Source of the DNA: Natrinema versiforme JCM 10478
Lineage (GTDB): Archaea; Halobacteriota; Halobacteria; Halobacteriales; Natrialbaceae
DNA length: 64,000 nucleotides
Reading direction: 5' to 3'
Assembly (NCBI RefSeq): GCF_000337195.1
Contig: NZ_AOID01000022.1
Location: 59,952-123,951, forward strand
Part shown: one piece after another, positions 1 through 64,000 of the stretch
How positions within the stretch are numbered: position 1 is the first letter of the stretch
How the letters are laid out: the number at the start of each line of letters is the position of its first letter
Program-made: the position numbers and the translations under genes
The notes under the pieces: generated by a model
Seen by the model: only the letters and a program-made list of their open reading frames with translations
Database searches by the model: none
Told to the model about the DNA's origin: nothing

Positions 1-100
1 CCTCTTCGTTTTCAAACTCCTTCAGCAATGCGTACGCGGAAACAGCTGACGAGTGGCTCAGATCGTTCGCCTTTGCGTGGAATCAGCTTATCTGAACACG

Positions 101-598
101 ATGAACCCAGCTGTCCAAACAGTTATAGGATACACAACACTATCGGCGAACGTGTTTCGGCTCCGCTACTGGCGGTCCCTCCTGGCCGACGATAGCTGGC
201 GGTACGCGATCGTGGGCGGACTACTGGCGGTTCCGTTCGTGGCCCGTTCGTACCAGCGGACGGGGACGGGCCTCGAGTTCGAGTCGCTATTCGTCGCCGG
301 ACTGCTCGTCGGCTATTTTTTCCGCGGACCAACAGCAGCGGTCTCCCGAGTCGGCTCCCGAACCGGAGTCGTCGGTGCACTGCCGGCGCTGCTGTGGATG
401 CTGTCGGATACGATCGTGTTCCTGTTCGCTGAACTCGGCTCGCCGTACGAATTTCGCCTCGTACAGTTCGGTTTCGTGATCATGTTCGGCATGATCGGCG
501 TTCTCATCGCAGCCGTCACGGGAGCGATCGGCGCGCGGATCGGCAACTGGCTGCGCGGGAAATTCGGGGTCGACCAATCGACGGTCGTCGCGCAGTGA
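101..598 (+). CDS. DUF5518-like integral membrane protein
   Basis: A 165-residue protein with four hydrophobic segments separated by short polar loops: around WRYAIVGGLLAVPFV, FVAGLLVGYFF, GALPALLWMLSDTIVFLF and FGMIGVLIAAVTGAIGA. Size and arrangement resemble the small haloarchaeal DUF5518 membrane proteins; that family call is by resemblance only and the function is unknown. I chose the ATG at 101 because the longer reading from 53 adds 16 residues of poor coding character. It stands alone: the next gene downstream is convergent and 115 bp away. Confidence 0.6.
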   Translation: MNPAVQTVIGYTTLSANVFRLRYWRSLLADDSWRYAIVGGLLAVPFVARSYQRTGTGLEFESLFVAGLLVGYFFRGPTAAVSRVGSRTGVVGALPALLWMLSDTIVFLFAELGSPYEFRLVQFGFVIMFGMIGVLIAAVTGAIGARIGNWLRGKFGVDQSTVVAQ

Positions 599-713
599 AC
601 CACTACGGGGCGTCGCTCGAGAGCGACCCGCGCCGGTCGACCGACGAGGGGGCTACGGAACGGTCTAGTTGCGGTCTGTGTCTCGAAAACGAGGTACTGA
701 TCCGCGGTAACGG

Positions 714-1826
714 TCAGAACTCGCCGCTGACGATCTCGGCCACGCGCTCGCGATCGAACAGCGTCGCATCCGCGAACGCGTCGGGGTAGATGTCCTTTGC
801 GGCGCGTTCGGTATGGTAGTAGTTGATGATCGGCCCCTGATCGAGGTAGCCGGCATTGTAGACGGCCTCATCTTGGACCGCTTGGACCTCGTTCGCGACT
901 GGGTCGTCCTGTAGTGGCTCGAGGACCGCTTCCCGAAACTCGGAGTCGGACTCTCCACCGTGGTTGCGCACCAGCAACACCTCGGGATCGATGTCGAGGA
1001 GCGTCTCCAGATCGAGTGTCCCTCTGTCAGTGTAGCTGTAGTGACCCACGTCGGTCTCGGCGAGCGCATCCGTCAGTCCGAGATCCCGCCACTGTTTGGT
1101 GCTGATCCCGCCGTCGTCGAATCGGAAGGGAAAGAACTCGAGGCCCGAACCGCTGGCCGGGTAGAGGAGCATCGCGTTCGGTCGCTCCTCGGCCGGCGGC
1201 AGTCGCTCGTCGATCGTCGTGAGCATGTCGTCGTGGAGGGCGACGTACGCCTCGTAGCGGTCTCGTGCCTGAAAGACTTCGGCCATCAACTCGAGGGCCT
1301 CGTAGAGGCTGTAGTAGCGGTAATCGTGCCACTCGTCGCTGTGGCGGCGAATGAAGTTGCCAAAGAAGGGCCCAAGCTCGTCCCTTACTTTATCCACGTC
1401 GGACTGCTCCCAGCCGTACCAGTGTGTCAGTATGTGTGGGTCGATGAAATGGGCGTCGGCGTTCATTTCGTAGAACAGTTCCCTGTCGACGCCGCCTTCG
1501 GTCAGCTCCACGACATCGTCCTCGTCGAACTCGATGCCGGGAAGTTCCTCGTACGCGTCGGTCCCGAACCGAGCGTGGTTCTGAATCCCGAGTGTCTGCC
1601 CGCCGCCGAGTGCAAACCCCATGTCCGCGTACGTCGGCAGCAACGCGGTCCACTCCTCGGGCGGGCCGTCGAATTCGACCTCGCCCATCGGCGCGATCGA
1701 GACCGTGTACGTCTCGCCGCTCGAGGTGTCCGTACCGCCGCCGCTGATACACCCCGCGAGGAGCATCCCGCCGGTGACGGCCCCCGAACCGATGAATTGC
1801 CGCCGCGTCGTTTCGCTCGATCTCAT
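714..1826 (-). CDS. Tat-exported lipoprotein, iron/siderophore-type ABC binding protein (paralogue 1)
   Basis: A 370-residue extracytoplasmic solute-binding protein. The N-terminus carries a twin-arginine motif (TTRRQFIGS) and a lipobox (LLAGC), so it should be exported folded by Tat and anchored as a lipoprotein. The mature part begins with a short acidic linker, then YTVSIAPMGEVEFDG, which is shared almost exactly with the gene immediately upstream. The overall pattern fits the Fe3+-siderophore/cobalamin binding class. No permease or ATPase gene is adjacent, so it probably works with a transporter encoded elsewhere. The ATG at 1826 is preferred over the longer reading from 1859, because the palindrome at 1837-1856 then lies just upstream as an operator instead of inside the coding region. 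The specific ligand is inferred, not shown. Confidence 0.85.
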   Translation of the reverse strand: MRSSETTRRQFIGSGAVTGGMLLAGCISGGGTDTSSGETYTVSIAPMGEVEFDGPPEEWTALLPTYADMGFALGGGQTLGIQNHARFGTDAYEELPGIEFDEDDVVELTEGGVDRELFYEMNADAHFIDPHILTHWYGWEQSDVDKVRDELGPFFGNFIRRHSDEWHDYRYYSLYEALELMAEVFQARDRYEAYVALHDDMLTTIDERLPPAEERPNAMLLYPASGSGLEFFPFRFDDGGISTKQWRDLGLTDALAETDVGHYSYTDRGTLDLETLLDIDPEVLLVRNHGGESDSEFREAVLEPLQDDPVANEVQAVQDEAVYNAGYLDQGPIINYYHTERAAKDIYPDAFADATLFDRERVAEIVSGEF

Positions 1827-1836
1827 CGCCCCCAGA

Positions 1837-1856
1837 TTTTTAGGCTGGCCTAAAAA
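1837..1856 (-). promoter_or_regulatory. DtxR/Idr-like iron-repressor operator of binding protein 1
   Basis: A perfect palindrome, TTTTTAGGCTGGCCTAAAAA (9-bp arms, 2-bp centre), ends 11 bp before the start codon at 1826. It contains TTAGG-N4-CCTAA, the core of classical DtxR-family operators. It covers the position where a TATA box is expected for a leaderless gene, which fits repression by an iron-dependent regulator. The regulator is inferred. Confidence 0.7.
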
Positions 1857-1932
1857 CAATATCGATTGCTCGGTCGTTGCACCAATTGGCGTCCAACCCT
1901 GTGTTACCGCCGTCGGAACCGTCGTCAGTCAG

Positions 1933-3117
1933 TTACGCTCCGTCGGTGACGATCTCGGCCACGCGCTGGCGGTCGAACAGTCGTTCGTCCTCGGGGATTT
2001 CGGGATAGGACTCGCCGGCCTCGTAGCCGGGCCACTCGCCGAACTGGTTGGGGTAGAGCTGCTTGGCCGTCATCTCGAGCTGGAACAGGTTCATGATCGG
2101 TCCCTGATACCGCATGCCGCTGGCGACGACCCGGTCGTTCTCGACCGCGGCCAGGTCGCTGCCCGCGGGGTCGGACGCCAGTTGCTCGCGAATGCCGTCG
2201 ATGGAGTACTGCGACGTGATCCCCCAGACGTGGAGGATGACGTCCGGATCCGCCTCGAGCATCGTTTCGTAGCCGATGTTCCCCCAGTCGTCGTCCGGCC
2301 ACTCGACGCTCTCGAGCGCGTCGTGTGCGCCGAGCGGTCGCGTTTCGGCCTGCCAGAAGCCGGGCGTGTTGAGGTGGTAGGTGTAGAAGATGTCGTCGGT
2401 GGCGTTGAACGTGACTCGAGCGACCGTCGGCCGGTCGCTCTCGGGGGGCAGGTTTGACTCGATGTGCGATCGGGTCTCCTCGTAGACCTCGTTGAGCGCC
2501 TCGTATCGGTCCGTTTCCTGAAAGACGGCGGCGACTGTTTCGAAGAGTTCCCAGAGCGTGTAGTACTCGTAGCTGTCGGCGTAGGCCTCGGCCGGCTCGC
2601 TTTGCACACCGCTGTGGTAGCTGCCGATCCACGGGCCGACTGCCCCGGCGATCTCGTCGATGTCTTCCTCGCTCCAGTCGGGCTGGGTCGTCAGAACGTA
2701 AGAGGGATCGAGGAAGTGGACGTCGCTCTCCGCGTTGTAGAGTTGTTCCTTCGTTACGCCGCCGGTGAGCGGGTTCTCGAGACCCTCCCACTCGAACGCA
2801 TCGACGCCCTCGAGCCGGTCGTAGAACTTGTTCATCGTCGTCCCGGACATCTCCGGAGCGAAGAGCGTCTGGACCGCGTCGCCGTGGCCGAGCGCGACCG
2901 CCATGTCGGCGTACTGCGTGAACGTGACGAAGGCGTTCTCCGGGACGCCGTCGAACTCGACCTCGCCCATGGGTGCCATCGACACCGTATATGAGTCGCC
3001 TTCGCTCGAGTCGTCACCGCTCCCGTCGATACAGCCGGCCAGGGCCGCACTCCCGACTGCGACCCCCGTTCCGAGGAATCCCCGCCGCGTTCGATCGAAC
3101 CGTTTTGATCCGTCCAT
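1933..3117 (-). CDS. Tat-exported lipoprotein, iron/siderophore-type ABC binding protein (paralogue 2)
   Basis: A 394-residue paralogue of the next gene downstream. It has a Tat motif (RTRRGFLGTG), a lipobox (ALAGC), an acidic serine-rich linker and YTVSMAPMGEVEFDG at the start of the mature domain. The C-terminal third (LYPNQFGEWPGYEAG, LFDRQRVAEIV) also matches paralogue 1, whose last residues read LFDRERVAEIV. The two genes look like a tandem duplication that has since diverged, perhaps to bind different chelates. They are 106 bp apart and each has its own operator-like palindrome, so they may be controlled in parallel rather than as one transcript. No permease or ATPase lies nearby. Confidence 0.85.
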   Translation of the reverse strand: MDGSKRFDRTRRGFLGTGVAVGSAALAGCIDGSGDDSSEGDSYTVSMAPMGEVEFDGVPENAFVTFTQYADMAVALGHGDAVQTLFAPEMSGTTMNKFYDRLEGVDAFEWEGLENPLTGGVTKEQLYNAESDVHFLDPSYVLTTQPDWSEEDIDEIAGAVGPWIGSYHSGVQSEPAEAYADSYEYYTLWELFETVAAVFQETDRYEALNEVYEETRSHIESNLPPESDRPTVARVTFNATDDIFYTYHLNTPGFWQAETRPLGAHDALESVEWPDDDWGNIGYETMLEADPDVILHVWGITSQYSIDGIREQLASDPAGSDLAAVENDRVVASGMRYQGPIMNLFQLEMTAKQLYPNQFGEWPGYEAGESYPEIPEDERLFDRQRVAEIVTDGA

Positions 3118-3122
3118 ATGGT

Positions 3123-3136
3123 TTAGGTGAACCTAA
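3123..3136 (-). promoter_or_regulatory. DtxR/Idr-like iron-repressor operator of binding protein 2
   Basis: TTAGGTGAACCTAA is a perfect 6-bp inverted repeat around GA, ending 6 bp before the start codon at 3117. It matches the TTAGG-N4-CCTAA core seen upstream of paralogue 1. Here it covers the expected transcription start, with an AT-rich TATA-like stretch just beyond it (3138-3147). Confidence 0.7.
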
Positions 3137-3229
3137 TAATCTAAAAACCGTTCGATTGAGCCGCCCGAAAACCGACGCACCTGTCGTGGGTCTCGTGGCG
3201 TGTTCGTGAACCAGTGCCGATCGACGCGG

Positions 3230-3976
3230 TTACTCGGCGAACGCGTACGTCACGGTCGTACTGGCGCTTACGCTGACCGGATCGGCCTCGATCTCCGTGG
3301 GCGGTGCCGCGCCGCTGCTCGCGTCATCACTGGCGACGGCCTCCTGTACCGGCTGGATCTGCACGTCGCCGGTGGTCACCGCTGTCGTCCCCTCGAGTGA
3401 GACCCCGCGGTTGTCGGCGATGTGGGAGGCCTCCTCGTCGGCATTTGCCAGCGCGGCGTCGATCGCGTCCTTCCGCAGCGCCGAGCGGGTCTCCTCTTGG
3501 AGCGTGAAACTCACCCGACCGATGTCGTCGGCACCGGCCTCGACCGACGCGTCGATGACCTCGCCCACGCGGCCGACATCGGTGAGCGTCACTTCGAAGG
3601 AGTGCGAGCCCTCGAACCCTTCCGCGTCTCGGCCGTGTCTCGGGTGGACCCGATACCGGCCTTCCTCGATGTTCTCTGCGGGGATGCCGAGTTCGTCGAA
3701 CGTCCCGCGAAGCTGCTCGGCCCCCGTGGCCAGTTCGTCGGTCACGGCGTCGGCACTCTCGCCGGTGGCCTCCACGCCGACGCTGACGATCGCCCGGTCC
3801 GGGTCGGCGTCGACCTCGCCGCTCGCGCTGACCGTGATCTCGCCGGCGGCCGCGGTCGTGTCGGCGTCCGAGTCTGGCTCCGCGGAGTCGGTACTACTGA
3901 GGGGATTACTCGCACAGCCCGCAACCGCCGCTGTCAGGCCGATACTCGAGGCCGCGAGGAATTGTCGTCGATCCAT
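3230..3976 (-). CDS. SIMPL (DUF541) domain Tat lipoprotein
   Basis: A 248-residue protein starting MDRRQFLAASS with a lipobox at AVAGC, so a Tat-exported lipoprotein. After an Asp/Ser-rich linker comes a SIMPL/DUF541 fold: ITVSASGEVDADPDRAIVSVGV near the start, central repeats, and SVSASTTVTYAF at the end. SIMPL proteins are widespread periplasmic or surface proteins of unclear function. It lies downstream of and parallel to nothing obvious; cysteine synthase is divergent from it. Confidence 0.85.
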   Translation of the reverse strand: MDRRQFLAASSIGLTAAVAGCASNPLSSTDSAEPDSDADTTAAAGEITVSASGEVDADPDRAIVSVGVEATGESADAVTDELATGAEQLRGTFDELGIPAENIEEGRYRVHPRHGRDAEGFEGSHSFEVTLTDVGRVGEVIDASVEAGADDIGRVSFTLQEETRSALRKDAIDAALANADEEASHIADNRGVSLEGTTAVTTGDVQIQPVQEAVASDDASSGAAPPTEIEADPVSVSASTTVTYAFAE

Positions 3977-4117
3977 AGCTAACCGATCGCCGGGAACGGA
4001 AAAAAGCCCACCCCAAGCTCAAAGGGGTCTTTCACTCTCGCACGGCCGAGCTGTCGGGAACCCCGCCGAAGACGTTCGGGGAAACTGGGAGTGCGGTTCC
4101 GGCAGTCGAAGACGATA

Positions 4118-5059
4118 ATGGACGGAACCGTCGAAGCCGCGGCCGAGATCGATGCCGTCGAGAGCGTCGACGAACTGATCGGCGAGACGCCCCTGATTCG
4201 ACTGGACGGCTTCGCCGACAACTGCTACGGAAAGATCGAGTCGCACAACCCCTACTCGGTCAAGGACCGCATTGCGCGGGCGATCATCGACGCCGCCGAG
4301 GAAGACGGCGCGCTCGAGTCCGGCGGCACCGTCGTCGAATCGACCAGCGGCAACACGGGGATCGGGCTGGCCGCCGTGTCGGCCGCCCGGGGCTACGACT
4401 GCGTGCTGACGATGCCGTCCTCGATGTCGACGGAGCGCCGCCAACTCCTGCGAGCGTTGGGAGCCGACCTCGAGTTGACGCCCGCCGAGGACGGGATGGG
4501 CGGCGCGAACGAGCGCGCCGCGGAACTGGTCGCCGACCACGAGGACGCGGTCCTCGCCCGGCAGTTCGAGAACGAGGCCAACCCCGCGGCCCACCGCGAG
4601 ACCACGGGGCCGGAGATCTGGGATGCGACCGACGGCCAGGTCGACGCAATTGTCGCCGGCGTCGGTACCGGCGGGACGATCACTGGAATCTCGGAGTACA
4701 TTAAGGAGGAGCGAGGGAAAAGCGGGTTCACGTCGGTCGCGGTCGAACCCGCCGAGTCGCCAACCCTCTCGGAACTGAGTTCGGACGGCCACGACATCCA
4801 GGGGATCGGTCCCGGATTCGTACCGGATATCCTCCGGACCGAACTCGTCGACGAGACCCGCGCCGTCGAGGCGTCCGCCGCGAAAGCCGCGGCCCGAAAA
4901 CTGGGCCGCGACGACGGGCTGTTGGTCGGCATCTCCGCGGGCGCTGCGCTGGCCGCCGCCGCCGACTACGCGACCGAGCACCCGGACGAACTGACCGTCG
5001 TCGTCCTCCCGGACACCGGCGAACGCTACCTCTCGACCGACCTCTACGACCTCGAGTAG
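4118..5059 (+). CDS. cysK: Cysteine synthase (O-acetylserine sulfhydrylase), PLP-dependent
   Basis: A 313-residue fold-type II PLP enzyme that makes L-cysteine from O-acetylserine and sulfide. The Schiff-base lysine is K49 in NPYSVKDR, the substrate/phosphate loop is TSGNTGIG (about 77-84), a glycine-rich loop GVGTGGTITG binds the PLP phosphate, and PDTGERYLST is near the C-terminus. The usual NPxGSVKDR is shortened here to NPYSVKDR. I prefer the ATG at 4118 over one at 4091, because family proteins start close to the VESVDELIGETPLIRL motif. It is monocistronic. Confidence 0.92.
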   Translation: MDGTVEAAAEIDAVESVDELIGETPLIRLDGFADNCYGKIESHNPYSVKDRIARAIIDAAEEDGALESGGTVVESTSGNTGIGLAAVSAARGYDCVLTMPSSMSTERRQLLRALGADLELTPAEDGMGGANERAAELVADHEDAVLARQFENEANPAAHRETTGPEIWDATDGQVDAIVAGVGTGGTITGISEYIKEERGKSGFTSVAVEPAESPTLSELSSDGHDIQGIGPGFVPDILRTELVDETRAVEASAAKAAARKLGRDDGLLVGISAGAALAAAADYATEHPDELTVVVLPDTGERYLSTDLYDLE

Positions 5060-5191
5060 CTCGACAGGCGGTCGGTCCAGTGATGTTGTCGCCCCGAACT
5101 CTCGACAGCGGTGATAGGTATCGCCGTCCTGACTCTCCGTGTTCCGGAAATCGGGGAATATCCAAGTGGCTCGAGAACGTACCACACGGTG

Positions 5192-5521
5192 ATGGAGCTC
5201 TGGGGCTGGCTCATCGGCTACGTCGCGTTGTTCGCCCTCTTGCACCTGTTACTGTACTACCTATACGTCCGGCGCGACGACGGGGACAGCGACCGCGCGC
5301 CCTCCTTTGCCGACCCCGACCGCGCGAGCGTGCGGTCCTCGCCCGGTCCCGACCGGTATCCTCGCGCGCCCGACGATATCAGCGACACCGAGTGGGGAGA
5401 CGAGGACCGCGACCCCGACCTCGACGGGGAGACGATCCGGTGTCCCCACTGCGGCGCGCAAAACAAGGCCGATCAGACGTTCACGTACTGCTGGAACTGC
5501 ATCTCGGGACTGCGGCAGTGA
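5192..5521 (+). CDS. Membrane-anchored zinc-ribbon protein
   Basis: About 109 residues. One N-terminal transmembrane helix (LWGWLIGYVALFALLHLLLYYL) is followed by a charged, probably disordered linker and a C-terminal zinc ribbon (CPHCGA ... YCWNC). Such membrane-tethered ribbon proteins are common and uncharacterised in haloarchaea. The ATG at 5192 places the helix at the N-terminus; the reading from 5111 adds 27 residues without support. Function unknown. Confidence 0.7.
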   Translation: MELWGWLIGYVALFALLHLLLYYLYVRRDDGDSDRAPSFADPDRASVRSSPGPDRYPRAPDDISDTEWGDEDRDPDLDGETIRCPHCGAQNKADQTFTYCWNCISGLRQ

Positions 5522-5695
5522 CGGGGGCTCGAGCGTTCCGCATCACTGCTTTCCTATCTGTATCACACAGTTCGTTCTCTTTGGAGAGAAAGACATCCCA
5601 ATTGAGTGGTATATGCGTTCGATCTGACGAGTTCGACCAGTAATGAACGATTACGCTTTTGGTCTCCAAACAGAGAGTGGGAGGTGACGACCGCT

Positions 5696-6010
5696 ATGTA
5701 CGGACACGCTTCCCCCGCCTCGCAGTCTCGCTCTCCACCCCTGTATCGCGCCTCCCACGACCCGAACGGGCCGGCGACGCTCAGCACGACCGTCGTTCAC
5801 GCGCTTGCCGACTGTCTGGGCGTCGACGTAACCGACAGCCGCATCTCGCTGTACGACACCGTCGATCCGGATGCCCTAGACGCGCTCTTTCGGCCGCGCC
5901 ACGACGGCTCGCCGCGGGCCGGCGGCACACTGACCTTCGTCGTCGAGGACCACCACGTGACCGTCCACGGGGACGGCGAGATTCTGATCGAACCGCCCGC
6001 GCGGCGCTGA
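5696..6010 (+). CDS. HalOD1 output-domain protein
   Basis: A 104-residue protein. Residues about 30-100 match the small haloarchaeal output domain HalOD1 (STTVVHALADCLGVD, LYDTVDPDALDALF, GGTLTFVVEDHHVTVHGDGEI), which is found alone or attached to signalling proteins. Its role is not established. The start at 5696 leaves about 30 variable residues before the domain. It is monocistronic, and the downstream gene is convergent. Confidence 0.75.
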   Translation: MYGHASPASQSRSPPLYRASHDPNGPATLSTTVVHALADCLGVDVTDSRISLYDTVDPDALDALFRPRHDGSPRAGGTLTFVVEDHHVTVHGDGEILIEPPARR

Positions 6011-6062
6011 CGCCCCGAGTCTTCTTCTGACGCGAGTCGTTTGCTCACCGCGAAAATCGCAA

Positions 6063-6815
6063 CTATGCTGAGAGGTCGGCTGCGAGTCGCTTGAGGTGAT
6101 CGACCCCGACGACGGCGACTACGTCGCCCGGCTCCGAGCGGATCGCCTCGAGCCGCTCGACCATGCAGTGTTCGCGCGTGTCGTCCCGGTAGGTGAGCGC
6201 GCTCCCGTCCGTCTCGACGCTGCCGAGCAGCGCCTGCACGCCGGCGACGTGCGAGCGCTCGTGGCTGGCTTGCTGTGCCGGTGCGTCCTCGGGGTCGCAG
6301 TCGTACTCGACCTGCTCTCCGGGAGCGACGGTCATCGAAGTCGCGTGGGTGAGCGTCGCGGCGACCCGGCAGGCGAGGGCCTCGCGGGTCGCGCCGCCGA
6401 CGCTCGAGAGGACGCGCCGGGCCGTCGCGGGCGAGACGCGGTCGGCGACCAGCCGCGCCACGAGCCGCCGGAGGAACGACCAGTTCGGTGCGTCGATCCC
6501 GACGTGGTCGGCGTCGGGAGCGGCGCGGATCGCCGCGCTCATCTCGCCGCCGAACCGTGGCGGCGTCAGGTCCTCAGTATCACCATCGCGGGCGTAGACG
6601 CGATACAGCGGCATCGCGACGGGCGGCAGTTCGAGGGCGAGCGTCTCCGGGTCGACGCGCTCGAGGACGCGCTCGACGCGGGCGATGCTGGCAGGGTGGT
6701 CGTGGACGACGCCGAGGAGAACGAGGTCGCCGGCGTCGCCGGCGAGCCGGCGACAGAACTGGGGCGTGATCCGCGGGTCGTCGAACGATTCGGGAAAGGG
6801 CGGGGACTCGTCCAT
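6063..6815 (-). CDS. TraB/GumN-like family protein
   Basis: A 250-residue soluble protein. The N-terminal block VLLGVVHDHPASIARVERVL followed by ALELPP, and the C-terminal block REHCMVERLEAI then VVAVVGVDHLKRL, match the conserved halves of the TraB/PrgY/GumN superfamily: a GxxH near the start, a Glu, and a GxxH near the end. The superfamily includes putative metalloproteases and pheromone-shutdown proteins. No C-terminal membrane region is present, unlike PrgY-type members, so this is a short soluble form. Function inferred only at superfamily level. Confidence 0.65.
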   Translation of the reverse strand: MDESPPFPESFDDPRITPQFCRRLAGDAGDLVLLGVVHDHPASIARVERVLERVDPETLALELPPVAMPLYRVYARDGDTEDLTPPRFGGEMSAAIRAAPDADHVGIDAPNWSFLRRLVARLVADRVSPATARRVLSSVGGATREALACRVAATLTHATSMTVAPGEQVEYDCDPEDAPAQQASHERSHVAGVQALLGSVETDGSALTYRDDTREHCMVERLEAIRSEPGDVVAVVGVDHLKRLAADLSA

Positions 6816-7201
6816 TGCTCGAGTGGTAATACGAGACTACCGGCATAACCCTTCTGTTGTCTTGACTCGGCTCCGAGTCAGGGTTTGACGGCGGATCACC
6901 GCCGACTGAGAACCGTTGCGGCCGCACAAATCGTTCGTTATCTCGCCGACGATTCCGCCAGTCGGCGACGGAACAGACTCCTGATCGCGCTGACGGAGGC
7001 GACCGCGGTAGCATCCAATATAAACGCACCGTCCGGACGTTCGATTGGGAACGAGTGACGATCGAACACCGACGGCGATAATCGTCGCCACCGTCTCTCA
7101 CTACGGCGGTTTTAGTCATCAAATCTGTCTCCCGGTCGTCGCTGCGGGCAAAGCGATTCAGAAAGCTTTATGTAGAATCACAATCAATCGTTCGCTCGAC
7201 T
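6816..7201. other. Intergenic region with several palindromes upstream of the thermosome gene
   Basis: 386 bp between divergent genes. It holds TGACTCGG/CCGAGTCA (6863-6880, 2-bp centre), GGCGG-ATCA-CCGCC near 6890 and TCGCCGAC/GTCGGCGA (6943-6968, 10-nt loop). A TATA-like AATATAAA lies at 7017-7024, far from any start codon, and another lies close to the thermosome start. A leader or small RNA starting near 7050 is possible but unproven. Confidence 0.4.
7167..7174 (+). promoter_or_regulatory. TATA-like box of the thermosome gene
   Basis: TTTATGTA, preceded by a purine-rich BRE-like GAAAGC, lies 28 bp before the ATG at 7202. That is the usual spacing for a leaderless or near-leaderless haloarchaeal transcript. 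Confidence 0.55.
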
Positions 7202-8872
7202 ATGAGTCAGCGAATGCAGCAGGGGCAGCCGATGATCGTAATGAGCGAGGACTCCCAGCGCGTCAAGGACAAGGACGCGCAGGATTACAACATCAGCGCC
7301 GCCCGTGCGGTCGCTGAAGCCGTCCAGTCCACGCTCGGTCCGAAGGGCATGGACAAGATGCTCGTCGACTCCATGGGATCGGTGACGATCACCAACGACG
7401 GCGTCACCATCCTCAAGGAGATGGACATCGACAACCCGACGGCCGAGATGATCATCGAGGTCGCCGAAACGCAGGAAGACGAGGCCGGCGACGGCACCAC
7501 GACCGCCGTCGCGATCGCCGGTGAACTCCTCAAGAACGCCGAGGACCTCCTCGAGCAGGACATCCACCCGACGGCGATCATCAAGGGCTTCCACCTCGCC
7601 AGCGAGCAGGCTCGCGAGGAGATCGACGATATCGCGACCGATATCGACACCAGCGACGAGGACCTCCTCAAGAAGACAGCCGAAACCTCGATGACCGGCA
7701 AGGGCACCGAGGTCAACAAGGAGCACCTCGCCCAGCTGATCGTCGAGGCCATCCGACAGGTCACCGTCGAGGACGAGAACGGCGACAACGTCGTCGACCT
7801 CGAGTTCCTCAACATCGAGACCCAGACCGGCCGCAGCGCCGGCGAGTCCGACCTCCTCGAGGGCGGCATCGTCGACAAGGACCCCGTCCACGACAACATG
7901 CCCCGCTCGGCTGAAGACGCCGACATCCTCCTCCTGAACGAGGCCATCGAGGTCGAGGAGACCGACGTCGACACCGAAGTCTCCGTCACCGACCCCGACC
8001 AGCTCCAGAAGTTCCTCGACCGCGAAGAGAAACAGCTCCGCGAGAAGGTCGACAAGATCGCCGACCTCGGCGCTGACGTCGTCTTCTGCCAGAAGGGCAT
8101 CGACGACCTCGCACAGCACTACCTCGCCAAGGAAGGCATCCTCGCAGTCCGCCGCGCCAAGAAGTCCGACCTCGAGTTCCTCTCGGAAGTCGTCGGCGCG
8201 TCGATCGTCTCCGACCTCGAGGCCGCGACCGAAGCGGACCTCGGCTTCGGCGACGTCACCCGCGACGAGGAAGACGAGCTGTTCTACGTCGAGGGCGAGG
8301 ACGCCCACGGCGTCACCCTCCTGCTCCGTGGCTCGACCGACCACGTCGTCGACGAACTCGAGCGCGGCGTCAACGACGCGCTCGATGTCGTCGCACAGAC
8401 CGTCTCCGACGGCCGCGTCCTCGCGGGCGGCGGCGCAATCGAAGTCGAACTCGCCTCGCGCCTGCGAGACTTCGCCGACTCCGTCTCCGGCCGCGAGCAA
8501 CTGGCCGTCGAAGCCTTCGCCGACTCGCTCGAACTCGTCCCGCGCGTGCTCGCCGGGAACGCGGGTCTCGACTCGATCGACACGCTGGTCGACCTGCGTG
8601 CGGCCCACGACGACGGCGACGTTACGGCCGGCCTGAACGTCTTCTCGGGCGATGTCGAGGACACCTTCGAGGCCGGCGTCGTCGAACCGGCCCACGCCAA
8701 GGAACAGGCCGTCACCTCCGCTGCTGAGGCCGCGAACCTCGTGCTCAAAATCGACGACATCATCTCCGCCGGCGACCTGTCGACCGACAAGGGCGACGAT
8801 GAGGCCGGCGGCCCCGGCGGTGCGCCCGGCGGCATGGGCGGCATGGGCGGTGGCATGGGCGGCATGATGTAG
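7202..8872 (+). CDS. thsA: Thermosome subunit (group II chaperonin)
   Basis: A 556-residue CCT/TRiC-type chaperonin subunit that folds proteins in an ATP-driven double ring. The ATP site is visible in [14 protein letters not shown] (about 37-50) and in [15 protein letters not shown]. The equatorial domain resumes at [17 protein letters not shown] and [13 protein letters not shown]. The protein ends in a Gly/Met-rich tail of GGMGG repeats, typical of group II chaperonins. Haloarchaea usually have two or three paralogues, and which one this is cannot be decided here, so the symbol is tentative. Strong CTC/GAG/GAC codon bias suggests high expression. A hairpin array follows the stop codon. Confidence 0.97.
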
Positions 8873-9172
8873 AACTAAATTTTGCTCTGTAGGCGCGGCT
8901 TCGCCGCGCCCTCGGCAAAATTTAGTATAAAAGCACTCCTCGCTCCCGACGGTCGCTCGTCGGCCCGAACGCGGCTTCGCCGCGTTCGGTGAACGGCGTC
9001 GCTCGGGTTCTTCGAACCGCTCACTCGCCGATGCCCGTCAGAAGGGGATTCGAGTAGCCGATCCGATCGCGACGGTGTTGTGCGTTTGTGCTGACTGGTT
9101 CCGTCACGAGCGACTGTTCTCACCGCCCGAAATCGTATTTGGTTTACGGGCCGAACCGGTACCGGCTCGGCA
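8873..9172. repeat. Structured intergenic repeat with TTC-triloop hairpins (copy 1)
   Basis: Directly after the thermosome stop, an 11-bp outer stem CTAAATTTTGC (8875-8885) pairs with GCAAAATTTAG (8915-8925) and encloses GGCGCGGC-TTC-GCCGCGCC (8892-8910). Then follow an 11-bp stem with a TTC loop (8965-8989) and a 5-bp stem with a TTC loop (9006-9018). The string GCCGCGCCCTCGGCAAAAT and, further on, AAAAGCACTCCTC (8929-8941) recur at 22474-22492 and 22558-22570. The first structure could act as a terminator. No gene is seen in this gap. Confidence 0.75.
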
Positions 9173-11110
9173 GTGAGTTCTCACGAGGACGAAACGCCGT
9201 TCGACGCCTACCGGGAGGACGTTGAGCGGCCGCTCTCGAGATTGTTTCGCGAGTACGCGCCCGGCCGACTCGGCTGGTTCTCGGCGGGGATGGTCGCGAA
9301 CTTCGTCGCGCGGATGGCGAGTCTGGTCCCGCCGCTGTTGCTCGGCGTCGCGATCGATGCGATCTTCGTCGGTGAGAGCGCGTTCGAACTGCCGATCGTC
9401 CCGAACGCGTGGCTGCCGACCGACCAGCTAGCACAGTTCTGGTTTACGATCACCACCGTCGCCGTTTCCTTTCTCGTCGTCGCCCTCTTCACCTGGATCT
9501 ACGGCGTCACCGCCAACCTGTTCGCCCACGGCGTGATGCACGCGGTCCGGGTCGACTCCTTCGAGAAAATGCAACGGCTGGACATGACCTTCTTCGACGA
9601 CAAGGAGACCGGCGAGGTCATGGCGGTGCTGAACAACGACACCCAGAACCTCGAGATGTTTCTGGACAACGCCCTGATGAACTCCGCGCGGCTGCTGGTG
9701 ATGGTCGGTGGGATCGCCGGCGTCCTCTTCTATCTCAACTGGCAGTTGGCGCTCATCACTCTCGTCGCAATCCCGGCGATGGTCGGCTTTACGATCTGGT
9801 TCATGCGCGCCGTCGAGCCCCGGTACGCCCGCCAGCGCTCCGCGGTCGGGTGGCTCAACACCCGCCTCGAGAACAGCCTCGCCGGCGTCGGCCTGACGAA
9901 GACGACCAACAGCGAGGGCTACGAGATCGACCGCGTTCGGCAGGCCTCGCGCCGGCTTTACGAGGATACGATGGCAGTGTTGCGACTCTCGTACTTCTAC
10001 CGGCCGGGCATGGAACTGCTCGCCGGACTGGCCTTCGCCGGCACCTTCCTCGTCGGCGGCCTCTGGCTGACGACGGGGACCGCACCCGGCCCGCTCACTG
10101 GCACCCTCTCGGTCGGGGACTTCGTCGTCTTCCTGTTCATGACCCAGCGGATCGTCGCCCCGCTGGCCGAGGTCTCGAACATCGTCGACCAGTACGAGAA
10201 CGCCAAGGCCTCGAGCGAGCGCGTCTTCGGGCTGATGGACATCCCCGTCTACGTCGCGGATCCGGCCGACTCGACGGCCATCGAGCCCGTCGAGGGCCGC
10301 GTCGAGTACGAGAACGTCACCTTCGGGTACGAGACGAGTGCCACACGGAGCGCCGACAGCGACGACGCGACGGCCTTCGAAGAGCCCGTACTCGAGGATG
10401 TCTCCTTCGCGGCCGAACCGGGCGAAACGGTCGCGTTCGTCGGTCCGACGGGGGCCGGGAAGTCGACGCTGCTCAAACTCCTGCTCCGGCTGTACGACGT
10501 GCAGGCGGGCTCGATCCGACTCGACGGCCACGACATCCGGGACGTGGCCCTCGCCGACCTCCGCTCGGCGGTCGGCTACGTGAGCCAGGACACGTTCCTC
10601 TTCGACGGCACCGTCGCCGACAATATCCGCTACGGCCACTTCGACGCGTCCGACGAGGCCGTTCGGGAGGCTGCGAAGGCCGCTCGAGCCCACGAGTTCA
10701 TCACCGACCTCTCGGAGGGCTACGAGACCCGCGTCGGCGAGGAGGGGGTCAAGCTCTCGGGCGGCCAGCGCCAGCGGATCGCGCTCGCCCGCGCCGTCCT
10801 CACCGACCCCGAGGTGTTGATCCTCGACGAGGCGACCAGCGCCGTCGACACGAAGACCGAACTGCAGATCCAGCGCTCGATCGACCGGCTCACCGAGGAT
10901 CGCACCACCCTCGTCATCGCTCACCGCCTCTCGACGATCCGGGAGGCAGACACCATCCTCGTCCTCGAGGACGGCGAGATCGTCGAGCGGGGCACCCACG
11001 AGGAATTACTCGCGGCCGACGGCGAGTACGCGACGCTGTGGACGGCCCAAGCCGGCGATCGCGAGGCGGCGGCCGACGCGCTGGTCGATAGACAGTCGTC
11101 TCCCGAGTAG
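9173..11110 (+). CDS. ABC transporter, fused permease and ATPase (MsbA/MDR exporter type)
   Basis: A 645-residue half-transporter expected to work as a dimer. Residues about 30-340 contain six transmembrane helices of the exporter fold, with FFDDKETGEVMAVLNND as the first cytoplasmic-loop motif. The nucleotide-binding domain has Walker A GPTGAGKST, Q-loop SQDTFLF, signature LSGGQRQR, Walker B VLILDEATSAVD and switch histidine AHRLST. The substrate cannot be predicted; lipids, drugs or peptides are all possible. Translation starts at GTG (9173), with no in-frame ATG at a sensible place. It stands alone, and the Lrp gene downstream is convergent. Confidence 0.93.
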   Translation: MSSHEDETPFDAYREDVERPLSRLFREYAPGRLGWFSAGMVANFVARMASLVPPLLLGVAIDAIFVGESAFELPIVPNAWLPTDQLAQFWFTITTVAVSFLVVALFTWIYGVTANLFAHGVMHAVRVDSFEKMQRLDMTFFDDKETGEVMAVLNNDTQNLEMFLDNALMNSARLLVMVGGIAGVLFYLNWQLALITLVAIPAMVGFTIWFMRAVEPRYARQRSAVGWLNTRLENSLAGVGLTKTTNSEGYEIDRVRQASRRLYEDTMAVLRLSYFYRPGMELLAGLAFAGTFLVGGLWLTTGTAPGPLTGTLSVGDFVVFLFMTQRIVAPLAEVSNIVDQYENAKASSERVFGLMDIPVYVADPADSTAIEPVEGRVEYENVTFGYETSATRSADSDDATAFEEPVLEDVSFAAEPGETVAFVGPTGAGKSTLLKLLLRLYDVQAGSIRLDGHDIRDVALADLRSAVGYVSQDTFLFDGTVADNIRYGHFDASDEAVREAAKAARAHEFITDLSEGYETRVGEEGVKLSGGQRQRIALARAVLTDPEVLILDEATSAVDTKTELQIQRSIDRLTEDRTTLVIAHRLSTIREADTILVLEDGEIVERGTHEELLAADGEYATLWTAQAGDREAAADALVDRQSSPE

Positions 11111-11150
11111 CGTAGCGAACCGGAAAACGGTCGTCAGAACGGGTCGGGGC

Positions 11151-11236
11151 TCATACGGTTTACTGTAAGTCATTTACGGCGCAACCGCGACCCGGGCGGC
11201 GGTTGCGCCGGTAAATCGGTACAGCAATCCGTATCA
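11151..11236. repeat. 86-bp palindromic repeat element, copy A
   Basis: An element between two convergent genes, starting TCATACGGTT and ending CCGTATCA. A 12-bp stem (11177-11188 with 11199-11210) forms its core. A second copy of 85 bp lies at 48959-49043 with the same layout. Its last three bases (TCA at 11234-11236) are the reverse complement of the TGA stop codon of the Lrp gene on the minus strand. Confidence 0.8.
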
Positions 11237-11695
11237 GTCTTCTCTGACTTCGAGTTCGAACTGCTCGTTCTCGGAAACAGCGTTGAGAACGACGCTGGTG
11301 TTCGAGGCCTTGATGTCGGGGTCGGTCAGCAGCTGTTTGATCTGGTCGTTCATCCCGTCGGTGTCTTCGAACTTGCCGATGGCGATCACGTCGTAGTCGC
11401 CCGTGACCTCGTAGACGCTGGTCATCTGGCGGTGCTCTTTCAGCGTCTCGGTGACGTCGGGGAGCGCGTTCCCTTCGACCTGCAGTTGGATGACGGCGGT
11501 GACGTCGTAACCGACCGCGTCGTAATCGACCTTCGGTGTGTAGCCCTCGATCACGCCGTCGTCCTCGAGGTCGGAGAGGTGATTCGAGACCGTCGTGACC
11601 GACACGTCGAGGTCTTCGGCGAGGCTGCGCAGGCTCGCTCGACCGTCGCCCAGAAGTGCATTCACTAGTTTTGCATCGAGATTTTCGTACGTCAT
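11234..11695 (-). CDS. lrp: Lrp/AsnC-family transcriptional regulator
   Basis: A 153-residue regulator with an N-terminal winged helix ([21 protein letters not shown] ... [18 protein letters not shown]) and a C-terminal RAM/AsnC ligand-binding domain ([20 protein letters not shown]). It probably forms dimers or octamers that sense an amino acid such as glutamine. It is divergent from glutamine synthetase across a 126-bp gap, and this arrangement suggests it controls glnA, itself, or both. The ATG at 11695 is preferred over GTG at 11698. The stop codon is provided by the end of the 86-bp repeat. Confidence 0.9.
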
Positions 11696-11782
11696 CACAT
11701 CTATCCTCTCACTGAGGCCTTTAGAACTTTACGAATATGCAGTTTACCGGTGGTGAGAGAAGGTTTGCTTAGAACAGTAGTG

Positions 11783-11788
11783 TTTTAG
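11783..11788 (+). promoter_or_regulatory. TATA-like box of glnA
   Basis: TTTTAG lies about 34 bp before the glnA start, within the short divergent lrp-glnA region. A short leader of roughly 5-10 nt is expected from this spacing. Confidence 0.4.
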
Positions 11789-11821
11789 TAGACGGGTTAC
11801 GAGGATACGACGACGAGAAAG

Positions 11822-13177
11822 ATGACAAGCGGAAACCTCACTGACGCCGAACAAGCGGTATTGGACGAGATCGAGGAACAGGACGTCGACTTCCTGCGAC
11901 TGCAGTTTACCGACATTCTGGGAACGGTCAAGAACGTCTCCGTACCGGCCCGACAGGCCGAGAAGGCGTTTACCGAAGGCATCTACTTCGATGGTTCCTC
12001 TATCGAAGGCTTCGTTCGCATTCAGGAGTCGGACATGCGACTCAAGCCCGACCCTGACACCTTCGCAGTGCTCCCGTGGCGTCAGAAAGAGGAGAGCGCC
12101 GCCGCCCGAATGATCTGTGACGTTTACGATACGTCCACGGGCGAGCCCTTCGAGGGCGACCCGCGCCGCGTGCTCAAGAACGCGCTCGAGCGCGCCGACG
12201 AGATGGGCTATACGGTCAACGCCGCGCCCGAGCCGGAGTTCTTCCTCTTCGAGGAGGACGAGGACGGCCGCGCGACGACCAAGACCAACGACGCCGGCGG
12301 CTACTTCGACCTCGCGCCGAAAGACCTCGCGAGCGACGTTCGCCGCGACATCATCTACGGCCTCGAGGAGATGGGCTTCGAGGTCGAGGCCAGCCACCAC
12401 GAGGTCGCCGAGGGCCAACACGAGATCAACTTCACCTACGACGACGCGCTCGCGACGGCCGACAACGTCGGTACGTTCCGCACCGTCGTTCGTGCGATCG
12501 CCGCCCAGCACGACCTGCACGCGACGTTCATGCCCAAGCCGATCCCGCGCATCAACGGCTCGGGGATGCACACGCACCTGTCGCTGTTCACCGAGGACGG
12601 CGAGAACGCCTTCCACGACGAGGACGACGAGTTCAACCTGAGCGACGAGGCTCACGCCTTCACCGCCGGGATCCTCGAGCACGCGCCGGCGATTACGGCG
12701 ATCGCAAACCCCACGGTCAACAGCTACAAGCGACTGGTGCCCGGCTACGAGGCACCCGTCTACGTCGCGTGGTCCGACCGCAACCGCTCGGCGCTGATCC
12801 GCAAACCGGCCGCACGCACGCCGGCGGCCTCGCGGATCGAGCTTCGTTCGCCCGACCCGTCCTGTAATGCCTACCTCGCGCTCGCCGCCATGATCCACGC
12901 GGGTCTCGACGGGATCGAGAACGATCTCGAGTGTCCCGACCCGGTCCGGGAGAACATCTACGAGTTCGACGAGGCAAAACGCGACGAGTACGGCATCGAC
13001 ACGCTGCCGTCGAACCTCGGCGAGGCCGTCGAGGCCTTAGAGGAGGACGAGGTCATCTACGACGCGCTCGGCGACCACGTCGCGCCGAAGTTCGTCGAAG
13101 CCAAAGAACAGGAGTTCGAGGACTACCTCGTCAGCGTCTCCGACTGGGAACTCGACCGCTACCTCGAGACGTTCTGA
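11822..13177 (+). CDS. glnA: Glutamine synthetase, type I
   Basis: A 451-residue enzyme that makes glutamine from glutamate, ammonia and ATP. The N-terminal beta-grasp part includes [18 protein letters not shown] and DGSSIEGF. The catalytic part has the ATP/Mg motif [10 protein letters not shown], ammonia and glutamate binding around [12 protein letters not shown], and [17 protein letters not shown] then [10 protein letters not shown]. The length suits GSI-alpha enzymes, which lack the insertion and adenylylation control of GSI-beta. With the glutamate synthase gene at the right end of this window it forms the GS-GOGAT route, although the two are 50 kb apart. Regulation by the divergent Lrp protein is likely. 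Confidence 0.97.
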
Positions 13178-13229
13178 GACGGCGACCGTCTTCGGCGTCG
13201 ATTCCGGTATTTTCGTTGCAGTCGCGTTT

Positions 13230-13874
13230 TCAGTTGTCTCCCGACAAGTCGTGTTCGTGACTTTCAAGCGCCAGCGTGTCCGGATCGAGCGTGTAGTAGC
13301 GTTCCCACGCGGGGGCGAGACTGACGACGCGGGTGCCCGCGATTTCGGCCTCGCGGTGGCGATGGTGATGGCCGACCAGACAGAGCTCGGGCGACATCGC
13401 CCCGAGCAGATCGTTGATGTGCTCGCAGCCGGGATCGTAACCGTAGGAAAGCAGCCCGGTCGGGGCCTCGTGTGCGAGGAAGACGTCGATGTCCTCGAGG
13501 GCGGCGGCCCGGTCGACGTCCTCGTGGGTGAAGTGACGGCGGCGCTCGCCCGAGAGTTCGTCCCGGGACAGGTCGTATCGCGTCGGGGCGAAGTTCCCCG
13601 AGAGACCGGCGATGCGCAGGCCGTCGACCGTCGCCGCCGTGCTCGCGAGGAGGTGGACCGTGGTCGGTTCCCCGGGGTCCTCGCCCGCCCGTAGCGCCTC
13701 GATCACGTCGAAGTCCTCGTTGTTGCCCGCGATGAACCACGTCGGGGCCGGCAAGTCGTACCGCTCGAGGTCGCCGAGTTGGAGTACCCGATCGGGCTCG
13801 AGGGTTCGGTAGCACTCGAGCAGGGTCTCACACCGGTCGGGGTCCGACGCGTGGGCGTCGCCGAGGACGAGCAT
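13230..13874 (-). CDS. Calcineurin-like metallophosphoesterase
   Basis: A 214-residue phosphoesterase of the YfcE/MJ0936-like type. The dinuclear metal site is visible as GDAHA (about 5-9), LGDLE (about 36-40), the GNNEDF motif (Asn with its following acid), HEAP and the final GHHHRHR. It may act on cyclic nucleotides or phosphodiesters; the substrate is unknown. The open frame runs far upstream into unrelated sequence, so I start at the ATG at 13874 where the metal motif begins. Confidence 0.82.
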   Translation of the reverse strand: MLVLGDAHASDPDRCETLLECYRTLEPDRVLQLGDLERYDLPAPTWFIAGNNEDFDVIEALRAGEDPGEPTTVHLLASTAATVDGLRIAGLSGNFAPTRYDLSRDELSGERRRHFTHEDVDRAAALEDIDVFLAHEAPTGLLSYGYDPGCEHINDLLGAMSPELCLVGHHHRHREAEIAGTRVVSLAPAWERYYTLDPDTLALESHEHDLSGDN

Positions 13875-13997
13875 ACGATCGGTACGGCGTCGGTCCGGAT
13901 AGTTCCCGCGCCGACTGTTGTGGCCCGTCGTGTTTGGGCCGGGGTGGACGACGCCGTTCGGACAGGACGCCGACGGTTCCGCACATTCAAGGACGTG

Positions 13998-14004
13998 ATT
14001 TAGC
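13998..14004 (+). promoter_or_regulatory. TATA-like box of the 14029 gene
   Basis: ATTTAGC lies about 25 bp before the ATG at 14029, at a distance fitting leaderless transcription. Confidence 0.4.
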
Positions 14005-14028
14005 ACTGTCGCCGGCGGAGCCTCGCGT

Positions 14029-14298
14029 ATGGCCGAGACACCCGACGTCGACGCGGTCGAAACGGAAGACGAGTACACCCACGTTCGGTTCCGCGATCCG
14101 GATCGGTACGACGAGATCCGAACGCCCGACTGGGCGGAGCAGCCGGCGGAGTCCGTCTCCGAGGGCAGCGAGGTCCGTACCGGAAAGGTCGAAGGAGACG
14201 ACGACTGGGAGGTCACCAGCGTCCTGATCGAGAAACACGTCGGTGAGGACAAAGCGAAAGAACAGGCCCGCGAAATCGTCGAGAAAATCAAATCCTGA
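14029..14298 (+). CDS. Small conserved haloarchaeal protein
   Basis: An 89-residue acidic protein, not assigned to a named family. The N-terminal half is rich in Asp/Glu, with VRFRDPDRYDEIRTPDWA. The middle reads VRTGKVEGDDDWEVTSVLIEK and the end is a charged helix (AKEQAREIVEKIKS). No membrane segment or metal motif is visible. It ends 9 bp before the convergent coiled-coil gene. Confidence 0.6.
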   Translation: MAETPDVDAVETEDEYTHVRFRDPDRYDEIRTPDWAEQPAESVSEGSEVRTGKVEGDDDWEVTSVLIEKHVGEDKAKEQAREIVEKIKS

Positions 14299-14307
14299 GC
14301 GGGCGGC

Positions 14308-15150
14308 TTAGGCTTCGGCCTGCTCGATCCACTCTGTGGCCCGATCTTCCGAGATATCCGTAGCTTCGGCGACGGCGTCGGCACCGGCGCGCGTGAGGTC
14401 GTCGATCGTCGCGATACCGGCGTCCGCGAGCTCCTCGCGGACGTCCGCGTCGATGCCCTCGATCGCCTCGAGCGTGTGTTCCGGATCAGTCTCGATCTTC
14501 GTGTGTGGCTCGTCCCGTCCCTGTACCGGGATCTGCTGGAGCCCCGTCTCGGTCTGTTCGGCGAGTTGCTGCTGGAACGTCTCAATTTGGTCGGCCTGCT
14601 GCTCGAGGAGCGCCTCGATGTCGTCGGTCTGGCGCTCGAGTTGGTCCGCGAGTCGCGTCTGTAGCTCGCGGGTCCGTTCGAGTTGCTCATCGAGCCGACT
14701 CGAGAACTCGTCGACATTCTCGACCGTCTGCTCCTCGATCGACGCTGTGAGTTCGAGGAACTGCTCGGTCTGTTCGTCGAGGGCCGTCTCGACGTCCTCG
14801 GCGAGCCCGGTCGCGGCGTTGAGATCTCGCTCGAGGTCGCGCTCGAGCGCGTCGTAGAACTCCGCGTGCGTCGCTTTCAGCTGGTCGAACGTCTCGTCGA
14901 TGGCGCGGTGGGCTTCGGTGTCATCGCTCGGCAGCAGCGCCGCCGCCGCGCTGACGTAGCCGTGACTCGCCGCCTGTGCGAACTCGAGTTGCTGGCGCTG
15001 GAGCGACGCCTGGCCCTCGAGCCCGGTCAGCGCCATCGCGTCCACGTTGCGCTGGGCCGCCAGCCCCTGCTCGAATAGCTGTTGGCTCTGTTTGATCGCC
15101 GTTCGTTGTACGTCGAACATCGTCCGGATTGGGGATTCTGACTGACTCAT
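14308..15150 (-). CDS. Coiled-coil protein with C-terminal helix-hairpin-helix domain
   Basis: About 280 residues. Residues 1-210 are nearly all helical, Gln/Glu/Leu-rich, with heptad-like spacing (TMFDVQRTAIKQSQQLFEQG, then long runs such as QTRLADQLERQTDDIEALL), resembling phasin-like or phage-tape-like coiled coils. A helix-hairpin-helix module (LEAIEGIDADVREELADAGI, ending TDISEDRATEWIEQA) closes the protein; such modules bind DNA or pair with proteins. A phasin role on polyhydroxyalkanoate granules is a possibility only. The ATG at 15150 (MSQSESPIRTMF) is preferred over the extension from 15180. Confidence 0.7.
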   Translation of the reverse strand: MSQSESPIRTMFDVQRTAIKQSQQLFEQGLAAQRNVDAMALTGLEGQASLQRQQLEFAQAASHGYVSAAAALLPSDDTEAHRAIDETFDQLKATHAEFYDALERDLERDLNAATGLAEDVETALDEQTEQFLELTASIEEQTVENVDEFSSRLDEQLERTRELQTRLADQLERQTDDIEALLEQQADQIETFQQQLAEQTETGLQQIPVQGRDEPHTKIETDPEHTLEAIEGIDADVREELADAGIATIDDLTRAGADAVAEATDISEDRATEWIEQAEA

Positions 15151-15196
15151 TTCAACTGCGAGTTCGACTCGACTGGGCATAAGTCTCGAGCTTGCA

Positions 15197-15223
15197 CACC
15201 ATTAGATGGTTCTGAATGGTGTC
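15197..15223. promoter_or_regulatory. Inverted repeat upstream of the coiled-coil gene
   Basis: ACACCATT (15197-15204) and AATGGTGT (15216-15223) form perfect 8-bp arms about two helical turns apart, 47 bp before the start codon at 15150. This geometry suits a dimeric regulator. It is a candidate operator only. Confidence 0.4.
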
Positions 15224-15347
15224 AGAAGGGGGTAGATATCGGAGGGGACGTGGATCCGGCACAGCGCCACGGGGAACTGTTCGAGTGAGGTCGTGGGCTC
15301 GGTGGAGTACCGGCCCGGAAACGCGGAAGACGGCGGATCGGGCGCGA

Positions 15348-15851
15348 CTACGCCTGCTGGGTCGCCGAGCCGATCTCGAAGATTTCGCGGTAGAGGCTCT
15401 CGGCGAGGCGGTCGATGTTCGCCTCGGCCTCGCTCGCGTCGATCGTATCGCCGATGCCCTGCCACTCGACTGACAGCCGGGCGATCGGGACCAGCGCGAT
15501 GCCGCCGATGACGATCTCGCCGTCGGGGGTGTGGACTCGCCACTCGGTCCGCATACCGGTCGACGACCGCGTGACGTCCTCGATTTGCCCGCCGGCCGCG
15601 TCCCAGCGCTCGACGAGGTCGTCGGTGAGCCGGCGGAGTTTCCGTTCGCCGAGCAGGTGAAGTGCGACACCGCAGCCGGTCAGGAGCGCGAACGCGGCGG
15701 CCGCCATCGGGAGCCCGCCGTAGGGAACGTTTATCGACGCCGCGAGGCCGGCCGTCACGGCGACCAGTCCGAGCACGCGCCCGTCGACCGCACTCGGTAC
15801 CGTCCCGCTCCACGTCGCCTCCGTTGCCTGAGACGACTGCTCGAGTTGCAT
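15348..15851 (-). CDS. Membrane protein with two transmembrane helices, unknown function
   Basis: A 167-residue protein. Two adjacent hydrophobic helices (LGLVAVTAGLAASINV and MAAAAFALLTGCGVALHLL) are followed by a cytoplasmic-looking domain with a basic start (GERKLRRLTDDLVERW) and beta-rich centre (GMRTEWRVHTPDGEIVIGG). I do not recognise the family. The ATG at 15851 gives a polar N-terminus of about 25 residues. It is parallel to the E1-alpha gene upstream, 77 bp away. Confidence 0.65.
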   Translation of the reverse strand: MQLEQSSQATEATWSGTVPSAVDGRVLGLVAVTAGLAASINVPYGGLPMAAAAFALLTGCGVALHLLGERKLRRLTDDLVERWDAAGGQIEDVTRSSTGMRTEWRVHTPDGEIVIGGIALVPIARLSVEWQGIGDTIDASEAEANIDRLAESLYREIFEIGSATQQA

Positions 15852-15928
15852 ATCGACTGGACCTCGCGGCGAGGCCCGCGTAGTCGTTTGCCTGTCCCAC
15901 TGTTGCCATTATATGCTCGCCTCGAGAC

Positions 15929-17083
15929 TCACTCGTCTTCGAGTAACGCCTCGTCGCCGTGGGTCTCCCGCAGGGCCGCGAGATACTCGCGCTGGGCCTC
16001 GAGTCGCGGGGTCGGTTCCGCGTAGGTGTACTCGAACAGCTCGCTGGGGTCTCCCTCGACGCCCTCGGCGCGCTCGATCAGCGTCGCGAGCGTCTCCTCG
16101 ATCTCGGTCTCGATCGTCTCGATTCGGTCGTCCTCGAGAACCCCCTCGTTTCGCAGGTAGGCTTCGAACCGATCGATGGGGTCTTTCTCGCGCCACTGCT
16201 CGACCTCCTCGTCGTCGCGGTAGACGCTGGGATCGTCGGCCGTCGTGTGCGCGCCGTAGCGATACTGGACCGCCTCGATCAGCGTCGGCCGCGGTCGGTC
16301 GTCATCGCCGGCGACCGCTTTCTCCCGTGCGGCCGCCGTGACGACGTAGGTCGCGAGCGGGTCCATGCCGTCGACCTGCACCCCCTCGAAGCCGTAGGCG
16401 TGGGCTTTCTGTGCGATCGTGGCGCTTGCCGTCTGGCGCTCCCGCGGCACGGAGATGGCCCACTGGTTGTTGTTACAGAAGAAAATGTTCGGCGTATCGA
16501 ACACGCCGGCGAAGTTCAGCGCCTCGTGGAAATCCCCCTCGGAGGTCGAGCCGTCGCCGAAGTGGACGACGCTCGCGCGCTCGTCGCCGTTCAGTTTCGC
16601 CGCCCACGACCAACCCACCGCGTGGGGCAGGTGGCTGGCGATCGAGATATTCAGCGGGAAGACCTCGATGTCGGCCAGCGCGGCGTTGCCGTCCTCGTGG
16701 CCCATCCAGTACAGCAGGTACTCCCACGGGAGTCCCCGCGCCGCCAGCGTCCCGTGTTCTCGGTACTGAAAGGAGAGCAGGTCGTCGTCGGCCAGCGCGT
16801 ACGTCGAGCCGATCTGGGACCCCTCTTGGCCGGCCAGCGAGGAGTACGTTCCCAGCCGGCCCTGCCGCTGCAGACTGATCATCCGCTCGTCGAACCGCCG
16901 GGAGAATCGCATGTCCCGGTACATCGACCGTAGGGTCTCCGCCTCGAGAGCCGGCTCTAACTCGGGGGCGACGACCGTCCCGTCGGCGTCGAGCACTCGG
17001 ATTCGATCGTCCGGCGCTCGATCGAACAGATCGCGCTCGAGGGTATCGCGTGACACGGCCGTATCGATGGTGTCGTGATACAT
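15929..17083 (-). CDS. pdhA: 2-oxoacid (pyruvate-type) dehydrogenase E1 component, alpha subunit
   Basis: A 384-residue thiamine-diphosphate enzyme subunit that normally pairs with an E1-beta subunit to decarboxylate pyruvate or branched 2-oxoacids. The ThDP/Mg motif runs from GDGSTSEGDFHEALNFAG to FFCNNNQWAIS (GDG to NN spacing as expected). RYGAHTTADDP is the conserved substrate/phosphorylation-loop region. No E1-beta, E2 or E3 gene is adjacent, although these usually form an operon, so this is an orphan copy. The ATG at 17083 is preferred to TTG at 17098. Substrate preference is not determinable here. Confidence 0.9.
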   Translation of the reverse strand: MYHDTIDTAVSRDTLERDLFDRAPDDRIRVLDADGTVVAPELEPALEAETLRSMYRDMRFSRRFDERMISLQRQGRLGTYSSLAGQEGSQIGSTYALADDDLLSFQYREHGTLAARGLPWEYLLYWMGHEDGNAALADIEVFPLNISIASHLPHAVGWSWAAKLNGDERASVVHFGDGSTSEGDFHEALNFAGVFDTPNIFFCNNNQWAISVPRERQTASATIAQKAHAYGFEGVQVDGMDPLATYVVTAAAREKAVAGDDDRPRPTLIEAVQYRYGAHTTADDPSVYRDDEEVEQWREKDPIDRFEAYLRNEGVLEDDRIETIETEIEETLATLIERAEGVEGDPSELFEYTYAEPTPRLEAQREYLAALRETHGDEALLEDE

Positions 17084-17216
17084 AACAGTAGCTCTCAAGT
17101 GAGAATTGATACCGTGTGACGAGTACAGCCGCTTCTCACGCCCACCTAGGACGCCTTCACTCAGTTAATCAAAACACATAGTCGTCGTGAAAATGGTCGG
17201 GCTTCAATACTGTTAC

Positions 17217-17233
17217 TATACAATTATTGTATA
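17217..17233. promoter_or_regulatory. 17-bp perfect AT palindrome upstream of the 17237 gene
   Basis: TATACAATTATTGTATA has 8-bp arms around one T and ends 3 bp before the ATG at 17237. It stands out in a GC-rich genome. It could be an operator covering the transcription start, possibly for the wHTH protein it precedes. Confidence 0.55.
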
Positions 17234-17236
17234 CAT

Positions 17237-17554
17237 ATGACACAGGTGGTTGATATTTTATTTGAAGCATTAGCGAACGACCAACGACGACGGATCTTAT
17301 TCGATCTCATGGACCGACGGTCGTTGGAAGCCGACCCGATCTCTCTCGATATCCCGCCGAACTCGACCGGTGACGGGGCCGACAGTGTGCTCAAACGACA
17401 GCACGTTCATCTCCCGAAGTTAGACGAGTTCGGTTTCGTCGACTGGAATCCGGAGGCGAATACCGTGGAAGCGGGGGTCAGATTCGAGGAGATCAGACCG
17501 GCCTTGGAACTGCTTCGGAACAACCGCGAGACGTTGCCCGTCGATAGCAGCTGA
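17237..17554 (+). CDS. DUF7344/ArsR-like winged-helix protein
   Basis: A 105-residue probable DNA-binding protein. VDILFEALANDQRRRILFDLM is the typical first helix-turn of ArsR-like and haloarchaeal DUF7344 wHTH domains, and LKRQHVHLPKLDEFGFVDWN is the recognition helix and wing region. No effector domain is present. It is divergent from the E1-alpha gene and could control it or itself through the palindrome that almost touches its start codon. A dead response regulator gene follows. Confidence 0.75.
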   Translation: MTQVVDILFEALANDQRRRILFDLMDRRSLEADPISLDIPPNSTGDGADSVLKRQHVHLPKLDEFGFVDWNPEANTVEAGVRFEEIRPALELLRNNRETLPVDSS

Positions 17555-17577
17555 GACACGTGCCCTGCGGTCGCCCC

Positions 17578-17898
17578 CGTTCCGCTATCCCCATTCTGAT
17601 ACAGCGGGGCCGCCGCGAGTCGTCGCCCTGACCGGATCTCGTCTCGCTGGATCTGACCCTCTCCAGCGGAAGGGGACGCGAAATCTTAGATGCGATCGGA
17701 GACGTGCCGCAGCTCCCGAGCCTTCCGGTTATCTTCCTGACGAGGCCCGACACGAGCGCGGATATCGCCATCTGGTATCGAACCCACGCGAACGCCTCCG
17801 TGACGAAGCCGACGACGCTCGAGGAATCCGTTCGGCTTGTCGAGGCATTCGAGGCCTTCCGGTTCGAGCACGCACGACTCCCGCCGACATCGTCGTAA
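17578..17898 (+). pseudogene. Response regulator (receiver domain) remnant with internal stop
   Basis: Translating this frame gives the second half of a stand-alone haloarchaeal receiver domain: PDLVSLDLTLSSGRGREILD (phospho-acceptor Asp), SLPVIFLT (switch Thr), YRTHANASVTKP (conserved Lys-Pro) and VEAFEAFRFEHARLPP. In the same frame, LIQRGRRESSP before it resembles the usual QRG..aPRPDLVLLDL segment, but TGA at 17629-17631 stands where CGA (Arg) would be expected. No convincing first beta strand with its acidic pair is found further upstream, so the gene seems both truncated and stopped. Confidence 0.75.
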
Positions 17899-18214
17899 CC
17901 GCTGTCCGCTTCTCTCGTCGCTGTCCGGTCCGTTTCATCAGCAGGCCCACATGTAATCGGCCGTATCGAACCCGGTACAGCTACCGCTGGAGGAATTGAA
18001 ACGACGAGCCCCATCGTGGTTGGGCCAAGCGGGACTCGCCACTCCCTCATACCAAACGTATCCTCAAGTAGCTTGTGTGATGATCTGAGTGAACGAGAGA
18101 CTCACAGGGAGAGACTCGTCAGTGTCGACTGGTGGCAATGGACTACGACACGAATCCTTTTCCATCCCCGCGCTCTACTCTGTGTGTTCGGATATCCGAA
18201 TTCGTGGTTGGGCC

Positions 18215-19030
18215 ATGACAGGAGACGATACTACCAGAGAGGCGATTAGCCTGTTGCAGGACCTCGGGCTACAGGAGTACGAAGCACGCTGTTTTATAGC
18301 GTTGAACAAACTTCCCAGCGGAACGGCGAAGGAGATTCACGAGATCTCCGAGGTGCCCCGGACGAGGGTGTACGATGCGATTCGGGTGCTGGAATCACAG
18401 GGGCTGGTCGAGGTCCAGCACACGAGTCCGCAGGTGTATCGCGCCGTCGACATCGAAGAGGCGACACAGACCCTCCAACAGAAGTACACCAATCGGATCG
18501 AAACGCTCGAGACGCATCTCAAGAACACGGACATCCAGGACACTGAGGAGAACGAGCAGGTCCAGGAGGTCTGGTCGCTCAGCGGGCACGAAGCGATCGA
18601 GTCGCGAACGCTCGAGCTCATCGACGAGGCGGACTCGGAAGTCGCGCTGCTCGTCGTCGACGAGGACATCCTCTCCGAGGCGCTGTTCGACAGCTTGCGA
18701 GCGGCGAACGATCGAGCAGTCTCGATCGTTCTCGGCGGGCAAACGGACGCGATCACGGGGACGCTCGGGACGGAACTCTCCACCACTCACGTGTTCGAAA
18801 CCGGCCTCGACTGGCTCACCGGCCGCGAGATCAACGACGAGGTCGCGATCAGTCGCATCCTGCTGATCGATCGCGAGACGCTCCTGATCGGTTCGTACTA
18901 CCCGGATGCCGCCGACGGACCGGCAAAAGAGCAGGCGGTCTTCGCCCGCGGCCTCGAGAACGGGATCGTCGTCCTGCTTCGCCGGTTGGTGACCGCGGGA
19001 TTGCCCGAGATCGAGGACCCCGGGAGCTGA
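18215..19030 (+). CDS. TrmB-family transcriptional regulator
   Basis: A 271-residue regulator. The N-terminal winged helix is typical of TrmB (AISLLQDLGLQEYEARCFIA, GTAKEIHEISEVPRTRVYDA, LESQGLVEVQ), followed by a short coiled coil and a phospholipase-D-like/TrmBL C-terminal domain (EVALLVVDEDILSEALFDSL, LLIDRETLLIGSYYP). Family members control sugar or central-metabolism genes or act as global regulators; the ligand here is unknown. The ATG at 18215 is chosen because the N-terminal wHTH starts directly after it; the reading from 18089 adds 42 poor residues. Confidence 0.85.
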   Translation: MTGDDTTREAISLLQDLGLQEYEARCFIALNKLPSGTAKEIHEISEVPRTRVYDAIRVLESQGLVEVQHTSPQVYRAVDIEEATQTLQQKYTNRIETLETHLKNTDIQDTEENEQVQEVWSLSGHEAIESRTLELIDEADSEVALLVVDEDILSEALFDSLRAANDRAVSIVLGGQTDAITGTLGTELSTTHVFETGLDWLTGREINDEVAISRILLIDRETLLIGSYYPDAADGPAKEQAVFARGLENGIVVLLRRLVTAGLPEIEDPGS

Positions 19031-19075
19031 CTCGGGTGCGGAGAGACACAGCCGGTCTGAACGGACTGATGGGGC

Positions 19076-20203
19076 CTATTGATAGTCCGGCAGCCGGTCG
19101 GATCGATCCGACCCCGCGACGAACGGCAGTTCGGTGCGGGTCGCGGCCACTTCTTCGCCGCCGATCCGGACCGTCAGTCCGTCGCTCTCGAGGTCGTAGT
19201 CGACGACCGCGAGTGCAATGACCTCGCCGAGCATCGGGCTTGCCCCCGCACGGGTTATCTCACCGACCGACGCGTCGCCGTCGAAGACGGCCGCGCCGGA
19301 CTCGGGGACCGGTCGATCATCGCCCTCGTCGTCTTCGCCATCTGCTCCCTCCCGCTCGAGGGTGAGCCCGACGAGTCGCCGGCTCGGCTGGCCGCGGTTC
19401 TCGACCCGGGAGACGACCTCCTGTCCGACGTAACAGCCCTTCTCGAAGTCGAGCGCGTTCCGCAGGCCAAGTACGTTCGGCAGCTCGCCCTCGAGTTCGG
19501 TGTGAAAGAGCGGCGATCCGGCCTCGAGCGCGAGGCTCTCGAGCGCCTGATAGCCGAAGGGGGCGGCGTTGAGCCCCTGATTGAGTAGCGTGTCGTGGAC
19601 GGCTGCGGCGTCGTCGGCAGCACAGATCACCTCGTAACTCTCCTCGCCGGTGAGCGCGTCGGTGCGGATGACCGAGACGCCCTCGTCGCCCATCGTCCCG
19701 CGGACGAACGAGTAGCGCGTGTCCGGCGAGCCGGCACCGTTGAGGACGCTCGCGATCTTCTCGGTGGCCTGCGGGCCGTGAATGCCGAAGACCGCGTAGT
19801 CGTCGGTCGCGACGCGGATGTCAACGTCCTGAATGAATACCTTCTCGGACCACTCCTCGGCCAGCGGCTCGGCGGTCTCGGGCTGGGTGAAAAGCAGGAG
19901 TCGCTCGCCCGCGTTGTAGACGTACAGTTCCACCTCGATCCCGCCTTGGGGGTCGAGTACGAGCGCGTAACAGCCCTGTCCGTCTTCGGCTGGGACGCGA
20001 TTCGTGACGACGTTATCGACGTACTCGACGCGGTCGTCGCCCTCCACGACGAGCACGCCGTAGGCCGACTCGAGCAGCCCGACGCCGTTGCGGACCGCCC
20101 GGTGGGTTCGCTCGGGTCGGCCGTAGTGTTCGACGACTCGCCGGTCGGCGCGCTCGCCGAACGTGGCCCCGTGGTCTTCGTGGATGGACTCGATGACACT
20201 CAT
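19076..20203 (-). CDS. Folate-binding YgfZ/GcvT-like protein
   Basis: A 375-residue member of the aminomethyltransferase superfamily. The diagnostic YgfZ signature is present (FEKGCYVGQEVVSRVENRG, with the K-G-C-Y-V-G-Q-E core). N-terminal GVGLLESAYGVLVVEGDDRV and the C-terminal beta-barrel (SVGEITRAGASPMLGEVIAL) complete the fold. YgfZ proteins support Fe-S enzyme maturation using tetrahydrofolate. It could instead be annotated GcvT, but no glycine-cleavage genes are adjacent. The gene 39 bp upstream is parallel and may be co-transcribed. Confidence 0.85.
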   Translation of the reverse strand: MSVIESIHEDHGATFGERADRRVVEHYGRPERTHRAVRNGVGLLESAYGVLVVEGDDRVEYVDNVVTNRVPAEDGQGCYALVLDPQGGIEVELYVYNAGERLLLFTQPETAEPLAEEWSEKVFIQDVDIRVATDDYAVFGIHGPQATEKIASVLNGAGSPDTRYSFVRGTMGDEGVSVIRTDALTGEESYEVICAADDAAAVHDTLLNQGLNAAPFGYQALESLALEAGSPLFHTELEGELPNVLGLRNALDFEKGCYVGQEVVSRVENRGQPSRRLVGLTLEREGADGEDDEGDDRPVPESGAAVFDGDASVGEITRAGASPMLGEVIALAVVDYDLESDGLTVRIGGEEVAATRTELPFVAGSDRSDRLPDYQ

Positions 20204-20242
20204 GCGTACTCCCTGGGGCCTGAGCGTATCAGGCGTTTCGAT

Positions 20243-20539
20243 TCAAAAAGGGATCCGCTCGCGGAGCCACTCCCCGATCGATTGTTCCCCGTCCTCGTCC
20301 GCCGGCTCGTCGGGAACGACCCGCTCGGCGGGCTTGATCACCGTCTCCGAGCCCGAGTCGACGACGATCAGGTTATCCTCCTTGAGCGTCGACAGAGCCT
20401 CCTCGAGTTCGTCGATATCGACCTCGACGGCCGCGCGGAGTTCGAAGACGGTCATCCCGTCGTCGACGCGGTCGACCAGCGCATCGAGTACCGCCACCTC
20501 GGTTCGCTCCCGGTTCCGGTACTCCCGCTTTGCTCTCAT
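20243..20539 (-). CDS. DUF6432-like small winged-helix protein
   Basis: A 98-residue protein. Residues 10-65 form a predicted winged helix (ERTEVAVLDALVDRVDDGMT, then FELRAAVEVDIDELEEALSTL and NLIVVDSGSETVI), followed by an acidic tail ending WLRERIPF. This fits the haloarchaeal DUF6432 family by resemblance. It lies 39 bp upstream of the YgfZ-like gene in the same direction. Confidence 0.65.
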   Translation of the reverse strand: MRAKREYRNRERTEVAVLDALVDRVDDGMTVFELRAAVEVDIDELEEALSTLKEDNLIVVDSGSETVIKPAERVVPDEPADEDGEQSIGEWLRERIPF

Positions 20540-20709
20540 CTGTATTCCTATTCGACAACCCGGGATTTGACGTTTGCCGTTCTACCCACGCCGTGCGGGT
20601 CCCCGCGAGTCCGATCGGCTCTCGCTGGGAATCGGTCCCAAGTCGCCTCGAGTCGCGCCCTCCTCCGACCGCATGACTGTCACAAAACTGTGACGAACAG
20701 GCAGCACGT

Positions 20710-20716
20710 TTTTTAT
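20710..20716 (+). promoter_or_regulatory. TATA-like box of the 20741 gene
   Basis: A run of T ending in TTTTTAT lies about 25-30 bp before the ATG at 20741. The spacing supports that start and a leaderless transcript. Confidence 0.5.
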
Positions 20717-20740
20717 GGGATGGCTCGGTACGGTGGGACA

Positions 20741-21844
20741 ATGGTCCTGCGATGTTCGCTGCTCGGACACGATTTCGGCGAGTCCGAAATCGAACGCGAG
20801 CGCGAAGAACGGGGCAGTGAAGTCGTCGTAACCGTCCAGGAGTACGAAGAGTGTGTCCGCTGTGGCGAGCGATCCGTCATCAGCGAGAACACCGAAGTGA
20901 CCAGCCTCACCGCTGGGACGGACACCCGCGACTCGTTGCCCGACGAGCCCGAGACCGAACCGCCCGAACCACCAGTCGACGCCCCCGACGATGCGGCCGC
21001 CGGCGAGCCCGACGCGGACGCCGGCTTCACCGACGCCGATGCAGACGACGGCATCGAGCTGTCCGACGGCGACGACGCCGAATTCATCGACGCCGACGAC
21101 ACCGCTTCGGACGCCGACGAGACGGAGACACCGCAGCCGGACCCGTCCCCGAACGCGGCCGAGCCGGAGCCGACCGCAGCGGACGCCGATGTGGCGGCGG
21201 CCGATGCCACCGCCGACGCGGACGAGATCGACCTCCCGACCGACGAGAACGGCGAACCCGTCACCGACGACGGCGAAATCCTCGAGGACGACGAGCCGTC
21301 GGCCGACCGAGACCGGGACCGCGACCACGGCGAGTGGCCCGACTCGAGCGACGTCGGCCCGCCGGTCGGCGCGGAATCGACGCCCGCCGACTGGCCGGAC
21401 GACCCTGTCGAGACCGATTCCGAGGCCGAGTCCGCCGTCGAAGCCACGGACGCAAACCCGGCCGAGGTCGACGACGATGCTATTCTCCTCGATGACGACG
21501 GCCCGACGAGCGCCGTCGGAGCCGCCGGCGACGATACCACCGACGGCACCGCCGCGGCCGCGACCGACGCCCGATCGGTGACGGCCGAACCCCCGGCCGC
21601 CGATCAGGTCGACGCCGACGTCGATTCCGATCCCGACGCGGATTCGGGGACCGGTATCGAGCGAGCCGCGTCCGCGCCGACGCCCGCCGAAAGCGGCGGT
21701 GCGCCCGCCGGCGACGTTCCGACCGAATTCTACTGCCCGCGGTGTGACTACGTCGCCGCCGGCGACCGCGGCTCGCTTCGCACCGGCGACATCTGCCCCG
21801 ACTGCCGGAAAGGCTATCTCAGCGAGCGCGAGCGACAGCGCTAA
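20741..21844 (+). CDS. Acidic low-complexity protein with zinc ribbons at both ends (DUF7093-like)
   Basis: A 367-residue protein. The N-terminal domain (MVLRCSLLGHDFGESEIE, VTVQEYEECVRCGERSVIS) has a Cys/His cluster and CxxC suggesting a first zinc site. Residues about 65-320 are a disordered stretch made almost only of Asp, Glu, Ala, Pro and Thr. A C-terminal zinc ribbon (FYCPRCDYV ... GDICPDCRKGYL) closes the protein. Similar proteins, which I associate loosely with DUF7093, are haloarchaeal and uncharacterised. The frame is open for 1.1 kb upstream, but a TATA-like box and the conserved N-terminus fix the start at 20741. No close operon partner is seen. Confidence 0.75.
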   Translation: MVLRCSLLGHDFGESEIEREREERGSEVVVTVQEYEECVRCGERSVISENTEVTSLTAGTDTRDSLPDEPETEPPEPPVDAPDDAAAGEPDADAGFTDADADDGIELSDGDDAEFIDADDTASDADETETPQPDPSPNAAEPEPTAADADVAAADATADADEIDLPTDENGEPVTDDGEILEDDEPSADRDRDRDHGEWPDSSDVGPPVGAESTPADWPDDPVETDSEAESAVEATDANPAEVDDDAILLDDDGPTSAVGAAGDDTTDGTAAAATDARSVTAEPPAADQVDADVDSDPDADSGTGIERAASAPTPAESGGAPAGDVPTEFYCPRCDYVAAGDRGSLRTGDICPDCRKGYLSERERQR

Positions 21845-22058
21845 CGCCGACCCACGCGGCCGTCCTCGCCCCTGGTTTGCTCGCTGCTTGCCGCTCCCGA
21901 GTCCTGGCCACTCGAGGCGCGATCGGCCGGCGACCGATCGCTCGATCCGACCCATCGGCGTCCCGCGATAGCCGCGGTCTCCACACTCGAGGACCAATCA
22001 GACACCCGAAACGTCGGGTATGAAAAGAGGTAAACACTCCGCCGTGTTTCTTCGAGCT

Positions 22059-22445
22059 ATGAAGGAGTACAAGATGCGTCGCGGTGAATATCTCGAGGAG
22101 CGAATTCCCGATATGGAGTCGACCGTCGTGGACTACTTCGGCCCCATCTCCGAAACGCAGGAGTACAAGGGCAGCGACCTCTTCGTCATCGGCGAGCCCG
22201 ACAACCCCGTCTTCGAGAAAGTCGTCGTCGGGACCGTCGAGTACTCCGGCAAGAAGGACAAACTCGCCGTCGAATTCTACGAGCGCGACCCCACCGAACT
22301 CGGCCCCGACGAACTCGAGGCCGCCGGCGAAGCCGTCGACGCGAAAAACGACTTCCTGCTCGAGGCGACCGGTCGCGACGCCAAGTCCCGTCGTGACTCG
22401 ATGAAGCGGACGGTCGAAGACGATCCGGATCACGACTTCGACTAA
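22059..22445 (+). CDS. DUF5611-like conserved haloarchaeal protein
   Basis: A 128-residue soluble protein starting MKEYKMRRGEYLEERIPDME, with a central beta-rich block (LFVIGEPDNPVFEKVVVGTV, KDKLAVEFYERDP) and an acidic C-terminus. By resemblance this is the archaeal DUF5611 family, function unknown. I chose the inner ATG at 22059; the ORF could begin at 22020 (MKRGKHSAVFLRA), but that extension looks unconserved. A hairpin-rich repeat starts directly after its stop codon, as after the thermosome gene. Confidence 0.7.
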   Translation: MKEYKMRRGEYLEERIPDMESTVVDYFGPISETQEYKGSDLFVIGEPDNPVFEKVVVGTVEYSGKKDKLAVEFYERDPTELGPDELEAAGEAVDAKNDFLLEATGRDAKSRRDSMKRTVEDDPDHDFD

Positions 22446-22806
22446 CGAAATTTTTCCCTGCGGGCGCGGCGGAGCCGCGCCCTCGGCAAAATCTTCAAAA
22501 GAGCGCGAAGCGCTCTTTTGGACCTCGCGGGATCGAAGATCCCGCTCAGTTTCGATCAAAAGCACTCCTCCCTCCCCTGGCTCGCGGCCTTTGGCCGCTC
22601 GCTGTGACGCGGCGCGAAGCGCCGCGCTCTCCGGGTCGGTCGTCGGCCCGCTCGCTTCGCTCACGGCGGGTTCGGTGGAGGGCCTGCCCTTCCCCGGGTC
22701 AGCCGACTCACCGCGGATGCGGTGAGCCGGCTTCTCGGCCACGGCCTGCTGTGGACTGCGAACCGCTTCGAAACGGCTTTTATCGCAGCGTCGAATCTCT
22801 CGACCG
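22446..22806. repeat. Structured intergenic repeat with GAA-triloop hairpins (copy 2)
   Basis: A chain of perfect hairpins: GGCGCGGC-GGA-GCCGCGCC (22463-22481), AAAAGAGCGC-GAA-GCGCTCTTTT (22497-22519), GCGGGATC-GAA-GATCCCGC (22527-22545), GCGGCC-TTT-GGCCGC (22584-22598), CGCGGCGC-GAA-GCGCCGCG (22608-22626) and CTCACCGC-GGAT-GCGGTGAG (22707-22726). It shares GCCGCGCCCTCGGCAAAAT and AAAAGCACTCCTC with the gap after the thermosome gene. No gene is seen in the gap. Confidence 0.75.
22778..22783 (+). promoter_or_regulatory. TATA-like box of the 22807 gene
   Basis: TTTTAT lies 24-29 bp before the ATG at 22807, at leaderless-transcript distance, just past the hairpin array. Confidence 0.5.
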
Positions 22807-22995
22807 ATGGACACACAGGCGTTTCTCGCCGCGACGCTGGCCGCCCACGTCGGATTCGCGATCTTCGTGACTGCTCACGCGTTCATGACCGAGCGCGACG
22901 CCGGCAAGTGGCCGTTCGTAACGCTCGCGCTCGGACTGGCCGGCATCGCGGCCTACTTCTTCTACGACGAATCGACCGATTCTGACGGGCGCTAA
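22807..22995 (+). CDS. Small two-helix membrane protein
   Basis: A 62-residue protein with two hydrophobic helices (FLAATLAAHVGFAIFVTAHAF and WPFVTLALGLAGIAAYFFY) joined by a charged loop (MTERDAGK), with an acidic tail. The presence of a correctly placed TATA-like box supports it as a real gene. No family recognised. Confidence 0.65.
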   Translation: MDTQAFLAATLAAHVGFAIFVTAHAFMTERDAGKWPFVTLALGLAGIAAYFFYDESTDSDGR

Positions 22996-23068
22996 AATCG
23001 GGTCTCGTCTGCGTCGAGGCGATTCCGATGTCGTCAGGCCTCGAGCCGAAGCGAAAATCTGCTTTATT

Positions 23069-24580
23069 CTACGCGAGGAAGACGTGTCGGGGCCGCTCAG
23101 CCAGCACGTCGCGGCCGAACTCGACGGTCTCGGAGAACGCGTCGCTGCGGAAGAACGCCATGGCGTCCTCGCGGGAGTCCCACCGGCTGGCGATGAACAT
23201 GTCGTTTTCGTCCTCGAGGTTTTCCAAGAGGTCGGTCTTCCGGTGGCCGTCCATGTCGGCGAGGATGCCGGCGACGTCGCCGAAGGTGTCGACGAAGTCG
23301 GTTCGGTGTTCGGGTTCGACGGTGTAGAACATCCCCATCGTCCCCCAGGAGTCGCCCTCGTCGTCGCCCGCCTGCCGGACGATATCGGGGAGGTCGGCGA
23401 GGAAGCCGGCGGCCGTGCTCGCGGCGCGTTCGGTGTCCCAGAGACTGACGACTGCGGCTTCGGCGTCGTCGCCGCCCGCTCGCGGCTCGTAGACGGCCGT
23501 CTTCACGTGCGTATCGTAGTGATCGAAGTTCTCCCGCAATCCGTCGACCTCCTCGAACAGCTCGTCGGCGTCGGCCGCGGAGTAAAGGACGACTGCGTGG
23601 ACGTCCTCGCCGTGGGGTTGACCGGCATAGACGCCGATATCCTCGAGTTCGCTGCGGAGGTCCTCGTCTTCGTCGTCGCCGTGGCCGTCCGACTCGCCGT
23701 CACCGCCGTGGTGATGGTCGCCGGAGTCGCCGTGGTGGCCCTCGGAGTCGCCGCCCCCGTGTGAGTGGCCGTGTCCGTGGTCCGCGCCGCCTTCCTGCGG
23801 GACCGATTCGCCCGCGAGGAACGCCCCGAGGTTTGCCGGCGGGAACCGGCGGGCCGAGAGGAATCGACCGAACTCGGCGAAGCGGGAACTCGAGGGATCG
23901 AAACGCATCTCGTAGAGCAGTTCCTTCACGTCGGTCGGATCGTCGCCGAACAGGGTGATCCCCCACTCGAAGTCGTCGAGGCCGACGCTGCCGGAGATGA
24001 TCTGAGTGACCCGGCCGGCGTAGTCCTTGCCGATCTCGCCGTGGTTCGCGAGGTAGTCGGCTCGCTCGTCGAAGGGGAGTTCGTACCAGTTGTGGTCGGG
24101 ACCGCGGCGCTTGCTCATCGGGTAGAAGCTGAGGAACTCGCTGTCGGGAATCTCCGGCTTGAGCCGCGATTCGATGTAGCGCTCGAGGCCCGTGTCCTCG
24201 ACCTCCGCGTCCTCGTCGAAGTAGTCCTCGGACATGTAGCCCGAGACCTCCGTCACCGAGAGATAGGAGTCGGCCCGTTCGGTGAACTCGGCGAGGGCGG
24301 TGTGTTCGAACCGCCGCTCGAGGGTGTCGATGTCGTCGAGCGTCGGCCGCAGGTGGAGCACGAGCAGGTCGGCCTTGTGGCCGAGCACCGAGAACGTGGC
24401 CGACTCGCCCGCGTCGGCGTTGTCGACGGCCTCGCAGGACGCGAGGTAGTCGATACCCTCGTCGATCGCCTGCGAGCGTCGCCGCTCGGGAGCACCTCGC
24501 CAGGCGTCCCAGTCGATCGACCGGAAGTCGTGCAGAACGTACCAGCCTTCCTCCGTCTGTGGCGGTCGCCGTCGTTCCAT
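23069..24580 (-). CDS. pitA: PitA-type chlorite dismutase/coproheme decarboxylase-like protein fused to a monooxygenase-like domain
   Basis: A 503-residue fusion typical of haloarchaeal PitA. Residues 1-265 are a chlorite-dismutase/ChdC fold: FYPMSKRRGP contains Tyr153 and Lys157, matching the catalytic pair of coproheme decarboxylases, and H180 in LANHGEIGKDYAG is the probable heme ligand. A His/Gly/Asp-rich linker (about 275-320) follows, expected to bind metal. The C-terminal part (ENDMFIASRWDSREDAMAFF) is an antibiotic-biosynthesis-monooxygenase-like ferredoxin fold. The likely role is the last step or handling of heme in haloarchaea; the reaction is inferred. The ATG at 24580 is chosen; the upstream extension is not protein-like. 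It is divergent from a PadR regulator. Confidence 0.9.
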   Translation of the reverse strand: MERRRPPQTEEGWYVLHDFRSIDWDAWRGAPERRRSQAIDEGIDYLASCEAVDNADAGESATFSVLGHKADLLVLHLRPTLDDIDTLERRFEHTALAEFTERADSYLSVTEVSGYMSEDYFDEDAEVEDTGLERYIESRLKPEIPDSEFLSFYPMSKRRGPDHNWYELPFDERADYLANHGEIGKDYAGRVTQIISGSVGLDDFEWGITLFGDDPTDVKELLYEMRFDPSSSRFAEFGRFLSARRFPPANLGAFLAGESVPQEGGADHGHGHSHGGGDSEGHHGDSGDHHHGGDGESDGHGDDEDEDLRSELEDIGVYAGQPHGEDVHAVVLYSAADADELFEEVDGLRENFDHYDTHVKTAVYEPRAGGDDAEAAVVSLWDTERAASTAAGFLADLPDIVRQAGDDEGDSWGTMGMFYTVEPEHRTDFVDTFGDVAGILADMDGHRKTDLLENLEDENDMFIASRWDSREDAMAFFRSDAFSETVEFGRDVLAERPRHVFLA

Positions 24581-24755
24581 AAACGAGGGTTGGGACGGGG
24601 ACGCTAAGAAGGGCCGGGTTTCCGCTCTGTTCTCTTCGCTCCGCCGCGTCGGTCCCCAGCAAGAGCGCGCCGAATTCACCGCTCTCGGCGACCAGTTCGA
24701 CGGTTTCGGACGCGACCGAAACGCTTTACGTCCACCCGTTTAACTCTCGAGATAT

Positions 24756-25280
24756 ATGCGGAAAAGCGGGCCGCCGAAGGGACTCATCGCCTATCTCGTC
24801 CTCGAACTTCTCGAGGAGAAGCCACGCTACGGCTACGAGATTCTCAAGGAAATTCGGGACATCAGCGGCGGTCACTGGGAACCCTCCTACGGCTCGGTCT
24901 ACCCGATCCTCTACAAGTTCGAGGAGAAGGGGTGGGCCGAACGCATCGAGCGTGCGGACGAACCGGACCGGAAGTACTTCGAACTCACCGCCGAAGGGCA
25001 GGCCGAACTCGAGGAGCGCCGCGAGAGCGGGTCGGAGAAGGCTCGGGACTTCGCCGACGTGATCCTGGGTTTCTTCCACGTCTACGCGGCGTTCTCGACG
25101 GACGACCGGTTCGAGATCCCGGAGCTGGACGGCGAGTGGCACTTCGACGAAGAGTTCAGCCGCTGGGTCGTCGAACAGGTCGTCCGCCACTACGAACACT
25201 ACTTCGATACCGAGTTCGACCGGATCGACGAGACGGCCGAGGAGTTCTACGAGCGCCACGGCGTCGACACGGACGACTGA
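24756..25280 (+). CDS. PadR-family transcriptional regulator
   Basis: A 174-residue regulator. PPKGLIAYLVLELLEEKPRY followed by GYEILKEI and HWEPSYGSVYPILYKFEEKG form the PadR winged helix with the conserved YPxLxxLE-like motif. FELTAEGQAELEERRE closes the wing. The C-terminal part is a helical dimerisation region rich in Tyr, Phe and acidic residues. It is divergent from pitA across 175 bp, so control of pitA is plausible. Confidence 0.87.
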   Translation: MRKSGPPKGLIAYLVLELLEEKPRYGYEILKEIRDISGGHWEPSYGSVYPILYKFEEKGWAERIERADEPDRKYFELTAEGQAELEERRESGSEKARDFADVILGFFHVYAAFSTDDRFEIPELDGEWHFDEEFSRWVVEQVVRHYEHYFDTEFDRIDETAEEFYERHGVDTDD

Positions 25281-25407
25281 CCCGATAGACCGACCCTCTC
25301 AGGTGCGTGCGGACGACCGGACTAGTTCTGCCGCGCTCGGACCGAGCAACCGTACCGGATACGGCACAAAAACACCGGCCTCGAGCCGGATTCCGGTTCG
25401 GGCTCGA

Positions 25408-27249
25408 TCAGTTCCCGAGCAGTTGCGGCCCGAACAGCAAGAGCAGGAAGCTCACGAGCATCGTCACGCCGATCGCGGTCGTCACCAGCCGGACCATTCC
25501 GCGGGTCGCGTCGACCGGTAACCGGGAGACGATCGCCTCGGTGCTCGTCCGGAGGATGTGGCCGCCGTCGAGCGGGAACGCCGGAATGCAGTTGAAGAAG
25601 CCGAGCTGGACGTTGATCCAGCCGGTCCAGAACAGCAGGTTCGCGAGGACGAAGACGGTCCCGTCGCCGAACGCGCCGAGCATCCCCTGCGCTTCGTAGA
25701 AGTTCTGAATCCCGCCCGTGAAGCCGGCGAAATTGAACGGCATCGCACCGCTGACGCCAATGACCGGCAGCATGAGCGCGATCGCGATCTTGCCGAGGAA
25801 GGAGTCGGTGATCGGCCCGAACCGGGTCTCGCCGTCACCGCCCAGCAGTCCCAGATACTCGTCTGCGGGATAGAGTTGGACGCCGAGATCACTCACCTCG
25901 ATTCCCGACATCCCTCGCTGTCCTTGAATCCCGAGGAACCCGGTATCCGCTCGAGGATGCTCGTCGAGCGTGACGGTGTACGCCTCGCGTTCGTCGCCGA
26001 AGTAGCCCGCTACCTCGACCTGCTGGTCGGGTTCGCTGTCCTCGAGCATGGCCGCGAGGTCGTCGTACTCGTGGACTCGCTCGCCGTCGAACCGGGTGAT
26101 GACGAACGTTTCGTCGGTCGGGCCGGTCTCGCGTTCGAGCGGGCCGTCGTCGGCGACCGAAACCGCCGCGCCGATCGTCACCTCGCGCTCGGTCCGCTCG
26201 TCGCCGTTCGCGGGATCGATCGTCAGCGTGACTCGCTCGCTGTCACCGACGGCGTCTTCGAAGCCGCGTTCGGTCGCAACCTGCTGGCCGTCGACCGCGC
26301 GGATTTTGTCGCCGGCAGCGAGTTCAGTCGGTCCGTTCTCCATCGCCGCGGTCACGAGCAGCGACCGATCGACAGGGATCGTCTCCTCGCCGTTGAGTTC
26401 GACGGAGACCTGCTCGCCCCCGGTCGCCTCGAGCCGATCCGCGAGATCGTCGTTGCCCTCGACCGCGGTGCCGTTGATCGCCGTGATGCGATCGTTCGGC
26501 TCGATTCCCGCGTCTGCGGCCGGGGAATCCTCCGCGACGCCGCCGACCGCGGCACCGGGTGCGACGCCGATCGCGCCGACGATCGGCCCGAACAGCAGGG
26601 CGAAGGCAAGCAGCGTGATCGCGAAGTTGTTCGTGACGCCGGCGGCAAACATCCGCGTCTGACCGCCACGGGAGGCCGATTTGCTACTCTCTTGATCGGG
26701 TTCGACGAACGCGCCGACGGGGAGGATCGCGAGCATCGCGACCCCCATCGAGTCGATATCGATGTCCTCCACCCGACAGAGCAGGCCGTGGCCCCCCTCG
26801 TGGACGACGAGGCCGACGAGTAACCCGAAGACGATGCCGGGCGTGGCCGACAGCGGCAGAAAGTCGTTGACCCCGGGGATGACGAGAACGTTGTGAGGCT
26901 GTCTGGCGGCGGACCCCGCCGGTTGCGGTGAGGTAAGCGCGACCATCGCCACGCGGATCAGCACGGCGAACATGCTGATCATCACGACGAGCGCGATGCC
27001 GACGCCGAAGTTCGACCACGCTCGCCAGAACCGTTTCGGCCGTGCAAGCCGGTCGAGCAGCGCCCGCCCGCGTTTCGTGTGGAACGTGAGAATCGGCCCC
27101 TGCGTTCCGATGTAGTCGGGGAGATACCCGCCGTTTCGGAGCCCGACGACCGCGAGCCAGTAGAGGAGGAGCCCGAGCAGAACCCACGTGAGGAGTTCCG
27201 AGCCGTAGATTGCGGGCGGCGAGACGACAGCGAAGGAACCGTGATCCAT
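25408..27249 (-). CDS. Site-2 protease (M50) membrane metallopeptidase with PDZ domains
   Basis: A 613-residue intramembrane protease that should cleave membrane-bound substrates such as anti-sigma-like or signal proteins. The zinc motif is H150-E151-G-G-H154 in GLVVHEGGHGLLCR, and the third ligand region is LDGGHILR near residue 550. Two PDZ-like modules lie between (VGGVAEDSPAADAGIEPNDR and a second around ELAAGDKIRAVDGQQV). Multiple helices surround the active site. It has a neighbour, lysS, 60 bp upstream in the same direction, without an obvious functional link. Confidence 0.9.
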   Translation of the reverse strand: MDHGSFAVVSPPAIYGSELLTWVLLGLLLYWLAVVGLRNGGYLPDYIGTQGPILTFHTKRGRALLDRLARPKRFWRAWSNFGVGIALVVMISMFAVLIRVAMVALTSPQPAGSAARQPHNVLVIPGVNDFLPLSATPGIVFGLLVGLVVHEGGHGLLCRVEDIDIDSMGVAMLAILPVGAFVEPDQESSKSASRGGQTRMFAAGVTNNFAITLLAFALLFGPIVGAIGVAPGAAVGGVAEDSPAADAGIEPNDRITAINGTAVEGNDDLADRLEATGGEQVSVELNGEETIPVDRSLLVTAAMENGPTELAAGDKIRAVDGQQVATERGFEDAVGDSERVTLTIDPANGDERTEREVTIGAAVSVADDGPLERETGPTDETFVITRFDGERVHEYDDLAAMLEDSEPDQQVEVAGYFGDEREAYTVTLDEHPRADTGFLGIQGQRGMSGIEVSDLGVQLYPADEYLGLLGGDGETRFGPITDSFLGKIAIALMLPVIGVSGAMPFNFAGFTGGIQNFYEAQGMLGAFGDGTVFVLANLLFWTGWINVQLGFFNCIPAFPLDGGHILRTSTEAIVSRLPVDATRGMVRLVTTAIGVTMLVSFLLLLFGPQLLGN

Positions 27250-27309
27250 CGTTACCCTCTCCGGGCGGCGTTCTCAAATGACTTTTGTCTATCGGACTGG
27301 TCGGCGTCG

Positions 27310-29022
27310 TCAGCGTTCTCGCCGGAGTCGCCCGACGACGAACTCCCGATCGACCTTCGCGAGGAACGGCCCGAGCTTCGGCCCCTGCTCTTCGTCGAAG
27401 AACAGCCGGTAGCCCGCCGCGAAGAAGTCGCCGACGTCGACGTCGTGGCGTCTTGCCGTCTCGTAGATCTCGCCCTGAATATCCTCGGGATCGTGGCCCG
27501 CATCGATGAAATCGGCGAGTTCGGCCAGCGCGGCTTCGGTGTCCGCGTCGAAGTCGTGTGCCGGAATCTCGGTGCGCTTGAGTTCGTAATCGAACTCGTT
27601 GCCGGTTCGTCGCGCCCAGTTGCGCGCCTGCTCGACGCGCTCGAGCGCCCCTTCGACGGCCCACTCCGGGGCGTCTTCGGGAATGTGGCCCTCCCGCCGG
27701 GCGATCTCCTCGCGCAGGTCGGGGTCGTCGGTCATCCCGAGCACCGCGGCGAAGGTGTAGGGCAGTCGAATCCGCTCTTCGCGCGGCTCCTCGACGACGA
27801 ACGGGTAGACCCGCTCGGCGAAGGCCTGTTCGTCCTCGCTCGCGTCGACCTCGCCGAAGTAGGTCGCCTCGAGCCGGTCGAACTCGTCGACCAGTTGGTC
27901 GAGGCGTTCGATGCTGAAGTCCCGGGCCTTCACGGGATCCTTCGCAAAGAAATAGCGCAGTACCTCGGGCTCGAGCAACTCGAGGACATCCGAGACCAGG
28001 ATCACGTTGCCCGCGGAGGAGGAGAAGGGCTCGCCATCGAGGGTGAACCACTCGTAGACCATCGGTACCGGGGGTTCGATCTCGAGGACGTTGCGGGCGA
28101 CGTCTTGGCCGCTGGGCCAGGAGCCCTCGGCGTGGTCCTTGCCGAAGGGCTCGAAGTCGACGCCGAGGAGCTGCCACTGGGCGGGCCACTCGAAGCGCCA
28201 CGGGAGTTTGCCTTCCCGTAGCGTCGCGGTACCCTCGTGGCCACAGCCGTCGATCGTCTGGTCGCCGGCGTCCATGTCGGTACACTCGTAGTCGACGGTC
28301 GCCGTGTCCCCGTCCAGATCGACGCTCGTCACCGTCTCCGTGATCTTGCCACACTCCTCGCAGATCGGGTTGAACGGCACGTACTCGCCGTTTACGTCGA
28401 CCTTGTCCTGATACTTCGAGAGGACCTCGCGCGCCCGATCCCGGTGCTCGAGGACGAACCGAGTCACGTCCTCGAACTCGCCGGACTCGTAGCAGTCGGT
28501 GTTCGAGACCAGTTCGATCGGCACGTCGAGGGCGTCGGCGCTGTCCTGAATGATGGTCGCGAAGTGGTCGCCGTAGGAGTCACAGCAGCCGAAGGGGTCC
28601 GGAATGTCCGTGTAGGGTGCGCCGAGGTTGCGGCCGAGCGCGCCGGCGTCGACCTCGCCGAGATCGACGAGGTTCCCCTCGAGGTCACAGAGCGTGCGGG
28701 GCAGTCCGCGGAGCGGGTCGCGGTCGTCGGCGGTGAAGACCTGCCTGACCTCGTGACCCCGGTCGCGCAGCACTTCGGCGACGAAGTAGCCGCGCATGAT
28801 CTCGTTGACGTTGCCCAGGTGGGGAACGCCCGACGGCGAGATGCCGCCCTTGATGACGATCGGCTCCTCGGGGTTGCGGTCCTCGATGCGGTCCGCGACC
28901 GTATCCGCCCAGAACGCGTGGCGCGTCTCGCTAGCTTCCTCGCTCTGGAGCGTGTAGGGACTGATCGCGTCCGACTCCGGCGTGTCTGCCGCGTCTCCAT
29001 CCGCGTCGTCGTCGGCGCTCAT
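27310..29022 (-). CDS. lysS: Lysyl-tRNA synthetase, class I
   Basis: A 570-residue class I LysRS, the archaeal form. The HIGH-equivalent is PSGVPHLGN, and the KMSKS-equivalent is SSSAGNVI. A zinc-binding insertion with CEECGKITETV and a later Cys-His pair is visible. The enzyme charges tRNA-Lys. Its start overlaps the stop of the UMP kinase gene by 4 nt (ATGA at 29019-29022), so the two are translationally coupled. Confidence 0.96.
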   Translation of the reverse strand: MSADDDADGDAADTPESDAISPYTLQSEEASETRHAFWADTVADRIEDRNPEEPIVIKGGISPSGVPHLGNVNEIMRGYFVAEVLRDRGHEVRQVFTADDRDPLRGLPRTLCDLEGNLVDLGEVDAGALGRNLGAPYTDIPDPFGCCDSYGDHFATIIQDSADALDVPIELVSNTDCYESGEFEDVTRFVLEHRDRAREVLSKYQDKVDVNGEYVPFNPICEECGKITETVTSVDLDGDTATVDYECTDMDAGDQTIDGCGHEGTATLREGKLPWRFEWPAQWQLLGVDFEPFGKDHAEGSWPSGQDVARNVLEIEPPVPMVYEWFTLDGEPFSSSAGNVILVSDVLELLEPEVLRYFFAKDPVKARDFSIERLDQLVDEFDRLEATYFGEVDASEDEQAFAERVYPFVVEEPREERIRLPYTFAAVLGMTDDPDLREEIARREGHIPEDAPEWAVEGALERVEQARNWARRTGNEFDYELKRTEIPAHDFDADTEAALAELADFIDAGHDPEDIQGEIYETARRHDVDVGDFFAAGYRLFFDEEQGPKLGPFLAKVDREFVVGRLRRER

Positions 29023-29744
29023 CGTTCGTCGCTCGCCCAGTAGGTCGGTTCCGCGCCAGCGCCTTCGGGGACGATATCAGTGCCCTCGTGGTCGCCGTGG
29101 CGAACCGCGCGGGCGATCCGGTCGGGGTCCGTGCCGTCGAGGACGATCGTTCGCATCCCCGAGCGCTCGATGATCTTCGCCGCCAGCAGGTCCACGGGCG
29201 CGGACGCGCCGGCGTTCATCTCGAGCCCGGCGATGGCGTCGACCAGGTCCGCGGCCGAGAGGCTGTCGTACTTGGTCGCGTCGTCGTCCTCGTTGGGATC
29301 GGCGCTGTAGACGCCGGGGACGCTCGTGGCGTAGACGAGCAGGTCGGCGTCGATGTACTCCGCCAGCGCGGCCCCGACAGCGTCGGTGGTCTGGGCCGGC
29401 GCGACGCCGCCCATGATGCAGATGTCGTCCCGCCGGAGCGCCTCGCTGGCCTCCTCGTAGTCGAGTGCGGGCGCGGTCACGGACTCCTCGCTCAGCGCGG
29501 CGATCAGCAGCCGGGCGTTGAGTCGCGTCACGTCGATCCCCAACTGATCGAGTTCGATTTCGTTCGCCCCGAGGTCTCGAGCGGCCCCGATGTACTCGCG
29601 AGCGACGCCGCCGCCCCCGACGACGGCACCGATCCGACACCCCTCCGAAATGAGGTCTTCGATGACGGCTGCGTGCTCGGCCACCCGGTCCGCCCCGGGC
29701 TCGGGGACGAGGACGCTGCCGCCGATAGAGACGACCACTTTCAT
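29019..29744 (-). CDS. pyrH: UMP kinase (archaeal PyrH type)
   Basis: A 241-residue amino-acid-kinase-fold enzyme that phosphorylates UMP to UDP. The N-terminus VVVSIGGSVL is the glycine-rich phosphate loop, VVGGGGVAREYIGAARDLG the nucleotide-handling loop, and YIDADLLVYATSVPGVYSADP is the typical ATP/UMP-binding segment. Length and motifs fit archaeal rather than bacterial UMPK. The ATG at 29744 (MKVVVSIGG) is right for the family; the extension from 29786 is not. Confidence 0.94.
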   Translation of the reverse strand: MKVVVSIGGSVLVPEPGADRVAEHAAVIEDLISEGCRIGAVVGGGGVAREYIGAARDLGANEIELDQLGIDVTRLNARLLIAALSEESVTAPALDYEEASEALRRDDICIMGGVAPAQTTDAVGAALAEYIDADLLVYATSVPGVYSADPNEDDDATKYDSLSAADLVDAIAGLEMNAGASAPVDLLAAKIIERSGMRTIVLDGTDPDRIARAVRHGDHEGTDIVPEGAGAEPTYWASDER

Positions 29745-29864
29745 ACTACCCCGGTGTAGCGGAGTTGCTATCTTAAGGGTTGTCAACTGCCCGGATGGCG
29801 TGGTGACACATCCCTCGAGCGACTGGCGAGGAGCCGTTCGTCGCCGCGAAATCGCGTCTCGATC

Positions 29865-30945
29865 TCACTCCTCGAGCGACAGGACCAGCGCGTCACCGTC
29901 GCGGTCGAACTCGGTCCCGAACGGAGCCGATAGCGTTCGCATCCGCTCGCGGGACCACGCGGCCGCCTGCGGGCTCGCCTCGCGGACCGCACAGTCCTCG
30001 ATTTCGGTTGGATGCAGCCGGAGTTCGGTCGGCCGGCCGTCGGGAGTCACCGCGAGGACGAACAGGAAACTCCGGTCGTTTCGCAACTCGTCGTCGACCC
30101 GGTAGTCGTCGACGAAATCGCCCGCGTCGTAGATGATCGGGCTCCCCTCGTGGACCTCGATCCCCTGAAAGACGTGAGCGCTGTGGCCGTGGACGACGTC
30201 GACGCCCGCGTCGACCAGCCAGCGGCCGAACTCGCGGAACGATTCGGGCGGCTCCGTCACCATGTTCGGCCCCCAGTGCAGCGAGGCGACCACCAGATCA
30301 GGATTCGTCTCGCGTGCGCGCTCGAGAGCGTCCCGAACGAGCCGTTTCGTCTCCGGATCGTCGACATCGTCGTCGGGCGTCCGACTGCGCGAGTCGCGTC
30401 GCGACTCGTCGATTTCGATCCGAGCCGTGCCCGGCGATTCCTCGTCCGCGGCGTACTCGGGCGTGTTGTCCGTCAGCGAGACGACCGCCATGTCGAGCCC
30501 ATCGTCGCTGTCCGTCTCCGACCCAGCGGCGTCCGCTTCGGAGCCGCCAATCGTCCGCACCGCCGGCTCGAGCGCCTCGTCGATCGTCTCTCCTGCACCC
30601 GCACGACCGATCCCGGCCTCGTCGAGCACCTCGAGGGTATCGCGCAGCGCGACTTCCTCGTAGTCCAGCACGTGATTGTTCGCCAGCGCACAGACGTCGA
30701 CGCGCGCGCTCGAGTGCGGGGACCGCCCAGTCGGGATCCGCCCGGAAGTGAAACGGGCGGCGGGTGCGCTGCCACTCTCGGCCGCGCGTCGAGAGCACGC
30801 ACTCGAGGTTGCTCACCAGCCCGTCCAGTTCGTGCAGTCGCTCGAGGACCGTTCCCCACACCGCATCGACGGACCGACCGCGCTGGCGGTCGTCGACCAG
30901 CCGTCCGAACATCACGTCGCCCGTGAAGCCGATTCGGAGGGACAT
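29865..30945 (-). pseudogene. CapA/PGA-cap-type metallophosphoesterase, frameshifted
   Basis: Two overlapping frames make one CapA-like protein of about 360 residues. Reading from 30945: RIGFTGDVMFGRLVDD, DGLVSNLECVLSTRG, DPDWAVPALERAR. Then the frame breaks in an alternating CG run at 30701-30709. The next frame continues VDVCALANNHVLDYEEVALR, LVVASLHWGPNM, VVHGHSAHVFQGIEVHEG and YDAGDFVDDY. All PGA_cap motifs are present across the junction, so the ancestor was complete. Either the gene is inactive, or it is phase-variable, or the base count is a sequencing error. The family is linked to poly-gamma-glutamate or related surface polymers. Confidence 0.8.
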
Positions 30946-31265
30946 AGGCGAGCGTTCGTGGTGCATGTGCAAAATTCCGGGAGACGATCGTCGGGCCGTT
31001 CTCCGGTAGCGATGGCCGACCACCGATGAAGCCGCGGGACTGGACGGCTGTACGTGGTGCCGACTGCGGGAAGCGGCGCGCAGTGCCATGTGGGACTGGA
31101 GGCGGACAGTGGCGGATGGGACTGGAGACGTGCGGTTGCTGGGCGGTGGCGGCGTGCGGTGCTGGGTGGGACTGAAAGGGGCGCGCTGGGCGGGCGTCTC
31201 GCGCCCGCCCAGCGCGGGGCTTTCTCGGCGACAGCTACAAAGTCCGACCTGCCCATAGCTCGACT
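30946..31265. repeat. Intergenic region with four GGGACTG repeats and a 15-bp hairpin
   Basis: 320 bp between divergent genes. GGGACTGGA occurs at 31036-31044, 31092-31100 and 31118-31126, and GGGACTGAA at 31168-31176. Next comes a perfect 15-bp stem, 31182-31196 with 31202-31216 (loop TCTCG), very GC-rich. No gene or T-run follows directly. It may be an RNA-forming repeat or leader for the gene at 31266. Confidence 0.6.
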
Positions 31266-32102
31266 ATGCACGTACTCGGTGTTCGCGAGGAGGGGGCCGA
31301 CGGCGACGCGCTCGAGTCGGTTGTCGATCGGGTCGTCGACCGGCTCGCCGAACGGGGGCGCGTCGGCGTCATCAGATACGACGCGACGATTGCGGACGGA
31401 ACGCACGCGCGCGAATCGACCACGCTCGGCGGCGACGTCACTTACGACCTCGGCGTCGACGGCGACTGGACCGCCTCGGGGACGGGGCTGTCCGTCGCCG
31501 ACGCGCTCGACAGGCTGGCGACCGACTGCGAGTACGCCGTCGTCAGCGGCGCGCCGACGCTCCGGTATCCGTCGATCGTCGTGGGGTCGGCCAGCGACGA
31601 GCACGAACCCAACGAGAGTGTCCTCGCAACCGTTCGCGGCCCCGCCGACCTTGATTTCGACGCCCTCGTGACGAGCCTCGAGTCGACCGAACCCCACGAG
31701 ACCCTCGAGTCACTGGTGGCCCGTCTCAAGCGCTCGCCGCGGGCCGACCGCGCGGGCGCGATCGCGACGTTTACCGGCCGCGTCCGAGCCAAAGACAGCG
31801 CGGACGACGCGCGCACGCAGTACCTCGAGTTCGAGAAGTACGAGGGCGTCGCCGACGAGCGGATGGCGGCCCTCGAAGCCGACCTCGAGGCCCGAGACGA
31901 CGTGTTCGACGTCGAACTCTATCATCGAACGGGGATCGTCGAGGACGGCGAGGACATCGTTTTCGTCGTCGTGCTCGCGGGCCACCGCGAGCAGGCGTTC
32001 CGGACCGTCGAAGACGGCATCAACCGGCTAAAAGACGAGGTGCCGCTGTTCAAGAAGGAAGTGACAGTCGAGGACGAATTCTGGGTCCACGAACAATCCT
32101 GA
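31266..32102 (+). CDS. moaE: Molybdopterin synthase large subunit MoaE fused to a degenerate MobB-like domain
   Basis: A 278-residue protein. The C-terminal half is MoaE: AIATFTGRVRAKD, YLEFEKYEGVADERMAALE, VELYHRTGIVEDGED, VVVLAGHREQAF, RLKDEVPLFKKE with its catalytic lysines. It receives sulfur from a ubiquitin-like MoaD/SAMP partner to make molybdopterin. The N-terminal 130 residues resemble MobB (RLAERGRVGVIRYDA) but lack the GxxxxGK P-loop, so nucleotide binding there is doubtful. In haloarchaea MoaE is also a known sampylation target. Confidence 0.9.
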   Translation: MHVLGVREEGADGDALESVVDRVVDRLAERGRVGVIRYDATIADGTHARESTTLGGDVTYDLGVDGDWTASGTGLSVADALDRLATDCEYAVVSGAPTLRYPSIVVGSASDEHEPNESVLATVRGPADLDFDALVTSLESTEPHETLESLVARLKRSPRADRAGAIATFTGRVRAKDSADDARTQYLEFEKYEGVADERMAALEADLEARDDVFDVELYHRTGIVEDGEDIVFVVVLAGHREQAFRTVEDGINRLKDEVPLFKKEVTVEDEFWVHEQS

Positions 32103-32358
32103 CCGTTACATTCGTTCGCCGAGCCAGCTGAAATAGCGGAACGGTCGGAGAAGACGATAGTGTATTGCTCGTTGTGGTTGGATCCGCGATAATGAGTTAG
32201 AAGTGGTTTTAAAACGTCTAGATCCCTATCGAGCAACGGTTAATAGTCTTCTAATACGGAATAAAACGTCTATTACCCCCCAGATCGTTGAACACAATCG
32301 AAATGCCACTAACGATCCACCCTTTATAACAGATCTCCCCCACAAGGAGGTGATGTCG
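32103..32358. promoter_or_regulatory. AT-rich leader and promoter region of the 32359 gene
   Basis: The stretch is much less GC-rich than its surroundings. Two TATA-like boxes are seen: TTTTAAAA near 32208-32215 and TTTATAA at 32323-32329. A strong ribosome-binding site GGAGGTGA (32346-32353) ends 5 nt before the ATG at 32359. The nearer box would place the transcript start at about 32350 and remove this site; the farther one keeps it. Confidence 0.5.
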
Positions 32359-32598
32359 ATGAGCACGACAGCCCAACCCTCCACGGAAAGCAAAGAACAC
32401 CGCCTCAAACGCTACCTGCGCGACCGAGCTGAAGACGGGGAGCTGTACTTCAAAGGCAAGTTCATCGCGGACGATGTCGACATGTCCCCCAAAGAAATCG
32501 GCGCACTGATGGCGAAGCTCTCGGGATCGGTCACCGACCTCGAGATCGAGAAGTGGTCGTACACGAGCGCGACTACGTGGCGCGTCGCCCCCGCCTGA
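32359..32598 (+). CDS. DUF7123-like small haloarchaeal protein
   Basis: A 79-residue protein starting MSTTAQPSTESKEHRLKRYL. The body (YFKGKFIADDVDMSPKEIGA, KLSGSVTDLEIEKWSYTS) resembles a small winged-helix protein conserved in haloarchaea, which I associate with DUF7123 by resemblance. The Shine-Dalgarno GGAGGTGA overlaps the ATG at 32353, so the ATG at 32359 with proper spacing is the better start. Few genes in this window have such a site, so this one is probably translated from a leadered mRNA. Confidence 0.75.
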   Translation: MSTTAQPSTESKEHRLKRYLRDRAEDGELYFKGKFIADDVDMSPKEIGALMAKLSGSVTDLEIEKWSYTSATTWRVAPA

Positions 32599-32669
32599 TC
32601 TCGAACCAGTCGCGACTGCAGTCGAAGCACCGACCGAGTATCCCCGCATTCCTCCCGGTCCGTGCCGGC

Positions 32670-32761
32670 GCGTCGTCGACGCCATCCGGCACGACCATCC
32701 CTTACCGACGCCGGTGCGTCGTCGACGCCATCCGGCACGACCATCCCTTACCGACGCCGGT
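32670..32761. repeat. Two perfect 46-bp tandem repeats
   Basis: The unit beginning GCGTCGTCGACGCCATCCGG and ending CCGACGCCGGT occurs at 32670-32715 and 32716-32761 without mismatch. Perfect identity suggests a recent duplication. Each unit contains GTCGAC and a run CGGCACGACCATCC. There are only two units and no spacers, so it is not a CRISPR array. Confidence 0.85.
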
Positions 32762-32916
32762 GAGACGCCGTCGTCGCTTTCTTCGCCGCAGATCACGTGT
32801 TCCCAGCAGCGCCGCCCGCCGTCGCTTCCGCCGCCTGCAGTCGATTTTGCCGCCGCTCGAGTCGCGGCTCCTCGACCTCGGTCTCGGAAACGGCCGCCCC
32901 TGCCGACGGCAGTCGA

Positions 32917-32922
32917 TTTATA
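32917..32922 (+). promoter_or_regulatory. TATA-like box of the 32947 protease gene
   Basis: TTTATA lies 25-30 bp before the ATG at 32947, which supports that start. Confidence 0.5.
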
Positions 32923-32946
32923 CCCGGTGACGATGAACCTCCGGTG

Positions 32947-34110
32947 ATGGAGGACATCGATCGGTCCGGATTCGGCACGGCGGGGCGCGGCGGGCCCTCG
33001 CTCGAGGACGGGCCGCCGATCGATCGCATCGAGTCGGTGTTTGCGGTCTATGAGGTACAGCGACGGGACGGCCGGCTGATCTATTACGGCGACCCGTTGA
33101 CCCGGCCGGAGCGAGTGATCAGCGAACTCTGGTCGGAGTTCCGCGAGCGCGGCTACGACGCCACCCTTGAAACCCGCCACGGCGAGTACGTACTCGTTGC
33201 CGAACCGACCAGCGTCGGGGTCGACGGGATTCCGTGGACGAACGTCTTCTTGCTGCTGGCGACGATCGGGTCGACGCTGTTCGTCGGGGCGTGGTGGTGG
33301 TACCCCTCGCTCGACCCGTTCGCGAGTCCGATCGATATCGTCCACGCGTGGCCCTTCTCGCTTGCGATCCTCGGCGTGCTCGGCGTCCACGAGATGGGCC
33401 ACTACGTCATGAGCCGGTACCATCAGGTCGACGCCTCCCTTCCCTATTTCATCCCGGTGCCGACGCTCATCGGGACGATGGGGGCGGTCATCAGGATGAA
33501 GGGCCGAATGCCCGACCGTAAGGCGCTGTTCGATATCGGCGTCGCCGGCCCCCTCGCTGGACTGGTCGCGACGGTCGTCGCGACCGTGATCGGGCTTCAC
33601 CTGCCGCCCGTAACCGTCGACCCGGCCCTACTCCAGAACCCCGACGCGGTTCGGATCGAACTGGGCTATCCCCCGCTGCTCGAGTTGCTCGCGGCCGGGT
33701 TCGACCAGCCGCTGTACAGAGACGATCCGGCGACGGGCGTGAATCCGGTCGTCATCGGCGCGTGGGTCGGGATGTTCGTCACGTTCCTCAATTTGATCCC
33801 GGTCGGGCAACTCGACGGCGGCCACATCCTCCGAGCGATGGCCGGCGAGTTCCAAGAGACGATCGCGGCGATCGTTCCGGGCGCGCTGTTTGCCCTCGCC
33901 GGTTACCTCTATTACGTCCAAAACCACACCCTGAACACGGTTTTCGTCTGGATTCTCTGGGGGCTGTTGACCACGGTGTTTGCGTCGATCGGCCCGGCGA
34001 CGCCGATGCGAGACGAGCGGCTGGGTTCGGGTCGGGTCCTCCTCGGAATCGTGACCTTCGGACTCGGCCTACTCTGTTTCATGCCGATCCCGGTCATGAT
34101 CATCGAGTAA
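32947..34110 (+). CDS. Site-2 protease (M50) family membrane peptidase
   Basis: A 387-residue intramembrane zinc protease. After a soluble N-terminal domain of about 95 residues (VFAVYEVQRRDGRLIYYGDP) come a helix and the zinc motif H148-E149-M-G-H152 in LGVHEMGHYVMSRY. The third-ligand motif is VGQLDGGHILRAM. At least six transmembrane helices are visible. No PDZ domain is present, unlike the other site-2 protease in this window at 25408. The TATA-like box fixes the start; the ORF extends upstream without support. Confidence 0.9.
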   Translation: MEDIDRSGFGTAGRGGPSLEDGPPIDRIESVFAVYEVQRRDGRLIYYGDPLTRPERVISELWSEFRERGYDATLETRHGEYVLVAEPTSVGVDGIPWTNVFLLLATIGSTLFVGAWWWYPSLDPFASPIDIVHAWPFSLAILGVLGVHEMGHYVMSRYHQVDASLPYFIPVPTLIGTMGAVIRMKGRMPDRKALFDIGVAGPLAGLVATVVATVIGLHLPPVTVDPALLQNPDAVRIELGYPPLLELLAAGFDQPLYRDDPATGVNPVVIGAWVGMFVTFLNLIPVGQLDGGHILRAMAGEFQETIAAIVPGALFALAGYLYYVQNHTLNTVFVWILWGLLTTVFASIGPATPMRDERLGSGRVLLGIVTFGLGLLCFMPIPVMIIE

Positions 34111-34183
34111 CGACGCACGGGCGCGATTGGTTTATTTTTCCGGTCCGTTCGAGCGAGTGTCGGGCTGAGAAAGTGGTCTTGCT

Positions 34184-35059
34184 TTAGCCGTGCGTATAGC
34201 CCCGATCTGCGAGCGCCTCGCCGTCCATCGTGACGCCGTCGCCGGCCTCGCGGACGGACCCGATCGCAGCCAACGGGACATCGGTCGCGTCTCGAACCGC
34301 GGACAGTGCCTCCTCGGGGAGCGTCGCGACGAGTTCGAAGTCCTCGCCGAAGGTCGTCGCGAGCTCGAGTGCCTCGCCGTCGTCGGCGACCTCGCGGACG
34401 GCGTCGTCGATCGGCACGCGGTCGGACTCGATCGCGAACCCGCAGTCGCTGGCCTCGGCGAGCTGGTGGAGCGAGCGGGCGAGTCCGTCGCTCGAGTCCA
34501 TCATCGCGGTCGCGTGCGGGGCGAGTCCCTGCCCGGCGGCGATCCGGGGCTCGAACCGAAACAGGTCGTTCGCTCGATCCGTGCGGCCGCGATCGAACAG
34601 GCGAAGCGCGGCCGCGCTCCGGCCGAGGGTGCCGGTGACACAGACGACGTCGCCGGGGCGAGCGCCGCTTCGCGGGACGGGATCGTCGGTCCGGCCGATC
34701 GCGGTCGTCGAGACGGTGAACTCGTCGTGCCCGTCGAGGTCGCCGCCGACGTACTCGGTGTCGACCCGCTCGCAGACATCGCTCGCGCCGCGAACGAACG
34801 CGAGCAGTTCGTCGCGGTCGAACGTCGGCGCGGCGTAGGCGGCGACCGCGGCCGTGGCCGGTGCGCCCATCGCCGCCACGTCCGACAGGGACGCGCCGAC
34901 GGCGCGCCACCCGGCCGTATACCGGGTCGTCCCCGCTGGGAAATCGGTTCGATCGTGGAGCATATCCGTCGTCACGACCAGCCCGTCGACGACCGCCGCA
35001 TCGTCGCCGGCCGCCGCGAGTTCGTCCGACAGGAGCGCCAGGGCGGCGCGTTCGTCCAT
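34184..35059 (-). CDS. thiL: Thiamine-monophosphate kinase
   Basis: A 291-residue PurM-like enzyme that phosphorylates thiamine phosphate to thiamine diphosphate. DDAAVVDGLVVTTDMLHDRTDF is the first metal/ATP-binding loop, VGASLSDVAAMGA the second, YVGGDLDGHDEFTVSTTAIG the third, and MMDSSDGLARSLHQLA the fourth. ATG at 35059 is chosen; the N-terminus is slightly shorter than in bacterial ThiL (which has a GEfxLI motif at the very start, weakly represented here). Divergent from rps19e. Confidence 0.92.
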   Translation of the reverse strand: MDERAALALLSDELAAAGDDAAVVDGLVVTTDMLHDRTDFPAGTTRYTAGWRAVGASLSDVAAMGAPATAAVAAYAAPTFDRDELLAFVRGASDVCERVDTEYVGGDLDGHDEFTVSTTAIGRTDDPVPRSGARPGDVVCVTGTLGRSAAALRLFDRGRTDRANDLFRFEPRIAAGQGLAPHATAMMDSSDGLARSLHQLAEASDCGFAIESDRVPIDDAVREVADDGEALELATTFGEDFELVATLPEEALSAVRDATDVPLAAIGSVREAGDGVTMDGEALADRGYTHG

Positions 35060-35157
35060 ACCTCCCGTTTTGACTCGAGGGCGAAAAACGGTCCGGGCCG
35101 GCGCGGGGCTGCCGCGATACGATGGTCTTAAATGCCGCGGACGGAAATCACACGCCA

Positions 35158-35613
35158 ATGGCTACGATGTACGACGTTCCGGCGGACGACCTCATCGAGG
35201 CGCTCGCCGACGATCTCGCGGATCGACTCGAGGAACCGGACTGGGGCCAATTCGCCAAGAGCGGCGTCGCAAACGAGCTCCCGCCCGAACAGGACGACTT
35301 CTGGGCCACCCGCGCCGCGAGTCTCCTGCGCAAGGTCGCCGACCGCGGCCCCGTCGGCGTCGAACGACTCTCGACGGAATACGGCGGCGCGAAGAGCGGT
35401 TCCAACCGCTATCAGGTCGCCCCCGACAAGCGTGCCGACGGCTCGAAGAACCTGATCCGAACGATCCTCCAGCAACTCGAGGAGGAAGACCTCGTCGAGA
35501 CCGCAGAGGGTCAGGGTCGCCGAATCACCCCCGAGGGTCGCAGCCTGCTCGACGACACCGCCGGCAGCGTCCTCGAAGACCTCGACCGACCGGAACTCGA
35601 GCGCTACGCGTAA
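35158..35613 (+). CDS. rps19e: 30S ribosomal protein S19e
   Basis: A 151-residue small-subunit protein of archaeal/eukaryotic type. MYDVPADDLIEALADDLADR, PDWGQFAKSGVANELPP, DFWATRAASLLRKVADRGPV, GVERLSTEYGGAKSG and ITPEGRSLLDDTAG match S19e throughout. It takes part in 40S-type subunit assembly. The start at 35158 gives a conserved N-terminus; 35122 does not. In archaea S19e and a PDCD5-type protein are often neighbours, and here the TnpB element lies between them. Confidence 0.96.
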   Translation: MATMYDVPADDLIEALADDLADRLEEPDWGQFAKSGVANELPPEQDDFWATRAASLLRKVADRGPVGVERLSTEYGGAKSGSNRYQVAPDKRADGSKNLIRTILQQLEEEDLVETAEGQGRRITPEGRSLLDDTAGSVLEDLDRPELERYA

Positions 35614-35683
35614 CGCCGTTCACGTCGCACTGTTTTCGCATCGATTTCGCCGCCCAGAGCGACGCTTCCGTCGTCCTTGACAT

Positions 35684-35730
35684 CCTCCCCGCCCGAAGGG
35701 CGAGGATTCCCACGTTGGAATATTACGGTC
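35684..35730 (-). ncRNA. Probable 3' part of an omega RNA (reRNA) for TnpB
   Basis: TnpB guides are made from the 3' end of the tnpB transcript across the right end of the element. The region from the tnpB stop to the right-end hairpin (35687-35705) is the expected scaffold. The guide would then be read from flanking DNA, beginning GGACGACGGAAGCGTC on the minus strand. The placement is inferred from family biology, with no direct evidence of transcription. Confidence 0.45.
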
Positions 35731-37067
35731 TACGACGTGACCCGTTCTTGAGGTGCGAACGCACCAGTTTCCTTGTCAAACAGGAACGTCGATGGCTGTG
35801 CCAACCAGCCGTTACTCCTATCACCGTCCTCAGAACGCTTCGCGTTCTGATGTGCGGACGAGACGCAAAGCGTCTCGTCAACGCCATCCGTGACGGGACT
35901 CGGAGATACTTTCTGCCGAATGTTCTCAGCACCGTTCACATCAGCGTTCGCCACCAAACCGCACTCATCGCACACATACAACCCACGTTCAACACGGTTA
36001 GCCTTGCGTTCCCGACTACAGCACGAGCACGACTTCGACGTACCCCGCTCGGGTACATCCTCAACTGAGATTCCTTCCATCTCGGCCTTGTATTCGAGGA
36101 GGTCGGTAAACCGGTCGAACGCCCACGAGTGCAAGTCGAGGTTGCCGTGTTTCCCCCAGTTTTTCGACTCGCCGTTCTCTTCGTCCTCGCGGATGCCAGA
36201 GAGGTCGCCTACCACAATCGTTCCAACACCCTCCTCAACACATCGCTGCACGATGTGTTTCGAGAGGGCGTGGAAGTAGTGGGTGCGCCGCCGAGACTTC
36301 TTCTGGTTTAGCCGCGTGGCCTGCTCGGAATTCGAGTCGTCACAACGAGCGATGCGCTTACTGAAGTAGTAGTTGTCCTGCTTCAGACAGTTCAGCGGAT
36401 ACAGTTCGCTGTGACCGTCCTCGTAGGCTAGTGCGGCGAAGTTGTTGATTCCGAGGTCAACCCCTACGGTCTTCTCACCGGGTGACTCGGCCACTTCAAC
36501 TTCGACTTTGCACACGAAGTGCAGTTCCCATTCATCCCCTGTCCAAACGGCCCTGACTTGTTGAACGCTCTCCACCGTGGAGAGGTCAATATCGGGGCGG
36601 GTCTGGTACTCGCAGAGGATGAAATCTGACCAGTATTCCTTGAGGTTTGAGCCTTTGCTGAGTCGGACGCGGTTGTACTGGGTGTCGAGTTTGAAGCCTT
36701 TGTTCTTGAATGTGACCGTGCTTCGTGGGTGTTCGTCGCCGTGTTTGCGGTATCCGGGCGGGTTCGCTCTCGTGTCTCCGTTGCGTCGTTTGCTGTACCA
36801 GCCGTTGAACGCCTCAGCGAGTTCTTGAAGAACGCGCTGACTTGACTGAGAATGTAGGTCATCATAGCGTTCGTGCGACTTGAGGTACGCGGTGAGTTCG
36901 TCGTGTTCTGGAATGTAGTCGAGTTCATCCCAGACGCGACTGATTGTCCACCGTCCGACATTCCAGAGTTTGGACGCGGCGAACCCAAGCGAATCGAGGT
37001 CGTCGGACACCCGGGACTGGTTCCTGATGAAAGCAGTGTAGGTGCGGGTGACGACCTGTTTCGCCAT
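35730..37067 (-). CDS. tnpB: TnpB-type RNA-guided nuclease homologue with altered RuvC-II motif
   Basis: A 445-residue protein: helical and WED-like N-terminus (MAKQVVTRTYTAFI), RuvC-I Asp204 in VGVDLGINNF, RuvC-III Asp376 in VANADVNGAENI, and a zinc finger with CSCC (347-350) and CDEC (366-369). At RuvC-II, where TnpB has VVxEDL, this protein has IVVGDLSGIREDE: Gly287 replaces the catalytic Glu. Nearby Glu294 or Glu296 might substitute. After RuvC-III, residues about 394-413 look like an insertion, encoded by two perfect hairpins (35830-35850 and 35857-35879). Whether the protein is an active nuclease is uncertain. Confidence 0.88.
   Translation of the reverse strand: MAKQVVTRTYTAFIRNQSRVSDDLDSLGFAASKLWNVGRWTISRVWDELDYIPEHDELTAYLKSHERYDDLHSQSSQRVLQELAEAFNGWYSKRRNGDTRANPPGYRKHGDEHPRSTVTFKNKGFKLDTQYNRVRLSKGSNLKEYWSDFILCEYQTRPDIDLSTVESVQQVRAVWTGDEWELHFVCKVEVEVAESPGEKTVGVDLGINNFAALAYEDGHSELYPLNCLKQDNYYFSKRIARCDDSNSEQATRLNQKKSRRRTHYFHALSKHIVQRCVEEGVGTIVVGDLSGIREDEENGESKNWGKHGNLDLHSWAFDRFTDLLEYKAEMEGISVEDVPERGTSKSCSCCSRERKANRVERGLYVCDECGLVANADVNGAENIRQKVSPSPVTDGVDETLCVSSAHQNAKRSEDGDRSNGWLAQPSTFLFDKETGAFAPQERVTS
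35830..35879. repeat. Two perfect hairpins inside the 3' end of tnpB
   Basis: TCAGAACGC-TTC-GCGTTCTGA (35830-35850) and GACGAGACGC-AAA-GCGTCTCGTC (35857-35879) lie 6 nt apart within the coding sequence, in frame. They have the same short-triloop design as the intergenic arrays at 8873 and 22446. If the omega RNA extends this far they would be part of it. Confidence 0.8.
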
Positions 37068-37118
37068 ACGTAACCTATGTTGATAAATCTACTTGAAAGT
37101 ATGGATTACGCGGCGTGG

Positions 37119-37161
37119 AATATCCTACCGTGCCGTCGAACGGTGGTATGTGTAGGATATT
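37119..37161. repeat. Left-end stem of the TnpB element
   Basis: AATATCCTAC (37119-37128) pairs perfectly with GTAGGATATT (37152-37161) around a 23-nt loop that itself contains CCGT-CGA-ACGG. It lies 52 bp upstream of tnpB and next to the terminal hairpin, so it is probably part of the element's left end. Confidence 0.6.
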
Positions 37162-37250
37162 GTCGGATTCATCCCCGCCCTGAAAGGCGGGGCTTTCTCC
37201 TTGGCTTCCCGTAATCATTTTCCCGCCCGCCGGACAAGTATGGAACACCC

Positions 37251-37598
37251 ATGAGTGGCTCACCGGACGAGGAGAAACTCGAGGAGCTCCGACAGAAGAA
37301 AATGGAGCAGCTACAGGACCGCGCCGAATCCCAGGGCGAGGGCGGACAGGAGGCCGCACAGCAACAGGCCGAGGCCCAGAAGAAGGCCGTGTTGCGCCAG
37401 CACCTGACCGACGACGCCCGCAAGCGGCTCAACACCGTCAAGATGAGCAAACCCCAGTTCGGCGAGCAGGTCGAGCGACAGGTCGTCAGTCTCGCCCGCA
37501 GCGGCCGGGTTCAGGGGAAAATCGACGACGACAAGATGAAACAGCTCCTCAAGGAGCTGAAACCCGACTCGCAGAGCTTCGACATCCAGCGACGGTAA
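37251..37598 (+). CDS. PDCD5-related DNA-binding protein
   Basis: A 115-residue archaeal TFAR19/PDCD5 homologue. The charged N-terminal helix ([20 protein letters not shown]) with a Gln/Ala-rich stretch precedes the core three-helix domain ([48 protein letters not shown]). It may bind DNA or assist translation; its role in archaea is unclear. Its stop codon overlaps the start of the next gene by one base (TAATG), so they are translationally coupled. Confidence 0.92.
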
Positions 37599-38188
37599 TG
37601 GAGCTCGGACTGCTCTACAGCGGCGGCAAGGATTCGACGCTCGCCGCGCTCTTGCTCGAGGAGTTTTACGACGTGACGCTGCTGACGGCTCACTTCGGCA
37701 TCAGCGACGACTGGAAACACGCCCGCGAGACAGCCGACGCCGCCGGCTTCGACTTCGAACGCCTCGAGTGCGACCCTAAGGTCGCCGAGGACGCCGTCGA
37801 CCGGATCCGCGAGGACGGCTTCCCGCGAAACGGCATTCAACTGGTCCACCAGCACGCCTTGGAGCGACTCGCCGCCCGGGAGTTCGACGCCATCGCGGAC
37901 GGGACGCGGCGCGACGACCGCGTTCCGACGGTATCGCGAGCGCAGGCCCAGAGCCTCGAGGACCGACACGGCGTCGACTACATCGCGCCGCTGTCGGGCT
38001 TTGGCCGGTCGGCGGTCGACCGGCTCGTCGAGTCGCGACTGGACGTGATCGTCGGGCCGAGCGAGGAGATCGACAGGGCCGATTACGAGGCCGAACTGCG
38101 GACGCTGCTCGCCGAAGAAGACGGTCCCGGAGCGATCGGGGAGTGCTTCCCCGATCACGATCAGACGTACGTGACACAAGTCCGCTGA
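37598..38188 (+). CDS. PP-loop ATPase of the adenine-nucleotide alpha-hydrolase fold
   Basis: A 196-residue protein. The N-terminal GLLYSGGKDSTLAALLL is the PP-loop that adenylates a substrate, and a central IADGTRRDDRVPTVSRAQA binds it. DWKHARETADAAGFDFERLE and ending YVTQVR match haloarchaeal alpha-hydrolase-like proteins. Relatives modify tRNA or activate carboxylates (diphthamide, thiolation), so a role linked to translation is plausible next to PDCD5 and S19e. Exact substrate unknown. Confidence 0.82.
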   Translation: MELGLLYSGGKDSTLAALLLEEFYDVTLLTAHFGISDDWKHARETADAAGFDFERLECDPKVAEDAVDRIREDGFPRNGIQLVHQHALERLAAREFDAIADGTRRDDRVPTVSRAQAQSLEDRHGVDYIAPLSGFGRSAVDRLVESRLDVIVGPSEEIDRADYEAELRTLLAEEDGPGAIGECFPDHDQTYVTQVR

Positions 38189-38257
38189 CGCGAACGCAGC
38201 GATGGCGCTTGGCCAGCCGCCGATCGGCCGGGTCGATCGACCGGTCGATGCCCGTTC

Positions 38258-39304
38258 TCAGCCGCCGCGGGTGAACTCGAACCGGGCCCCGCCGGACTCG
38301 CTTTCGGTGATCGCGACCTGCCAGCCGTGTGCGTCCGCGATGGCGCGGACGATCGCGAGGCCGAGTCCCGACCCCTCCTCGGCGGTCGAGTACCCCTGCT
38401 CGAGGACTTCGTCGCGCTCGTCTTCGGGGATGCCGGGCCCGTCGTCGGCGACGAAGAAGCCGCCGTCGCAGGGGCCGACGCGGATGTGGACGTCCTCGCG
38501 GCCGTGTTCGATGGCATTTCGATAGAGGTTCTCGAAGAGCTGTTTCGCCCGGAGCGGGTCGACCTGTAGCGTCCGATCGCCGACCGTTTCGTAGGTGGCC
38601 GTCTCAGTCTCGACGACCGTCCACGCGTCGCTCGCGAGTTCGACCAGCGGGACCTCGTGGGGGTCCTCGACCTGGGTTCCGCTCCGGGCGACCGAAAGGG
38701 TCTCCTCGATCAGTTCGTCCATCCGGGACAGCGCCGCGTCGACCTCCTGTAGGTGCTCCGGATCGCCGCTCGTAAACGCCGCGCGGAGCCGCCCCTGCGC
38801 GACGCTGAGCGGATTCCGCAGGTCGTGGCTGACGACGCTTGCAAACTCCTCTAAGCGCGCGCTCTGGCGTTCGGCCTCGCGGACGGCGGCCCGCTGTTGG
38901 ATCTCGTAGACGCCGGCGACGGTCCCCGCGCCGACTCCGACCGTCCCGCCCATCAGAAGCAGGTACAGCGGCGCTCTAGCACCGGTTCCCTCGAGATACA
39001 GCACGTAGAGGTGAAGTGCGGTCACGAGCACCGCGGCGAGGAAACCGCCGAGTCCGTAGCCGAAGACGGTGAATCGGTCCCGCGTCGACACGTCTCGGGA
39101 CACCAGCCAGCGATCGGCGGAGACGACCGCCGTGGCGGCCACGAGCGGAAAGACGCTCTCGAGGATGGCGCGAGTCGAGACGTGCTCGAGGGCGAGGCGA
39201 GCGCCGATGATCGCCGCGAGGAAGAGGCCGAGCGCGGAGAGCGGCGAAACCGGCAGTTGTTCGCCGATCTCGGCGACCCAATCGTCGTCGGCCACGCGTT
39301 GCAC
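38258..39304 (-). CDS. Membrane sensor histidine kinase
   Basis: A 348-residue kinase. Four transmembrane helices occupy residues about 20-135 (SALGLFLAAIIGARLAL, LESVFPLVAATAVV, YGLGGFLAAVLVTALHLYVL, YLLLMGGTVGVGAGTVAGV). Then come the H-box with His160 (VVSHDLRNPLSVAQG), N-box (LYRNAIEHG), G1 (VADDGPGIPE) and G2 (GSGLGLAIVRAIADAHGW). There is no PAS or extracellular domain, so it senses within or near the membrane. No partner response regulator lies next to it. Confidence 0.92.
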   Translation of the reverse strand: MQRVADDDWVAEIGEQLPVSPLSALGLFLAAIIGARLALEHVSTRAILESVFPLVAATAVVSADRWLVSRDVSTRDRFTVFGYGLGGFLAAVLVTALHLYVLYLEGTGARAPLYLLLMGGTVGVGAGTVAGVYEIQQRAAVREAERQSARLEEFASVVSHDLRNPLSVAQGRLRAAFTSGDPEHLQEVDAALSRMDELIEETLSVARSGTQVEDPHEVPLVELASDAWTVVETETATYETVGDRTLQVDPLRAKQLFENLYRNAIEHGREDVHIRVGPCDGGFFVADDGPGIPEDERDEVLEQGYSTAEEGSGLGLAIVRAIADAHGWQVAITESESGGARFEFTRGG

Positions 39305-39468
39305 AGTCGCCTCTTGGCGCAGGTCGGTATCAAGTTACGGGACGGTCTCAAGGCCGGGGGTCTCGAACTAACGAGGTCGCGGCCTGAAGCAAACGTCCGA
39401 CGACCGGCGGTCGCGGCGGCCGTGTCGGAACGAAAGGATAGAAGTTCGCCGTCCCCGAACGAGTTCCC

Positions 39469-40767
39469 ATGTACGACCGGATCAAGGGCTTTCGTGACTT
39501 CTATCCCGGCGAGATGTCCGCACGGCGGGCAACGATCGATGTCTTAGAGGAGACCGCCCGCGAGTACGGCTTCCGGGAGATCGGAACGCCGGCCTTAGAG
39601 CGCGCGGAGCTGTGGACCGACAAGAGCGGCGACGATATCGTCGACGAACTCTACTCGTTCGAGGATCAGAGCGGCCGCCACGTCACGATGACCCCCGAAC
39701 TGACGCCGACCGTCGCCCGGATGGTCGTCGCGAAACAGCAGGAGCTGTCGAAGCCGATCAAGTGGGTCTCGACGCGCCCGTTCTGGCGCTACGAACAGGT
39801 CCAGCAGGGCCGCTACCGCGAGTTCTACCAGACCAACGTCGACATCTTCGGCTCCTCGGAACCCGAGGCCGACGCCGAGATCCTGGCGTGGGCCGCCGAC
39901 GCCCTGACCGGCCTCGGGCTCACCGACGAGCACTTCGAGTTCCGCATCTCTCACCGCGATATCCTCGGCGGCGTCCTCGAGAGCTACGATACCGAAGTCG
40001 ACACCGAGGCGGCGATCCGCGCGGTCGACAAGTCCGACAAGATCTCGCAGGTCGAGTACCACGACCTGCTGATCGACGCGGGACTCACCGCCGAGCAGGC
40101 CGCCGAGTTCGACGACCTCATCGCCGAGGGCGACCTCGAGGCGGTCGAATCGTTCGCCGACACCGAGCGCGTGACCGCGGCGGTCGAAAACCTCCAGAAC
40201 GTGCTCGCCGCCGCAGAGGACTTCGGTGCCCGCGAGTACTGTACGATCTCGCTCGAGACGGCCCGCGGACTGGACTACTACACGGGCGTCGTCTTCGAGT
40301 GCTTCGACTCGGCCGGTGAGGTTTCGCGGTCGATCTTCGGCGGCGGTCGCTACGACGACCTGATCGAAGGCTTCGGCGGACAGCCGACGCCCGCGGTCGG
40401 CGTCGCCCCGGGCCACGCGACACTGCCGCTCCTGTTACAGCGGGCGGGCGTCTGGCCCGAGGAGGAAGTGACGACGGACTACTACGTCCTGCGGGTCGGC
40501 GAGACGCGCTCGGAGGCCGCGCGGATCTCTCGAGCGCTCCGCGACCGGGGTCACGTCGTCGAGACCGACGTCGCCGGCCGCTCGTTCGGCGCGCAACTTG
40601 ACTACGCCGACTCGATCAACGCCGAGACGGTCGTCATCGTCGGCGAGCAGGATCTGGCGAACGACGAGGTGACGATCAAGGACATGGAGTCGGGCGACCA
40701 GACCCAGGTGCCGGTCGACGAGTTCCCGGGCGACCGCGAGCGGCCGACGTTCGAGGATCTGGCCTGA
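39469..40767 (+). CDS. hisS: Histidyl-tRNA synthetase
   Basis: A 432-residue class II synthetase. Motif 1 region YDRIKGFRDFYP and EYGFREIGTPALERAELWTD, motif 2 FWRYEQVQQGRYREFYQTNVDIFG, the His-specific LETARGLDYYTGVVFE, and motif 3 GGGRYDDLIEGFGG are all present. The C-terminal anticodon-binding domain follows from about residue 335. It charges tRNA-His. Confidence 0.97.
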   Translation: MYDRIKGFRDFYPGEMSARRATIDVLEETAREYGFREIGTPALERAELWTDKSGDDIVDELYSFEDQSGRHVTMTPELTPTVARMVVAKQQELSKPIKWVSTRPFWRYEQVQQGRYREFYQTNVDIFGSSEPEADAEILAWAADALTGLGLTDEHFEFRISHRDILGGVLESYDTEVDTEAAIRAVDKSDKISQVEYHDLLIDAGLTAEQAAEFDDLIAEGDLEAVESFADTERVTAAVENLQNVLAAAEDFGAREYCTISLETARGLDYYTGVVFECFDSAGEVSRSIFGGGRYDDLIEGFGGQPTPAVGVAPGHATLPLLLQRAGVWPEEEVTTDYYVLRVGETRSEAARISRALRDRGHVVETDVAGRSFGAQLDYADSINAETVVIVGEQDLANDEVTIKDMESGDQTQVPVDEFPGDRERPTFEDLA

Positions 40768-40921
40768 CGGATCGACCGGCGACGCCGCGCGAGCGACTCC
40801 CCTCTCTTCCTCTTAAAGTCCCTCCATCGCGTGGTGGTTTCGACGCCGCTCCCGATAAACGGGAACTGAGGGCGGTATTAACATTCCAGAGCGACAATCC
40901 TCAATCGAGAGGTGACGACCA

Positions 40922-41455
40922 ATGTCTACTAACGAAGCCACCGTTCAATGGCTCGGCAGGCGGGAAGAGTTCGAGTACGCCGATTCGGTCGCCGGCTACA
41001 CGCTGGTGGCGGTGCGGCTACTCGTCGGGTACTGGTTCCTCCACTCGGCCTGGGGGAAGTTCGCGTTCGTCGCTGGAGAGCCGTTTAACGCGGCGGGCTA
41101 CCTGCAAAACGCCCAGTCGCCCATCGCCGGCCTCTTCGAGGTCGTCGCCGGGACGCCGTGGCTGCTCGAGGTCACGAACGTGATGATCCCCGTCGGCGAA
41201 TTCCTCATCGGATTAGGGCTCATCTTGGGCGCACTCGTCCGGCTGGCCGCCTTCTTCGGCGGCGTCCTGATGGTGCTGTTCTATCTGGGCAACGCCGACT
41301 GGGCGAACGGCTACGTCAACGGCGACCTGCTCGGATTCGTCATGTTCGTGCTCATCGGCGTCTTCGCCGCGGGCCGCATCCTCGGCGTTGACGCCTATCT
41401 CGAAGAGACCGAGTTCGTCCGCCGTCGGCCGCGGCTTCGATACCTCCTCGGCTGA
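40922..41455 (+). CDS. DoxX/DoxD-family membrane protein
   Basis: A 177-residue protein with four to five helices (LVAVRLLVGYWFLHSAWGKF, VTNVMIPVGEFLIGLGLILG, LVRLAAFFGGVLMVLFYLGN, LLGFVMFVLIGVFAAGRILG), matching DoxX and the thiosulfate:quinone oxidoreductase large-subunit-like proteins. The function could be quinone-linked, but no partner is adjacent. A Shine-Dalgarno GAGGTGA (40909-40915) ends 6 nt before the ATG, so this mRNA has a leader, unlike most here. Confidence 0.82.
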   Translation: MSTNEATVQWLGRREEFEYADSVAGYTLVAVRLLVGYWFLHSAWGKFAFVAGEPFNAAGYLQNAQSPIAGLFEVVAGTPWLLEVTNVMIPVGEFLIGLGLILGALVRLAAFFGGVLMVLFYLGNADWANGYVNGDLLGFVMFVLIGVFAAGRILGVDAYLEETEFVRRRPRLRYLLG

Positions 41456-41471
41456 TCGCGGGCAGTCTCCG

Positions 41472-41753
41472 TTACCGCTCTCGCTTTTTCGACGGGCCGC
41501 GCCGTTTCGTTGCATCGCTCGTTCGTTCGTCAGGCTCGGCTACGCGTTCGTCAGGCCCGCGGGTCCGTTCGTCGACATCGCTCGAGGAATCGGGCCGCTC
41601 GTCGGCCGGAAACCGGTCGTCCGCGTCACGTCGCTCGACCGGCGAGTGACCGGTCTCGACGAAGTGGTCGATCATCGCCCGGCTGAGTTCGCTCGCGTCG
41701 GCCCCGTCGGCTCGGTACCGCCACTCACACTCGCCACAGTACGCGCTCGGCAC
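41472..41753 (-). CDS. Small Cys/His zinc-finger-like protein
   Basis: A 93-residue protein. The first 40 residues hold a CxxC ... H(x5)H pattern (YCGECEWRY and MIDHFVETGHSP), typical of single-finger haloarchaeal proteins. The rest is charged and disordered, with many Arg, Asp and Glu residues. Function unknown. Convergent with DoxX and divergent from the sulfatase. Confidence 0.6.
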   Translation of the reverse strand: MPSAYCGECEWRYRADGADASELSRAMIDHFVETGHSPVERRDADDRFPADERPDSSSDVDERTRGPDERVAEPDERTSDATKRRGPSKKRER

Positions 41754-41881
41754 GCGTGGACCGTCGAACGGCGGTCTAATGAACGGTGGGGTTCACACCG
41801 CGGTGACTTATGTAGCGTCGCCGGCCGTCGGGTCCGCGTGCAGGTCCCACCCTTAACTTCGGCGGCGATGTACCACGGCCG

Positions 41882-43366
41882 ATGGCCGACGCTGACGCCG
41901 ACACCCGACCGAACGTCCTCCTCGTACTCACCGATCAGGAGCGGTACGACTGCAGCGCACCCGAGGGACCGCCGGTCGAGACACCGGCGATCGATCGGCT
42001 CTCGAGCGAGGGCGTTCGATTCGAGCAGGCGTGTACCCCGATCAGCATCTGCTCGAGCGCCCGCGCGTCGTTGCTGACCGGGCAGTTTCCCCACGGCCAC
42101 GGGATGCTGAACAACTGCCACGAGCCGGACGCGATCCGGGCGAACCTCCCGGCCGACATGCCGACGTTCTCGGAGGAACTCGTCGCCGCGGGCTACGACC
42201 TCACCTACACGGGCAAGTGGCACGCCGGCCGCGATCAGACGCCCGCCGATTTCGGTTTCTCGTATCTCGGCGGGAGCGACGAACACCACGACGATATCGA
42301 CGCAGCGTTTCGCGAGTACCGCGCGGACCGAGGGACACCCGTCGGCGAGGCCGACCTCGCGGAGGAGATCTACACCGGCGACGATCCGAGAGACGGGGAC
42401 GAGGGAACCTTCGTCGCCGCGAAAACGCCGGTCGACATCGAGGAAACCCGGCCCTACTTCCTCGCCGAGCGGACGATCGACGCGATCGAGGACCACGCCG
42501 AGGGCGACGGAGACGGCCCCTTTTTCCACCGGGCGGACTTCTACGGCCCCCACCACCCCTACGTCGTCCCGGAACCGTACGCCTCGATGTACGACCCCGA
42601 AGCAATCGAGCCGCCCGCGAGCTACGCCGAGACTTACGACGGGAAGCCCCGGGTTCACGAGAACTACCTCACCTATCGCGGCGTCGACGACTTTGACTGG
42701 GAGCTCTGGGCCGAAGCGGTCGCGAAGTACTGGGGGTTCGTCACGCTGATCGACCACCAACTCGAGCGGATCCTCGACGCCCTCGCGGAGCACGGGCTGG
42801 CCGACGAGACGGCCGTGATCCACGCGTCCGATCACGGCGACTTCGCCGGGAGTCACCGCCAGTTCAACAAGGGGCCACTGATGTACGACGACACCTACCG
42901 GATCCCCCTGCAGGTGCGCTGGCCGGGCGTGGCCGATGCCGGTGCGCGCAGCGAGACCCCGGTCCACCTGCACGATCTGGCGGCGACCTTCCTCGAGCTG
43001 GCCGACGTTCCGGTCCCCGATAGCTTCGACTCGCGGAGTCTGGTTCCGTTGCTCGAGAACGGCGGCGAGCCGCCCGCGGCCCTCGACTGGCGGGCGTCCA
43101 CGTTCGCCCAGTATCACGGCGACGAGTTCGGCCTCTACAGCCAGCGGATGGTCCGTACAGCGGACTACAAATACGTCTACAACGGCCCCGATATCGACGA
43201 ACTGTACGACCTCACGGCCGACCCGGCCGAACTGCAAAATCTCGTCGATCACCCCGAGTACGAGGAGGTGCGACGGGACATGCGAACCCGGCTGGTCGAC
43301 TGGATGGACGAGACCGAGGATCCGAACCGCGTATGGGTGACTGACGTGCTCGAGAACGGGTCGTGA
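41882..43366 (+). CDS. Sulfatase family hydrolase with unusual CSSAR site
   Basis: A 494-residue alkaline-phosphatase-fold enzyme. Metal-binding VLLVLTDQERYDC near the N-terminus, catalytic C57-S-S-A-R61 in ISICSSARASLLTG, HASDHGDFAGSH for the second metal site and C-terminal YNGPDIDELYDLTADPAELQN are typical. The usual site is CxPxR or CxAxR, modified to formylglycine; here position 3 is Ser. No signal peptide is seen, so it is cytoplasmic. Substrate is unknown. Confidence 0.87.
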   Translation: MADADADTRPNVLLVLTDQERYDCSAPEGPPVETPAIDRLSSEGVRFEQACTPISICSSARASLLTGQFPHGHGMLNNCHEPDAIRANLPADMPTFSEELVAAGYDLTYTGKWHAGRDQTPADFGFSYLGGSDEHHDDIDAAFREYRADRGTPVGEADLAEEIYTGDDPRDGDEGTFVAAKTPVDIEETRPYFLAERTIDAIEDHAEGDGDGPFFHRADFYGPHHPYVVPEPYASMYDPEAIEPPASYAETYDGKPRVHENYLTYRGVDDFDWELWAEAVAKYWGFVTLIDHQLERILDALAEHGLADETAVIHASDHGDFAGSHRQFNKGPLMYDDTYRIPLQVRWPGVADAGARSETPVHLHDLAATFLELADVPVPDSFDSRSLVPLLENGGEPPAALDWRASTFAQYHGDEFGLYSQRMVRTADYKYVYNGPDIDELYDLTADPAELQNLVDHPEYEEVRRDMRTRLVDWMDETEDPNRVWVTDVLENGS

Positions 43367-43432
43367 TCAAGGACGGGTCCTAACCCCGGTCACGGAGCCG
43401 GTGGTGGACATCGGAGATGACGGCCGTCGCCG

Positions 43433-43663
43433 CTATACCTTGTCCAGCCCGAGTGAACGGACTCCCGCGATCGTGACGAGGACGACGAGCGGCAGGACGA
43501 CCGCCAGCCCGACGACGTTCGCGACGATGCCGACGTGGGGAAACTGAGGTATCAGTGTATGAACATCAAAGAAGTGACGGACCGCCGATCGAAGGACGAG
43601 GTAGAGGAGAGCACCGATTCCGACGCCCTCGAGCGCGAAGATAAGGATATAGTAGTTCTTCAT
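43433..43663 (-). CDS. Small two-helix membrane protein
   Basis: About 76 residues with two helices (YYILIFALEGVGIGALLYLVL and HVGIVANVVGLAVVLPLVVL). The AT-rich stretch TTAATT around 43687-43694 is well placed as a TATA box for a start at 43663, so I prefer this ATG to the one at 43699. No family recognised. Confidence 0.6.
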   Translation of the reverse strand: MKNYYILIFALEGVGIGALLYLVLRSAVRHFFDVHTLIPQFPHVGIVANVVGLAVVLPLVVLVTIAGVRSLGLDKV

Positions 43664-43825
43664 GACACGGGTTTCCGGCACGGGATCATTAATTGTCATG
43701 GCCAGTTGTCACTGGACGGAAACGTATGGCTTCGCGCTGAGTGGCGAACGGAAGCGTACGTTTACGGTGTCGAAGCCGATACGTCCGTCCATGATCGCCG
43801 CCACCGACAGGATGGAGGGGGACCG

Positions 43826-44263
43826 ATGACGAGAGACGACGACCAGTCGCCCGCCGATCTCCGCGAGGAGGCAGACAGAGCCGACGAGATCGCCGACGCG
43901 CTCGAGGACCTCCTCGGGGAACTGCGCGAGGAGGAGATCAAGGGCGCGCGACTCGAGGGGCTGTTCGACGAGGCGAGCTCGAGTAATCCGAACATCTGGA
44001 ACACCGTCACGGCGTTCATCGACGTCGAGGACGGCGAGGCGGTCGTCACTGACGAGTCGAAGTTGGCACAGGGCAGTTGGGCACCGGAGATCGTCGAGGG
44101 CTGTGACACGATGGTCACGGTCGACATCGACTACGGCATGATGCCGGACGACTTCACCTACATCGTCGGCAAGAAACTGAGTCAGCGGATCGAGGAGTTC
44201 CGGGAGCAGGCAAACGAGGCGCGGCAGCAAGCCGACGACCTCGAGGACGAGTCGGCCGACTGA
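43826..44263 (+). CDS. Conserved acidic protein with coiled-coil ends
   Basis: A 145-residue protein. Charged helices at both ends (LREEADRADEIADALEDLLG and RIEEFREQANEARQQADDLE) flank a central beta-rich part (NIWNTVTAFIDVEDGEAVVT, CDTMVTVDIDYGMMPDDFTY). I do not recognise it. GGAGGG at 43814-43819 is a fair Shine-Dalgarno site 6 nt before the ATG at 43826, which decides this start over the long upstream extension. Convergent with the JAMM gene. Confidence 0.65.
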   Translation: MTRDDDQSPADLREEADRADEIADALEDLLGELREEEIKGARLEGLFDEASSSNPNIWNTVTAFIDVEDGEAVVTDESKLAQGSWAPEIVEGCDTMVTVDIDYGMMPDDFTYIVGKKLSQRIEEFREQANEARQQADDLEDESAD

Positions 44264-44272
44264 TCGCCGTCG

Positions 44273-44707
44273 TTACTCGACGACGAGTTTCTCTCGCTCG
44301 AACCGATCGTCGGCTTCGGCGGCGTCCTCGCTCCCGGTCCGCCAGCGCCACGACCCGATCTCGAGCGGCTCGAGCGAGACGATCAGATACGAGCGATCGG
44401 GCCACGTCGCCTGTGCCGTGTCGGTCGCGCTCGGTCGCGGCGGGCCGCGGGGATGGGAGTGATAGAAGCCGACGATCTCCTCACCGCGGTCCTCGAGTCG
44501 GTCGAAGATCGCCAACTGCTCCTCGGGGTCGATTTCGTACCGCGTCCGCGGCGTCTCGGCGACGTTTTCGGCCGGGTACTGCGACCGCACGCGACTCCGT
44601 CCTTCGGGCTCGTACTCGCCGCTGAGGACGCCACAGATTTCTTCGGGTCGGCCCTCGCGAGCACGCTCGCAGACCGTCTCGCGGACCGCGGTCGGGAGGG
44701 CGATCAC
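44273..44707 (-). CDS. JAMM/MPN+ metalloprotease, desampylase-like (HvJAMM type)
   Basis: A 144-residue zinc isopeptidase that would remove ubiquitin-like SAMP proteins from substrates. The JAMM motif is complete: Glu23 (PEEICGVLSG), H83-S-H85-P, Ser93 and Asp96 (HSHPRGPPRPSATDTAQ). Length matches HvJAMM1. Its ATG overlaps the stop of the BtuF-like gene by 4 nt, so the two are coupled. The MoaE gene in this window is a link to the same SAMP pathway. Confidence 0.92.
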   Translation of the reverse strand: MIALPTAVRETVCERAREGRPEEICGVLSGEYEPEGRSRVRSQYPAENVAETPRTRYEIDPEEQLAIFDRLEDRGEEIVGFYHSHPRGPPRPSATDTAQATWPDRSYLIVSLEPLEIGSWRWRTGSEDAAEADDRFEREKLVVE

Positions 44708-45690
44708 GGGCTCGAGTCAACCTCGGGTCGAGCGTCTGAATCAGTGGGTTCGCGCTCCGTCTCGAGCGTCTCAAGGGCCTCGAGTTCGCCGAACGGAACC
44801 GCGATATCCGGAGCCGGGCCGTCGAATCGGTCAGGCGATACGATCGGTGCCAGCGCCTCGAGCGTGTCCACCAGCCGTGGGCCGGGCCGATTGAGGTAGT
44901 GGTCGCCGTCCATCGCCCAGACGCGCCCCTCGCGGACCGCCGTCAGTTCGTCCCAGCCGTCGCGGTCGGTCAGGTCGGTCCGGTTCGCCGCGGTCTGCTC
45001 GAGGTCGAAGCCACAGGGTGCGGCGATCACGACCTCCGGATCGTACGCGCGGATGTCGTCCCACTCGCGGGGACTCGAGGCCTCGCCGATGTCGGCCAGC
45101 CCGTACTCGCCGCCGGCCCAGTCGACCAGTTCGGCGGTCCAGTGGCCCGCGACCATCACCGGATCGGTCCAGTCGAAGATGGCTACGCGCGGACGGTTGC
45201 CGACAGGGTCGGCAGTTTTCTCTCGGACTGTTTCGATTCGAGCCTCGAGAGCAGTACGCACTTCTCGAGCCTGGTCCTCGAACCCGACCGCGCGGCCGAT
45301 TCGCTCGAGATCGTCCAGTACATCCGCGACGCTGTGGGGGTCCGTCGGCACGATTTCGGGATCGGCCTCGATCCGATCGACGGCGTCCTCGATTACCGCC
45401 ACGTCGACCGCACAGACGTCGCACATCCCCTGCGTGACGATCACGTCCGGCTCGAGGTCCTCGAGCATCTCGACGTCGACCTCGTAGAGGCCGCCCTCGG
45501 TGTCGGCCGTCTCGAGCACCTGCTGGTCGATCTCGCCGCTCGAGCTAGCGGCATCGATCGGTGAACTGGTGACGGCGGGTGCGGACGCGGCACTCGGCGG
45601 ATAGTCGCACTCGTGGGAGACGCCGACCGGCTCGAGACCGAGCGCGGCGACCGTCTCGGTGGCCGAGGGGAGCGTCGTGACGATTCGCAT
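44704..45690 (-). CDS. BtuF-like cobalamin/metal-chelate binding protein without export signal
   Basis: A 328-residue type III solute-binding-fold protein. It begins directly with RIVTTLPSATETVAALGL, VGVSHECDYPP, and continues LEDLEPDVIVTQGMCDVCAV and VVIAAPCGFDLEQTA. This matches cobalamin-binding proteins of haloarchaea. It has neither Tat motif nor lipobox, so it may act in the cytoplasm or use an unrecognised route. ATG 45690 is family-like. Overlap with the downstream JAMM gene suggests one transcript. Confidence 0.87.
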   Translation of the reverse strand: MRIVTTLPSATETVAALGLEPVGVSHECDYPPSAASAPAVTSSPIDAASSSGEIDQQVLETADTEGGLYEVDVEMLEDLEPDVIVTQGMCDVCAVDVAVIEDAVDRIEADPEIVPTDPHSVADVLDDLERIGRAVGFEDQAREVRTALEARIETVREKTADPVGNRPRVAIFDWTDPVMVAGHWTAELVDWAGGEYGLADIGEASSPREWDDIRAYDPEVVIAAPCGFDLEQTAANRTDLTDRDGWDELTAVREGRVWAMDGDHYLNRPGPRLVDTLEALAPIVSPDRFDGPAPDIAVPFGELEALETLETEREPTDSDARPEVDSSP

Positions 45691-45734
45691 GGCTACTCGT
45701 AGGGAGCGAGCGACCAAAAACGGCGGCCTCGATA

Positions 45735-47639
45735 TTACTCAGTCGAGACGTCCGACAGCGCTCTCTCGAGTTCCCGAACGCCCTCCTTTTCGGTGCGATC
45801 GGGGTTCGCGAGGACGCGAACCGGCTGTTCGCCGAGCGAGACGAAACCGAGATCGAGCCGCTCGGCCGTTTCGCGCAGCCCGAGGCCGGCGTCGGCATCG
45901 CGGGCGATGACCTTCCGAGCGGGACTCTCGTGGGCGCGCAGGCCGAGATCAAAGCCGTCGATCGCGTCGACGATATCGTGGCGATCCGCACCGCGGGTCT
46001 CGGCGAGGTCGGCCACGGCAGCGCCGAGACTCGAGCGCAGGCCGGAATCGGTCGTCCGATTGACGAACCGCAGGTCGCGGTCGACCAGATCCTCGAGGCC
46101 CTCGATCTCGTTGGGGTTGCCGGCCTGGACGACGAGTCCCCACTCGCGGGTCCACTGGCCGAGTACCGTTGCGTCGTTCGCGCGCCCTTCGGCGCGCTCC
46201 GATTCGGCGGCTGTCGCCGCCCCCTCCCGCTCGAGCGGGCCCGCGGCGACGGCTACGTCGGGGACGTCGTCGCGGAGCCGCCGCAGCCCGGGTCGGCTGC
46301 CGACCGAGAGATAGCGCGGGTTCTCGAGGCCGTCGAGCACTCGCGAAAACGTCGGGTCATCCTCGCCGACGCCGAACAGCGTCGGCGGCCGGACGTCCGG
46401 CGAGAACAGCGTGACCGTGAGGGGTTCGCCTTCCTCGAGGTAGTCGGTCTCGGGGCCGACCTCCACGACGCCGTCGGCGTCGGCGAGGCTGGTCGTCGCG
46501 CCGCTGCCCTTGTCGACCGGGTAGACGAGCGTCTCGCCGTCGCCGTCCGTAACGAGCCCGACGGGCATGAGCCGGTGGCGACCCTCCTCGTATCGTTCCT
46601 GTCTGGCGAGCCGGCCGGAGACGGTGGCGGCCGCGGGTTCGGGACGGCCGGCGGCCTCGCGGATCGCCGGCGCGACGAACGTTCGGAAGACCATCATCGC
46701 GGAGACGGGATAGCCCGGTAGCCCGACGTAGGCGGAGTCGTCCAGCCGACCGATCAGCATCGGCTTTCCGGGCTTGACACTCACGCCGTGGAGCAGCAAC
46801 TCGCCCTGTTCCTCGATGACGCGGTAGATGACGTCGACCGCGCTCGCGCTGGTCGACCCCGAGGAGAGCACGAGGTCGCACTCCTCGGCCGCGGTCCGGA
46901 GAATCCGCTCCATTTCCTCCTGCTCGTCGCCGGCGTGGGGGTAGAGGACGGCTTCTCCGCCCGCGTCTTCGACCCCCGCGGCGATGGTGTAGCTGTTGAC
47001 GTCGTAGATCTCGCCGCGCTCGCTCTCGAGGTCGTCGCCCGGCCGCACGAGCTCGTCGCCCGTCGAGACGATCCCCACACGCGGTTTCGCCCGGACCGGC
47101 ACCTCGTCGATCCCGAGCGCGGACAGCAACCCGATGTCGCGGGGCGTGATCGTCGTCCCGGGTCCGAGCGCGCGCTCGCCCGCAGCCACGTCCGCGCCGG
47201 CGAACATGACGTTGTCACCGGGCGCGACCGAGGTACGGACGAGGACCTCGCTGCCGTCCCCGTCCGTATCGGTCCGCTCGACCGGGACCATCGCGTCTGC
47301 GCCGTCGGGCATCACCGCGCCCGTCGAGATTTCGGCGGCCTGGCCTTCCTCGAGTTCCACGTCCGGTTTCGCGCCGGCGTGGACCTCGCCGACGACCTCG
47401 AGCCGAGCGGGATCAGCCTCGTCCGCGCCGAACGTGTCCCGCGCCCGGAGCGCGTAGCCGTCCAGACTCGCCCGGTCGAAGCCGGGCACGTCGAGTTCGG
47501 CGTCGAGTCGCGCTACGAGCACCCGGCCGCGCGCGTCCTCGAGCGGGACGCGCTCGATGCCGCCCTCGAGGGCCAGCGAGTCGATCGCGTCGCGGGCCTC
47601 GTCGGGGGTCGCGAGATCGCGGAACTCCTTGCGGTTCAT
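45735..47639 (-). CDS. moeA: Molybdopterin molybdenumtransferase MoeA with C-terminal PBP-like domain
   Basis: A 634-residue fusion. Residues 1-400 are MoeA (FDRASLDGYALRARDTFGA, EISTGAVMPDGADAMVPVER, VGIVSTGDELVRPGDD, SSGSTSASAVDVIYR, GKPMLIGRLDDSAYVGLPGY), which inserts molybdate into MPT-AMP. From about 430 a periplasmic-binding-like domain follows (RPGLRRLRDDVPDVAVAAG, VLGQWTREWGLVVQAGNPNE), as seen in MoeA/LysR-type fusions; it may sense molybdate or tungstate. One of two moeA paralogues here, separated by a serine hydrolase on the other strand. Confidence 0.93.
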   Translation of the reverse strand: MNRKEFRDLATPDEARDAIDSLALEGGIERVPLEDARGRVLVARLDAELDVPGFDRASLDGYALRARDTFGADEADPARLEVVGEVHAGAKPDVELEEGQAAEISTGAVMPDGADAMVPVERTDTDGDGSEVLVRTSVAPGDNVMFAGADVAAGERALGPGTTITPRDIGLLSALGIDEVPVRAKPRVGIVSTGDELVRPGDDLESERGEIYDVNSYTIAAGVEDAGGEAVLYPHAGDEQEEMERILRTAAEECDLVLSSGSTSASAVDVIYRVIEEQGELLLHGVSVKPGKPMLIGRLDDSAYVGLPGYPVSAMMVFRTFVAPAIREAAGRPEPAAATVSGRLARQERYEEGRHRLMPVGLVTDGDGETLVYPVDKGSGATTSLADADGVVEVGPETDYLEEGEPLTVTLFSPDVRPPTLFGVGEDDPTFSRVLDGLENPRYLSVGSRPGLRRLRDDVPDVAVAAGPLEREGAATAAESERAEGRANDATVLGQWTREWGLVVQAGNPNEIEGLEDLVDRDLRFVNRTTDSGLRSSLGAAVADLAETRGADRHDIVDAIDGFDLGLRAHESPARKVIARDADAGLGLRETAERLDLGFVSLGEQPVRVLANPDRTEKEGVRELERALSDVSTE

Positions 47640-47742
47640 ACCGGCCCTTCGGCCGCCGCGGCTAAAAACGTCGGTCGATCGGGCCGTCAGTGGCCGCGAT
47701 CCACGCTCCCCGTTTTCCCTGTGTCATGTTCCCGTACAACAA

Positions 47743-47749
47743 TAATTAA
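47743..47749 (+). promoter_or_regulatory. TATA-like box of the serine hydrolase gene
   Basis: TAATTAA lies 26-32 bp before the ATG at 47775. It fits a leaderless transcript and fixes the start inside a longer open frame. Confidence 0.5.
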
Positions 47750-47774
47750 GCGTCCGCCCGAAGAGGTGCGAGCC

Positions 47775-48902
47775 ATGTCACGGCTGTCCGAGCCCGACTG
47801 CGAGCGCATCGCCGCCCTCTTCGATCGCCACCTCGAGGCCGGCCTCCATCACGGGGCACAGTTGGCCGTTTACGTCGACGGCGAGTCCGTGATCGACCTC
47901 GCGGGCGGCGTCGCAGCGCCCGACGGCCCCGTGGAGACCCGCGAGACGCGACACGTCCTCTTTTCGAGTACGAAGCCCTATGCGGCGGTCACGCTGCACT
48001 CGCTTGTCGAGGAGGGGAAAATCGACTACGACGACCGGGTAGTCGAACACTGGCCCGAGTTCGCCGACGAGGGAACCGAGAAGGCCGGGATCACGGTGCG
48101 GCAGGTCCTCAGCCACACCGCGGGGCTCAACCGCGGCGAGATCGACGACCGGCCCGACCTCTGGGGCGACTGGGAGGCCGTCATCGAGAAACTCGAGGAC
48201 ATGGAACCCAACTTCCCGCCGGGCGAGCAGCCGGCCTACCACGCGCTCACCTTCGGCTGGCTAGTCGGCGAACTCGTCCGCCGGGTGTCGGGGACGCCGA
48301 TCGAGGTGGCCGCTCGAGAGCGGGTCTTCGACCCGCTCGGATTGGACGACACCGGGATCGGCCTGCGAGACGACGAAGACGACGATGTCGCGACGCTGGT
48401 CGGCTTCGAGCCGTTCGACCGCTGTCGGGACCCCGGTGAGGGCCTCGGGGACAACACCGAGGTCGCCGCGCCGTTCAACTCCGAGGAGATCCACCGCGCC
48501 GTGATCCCCGCCGCCAACGGCATCGGCACTGCGGGGGATATGGCTCGGTTCTACGCCTGTCTCGCGAACGGCGGCGAACTCGAGGGCACCCGGATTCTCG
48601 AGTCCGAGACGATAAAGCGGATGACACAGGTCCAAGCGGAGACCGAGGCCGACGGCACGATCGGCCGGGAAGCCCGGTTCGCGCTCGGCTTCTGGAAGGG
48701 CGGGACGACGGTCGCGCCCTACGGCTCGCTCTCGCCCGACCACGTCTTCGGCCACGCGGGACTGGGCAGCAGCGTCGGCTGGGCCGACCCCGAGGCGAAC
48801 ATCGGGTTTGCCTACGTGACGAACGGCGTGCGGGAGGGGTCCTACGAACACGTCGCTCGCGTGAACGCGCTGGCCGATGCGGTTCGGCAGGCGCTCCGGT
48901 GA
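47775..48902 (+). CDS. Serine hydrolase, beta-lactamase class C/EstB-like
   Basis: A 375-residue enzyme. The SxxK nucleophile is in VLFSSTKPYAAVTL, the YxN-equivalent in PAYHALTFGWLVGEL, and the KTG-equivalent HAG in VFGHAGLGSSVGW. VRQVLSHTAGL is family typical. It is cytoplasmic (no signal) and most likely an esterase, not a true beta-lactamase. Lies between the two moeA paralogues on the opposite strand, without clear connection. The long upstream open frame (from 46788) is antisense shadow. Confidence 0.87.
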   Translation: MSRLSEPDCERIAALFDRHLEAGLHHGAQLAVYVDGESVIDLAGGVAAPDGPVETRETRHVLFSSTKPYAAVTLHSLVEEGKIDYDDRVVEHWPEFADEGTEKAGITVRQVLSHTAGLNRGEIDDRPDLWGDWEAVIEKLEDMEPNFPPGEQPAYHALTFGWLVGELVRRVSGTPIEVAARERVFDPLGLDDTGIGLRDDEDDDVATLVGFEPFDRCRDPGEGLGDNTEVAAPFNSEEIHRAVIPAANGIGTAGDMARFYACLANGGELEGTRILESETIKRMTQVQAETEADGTIGREARFALGFWKGGTTVAPYGSLSPDHVFGHAGLGSSVGWADPEANIGFAYVTNGVREGSYEHVARVNALADAVRQALR

Positions 48903-48958
48903 TTCGAACGCCGTCTCCCTTTCCATCGGGCATGCCGACCAAACGGTGAGATGTCACC

Positions 48959-49043
48959 TGATACGGTCTGCTGTCAGTCAGTGCCGGCGCGACCGCGACC
49001 GCCCTGCGGTCGCGCCGGTAAATCGGGACAGGAAACCGTATCA
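48959..49043. repeat. 85-bp palindromic repeat element, copy B
   Basis: It begins TGATACGGTC and ends ACCGTATCA, so 9-bp ends are inverted. A 13-bp perfect stem (48984-48996 with 49006-49018) forms the core. Compared with copy A at 11151, one A-T pair in the stem is replaced by G-C. Here too the final TCA (49041-49043) is the stop codon of the minus-strand gene. Confidence 0.82.
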
Positions 49044-50366
49044 GGCGTTCGGTTCCCAGTCCTCGACGGCGACCGTCTCGCCGGCCGGAATCCCCTCACG
49101 GCCGTCGTCGACGACCACCCAGCCGTCGGCCAGCGCGACGCTCGAGAGAACGCCCGACCCGCTCGCTCGCGTCGGAATCGCCGCGTACGCCGGTTCGTCG
49201 CCGCCCTGTTCCGCCTCGTCGCCGTCGCGTTCCTCGAGTTGCACCCGCGCGAACGTCCGCGTGCCGGGCTCGCTCGGGATCTTGCGCTCGAGGCGGGCCC
49301 GCGTGGTCGGGTGGGGATCAGGGGTCGTTCCCTCGAGCCAGCGAAGCACCGGCCGGAGGAACTGGACGGCGTTGACGATACAGGCGACGGGGTAGCCGGG
49401 AAGCGCGAGCACGGGCGTCTCCTCGACGATTCCGAGACAGACGGGGTGGCCGGGTTTGAGCCCGACGCCGTGGACGAGCACCTCCCCGAGATCGTCGATT
49501 ACCTCCGGGAGCAGGTCGCGCTCGCCGACGCTCGAGCCGCCGGTCGTGACGACCACGTCCTTCGTCAGGTCCCGCTGGATCGCCACGCGCAGCGACTCGG
49601 GATCGTCGGTGACGACGTCGCGGTAGGTCGCCTTTGCGCCCCAGCGCTGGGCCAGCCGCGAGACGGTGAGTCCGTTGGTCTCGACTACCTCGCCGGGGTC
49701 GGGATCGCCCGCGACGAGTTCCTCGCCCGTCGGAACCACGCCCACGGTTGGCTGCTGGGCGACCGCGACGCGGCCGTAGCCCGCCGACCGCAGCAGCCCC
49801 AGATCCGACGGCCGGAGCCGGTGGCCCGCGTTGTAGAGGTGCTGGCCCTCCTCGATGTCCTCCCCCACGGGGGCGACGTTTTCCCCCTCCGCAATCGCGT
49901 CCGCGACCTCGAGTTCGCCCGCCGACTCGCGTTCGGTAACCCGCTCGATCATGACGACGCCGTCGGCCCCCTCGGGGAGCGCGCTGCCGGTGTGGACCCG
50001 CGCGGCCACCCCGGGGTCGATACGGTCGGCCGTGGCGTGCTCGCCGCCGGATTCGGCCGGTTCGGAGATGCGTAATACTTCCGGCGACCGGTCGCTGGCC
50101 CCGAACGTGTCCGCGGCCCGGACGGCGTAGCCGTCCATCGCCGCCCGCTCGTAGTGTGGCACGTCTCGAGCGGACGTGACGGGGGCCGCGAGGACGCGGC
50201 CGTCCGCGCGGTCGACGTCGACGGTCTCGGTCCCGGTTTTGCACGGGACGTCCGCGTCGGTGTCCCCGCTCCCCTCGACTGCGTCCCGCAGGATCCGGCG
50301 CGCCTCGTCGACCGGCGTCCGAACCTTGAACCCGGCCTCCGTCCGCTCGCGATCGGCACCTTCCAT
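49041..50366 (-). CDS. moeA: Molybdopterin molybdenumtransferase MoeA (paralogue without PBP domain)
   Basis: A 441-residue MoeA. ERAAMDGYAVRAADTFGA, RVHTGSALPEGADGVVMIER, VGVVPTGEELVAGDPD, TTGGSSVGERDLLPEV and KPGHPVCLGIVEETPVLALP show all conserved blocks, including the Asp and Pro of the MPT-binding region. The C-terminal barrel follows from about residue 360. The ATG at 50366 is preferred over 50393. One paralogue may handle molybdenum and the other tungsten, but this is speculation. Confidence 0.93.
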   Translation of the reverse strand: MEGADRERTEAGFKVRTPVDEARRILRDAVEGSGDTDADVPCKTGTETVDVDRADGRVLAAPVTSARDVPHYERAAMDGYAVRAADTFGASDRSPEVLRISEPAESGGEHATADRIDPGVAARVHTGSALPEGADGVVMIERVTERESAGELEVADAIAEGENVAPVGEDIEEGQHLYNAGHRLRPSDLGLLRSAGYGRVAVAQQPTVGVVPTGEELVAGDPDPGEVVETNGLTVSRLAQRWGAKATYRDVVTDDPESLRVAIQRDLTKDVVVTTGGSSVGERDLLPEVIDDLGEVLVHGVGLKPGHPVCLGIVEETPVLALPGYPVACIVNAVQFLRPVLRWLEGTTPDPHPTTRARLERKIPSEPGTRTFARVQLEERDGDEAEQGGDEPAYAAIPTRASGSGVLSSVALADGWVVVDDGREGIPAGETVAVEDWEPNA

Positions 50367-50755
50367 ACTCTGAATCGGGTCGTCGGAGGCCAAAAGCGTG
50401 GGGGAACCGTCTACGACGCGGTCGCTTCGCGGGTGGATTCCGGTCCCAATGAGTGGATCTCTCGTCCGGACGATGGCTCGAGTGGGGAACCTCGAGTGTC
50501 ACTCCGTGCGTCAGCCGGTCTGCAGTGGCGCGCGCTGGTAGCCGTCCGAACGATAGTGAGGGCGGCTACCGATGCTGTGCGAGGGATGAGTGAGCGACTG
50601 AAAGGAGTGAACGAATCGGTTGGGGAGGGTGTGGCTCTCAGTGTTGCCACGGTAGCAGGACGCTGCTGTTCCGCATCCGAGTACGAACTCGTGCGTGCGA
50701 CTGACGCCTCGCCGCGACCGCGGCCTTTTTCGTATCGGCGTTCGAACCAGTAGCT
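50367..50755. other. Divergent intergenic region with repeat element
   Basis: 389 bp between moeA and hsp20. It includes CTCGAGTGTCACTCCGTGCG (50491-50510), found again with one mismatch at 61351-61370, and a ~138-bp repeat (50525-50662). A T-run (about 50726-50730) lies about 30 bp before the hsp20 start and may serve as TATA region. No gene is seen. Confidence 0.55.
50525..50662. repeat. ~138-bp structured intergenic repeat, copy 1
   Basis: Starts GTGGCGCGCGCTG, then a stem GGTAGCCG (50537-50544) with CGGCTACC (50563-50570). Next are the conserved blocks GCGAGGGATGAGTGAG and GAACGAATCGGTTGGGGAGG, and the end TTGCCACGGTAGCAGGACG. A second copy at 57406-57540 keeps these blocks and the stem position but has a different stem sequence. 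It ends 93 bp before the hsp20 start. Confidence 0.75.
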
Positions 50756-51127
50756 ATGCCAGCGCTCCGCGACGCGTTGCGGGACCTCTCCGAGGACGTC
50801 TTCTTCGATCTGCTCGAGAGCGAGGACGCCTATCTGCTCGTACTCGACGTGCCCGGGGTCTCCGCCGAGTCGCTCGACCTCGCGATCGAAGACGGGGTAA
50901 TTTCCATCGACGCCCACCGCGACAAAGAGCCCACCGACGACTACCGCTACCTCGAGGAGAACCGCTCGCTCTTTCTCGAGGCCGACCTTCCGCTGCCCGA
51001 CGACGCCTCCGACGCCGGGGCCGAGGCGACGGTCAACCGCGGCGTCCTCGAGTTGACGCTCCCGAAACGCGGCGCGGGCGAGGAGACGACCATCGATATC
51101 GTCGACGAGGACGCCGAAACGGGGTGA
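50756..51127 (+). CDS. hsp20: Hsp20/alpha-crystallin family small heat-shock protein
   Basis: A 123-residue chaperone. After a short N-terminal helix (LRDALRDLSEDVFFDLLE) comes the alpha-crystallin domain (AYLLVLDVPGVSAESLDLAI, GVISIDAH, NRSLFLEADLPLP, GVLELTLPKRG). It holds unfolding proteins. The TGA stop at 51125-51127 is in the same frame as the UbiB gene that follows, with open reading beyond it. A structured repeat lies upstream. Confidence 0.88.
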   Translation: MPALRDALRDLSEDVFFDLLESEDAYLLVLDVPGVSAESLDLAIEDGVISIDAHRDKEPTDDYRYLEENRSLFLEADLPLPDDASDAGAEATVNRGVLELTLPKRGAGEETTIDIVDEDAETG

Positions 51128-51133
51128 CAGAGG

Positions 51134-52864
51134 CTGGCCTCCCTCCGCGCCTATAAGCGGTTCGTCGTCGTCGCGTGGCAGTTCCTGCCGCTGTTGCTCG
51201 CCTACGCCCGCGACCGGCGGCGCTTCCTGCTGTTCGGTCGGCCCCGGCAGGTCGACCCCGAGACCCACCGCCACCGAGCCGACGTGTTACTCGAGTCGCT
51301 GCTGACGCTGGGGCCGACGTTCATCAAACTCGGGCAGTTGCTGTCGACCCGGCCGGACGTGCTCCCGCCGGCGTACATCGACGTACTCGCGTCGTTACAA
51401 GACGACGTGCCGCCGGCTCCGTGGCCCGACGCGAAACGGGTGCTCGAGGACGAACTCGGCCCCGTCGACGAGCGCTTTGCGGCGTTCGACACCGAGCCGA
51501 TCAGCGGCGCAAGTCTGGGACAGGTCTATCGAGCCCGTCTCGATCCAGACGCGGTCGGGACGGACCGCGGCGACGGTGAGACGCCGGCGACCCGCGCCGA
51601 CGGCGAGAGGGGTCGCGAGGTCGCGGTGAAGGTCCGTCGGCCCGAAATCGAATCCCTCGTCCGGGCGGACCTGCGGGTCATCAAGTGGTCCTTACCGATC
51701 CTGCTGTACTTCGTCGACGACGCCAGGTCGTTCTCGCTCGAGAACCTTGCCACGGAGTTCTCGAAGACCATCCGCGAGGAGATGGACTACGAGCGCGAGG
51801 CCGAGATGCTCGCCGAGATCAGGGGCAACTTCGCGGACGACGACCGGTTCCTGATCCCCGACGCGGTCGAGAGCCACTCCGGGCCGCGCGTGCTCACGAT
51901 GGAGTACATCGAGGGGACGAAGATCAACGATCTCGAGGCACTCGAGCGCAAGGGGATCGACCGGACGAAGATCGCGGAGAACTTGGAGCGATCGTACCTG
52001 CAGATGATTATGGACGACGGGGTCTTCCACGCCGATCCGCACCCGGGCAACCTCGCGGTGACCGACGACGGGCGGATCGTCTTCTACGACTTCGGGATGT
52101 CCGGGCGGGTCGATCCGTTCGTCCAGGAGAAGATCGTCGACTTCTATATCGCCGTCGCTAATCAGGACATCGACGGCATTCTCGACGCGCTGGTCGAGAT
52201 CGGGACGCTCTCCCCGGAGGCCGACCGCGGCGTGATGGCTGAAGTGATGGAGATCGCCATTCAGGACGCCCGTGGCGAGGACGTCGAGCAGTACCGGGTC
52301 AACCAGATCGTCGGCCAGATCGAGGACTCGATCTACGAGTTCCCGCTCCGGCTCCCGAAGAACCTCGCGCTCGTGTTGCGGGTCGCGACCGTCGTCGAAG
52401 GCGTCTGTGTCACGTTAGACGAGGACTTCGACTTCATCTCGGTCGCGACCGACTACCTGACTGAGGAGGGGTATCGCGAGGAGTCCATCCGGCAGTATCT
52501 CGACGAAACGGGCCAACAACTCCGACGGACCGGCGAGTCGCTGACCCGGATCGCACCGAAGGCCGAACGGGCACTCGACCGGCTCGACCGCGACGACCTC
52601 CACGTCAGGATCGGCGTCGAGGACACGGAGGACGTCTTCGAAGACCTCGCCAAACGGTTGGTCTACGGCATGTTGCTCACGATGTCGCTGTTCTCGATGG
52701 GGGTCCTCTACGCGCTCGAGGCCCCCAGAGGGTCGGTCGTCGCGGCGGTTTTCTCCGTGCTCGTGACGATCCAACTCTACCGCTCGTTCCGCTCGCCGAG
52801 CTCGATCGGGGCGCGACCGCAGTTCACCCGACAGAACCTGCGCCAGCGCCGCGGCGAGGAGTAA
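51134..52864 (+). CDS. AarF/ABC1/UbiB family kinase-like protein (non-canonical start)
   Basis: A ~576-residue protein. UbiB motifs are present: KxGQ in FIKLGQLLSTRPDVLP, the Ala-rich-loop equivalent ISGASLGQVYRA, invariant Lys in VAVKVRRPEI, and DPHPGNLAVTD then VFYDFGMSG. Two C-terminal helices anchor it. Members act on isoprenoid lipid or quinone metabolism. Family-like sequence starts at LASLRAYKRFVVVAWQFLP, but the only candidate initiation codon there is CTG (51134). The first canonical one is TTG at 51194, which would remove that N-terminus. The frame is continuous with hsp20 except for its TGA stop. Confidence 0.85.
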   Translation: MASLRAYKRFVVVAWQFLPLLLAYARDRRRFLLFGRPRQVDPETHRHRADVLLESLLTLGPTFIKLGQLLSTRPDVLPPAYIDVLASLQDDVPPAPWPDAKRVLEDELGPVDERFAAFDTEPISGASLGQVYRARLDPDAVGTDRGDGETPATRADGERGREVAVKVRRPEIESLVRADLRVIKWSLPILLYFVDDARSFSLENLATEFSKTIREEMDYEREAEMLAEIRGNFADDDRFLIPDAVESHSGPRVLTMEYIEGTKINDLEALERKGIDRTKIAENLERSYLQMIMDDGVFHADPHPGNLAVTDDGRIVFYDFGMSGRVDPFVQEKIVDFYIAVANQDIDGILDALVEIGTLSPEADRGVMAEVMEIAIQDARGEDVEQYRVNQIVGQIEDSIYEFPLRLPKNLALVLRVATVVEGVCVTLDEDFDFISVATDYLTEEGYREESIRQYLDETGQQLRRTGESLTRIAPKAERALDRLDRDDLHVRIGVEDTEDVFEDLAKRLVYGMLLTMSLFSMGVLYALEAPRGSVVAAVFSVLVTIQLYRSFRSPSSIGARPQFTRQNLRQRRGEE

Positions 52865-52887
52865 CCACTACTGTTCATCGGCGACTG

Positions 52888-52894
52888 AATATAG
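52888..52894 (+). promoter_or_regulatory. TATA-like box of the 52951 gene
   Basis: AATATAG lies about 57-63 bp before the ATG at 52951 and about 36-42 bp before the one at 52930. It suggests a leader of about 10-30 nt. Confidence 0.35.
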
Positions 52895-52950
52895 CCTCGA
52901 GCGGAGTATTCATTCCATTACAATGTCCGATGTACTGGTTCGGACGAGTA

Positions 52951-54624
52951 ATGCCGACAGTACTGCTTGCGAATCCCAACGCCGAGGTCGTCAGTCGGGA
53001 CGAGCGCCAGTGGGTCCTCTGTGGAACGCACGCACACGAACTTCGCGCGGAGATCGAGGGCGGTGCGGATTTCGAGGCGATCAAAACGCTCCACGACTCG
53101 CTGCCCGGTGAGGGAACGATCGTCGTTCTTTCGGCCCGTGCGGACGAGCCGACGATACGCGCCCATCGCGGCATCACGTCGGCCTACGAAGTGTTCTACT
53201 GCCTCGACTCGAGTGGCGAACCGGTCCTCACCGACCTGTTCCGGAACGCCCTCGCCCGGCTCGAGCCGGCCGATCGGACGGTACCGGACCGGGCGAAAGC
53301 CGACCACCTGCTCTATCGGACGACGCCGATCGACTCCTACGTCGAGCGGATCCACCGCCTCGGCCACGGCGAGACGCTCACGTGGACGCCCGGGGAGACC
53401 ACGCCCCGAACCGAACTGACGGAGACGCTCGAGCCCGAGTCCGGTCTCTCCCCCGCGAGCGCACATGACCGGCTCGACGAGGTGCTGTCGGCGGTCTGTG
53501 CCCCGGTCGCTGACGACGCCTCGCTCATGCTCTCCGGCGGGGTCGACTCGACGGTCCTCGAGCCCTACCTGACGAATCCCACCGAGAGCGTCACCGGTGC
53601 CTTCGACACGCCCGAACTCGAGTTCGAACGGGAGTACGCCGACCGCGCGAACGACCTCGTCGAGACCGACCGCGAGGTCGTCGACATGCGCGAATCGTCG
53701 TACCTCGAGCGCCTCGAGGCGGCCGTCGACGCACTGGGGATGCCACCCCACCAGCTCCAGACGCCGACGTTCGACGGGATCTACCGCGAGTTCGACGGGA
53801 ATGACACGCTCGTCAGCGGGCAGGTCGCCGACGCCGTCTTCGGCCTCGGCGGCTCGCTCGAGGTCGCTCGCAAAGTCTGGATGACGCGTCATCTCGGGTA
53901 CGTCCCGCCGGTCGTGGCGAAACTGCAGCAACACCGGGACGTGCTCGAGCGGCTCCGGCGGCATCCGTCCGATCCCGACGGACAGGGGCTCCAGTTCGCG
54001 GTCTACACGGACGTTCCCTCGGTCGTCGAGACCATCGGTCGCCGACGGTACGAACGACGACAGCGCGAGCGCTACGAGTACGCGATGGACCGCGTCCCAG
54101 ACGCCGACGGGGGCAGCTACGCACAGCACGTCCACGTCGGGCAGTGGATCGACTTCTTCTGTGAGGACGCCGTCACCGTCTGGCGACAGGCCGGCCTCGC
54201 GCGGGGCTGTGAGATGTATACGCCATTTGCGGGCAAGGCGGTCGCCGAACTCGCGCTCGGCCTCTCCTCGCCCGAGCGGTACGTCCGCAACGGTGAGCCA
54301 AAACACGTGCCGAAGCGACTGCTCGGCGAGTGGTACCCCGAGTACGACCGGAGCAAGCCGAAAGGCAACGGCAACTTCCCGGCCGACCGGTTCCTCTCGA
54401 CGGGCCCGCTCGCGTCCGTCTTCGACCGCTACGAGGTCCCCGAGTTCGCCCCGGACATCTCGGGTGCGATCGTCGACCACTCCCCCGGCCTCGCGTGGAA
54501 TCTGGCCGGCTACGCCGTCTGGCGCGACCGCGTCCTCCGAGCGGACGACCTCGAGCCGGTCTCTCACACACGGAGCGTATCGATTCCCGCGAGCGAATCG
54601 CGGGCTCCGGGAGAAACGATCTGA
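52951..54624 (+). CDS. Asparagine-synthase-like ATP-dependent enzyme lacking the glutaminase cysteine
   Basis: About 557 residues. The C-terminal part is the asparagine-synthase ATP-pyrophosphatase: MLSGGVDSTVLEPYL (PP-loop), VSGQVADAVFGLGGSLE, and YTPFAGKAVAELALGLSSPE. The N-terminal 180 residues resemble the amidotransferase region only at its end (RIHRLGHGETLTW), and there is no Cys at position 2, so glutamine cannot be used in the usual way. It may use ammonia or form another amide bond, as related beta-lactam or lasso cyclases do. Start 52951 chosen; 52930 possible. Confidence 0.82.
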   Translation: MPTVLLANPNAEVVSRDERQWVLCGTHAHELRAEIEGGADFEAIKTLHDSLPGEGTIVVLSARADEPTIRAHRGITSAYEVFYCLDSSGEPVLTDLFRNALARLEPADRTVPDRAKADHLLYRTTPIDSYVERIHRLGHGETLTWTPGETTPRTELTETLEPESGLSPASAHDRLDEVLSAVCAPVADDASLMLSGGVDSTVLEPYLTNPTESVTGAFDTPELEFEREYADRANDLVETDREVVDMRESSYLERLEAAVDALGMPPHQLQTPTFDGIYREFDGNDTLVSGQVADAVFGLGGSLEVARKVWMTRHLGYVPPVVAKLQQHRDVLERLRRHPSDPDGQGLQFAVYTDVPSVVETIGRRRYERRQRERYEYAMDRVPDADGGSYAQHVHVGQWIDFFCEDAVTVWRQAGLARGCEMYTPFAGKAVAELALGLSSPERYVRNGEPKHVPKRLLGEWYPEYDRSKPKGNGNFPADRFLSTGPLASVFDRYEVPEFAPDISGAIVDHSPGLAWNLAGYAVWRDRVLRADDLEPVSHTRSVSIPASESRAPGETI

Positions 54625-54739
54625 TCTGCCGGAACGAGTCGCCTCCGCGCGTGCGCCTCGAGAACCGTGCCGAGCGACCCGTTTCGAACCGACTGCAGTG
54701 GCCCCGAGCTTCTTTCCACCCCGGGACCGAACGGTCGGT

Positions 54740-55813
54740 ATGGAATACGAGGCAATCGCCGACCTGCCGCTGACGATCGAGGAGGCGTCGACCGAGCGCC
54801 TCGAGCGCGAGACCTCGAGCGAGTTCACCCGCGTCACGACGGTGGTTTCGTTGACGGGACCAGCACAGAACGGCGACGAAACGGCGACCGGCCGCGGCGA
54901 GGACGTCACCTACGAGACCGAAGACCACGACCGGCTGGCGGAGACGGGGCTGCCCGACCTGACCGGCGAGTGGACGATCGACTCGTTTTCCGCGCGGCTC
55001 GGCGATCTCGATCTCTTTCCGGGCGGTGCGCCCGATCGCGACGTCTTTCGGAACTACCGGCGGTGGGGCGTAGAGAGCGCCGCGCTTGACCTCGCGCTCC
55101 GGCAGGCCGAGACCGATCTCGGGAGCGAACTGGACCGGACGGCCGAGCCCGTTCGGTTCGTCGCCAGCACCCGCCTCGGCGAGCCGCCGACGACCGACCG
55201 GCTCGAGTCGTTGCGCGAGCGGGTGCCCGACCTCGAGTTCAAGCTCGATCCCATCCCGGCGTGGGACGCGGAGCTGGTGGCAGCCATCGACGAGGCCGTC
55301 GGGACCGAGGCAGTCCAAATCCTCGACCTGAAGGGCCAGTACGAGGGAACCGAGGTAGACGTGCCGGCTGATCCGGCGCTGTACGAACGCGTCCTCGAGG
55401 CCTTCCCCGAGGCCGTCATCGAGGATCCGGCGTTGACCGACGAGACGTGGCCGCTGTTCGAGGACCCCGCCGTCCGATCTCGCGTCTCGTGGGACGCCCC
55501 GATCCACGGAATCGCGGACATCGAGGCGCTGCCGTGGGACCCCGACTGGCTGAATATCAAGCCCTCGCGCTTCGGCTCGCTCGAGTCGCTGTGCGAAACG
55601 ATCGCCTACTGCGACGAGCGAGACGTGCGACTGTACGGCGGCGGGCAGTTCGAACTCGGCGTCGGTCGCGGCCAACTCCAGCGGTTGGCGTCGCTTTGCT
55701 ACCCCGACGGGCCGAACGACATCGCGCCGCGGGCGTACAACGATCTCGACATCGGTGACGGGTTACCGCGGAGTCCGCTGGAACTATCGACTGACTCCGT
55801 CGGCTTCCGCTGA
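54740..55813 (+). CDS. Enolase-superfamily protein
   Basis: A 357-residue protein with an enolase-like barrel. A lysine in FKLDPIPAWD and metal ligands appear as Asp in ILDLKGQYEG, Glu in VIEDPALTDE and Asp in VSWDAPIHG, followed by WLNIKPSRFG and GGGQFELGVGRGQLQRLASL. This places it near the mandelate-racemase/OSB-synthase groups. It lacks the usual spacing of a known group, so no substrate is given. ATG 54740 chosen; the upstream open frame is noise. Confidence 0.75.
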   Translation: MEYEAIADLPLTIEEASTERLERETSSEFTRVTTVVSLTGPAQNGDETATGRGEDVTYETEDHDRLAETGLPDLTGEWTIDSFSARLGDLDLFPGGAPDRDVFRNYRRWGVESAALDLALRQAETDLGSELDRTAEPVRFVASTRLGEPPTTDRLESLRERVPDLEFKLDPIPAWDAELVAAIDEAVGTEAVQILDLKGQYEGTEVDVPADPALYERVLEAFPEAVIEDPALTDETWPLFEDPAVRSRVSWDAPIHGIADIEALPWDPDWLNIKPSRFGSLESLCETIAYCDERDVRLYGGGQFELGVGRGQLQRLASLCYPDGPNDIAPRAYNDLDIGDGLPRSPLELSTDSVGFR

Positions 55814-56156
55814 GACCGGTCGCGACGGCACGCTATCGGCAGCTAGTTTGTAACAGCTCATTGGAACAGTATCTCTTCGCAATTGGCCAGTAGACTTTCA
55901 GGTTTCGGGCTGTTTCGAAGAAGTCCGGGGTGGACTGGATGGATGTGAGTTCTGCGGTCCAGCCTGGATGTGAGTTTTTTACCCGGACATTCGTCCGGTT
56001 GCAGCCTCCAGATGAAAAAGGATGGGGGTTCGTCAATCGATGCGCCGCCACATAGAGCCGAGCCAGATCCCGTCTGAACCGGCCCTGTTAGCACATCGAA
56101 CGCACGCCAGCGGCCATTCCAAACGGTTTATGCACGTCGATTGATTACGCCGGGAC
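55814..56156. other. AT-richer intergenic region with short direct repeat and hairpin
   Basis: 343 bp between parallel genes. TGGATGTGAGTT occurs twice, 25 bp apart (55940-55951 and 55965-55976). A T-run (55974-55980) follows, then CCGGAC-ATTC-GTCCGG (55983-55998). GC content is lower than in the surrounding genes. Weak minus-strand frames exist, but none is convincing. The T-run could end transcription of the enolase-superfamily gene. Confidence 0.5.
56127..56132 (+). promoter_or_regulatory. TATA-like box of eIF5A
   Basis: TTTATG lies 25-30 bp before the ATG at 56157, at the standard distance for a leaderless transcript. Confidence 0.5.
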
Positions 56157-56531
56157 ATGGCGAAACAGCAGACCGAAGTTCGCGAACTCCAGGAAGGAAG
56201 CTACGTCATGATCGACGACACGCCGTGTAAGATCAACGCCTACTCGACGGCGAAGCCGGGCAAACACGGCAGCGCCAAGGCTCGCGTCGAGGCCGAAGGC
56301 GTCTTCGACGGCAAGAAGCGCTCGCTCTCCCAGCCTGTCGACGCGAAGATCTGGGTCCCGATCATCGAGCGGAAAAACGGTCAGGTCGTCTCCGTCGACG
56401 GGTCGGACATGCAGGTCATGGACCTCGAGACCTACGAGACGATCACGATGCGCATCCCCGACGACATCGACGTCTCCCCCGACGAGAACATCGAGTACCT
56501 CGAGATGGAAGACCAGCGAAAGATCGTCTGA
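56157..56531 (+). CDS. eif5a: Translation initiation factor 5A (eIF5A)
   Basis: A 124-residue elongation/initiation factor that helps ribosomes through difficult sequences such as polyprolines. The modification loop is [10 protein letters not shown] with the hypusine/deoxyhypusine Lys36. The second, OB-fold domain follows (VWVPI-like [18 protein letters not shown]). Its TGA stop shares one base with the ATG of the next gene, so the two are translationally coupled. Confidence 0.97.
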
Positions 56532-57379
56532 TGTTTCCCGGGGCGACCGACGACAGCGAGGCGACCGACACGGCGGATCGATCCACCCGTGACGGCGCGA
56601 ACTTCGTGGTCGTCGGTGCGCCCCTGGACGCAACGACGACCTTTCAGCCGGGGACCCGCTTCGGGCCCCGACGGATCCGTTCTCTCTCCGAGCCGTTCGA
56701 CGATTACGACCGCCGGACTGACCAGCAGTTTTCGACCCTCGGCGTCGCTGATCACGGCGACGTTCGTGCGTGGAACGACGTTCCGGAGTACCTCGAGTAC
56801 CTCGCGAGCACCCTGCGGGAAGCCGTCTGGAACGACGCCGTCCCGCTACTGCTGGGTGGCGAACACACCGTCTCCCTCGCGGGCGTCCGCGCGGTCGAAC
56901 CCGAGGTGTTCGTCTGTCTCGATGCCCACCTCGACCTGTACGACGCCTACGACGGGAACCCGCTCTCCCACGCCGCTGTCACCCGGCGCATCCTCGAGGA
57001 TGTCGACAGTGTCGAGGAGGTCGTTCTCCTTGGGGCTCGCACCGGCAGCGAAACCGAGTGGGAACGCGCTGCCGCAGACGACGTGACCGTCGTTCCGCCC
57101 GAGGCGGTCGGCGAGTGGTCGCCCGATGATCGACTCGCAGGCCGCGAGGTCTACCTGAGCGTCGACATCGACGCCGCTGACCCCGGCTACGCGCCGGGAA
57201 CCGGGACGATGGAACCGTTCGGCCTCGAGCCCCGCGAACTCCGCGACGTGGTGCGCGAAGTGGCTCCCCACGCCGCCGGGTTCGACGTTGTCGAGGTCAA
57301 CGACCGCGACGACGGCCAGACGGCCGCACTGGCCGCGAAGCTGGTTCGGGAGTTCGTCTTCTCGAATGCTGACGGGTAA
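56531..57379 (+). CDS. speB: Agmatinase/ureohydrolase-family protein coupled to eIF5A
   Basis: A 282-residue arginase-fold enzyme. The dinuclear manganese site is visible in LLLGGEHTVSL, CLDAHLDLYD and SVDIDAADPGYAPG. The classical substrate is agmatine. In haloarchaea a gene in this position has been proposed to act on an agmatine-derived group on eIF5A during deoxyhypusine formation, which fits the one-base overlap with eIF5A seen here. Free agmatine hydrolysis for polyamine synthesis is the alternative. Confidence 0.92.
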   Translation: MFPGATDDSEATDTADRSTRDGANFVVVGAPLDATTTFQPGTRFGPRRIRSLSEPFDDYDRRTDQQFSTLGVADHGDVRAWNDVPEYLEYLASTLREAVWNDAVPLLLGGEHTVSLAGVRAVEPEVFVCLDAHLDLYDAYDGNPLSHAAVTRRILEDVDSVEEVVLLGARTGSETEWERAAADDVTVVPPEAVGEWSPDDRLAGREVYLSVDIDAADPGYAPGTGTMEPFGLEPRELRDVVREVAPHAAGFDVVEVNDRDDGQTAALAAKLVREFVFSNADG

Positions 57380-57405
57380 TCGGCATTTCTCGTCCGTACG
57401 TTGCG

Positions 57406-57540
57406 GTGGCGCGTGCTGAGCCGCGGTGAGCGGACGGCGAACCGCGGCTCGAACGCACGCGAGGGATGAGTGAGTACGTGAGTCCGAACGAATCGGTTGG
57501 GGAGGTCGAGGCATCTCCGTGCTGGCACGATAGCAGAACG
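57406..57540. repeat. ~135-bp structured intergenic repeat, copy 2
   Basis: Starts GTGGCGCGTGCTG, then a perfect 10-bp stem GAGCCGCGGT (57418-57427) with ACCGCGGCTC (57441-57450). The conserved blocks GCGAGGGATGAGTGAG and GAACGAATCGGTTGGGGAGG follow, then TGGCACGATAGCAGAACG. It ends 90 bp before the Nudix start, close to the 93 bp seen for copy 1 and hsp20. Confidence 0.75.
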
Positions 57541-57630
57541 ACCGTTCGGCACGCTCCGTTTTTACCACCGACGCGAGGTTCCGTCGAGGCGAGCGTACAC
57601 CCTTTTCACGCTCCGAGCGAACCCCCAACC

Positions 57631-58125
57631 ATGATCGAGGCGACGCTGTGTTTCCCGCTGCGAGACGGCGGTGACGCTGCGGCCGACCGCGAGGTGCTGC
57701 TCATCGAGAAACGCCGCGGCCTCGGTGAAGGCTGGTACAACGGCCCCGGCGGGAAGTGCGAATCCGGCGAGACGCCCCGCGAGTGCGCGATCCGCGAAAC
57801 CGAGGAAGAGGTCGGTCTCGAGGTCTCGGACCTCGAGAAGGCGGGCGAACTCCGATTCCTGCTCGACGGCGAGGCTCACACCTTCTGTCACGTCTACCGC
57901 ACCCGCTCGTTCGCCGGCGAACCCAGCGTCTCCGAGGAGGCCTATCCGGAGTGGATCCCCGTCGATGACGTGCCCTATGACCGGATGTGGGACGACGATC
58001 TCCTGTGGCTGCCGGGCGTGCTCGAGGGGAAGACGGTCGCTGGTGAGTTCCGGTTCGAAGGCGGCGAACCGCTCGACGAGGCCGCGTTCGTCGATCACGA
58101 CCTCGAGTGGGACGTCTCGTTCTGA
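57631..58125 (+). CDS. Nudix hydrolase, 8-oxo-dGTPase-like
   Basis: A 164-residue pyrophosphohydrolase. The Nudix box is complete, beginning GGKCESGETPRECAI and continuing RETEEEVGLEV. WYNGPGGKCESGE before it resembles MTH1-type enzymes, and DDLLWLPGVLEGKTVAGEF near the end is also MTH1-like. It probably removes oxidised nucleotides. The ATG at 57631 is chosen; the open frame upstream runs through the repeat element. Confidence 0.9.
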   Translation: MIEATLCFPLRDGGDAAADREVLLIEKRRGLGEGWYNGPGGKCESGETPRECAIRETEEEVGLEVSDLEKAGELRFLLDGEAHTFCHVYRTRSFAGEPSVSEEAYPEWIPVDDVPYDRMWDDDLLWLPGVLEGKTVAGEFRFEGGEPLDEAAFVDHDLEWDVSF

Positions 58126-58167
58126 CCGGTCGCTCGCTCCCGCCCGATTTACGATCCGATTACCGAG

Positions 58168-59142
58168 TTACGGCTTCAGCACGACCTTCCCGGAACTCTT
58201 CCGATCCTCGATGTACTGGTGGGCCTCGGCCGCGTCCTCGAGCGCGAACGACTCGCCCAGGATGACCTCGAGATCGCCGCCCGCGAGACCCTCCGTCAAT
58301 TCGGGAACGGCCTGCATGACTCGCGACGGATCGTGCATCGAGGCCTGCCCGAGGTGGAACCCCTTGACGGTCTTGTTCTCGAAGAGCAGGCGCTGGTTGC
58401 TGACCTCTGCGGGAACGCCGCTTGCCACACCGTAGGTAACCATCCGACCGAAGTGGGCCATCGCGTCGAGGCTGCGCTCGAAGACGTCGTCGCCGACGCT
58501 CTCGAGGACGAGATCGACGCCCTCGCCGTCGGTTTCCTTGTCGACGACCTCACGGAAGTCCGTCTCGGTGTAGTTGATCGGGTGATCACAGCCCAACTCG
58601 GCCGCGAGGTCGAGTTTCTCCTGCGTGCTCGCGGTGCCGAAGACTTCAGCGCCGGCGTTCGACGCCAACTGGACGGCGGCGGTGCCGACCCCGCCGGCTG
58701 CTGCTTGGACGAGGACGGATTCGCCCTCCTCGAGGCCGCCCCACTCGAAGAGACACGCGTGGGCGGTGAGGAACTGGACGGGGAACCCGGCTGCCTCGTC
58801 GAAACTCATCGCCTCGGGGATCGGGAAGAGTAGGTCCGCAGCGGCGGTGACGTACTCGGCGTAGCCGCCGGTGTCGAGCATGCCGACGACGCGGTCGCCT
58901 TCCGAGAGATCCTCGACGCCGTCGCCGACCGCGTCGACCGTTCCCGCGGCTTCCATACCGGGCACGTAGGGGGCGTCGGGGCCGCCCGGATAATGGCCGC
59001 GTCGTTGCATGATGTCCCCGAAGTTGATTCCCGCGGACTCGATGTCGATTCGAACCTCGCCCGCGTCGGGCTCGGGGGTCGGTACGTCGACCACGGAGAG
59101 TTCGTCGCTGTCGCCGTAGGCGTCGACTTCGATCGCTTTCAT
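58168..59142 (-). CDS. Zinc-independent quinone oxidoreductase (MDR family)
   Basis: A 324-residue NADPH-dependent reductase. The N-terminal catalytic domain (AGINFGDIMQRRGHYPGGPD, VPGMEAAGTVDAVGDGVE) lacks the zinc-binding cysteines. The Rossmann domain reads VLVQAAAGGVGTAAVQLASN, AEVFGTASTQEKL. The end (QYIEDRKSSGKVVLKP) is typical of quinone reductases. It probably reduces quinones or enones. Convergent with the Nudix gene. Confidence 0.92.
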   Translation of the reverse strand: MKAIEVDAYGDSDELSVVDVPTPEPDAGEVRIDIESAGINFGDIMQRRGHYPGGPDAPYVPGMEAAGTVDAVGDGVEDLSEGDRVVGMLDTGGYAEYVTAAADLLFPIPEAMSFDEAAGFPVQFLTAHACLFEWGGLEEGESVLVQAAAGGVGTAAVQLASNAGAEVFGTASTQEKLDLAAELGCDHPINYTETDFREVVDKETDGEGVDLVLESVGDDVFERSLDAMAHFGRMVTYGVASGVPAEVSNQRLLFENKTVKGFHLGQASMHDPSRVMQAVPELTEGLAGGDLEVILGESFALEDAAEAHQYIEDRKSSGKVVLKP

Positions 59143-59320
59143 GCGGAATTATACTCGCGTGACTCGCATAAAGGTGGGAGAACCGGGGGAAACAGAGATC
59201 TCGTTTATAATTTCTAGAAGCCGTGAACGACCGACGAATGATTAAGTACTGACAGTGCGAAGTAACGGTTATGGTCCCGCTCACACGGAATCGACTCTCT
59301 CACTCACCGCTGGAGATCGG

Positions 59321-59713
59321 ATGAACGAACGTCGCAACCGCCGACTGAGTGCCGTCGTCGGCGTGTCCCTCCTCCTCATCACCGGCGGCGGCGTCGCGCT
59401 GCTCGGTACCGCCGTTCTCGACGCGCCCGTGGTTGTCGCCCAGCTAACGCTGCTCGGGCTGGCTGGCGTGTTCGATGTCGTGGCGGCGACCGACACGGGA
59501 CTGACCGACCGCTGGGCGTGGTACCGATGGAACGGTGCCGGAAACGTCCTGCTCGGGCTGTCGCTCCCGCTCGGGATCGCTGGAACTGGGGGCCCCTTTT
59601 TCCTCCTCTTGACCGGCGTCGGCGGGCTCTCGCTGGCGGCGATGGGAATCGACATGCTCGCGTTCCACGGGAAATACACTCGCGACGAGCGACTCGACCG
59701 AAAGGGAAGCTAA
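59321..59713 (+). CDS. Four-helix membrane protein, unknown function
   Basis: A 130-residue protein with four hydrophobic helices (VVGVSLLLITGGGVALLG, VVVAQLTLLGLAGVFDVVA, WNGAGNVLLGLSLPLGIAG, GPFFLLLTGVGGLSLAAMG) and charged ends. GGAG at 59312-59315 precedes the ATG at 59321. No family recognised. Confidence 0.65.
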   Translation: MNERRNRRLSAVVGVSLLLITGGGVALLGTAVLDAPVVVAQLTLLGLAGVFDVVAATDTGLTDRWAWYRWNGAGNVLLGLSLPLGIAGTGGPFFLLLTGVGGLSLAAMGIDMLAFHGKYTRDERLDRKGS

Positions 59714-59816
59714 CCGCCGCGCGTTCCGACTGGTCCGCCTTTCCGTTCCTAGTAGGTCACGGATCGGCGTCCGGCCTTCGCATGGTTTAAGCCCGCGCTG
59801 ACTGCATGTCGACACA

Positions 59817-61298
59817 ATGAGCGACGAGAGTCAAGAACTCGGCATCACCGAGTCGAAATCGCACAAGCCCGGCGAGTGGTACGCCGAGGTCGTCCAGAAG
59901 GCCGACATCGCTGACTACGCGCCGATGGGCGGCTTCATCGTCACCAAACCCCGCGGCTACGCCCTCTGGGAGGCCATTCAGGACTCGCTGGACGGCTGGT
60001 TCAAGCAGACCGGCGTCGACAACGTTTACTTCCCGATGTTCATCCCCGAGAGCTTCTTAGAGCGGGAGAAAGACATCGTCGAAGGGTTCGACCCCGAGGT
60101 CGCGTGGGTCACCCAGGGCGGCCACGAGGAACTCGAGGAGCGACTGGCCGTTCGCCCGACCAGCGAGTCGATCATCGCGCCCTTCATGGCCGACTGGACC
60201 CGCAGCCACCGCGACCTGCCGATGCGGCTCAACCAGTGGTGTTCGGTCGTTCGGTGGGAGGCGACGGAGACGAAGCCGTTCTTCCGGACGAAGGAGTTCA
60301 TGTGGCAGGAGGGCCACACCGCCCACGCGAGCGACGAGGGCGCGTGGAACGAGGTCTGGACCCGACTCGGCCAGTACGAAGATCTCTACGAGGACGTGCT
60401 CGCCATTCCCGTGCTTCGGGGCAAAAAGCCCGAACACGACAAGTTCCCCGGCGCGGATACGACGACGACCGTCGAGGCGCTGATGCCCGACGGCAAGTCC
60501 GTCCAGGGCGCGACCAGCCACAACCTCGGCCAGAGCTTCGCCGAGGCCTTCGACATCACCTTCGCCGACGAGGACGAGGACGAACAGACGGCCTACACCA
60601 CCTCGTGGGGCCTCTCGTGGCGCGCGCTGGGCGCGCTCATCATGACCCACTCCGACGATCAGGGGCTCGTGCTCCCGCCGACGGTCGCGCCCACGCAGGT
60701 CGTCATCGTCCCGATCTGGCAGGAAGACACCAAAGACGACGTCCTCGAGTACTCCGAGGAAATCGCCGACGATCTCGAGACGGCCGGCTTCCGCGTCGAA
60801 CTTGACGACCGCGACGAGCGCAATCCCGGCTTCAAGTTCAACGAACACGAACTCAACGGGGTGCCGCTGCGACTCGAAATCGGCCCCCACGAGGTCGAGG
60901 ACGAGGAGATCACGCTGGTCCACCGGCCCGACAACGCCGAGGCAGTCGAGGATCGCGACGAAATCGTCGACGCGGTCGACGAGCACCTCGAGGACATCTA
61001 CGACAAACTCTACGAGGCTGCCGAGGAGACCCTCGAGGAGAACGTCCGGGAAGCCCATAGCCCGGAGGACATCCTCGGAACGATCGGCAAACACGGCGGC
61101 TACGTGAAGACGCCGTGGTGTGGCGACGAGGCCTGCGAAGAGGCCATCAAGGAGAAAATCGCCGCCGAAATCGTCATGCAGCCCCTCGAAGACGAGGGCG
61201 GCTCGACGGCCGGTGAGGTTCCCGAACCCGACGCCGACGAGTGCGGCGTCTGTGGCGATCCCGCCGACGAGATCGCGTACTTCGCGAAGTCCTACTGA
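59817..61298 (+). CDS. proS: Prolyl-tRNA synthetase
   Basis: A 493-residue archaeal/eukaryotic-type ProRS. Motif 1 region VYFPMFIPESFLE, motif 2 VVRWEATETKPFFRTKEFMW, LAVRPTSESII, and TTSWGLSWRALGALIMTHSD (motif 3) are present. The C-terminal zinc/extension domain has GDEACEEAIKEKIAAE and CGVCGDPADEIAYFAKSY. It charges tRNA-Pro. A 38-bp near copy of the motif 2 coding sequence lies about 65 bp after its stop codon. Confidence 0.97.
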   Translation: MSDESQELGITESKSHKPGEWYAEVVQKADIADYAPMGGFIVTKPRGYALWEAIQDSLDGWFKQTGVDNVYFPMFIPESFLEREKDIVEGFDPEVAWVTQGGHEELEERLAVRPTSESIIAPFMADWTRSHRDLPMRLNQWCSVVRWEATETKPFFRTKEFMWQEGHTAHASDEGAWNEVWTRLGQYEDLYEDVLAIPVLRGKKPEHDKFPGADTTTTVEALMPDGKSVQGATSHNLGQSFAEAFDITFADEDEDEQTAYTTSWGLSWRALGALIMTHSDDQGLVLPPTVAPTQVVIVPIWQEDTKDDVLEYSEEIADDLETAGFRVELDDRDERNPGFKFNEHELNGVPLRLEIGPHEVEDEEITLVHRPDNAEAVEDRDEIVDAVDEHLEDIYDKLYEAAEETLEENVREAHSPEDILGTIGKHGGYVKTPWCGDEACEEAIKEKIAAEIVMQPLEDEGGSTAGEVPEPDADECGVCGDPADEIAYFAKSY

Positions 61299-61362
61299 GC
61301 GCCCCGATCCGTCGCCGAACCGCGTGTCTTCGCTGCCGTTTGCGGCTCGGCTCGAGTGTCAC

Positions 61363-61400
61363 TCGGTGCGAGGCGACGGAGACGAAGCCGTTCTTCCCGA
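61363..61400 (+). repeat. Near-identical copy of proS motif 2 sequence
   Basis: 38 bp match proS positions 60251-60288 with two mismatches; 28 bp in the middle (61370-61397 against 60258-60285) are identical. Here the copy reads ATETKPFF in one frame. Beyond these 38 bp the two regions diverge. Confidence 0.9.
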
Positions 61401-61481
61401 CCGCAGGGCCGTGGGTGACTGTTTCACGCGTACCTAATTCTTTAACCCGAGTTTGCTTACGGGGGAAGAGTGACTAGAAGC

Positions 61482-61515
61482 ATGTGGTGTTCACTCTGGT
61501 GGGTGAACACTACGT
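61482..61515. repeat. Stem-loop in the glutamate synthase upstream region
   Basis: GTGTTCAC (61487-61494) and GTGAACAC (61503-61510) pair perfectly around TCTGGTGG. Five further pairs, including two G-T wobbles, extend the stem to 13 bp. TTCTTTAACC near 61437-61446 could be a promoter for an RNA through this stem. Confidence 0.55.
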
Positions 61516-61715
61516 GCCTCTGACATTCCCCGCTGCCGGGACGGCCGATCCCCGGACGGGGGTTTGATGCGGGTGCGATCGACAGTTGTTCTCCGCGGTA
61601 CCGATATCACGCCACCGATAGCCGATGGTGTCGCGGTGTCTGATTAAGGGTTGCACCATACCTTATATCGATTTATATGTGTTAATAATACACTTAGCCA
61701 TAATGGGTTAGCCTC

Positions 61716-61721
61716 TTATAG
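61716..61721 (+). promoter_or_regulatory. TATA-like box of the glutamate synthase gene
   Basis: TTATAG lies 22-27 bp before the ATG at 61743, which fits a leaderless transcript. Other AT-rich stretches lie just upstream (61665-61695). Confidence 0.45.
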
Positions 61722-61742
61722 TTGTTCCCGCTAAGGGTGTGT

Positions 61743-64000
61743 ATGACACAGCCACAGATAGCGCCATCCACCGAGCGTTCACGGGGGCTCGCCGACCCCT
61801 CGGACGCGCGGTCGAACTGCGGCGTCGGCGTCGTCATGGACCTCGACGGGGATGGGGGCCACGACGTTGTCGCCGACGGACTCGAACTCCTTCGCAATCT
61901 CGAGCACCGCGGAACGACCGGTGCGGAGAAAAACACCGGCGACGGGGCCGGCATCATGCTTCAGACGTCCGATTCGTTCTTCGAGAGCGTTCTCGACGCC
62001 TCTCTTCCCGAGACCTACGCCGTCGGCTCGCTCTTTCTGCCGCAGGATACCGCGGCCCGCGAGGAACTCGTCTCGCTTGCCGAGGAGACGTTCGCTACCT
62101 ACGACCTCGACGTCCTCGAGTGGCGAGATGTCCCGACGGACAACGACGATCTCGGTCAGACGGCCGTCGACTCCGAGCCCGACGTCTGGCAGGTCGTCGT
62201 CACGCCTGAGGACGATATCTCCGGCGACGACTTCGACCGTCGCCTCTACGTCGCCCGACGCGCCCTCGAGAACGCGGTCGAAGCCGCCGATATCGAGCAC
62301 AAAGAGCGCTTTTACGTCGTCTCGCTGGACTCGAAGACCGTCGTCTACAAGGGACTGCTAAAGGGCGTTCAGGTTCCGTCGTACTACCCCGATCTCACCG
62401 ACGAGCGACTCGAGTCGACGTTCGTGATGGTCCACGAGCGGTTCTCGACGAACACGCTCGGCGCGTGGCACCTCGCCCATCCCTACCGGAACATCATCCA
62501 CAACGGCGAGTTCAACACCATTCAGGGCAACATCAACTGGATGCGGGCCCGCGAGACCGACATCGAGAGCGACGTACTCGACGACCTCGAGGCGGTCAAG
62601 CCGATTATCGACGACCCCGAGCAGTCCGACACGGCAAGCGTCGACAACGCGCTCGAACTGCTGATGCAGGACGGCCGGGACTTAGAGCACGCCCTGCGGA
62701 TGCTCGTCCCCGAAGCGTGGCGCGGCGACGACGCGATGGACCCCGATCGGAAAGATTGGTACGACTTCCACGCCTCGCTGGTCGAACCGTGGGACGGCCC
62801 CGCGCTCGTCGCGGCGACCGACGGCGAACGCATCGGTGCGGTCTTAGACCGCAACGGCCTTCGCCCCTGCCGGTACGACGTGACGACGGACAACCGACTC
62901 ATCATGGCCAGCGAGGCCGGCGCGCTCGAGACCGAGCCCGAAAACATCGAGGAGCGCGGCCGCCTCCAGCCCGGCCAGCTGTTCCTCGCCGATCCCGAGG
63001 AAGGCCGCGTCATTCCGGACGAGGAGGTCTTCGATGACCTCACCGACGACCGCTACGGCGAGTGGGTCGCCCAGGAGCAGGTCCACCTCGACGACATCCG
63101 GACGACGGACGACCGCTCGCCCCAACAGGCCGTCGACGGCCTCCGGGACTACCAGGCCTCGTTCGGCTACACCCACGACGAACTCGAGAACCTGATCGAG
63201 CCGATGACCCAGAAGGGGAAAGACCCCGTCGGCTCGATGGGCGACGACACGCCGCTGTCGGTGCTCACCGAGTTCAACCGGCCGCTGTTTTCCTACTTCA
63301 AGCAGCTGTTCGCACAGGTCACCAACCCGCCGCTCGACTACATCCGCGAGGAACTGGTCACCTCGATGGAGTCGCGGCTGGGCTTCCAGCGCAACCTGCT
63401 CGACGAGTCACCGGAACACGCCCGCCAGCTCGTGCTCGACTCGCCGATCCTGACCGACGCCGAGCTCGGCTCGATCCGCGACTGCTCGGCAAACGGTATC
63501 ACGGCCACGACGATCGACATCACCTACGAGCCCGAGAGCGACGAACTCGGTGCGGACCTCGAGGCCGCCCTCGAGCGGGTGCGAGAGGACGCCGTCGCGG
63601 CGATCGAGGACGGGGCCGACGTGCTCATCCTCTCGGACCGAGCGGTCGACGAGGACCGGGTCGCGATCCCGAGCCTGCTGGCGACCGGTGGTGTCCACCA
63701 CCATCTGGTGCGAAACGGACTGCGCAACCACGTCGGACTCGTCGTCGAGTCGGCCGATCCGCGCACCGTCCACCACTTCGCGACGCTGGTCGGCTACGGT
63801 GCCGGCGCGGTCAACCCCTACCTCGCCTACCAGACGATCGAGGACATCACTGCCGGCCCCGACGGTGCCGACACCGAGGTCGCAATCGACGCCTACGTCG
63901 GCGCGGTCGAGGACGGCCTGCTGAAGATCATGGCCAAGATGGGCATCTCGACGGTCGAGAGCTATCAGGGTGCCCAGATCTTCGAGGCCGTCGGGCTCGA
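61743..64000 (+). CDS. gltB: Glutamate synthase large subunit (5' part, runs off the window)
   Basis: 752 codons of an open frame that continues past the window edge. The catalytic glutaminase Cys26 is in ARSNCGVGVV, with LELLRNLEHRGTTGAEKNTG and GDGAGIML following. Also VMVHERFSTNTLGAWHLAHP, NIIHNGEFNTIQGNINWM, DRNGLRPCRYDV and the central domain around LILSDRAVDED are family typical. The cysteine would become N-terminal after removal of a 25-residue propeptide, as in bacterial enzymes. It makes glutamate from glutamine and 2-oxoglutarate, complementing glnA at 11822. Confidence 0.95.
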   Translation, partial: MTQPQIAPSTERSRGLADPSDARSNCGVGVVMDLDGDGGHDVVADGLELLRNLEHRGTTGAEKNTGDGAGIMLQTSDSFFESVLDASLPETYAVGSLFLPQDTAAREELVSLAEETFATYDLDVLEWRDVPTDNDDLGQTAVDSEPDVWQVVVTPEDDISGDDFDRRLYVARRALENAVEAADIEHKERFYVVSLDSKTVVYKGLLKGVQVPSYYPDLTDERLESTFVMVHERFSTNTLGAWHLAHPYRNIIHNGEFNTIQGNINWMRARETDIESDVLDDLEAVKPIIDDPEQSDTASVDNALELLMQDGRDLEHALRMLVPEAWRGDDAMDPDRKDWYDFHASLVEPWDGPALVAATDGERIGAVLDRNGLRPCRYDVTTDNRLIMASEAGALETEPENIEERGRLQPGQLFLADPEEGRVIPDEEVFDDLTDDRYGEWVAQEQVHLDDIRTTDDRSPQQAVDGLRDYQASFGYTHDELENLIEPMTQKGKDPVGSMGDDTPLSVLTEFNRPLFSYFKQLFAQVTNPPLDYIREELVTSMESRLGFQRNLLDESPEHARQLVLDSPILTDAELGSIRDCSANGITATTIDITYEPESDELGADLEAALERVREDAVAAIEDGADVLILSDRAVDEDRVAIPSLLATGGVHHHLVRNGLRNHVGLVVESADPRTVHHFATLVGYGAGAVNPYLAYQTIEDITAGPDGADTEVAIDAYVGAVEDGLLKIMAKMGISTVESYQGAQIFEAVGL

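Follow-up and report, generated by a model that had tools for sequence, protein, structure and literature searches.

Where does translation of a ubiB-type gene begin when its reading frame offers no canonical start codon at its 5' end? The question is raised by one locus of the haloarchaeon Natrinema versiforme JCM 10478, in which an hsp20 gene is followed by ubiB with only a TGA between them in a shared frame. We examined this junction in the window (the whole stretch of 64,000 nucleotides that was analysed, numbered from its first letter) and in homologous loci of other haloarchaea.

The hsp20-ubiB junction

The features of the locus are listed in Table 1. The hsp20 product matches Pfam HSP20 (PF00011; E=3.6e-13, 49.9 bits against a gathering cutoff of 20.8), which places it in the Hsp20/alpha-crystallin family. 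The UbiB product matches Pfam ABC1 (PF03109; E=1.1e-69, 234.8 bits against a gathering cutoff of 22.9) over residues 88-351, and carries the KxGQ motif of ABC1/UbiB (AarF/COQ8) proteins N-terminal to the kinase core, as KLGQ at zero-based residue 64 of the CTG-started protein. A sequence-only reading of the window had noted that the hsp20 TGA lies in the ubiB frame and that no in-frame ATG, GTG or TTG occurs between it and TTG 51194, and the reading frames of the window confirm both points. The frame is open from CAG 51128 up to the TAA and begins CAG AGG CTG GCC TCC CTC CGC. Family-like sequence had been placed directly after the stop; such sequence is present, but the two codons CAG AGG intervene.

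Table 1. Features of the hsp20-ubiB locus in the window of N. versiforme JCM 10478
Feature	Position	Strand	Remarks
hsp20 / alpha-crystallin family gene	50756..51127	+	123 aa; ATG start, TGA stop 51125-51127
Shine-Dalgarno-type element GGGGTGA	51121..51127	+	complementary to 16S 3' end (...GAUCACCUCC); last three bases are the hsp20 TGA
6-nt spacer CAGAGG, non-coding	51128..51133	+	all three positions of both codons vary in 72 taxa
CTG, inferred ubiB start codon	51134..51136	+	CTG in 72/72; ATG/GTG in same column of other lineages
ubiB / ABC1 atypical kinase gene	51134..52864	+	576 aa counted from CTG; stop TAA 52862-52864
TTG, first canonical in-frame start; judged internal Leu codon	51194..51196	+	codon 20 (CTG = 0)

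The two genes (50756-52864 and the homologous loci) form a very widely conserved haloarchaeal pair, with hsp20 standing immediately ahead of ubiB in 160 of the 164 distinct loci. The closest relatives of the window by ubiB are Natrinema genomes. The same genome also holds a second, divergent UbiB paralogue (L002; G000 contig C35, about 24755-25024, minus strand), whose sequence passes from one reading frame (open for 143 aa) into another a little beyond the KxGQ region; this looks like a frameshift or a sequencing error.

Samples and counting

The 164 distinct haloarchaeal junctions were gathered both by protein similarity and by sequence pattern. Seventy-four of them have no ATG, GTG or TTG from the previous in-frame stop to the CTG, and without two in which a canonical start follows no more than three codons later they make up a CTG-only set of 72; positions of the hsp20 stop were tallied over 73 CTG-only genomes. 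As the CTG-only set is defined by having CTG, and the pattern-found sets were picked by NTG or CTG patterns, the unbiased check is a protein-selected set of 99 distinct loci, in whose choice the codon in the start column played no part. Changes were inferred by parsimony on a tree built from downstream sequence, and since the segment is short (240 nt) the counts are approximate; the genomes share ancestry, and counts over them are not independent trials. Plasmid records held only distant UbiB paralogues (<60% identity), and hence no annotated start for comparison.

A CTG conserved as a codon

The usual arrangement in Natrialbaceae is a block of GRGGTGA, six free bases and CTG, followed by (A/V/G)-S-L-R-A-Y-K-R-F, so that GGTGA-6 nt-CTG recurs across the family and the junction is more than chance. 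All 72 CTG-only junctions have CTG in the start column, with no inferred change at any of its three positions (0/0/0), while on the same 72-taxon tree third positions have changed 13 times in the conserved Leu codon that comes next (column 3) and 2-26 times in other conserved codons. The protein-selected loci agree: 81 of the 99 have CTG in this column and none has another Leu codon. The remainder consists of 17 loci with TCG, CCG, CGG or TAG in the column and GTG one codon on, and one locus with ATG in the column itself. Synonymous change would be expected if the CTG were an ordinary internal Leu codon, and the absence of other Leu codons is therefore informative: what is kept at the 5' end of the conserved frame is the codon, and not merely leucine.

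Canonical starts occupy the same column in orthologues of other lineages, with ATG in family f14 (L030, L116-L120) and GTG in the f12 loci as well as in one locus of the window's own family (L141). The column thus accepts canonical starts in place of CTG, which is how a start codon should behave. TTG also occurs there in genome G119 (L209), but a GTG three codons upstream in the same frame makes this case ambiguous. Two further pattern matches in the start-column search appear spurious: that in G257 lies in chance-like sequence, and the real ubiB of G105, the other genome concerned, has CTG (L220).

As far as comparison of sequences can tell, then, the start column is identified, invariant and interchangeable with canonical starts, and is preceded by a conserved SD core and a non-coding spacer. 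The start of ubiB is almost certainly the conserved CUG at 51134, in the species of the window and in dozens of relatives.

Shine-Dalgarno element and spacer

The Shine-Dalgarno (SD) element of the window is predicted to form a duplex of -10.7 kcal/mol with the 16S 3' end (GAUCACCUCC), a value matched by 1.1% of random 20-mers of the window; no more than five bases (GGTGA) match exactly, and outside them the pairs are G-U. Its GGTG core shows no inferred change in the 72 taxa and lies some 5-8 nt ahead of the start in the SD-bearing junction types. The final A of GGTGA has changed twice, giving GGTGG in five CTG-only genomes, in which the in-frame stop is lost and the CTG retained. The SD is also kept where hsp20 stops elsewhere, and is thus conserved independently of the TGA. 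By contrast with the core, the spacer codons between TGA and CTG have accumulated 7-21 inferred changes at each position.

A comparison of this junction in related genomes had been proposed as a check, in the expectation of a conserved in-frame arrangement. It is the order SD, spacer and CTG that proves to be conserved, whereas the hsp20 stop is in frame in only 38 of the 73 CTG-only genomes. The TGA falls in frame because the SD closes with UGA and the six-base spacer amounts to two codons; it is thus a by-product of SD tail and spacer. The role of the TGA as part of the SD element had been missed by the sequence-only reading.

A model for ubiB initiation

We consider it very probable that ubiB starts at CUG 51134-51136 by SD-assisted termination-reinitiation behind hsp20. 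A ribosome would terminate at or near the end of hsp20 and be held there by pairing of GGGGUGA (51121-51127) with the 3' end of 16S rRNA; it would then re-initiate six bases downstream at the CUG, presumably with initiator Met-tRNA, to give a 576-aa UbiB beginning (M/L)ASLRAYKRF. Re-initiation at this CTG was among the routes first put forward for the locus, and it is strongly supported by the invariance of the codon, the well-spaced SD and the ATG or GTG found in the same column elsewhere. The coupling itself, and methionine as the first residue, are what we infer from this layout. The gap between TGA and CTG is 6 nt in the window and 6-16 nt in nearly all CTG-only genomes, a very close spacing, and GRGGTGA at the end of hsp20 stands 6 nt before the CTG, at the spacing of an SD in such pairs.

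CTG is not generally used as a start in this genome. A census of strong SDs in 410 kb of it found 12 CTG sites whose frames stay open for 100 codons or more (some counted twice), against 16 for CTC and 14 for GAG; with this low power no excess of CTG, and no general class of CTG starts, was seen. A further SD-CTG site in the window (minus strand, near plus coordinate 19620) looks accidental; the frame it opens is of low complexity and lies within another coding frame.

Alternative explanations

The first canonical start in the frame is TTG 51194, initiation at which would give a 556-aa protein, the shortened UbiB of the earlier reading. This TTG at codon 20 is shared by 52 of the 72 CTG-only relatives, but the others mostly have CTG, CTC, CTA or CTT there, and in 12 of the 72 the first canonical start comes at codon 50 or later, in five of these beyond the KxGQ motif (codon 64). 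The 20 residues that precede it in the window show strong amino-acid conservation with free synonymous change, that is, constraint at the level of protein, and they are part of the homologues that start with ATG or GTG. Because the TTG is not conserved, 12 genomes lack any early canonical start and the upstream residues are constrained, a start at 51194 is very unlikely. A start at GTG 51124-51126, inside the SD, with a +1 shift into the UbiB frame within three codons, seems less probable again. In many other haloarchaea the third codon ahead of the CTG column is an in-frame GTG, which makes an ancestral GTG start and a 1-nt change conceivable; against this, the spacer varies freely without a slippery pattern, GGTGG replaces GGTGA in the five genomes mentioned above with the spacing unchanged, and 23 protein-selected genomes with an upstream in-frame GTG all keep the CTG. 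The related idea that a one-base insertion destroyed a GTG start at 51124 was rejected, as the same spacing recurs in dozens of genomes.

That some ribosomes might read UGA 51125 to make an Hsp20-UbiB fusion was likewise suggested at the outset, and the in-frame hsp20 stop of the window and of 38/73 CTG-only genomes is what speaks for it. We give it a slighter chance still. In 35/73 the hsp20 stop is out of frame, mostly as a TAA 16 nt before the CTG, with SD and CTG still kept; it coincides with the TGA of the SD in 33/73, and in most others it is a TAA 15 or 16 nt before the CTG. With hsp20 stopping upstream in another frame in about half of the CTG-only genomes, a read-through fusion is ruled out there. 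Neither a conserved in-frame hsp20 stop nor coding constraint across the junction was found; the two codons after the TGA are unconstrained and those between TGA and CTG evolve as non-coding sequence. In f14, moreover, hsp20 stop and ATG start are clean. As for read-through of stops in archaea, a review of recoding in this domain treats it in connection with selenocysteine and pyrrolysine (PMC8211752). The chance of a sequencing or assembly error, or of a broken gene in the window strain, is negligible: its sole support is the missing canonical start of the window gene, and the recurrence of the same junction in dozens of independently sequenced genomes already refutes the reading as error.

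Start variation and retention of the CTG

The window's family has mostly CTG, and the canonical replacements seen in it are limited to GTG in genus g21 (L140-L142), where L140 and L142, unlike L141, have another in-frame GTG as well, and the TTG of L209. At loci of Halorubrum/Halonotius/Halorussus type (e.g. L031, L034, L081, L105, L107, L110), a near-perfect SD (GGTGGTC or GGTGATC) encloses a GTG placed three codons ahead of the CTG column, so that a start call at this GTG may be wrong. An in-frame GTG at this distance upstream occurs in many other haloarchaea and may be the true start in them, yet the CTG is kept in all 23 protein-selected genomes that have an in-frame GTG upstream (23/23), so the CUG may be the start far beyond Natrialbaceae. 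Haloarcula, Natronomonas, Halovenus and others (L093, L095, L101, L103, L213, L214, L230 and similar) have xCG GTG AAC; here the start appears to have shifted one codon downstream, with an SD-type element in most, which would make these loci a natural start-shift series.

Why should a CTG be retained? Among prokaryotes, the start codons GUG and UUG go back to AUG at measurable rates, and a CUG very seldom arises: in one survey, covering 36 genome groups, 61,358 ancestral AUG starts showed only two switches to it (PMC5622118). Together with the retention of CTG in the family, these figures suggest, though they do not prove, that selection for weak initiation keeps the CTG. A broader proposal, to which we would give somewhat less than an even chance, is that the CUG is held by selection as an inefficient start that keeps UbiB well below Hsp20 from the same message, and that most haloarchaeal families may in truth start ubiB there, even those with an in-frame GTG within the SD. 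If true, few CUG starts in prokaryotes would be as widely conserved.

A conserved CUG start is a rarity among prokaryotes, and that of ubiB does not vary in 72 junctions. The gene therefore offers a natural test of near-cognate initiation on archaeal ribosomes, and a clean one of whether weak starts are maintained to set the protein ratios of operons. There is a practical side as well: gene finders limited to ATG, GTG and TTG would mis-start UbiB, with a loss of 20 conserved residues in the species of the window and of at least 50 in some relatives.

Comparison with known systems

A search of the literature for CUG starts in haloarchaea returned no report of ubiB, and none of the papers searched names ABC1, Hsp20 and haloarchaea together. 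It is the depth to which its CUG start is conserved that makes ubiB unusual, and the codon is possibly kept for its weakness. A bacterial parallel is infC, which has a conserved AUU start, neither AUG nor GUG/UUG, that is thought to keep initiation weak or regulated. Both are rare starts kept over long evolutionary time, but codon, domain of life and gene differ, and autoregulation by an initiation factor is not suggested for ubiB.

Likenesses are also found in Haloferax volcanii. There, proximal genes of operons carry SD motifs close to their stop codons, at 5+/-2 nt from the start that follows, and an extended SD can take in the UGA stop (PMC3986360). Those genes and hsp20-ubiB share a GGAGGTGA-like element 5+/-2 nt ahead of the downstream start; the start of ubiB is CUG, whereas the part of that source drawn on here describes no CUG starts. 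Close gene pairs in H. volcanii are translated by termination-reinitiation (PMC6728339, PMC10666635), and in overlapping pairs so coupled the SD usually contributes, to a variable extent (PMC6728339). As in hsp20-ubiB, the coupled genes lie on the same strand a few bases apart with an SD at the end of the upstream gene, a place in which haloarchaea use SDs amply (PMC6728339); however, they mostly overlap (ATGA, GTGA) and have canonical starts (PMC10666635), while the CUG of ubiB follows the stop by six bases. By analogy, the junction fits termination-reinitiation as it is known from H. volcanii, with CUG as the start. CTG-started small proteins have been found in H. volcanii by mass spectrometry (PMC12482152), so that the two cases share a CTG start in a haloarchaeon; theirs belong to sRNA-encoded small ORFs, whereas ubiB is a conserved operon gene of 576 aa.
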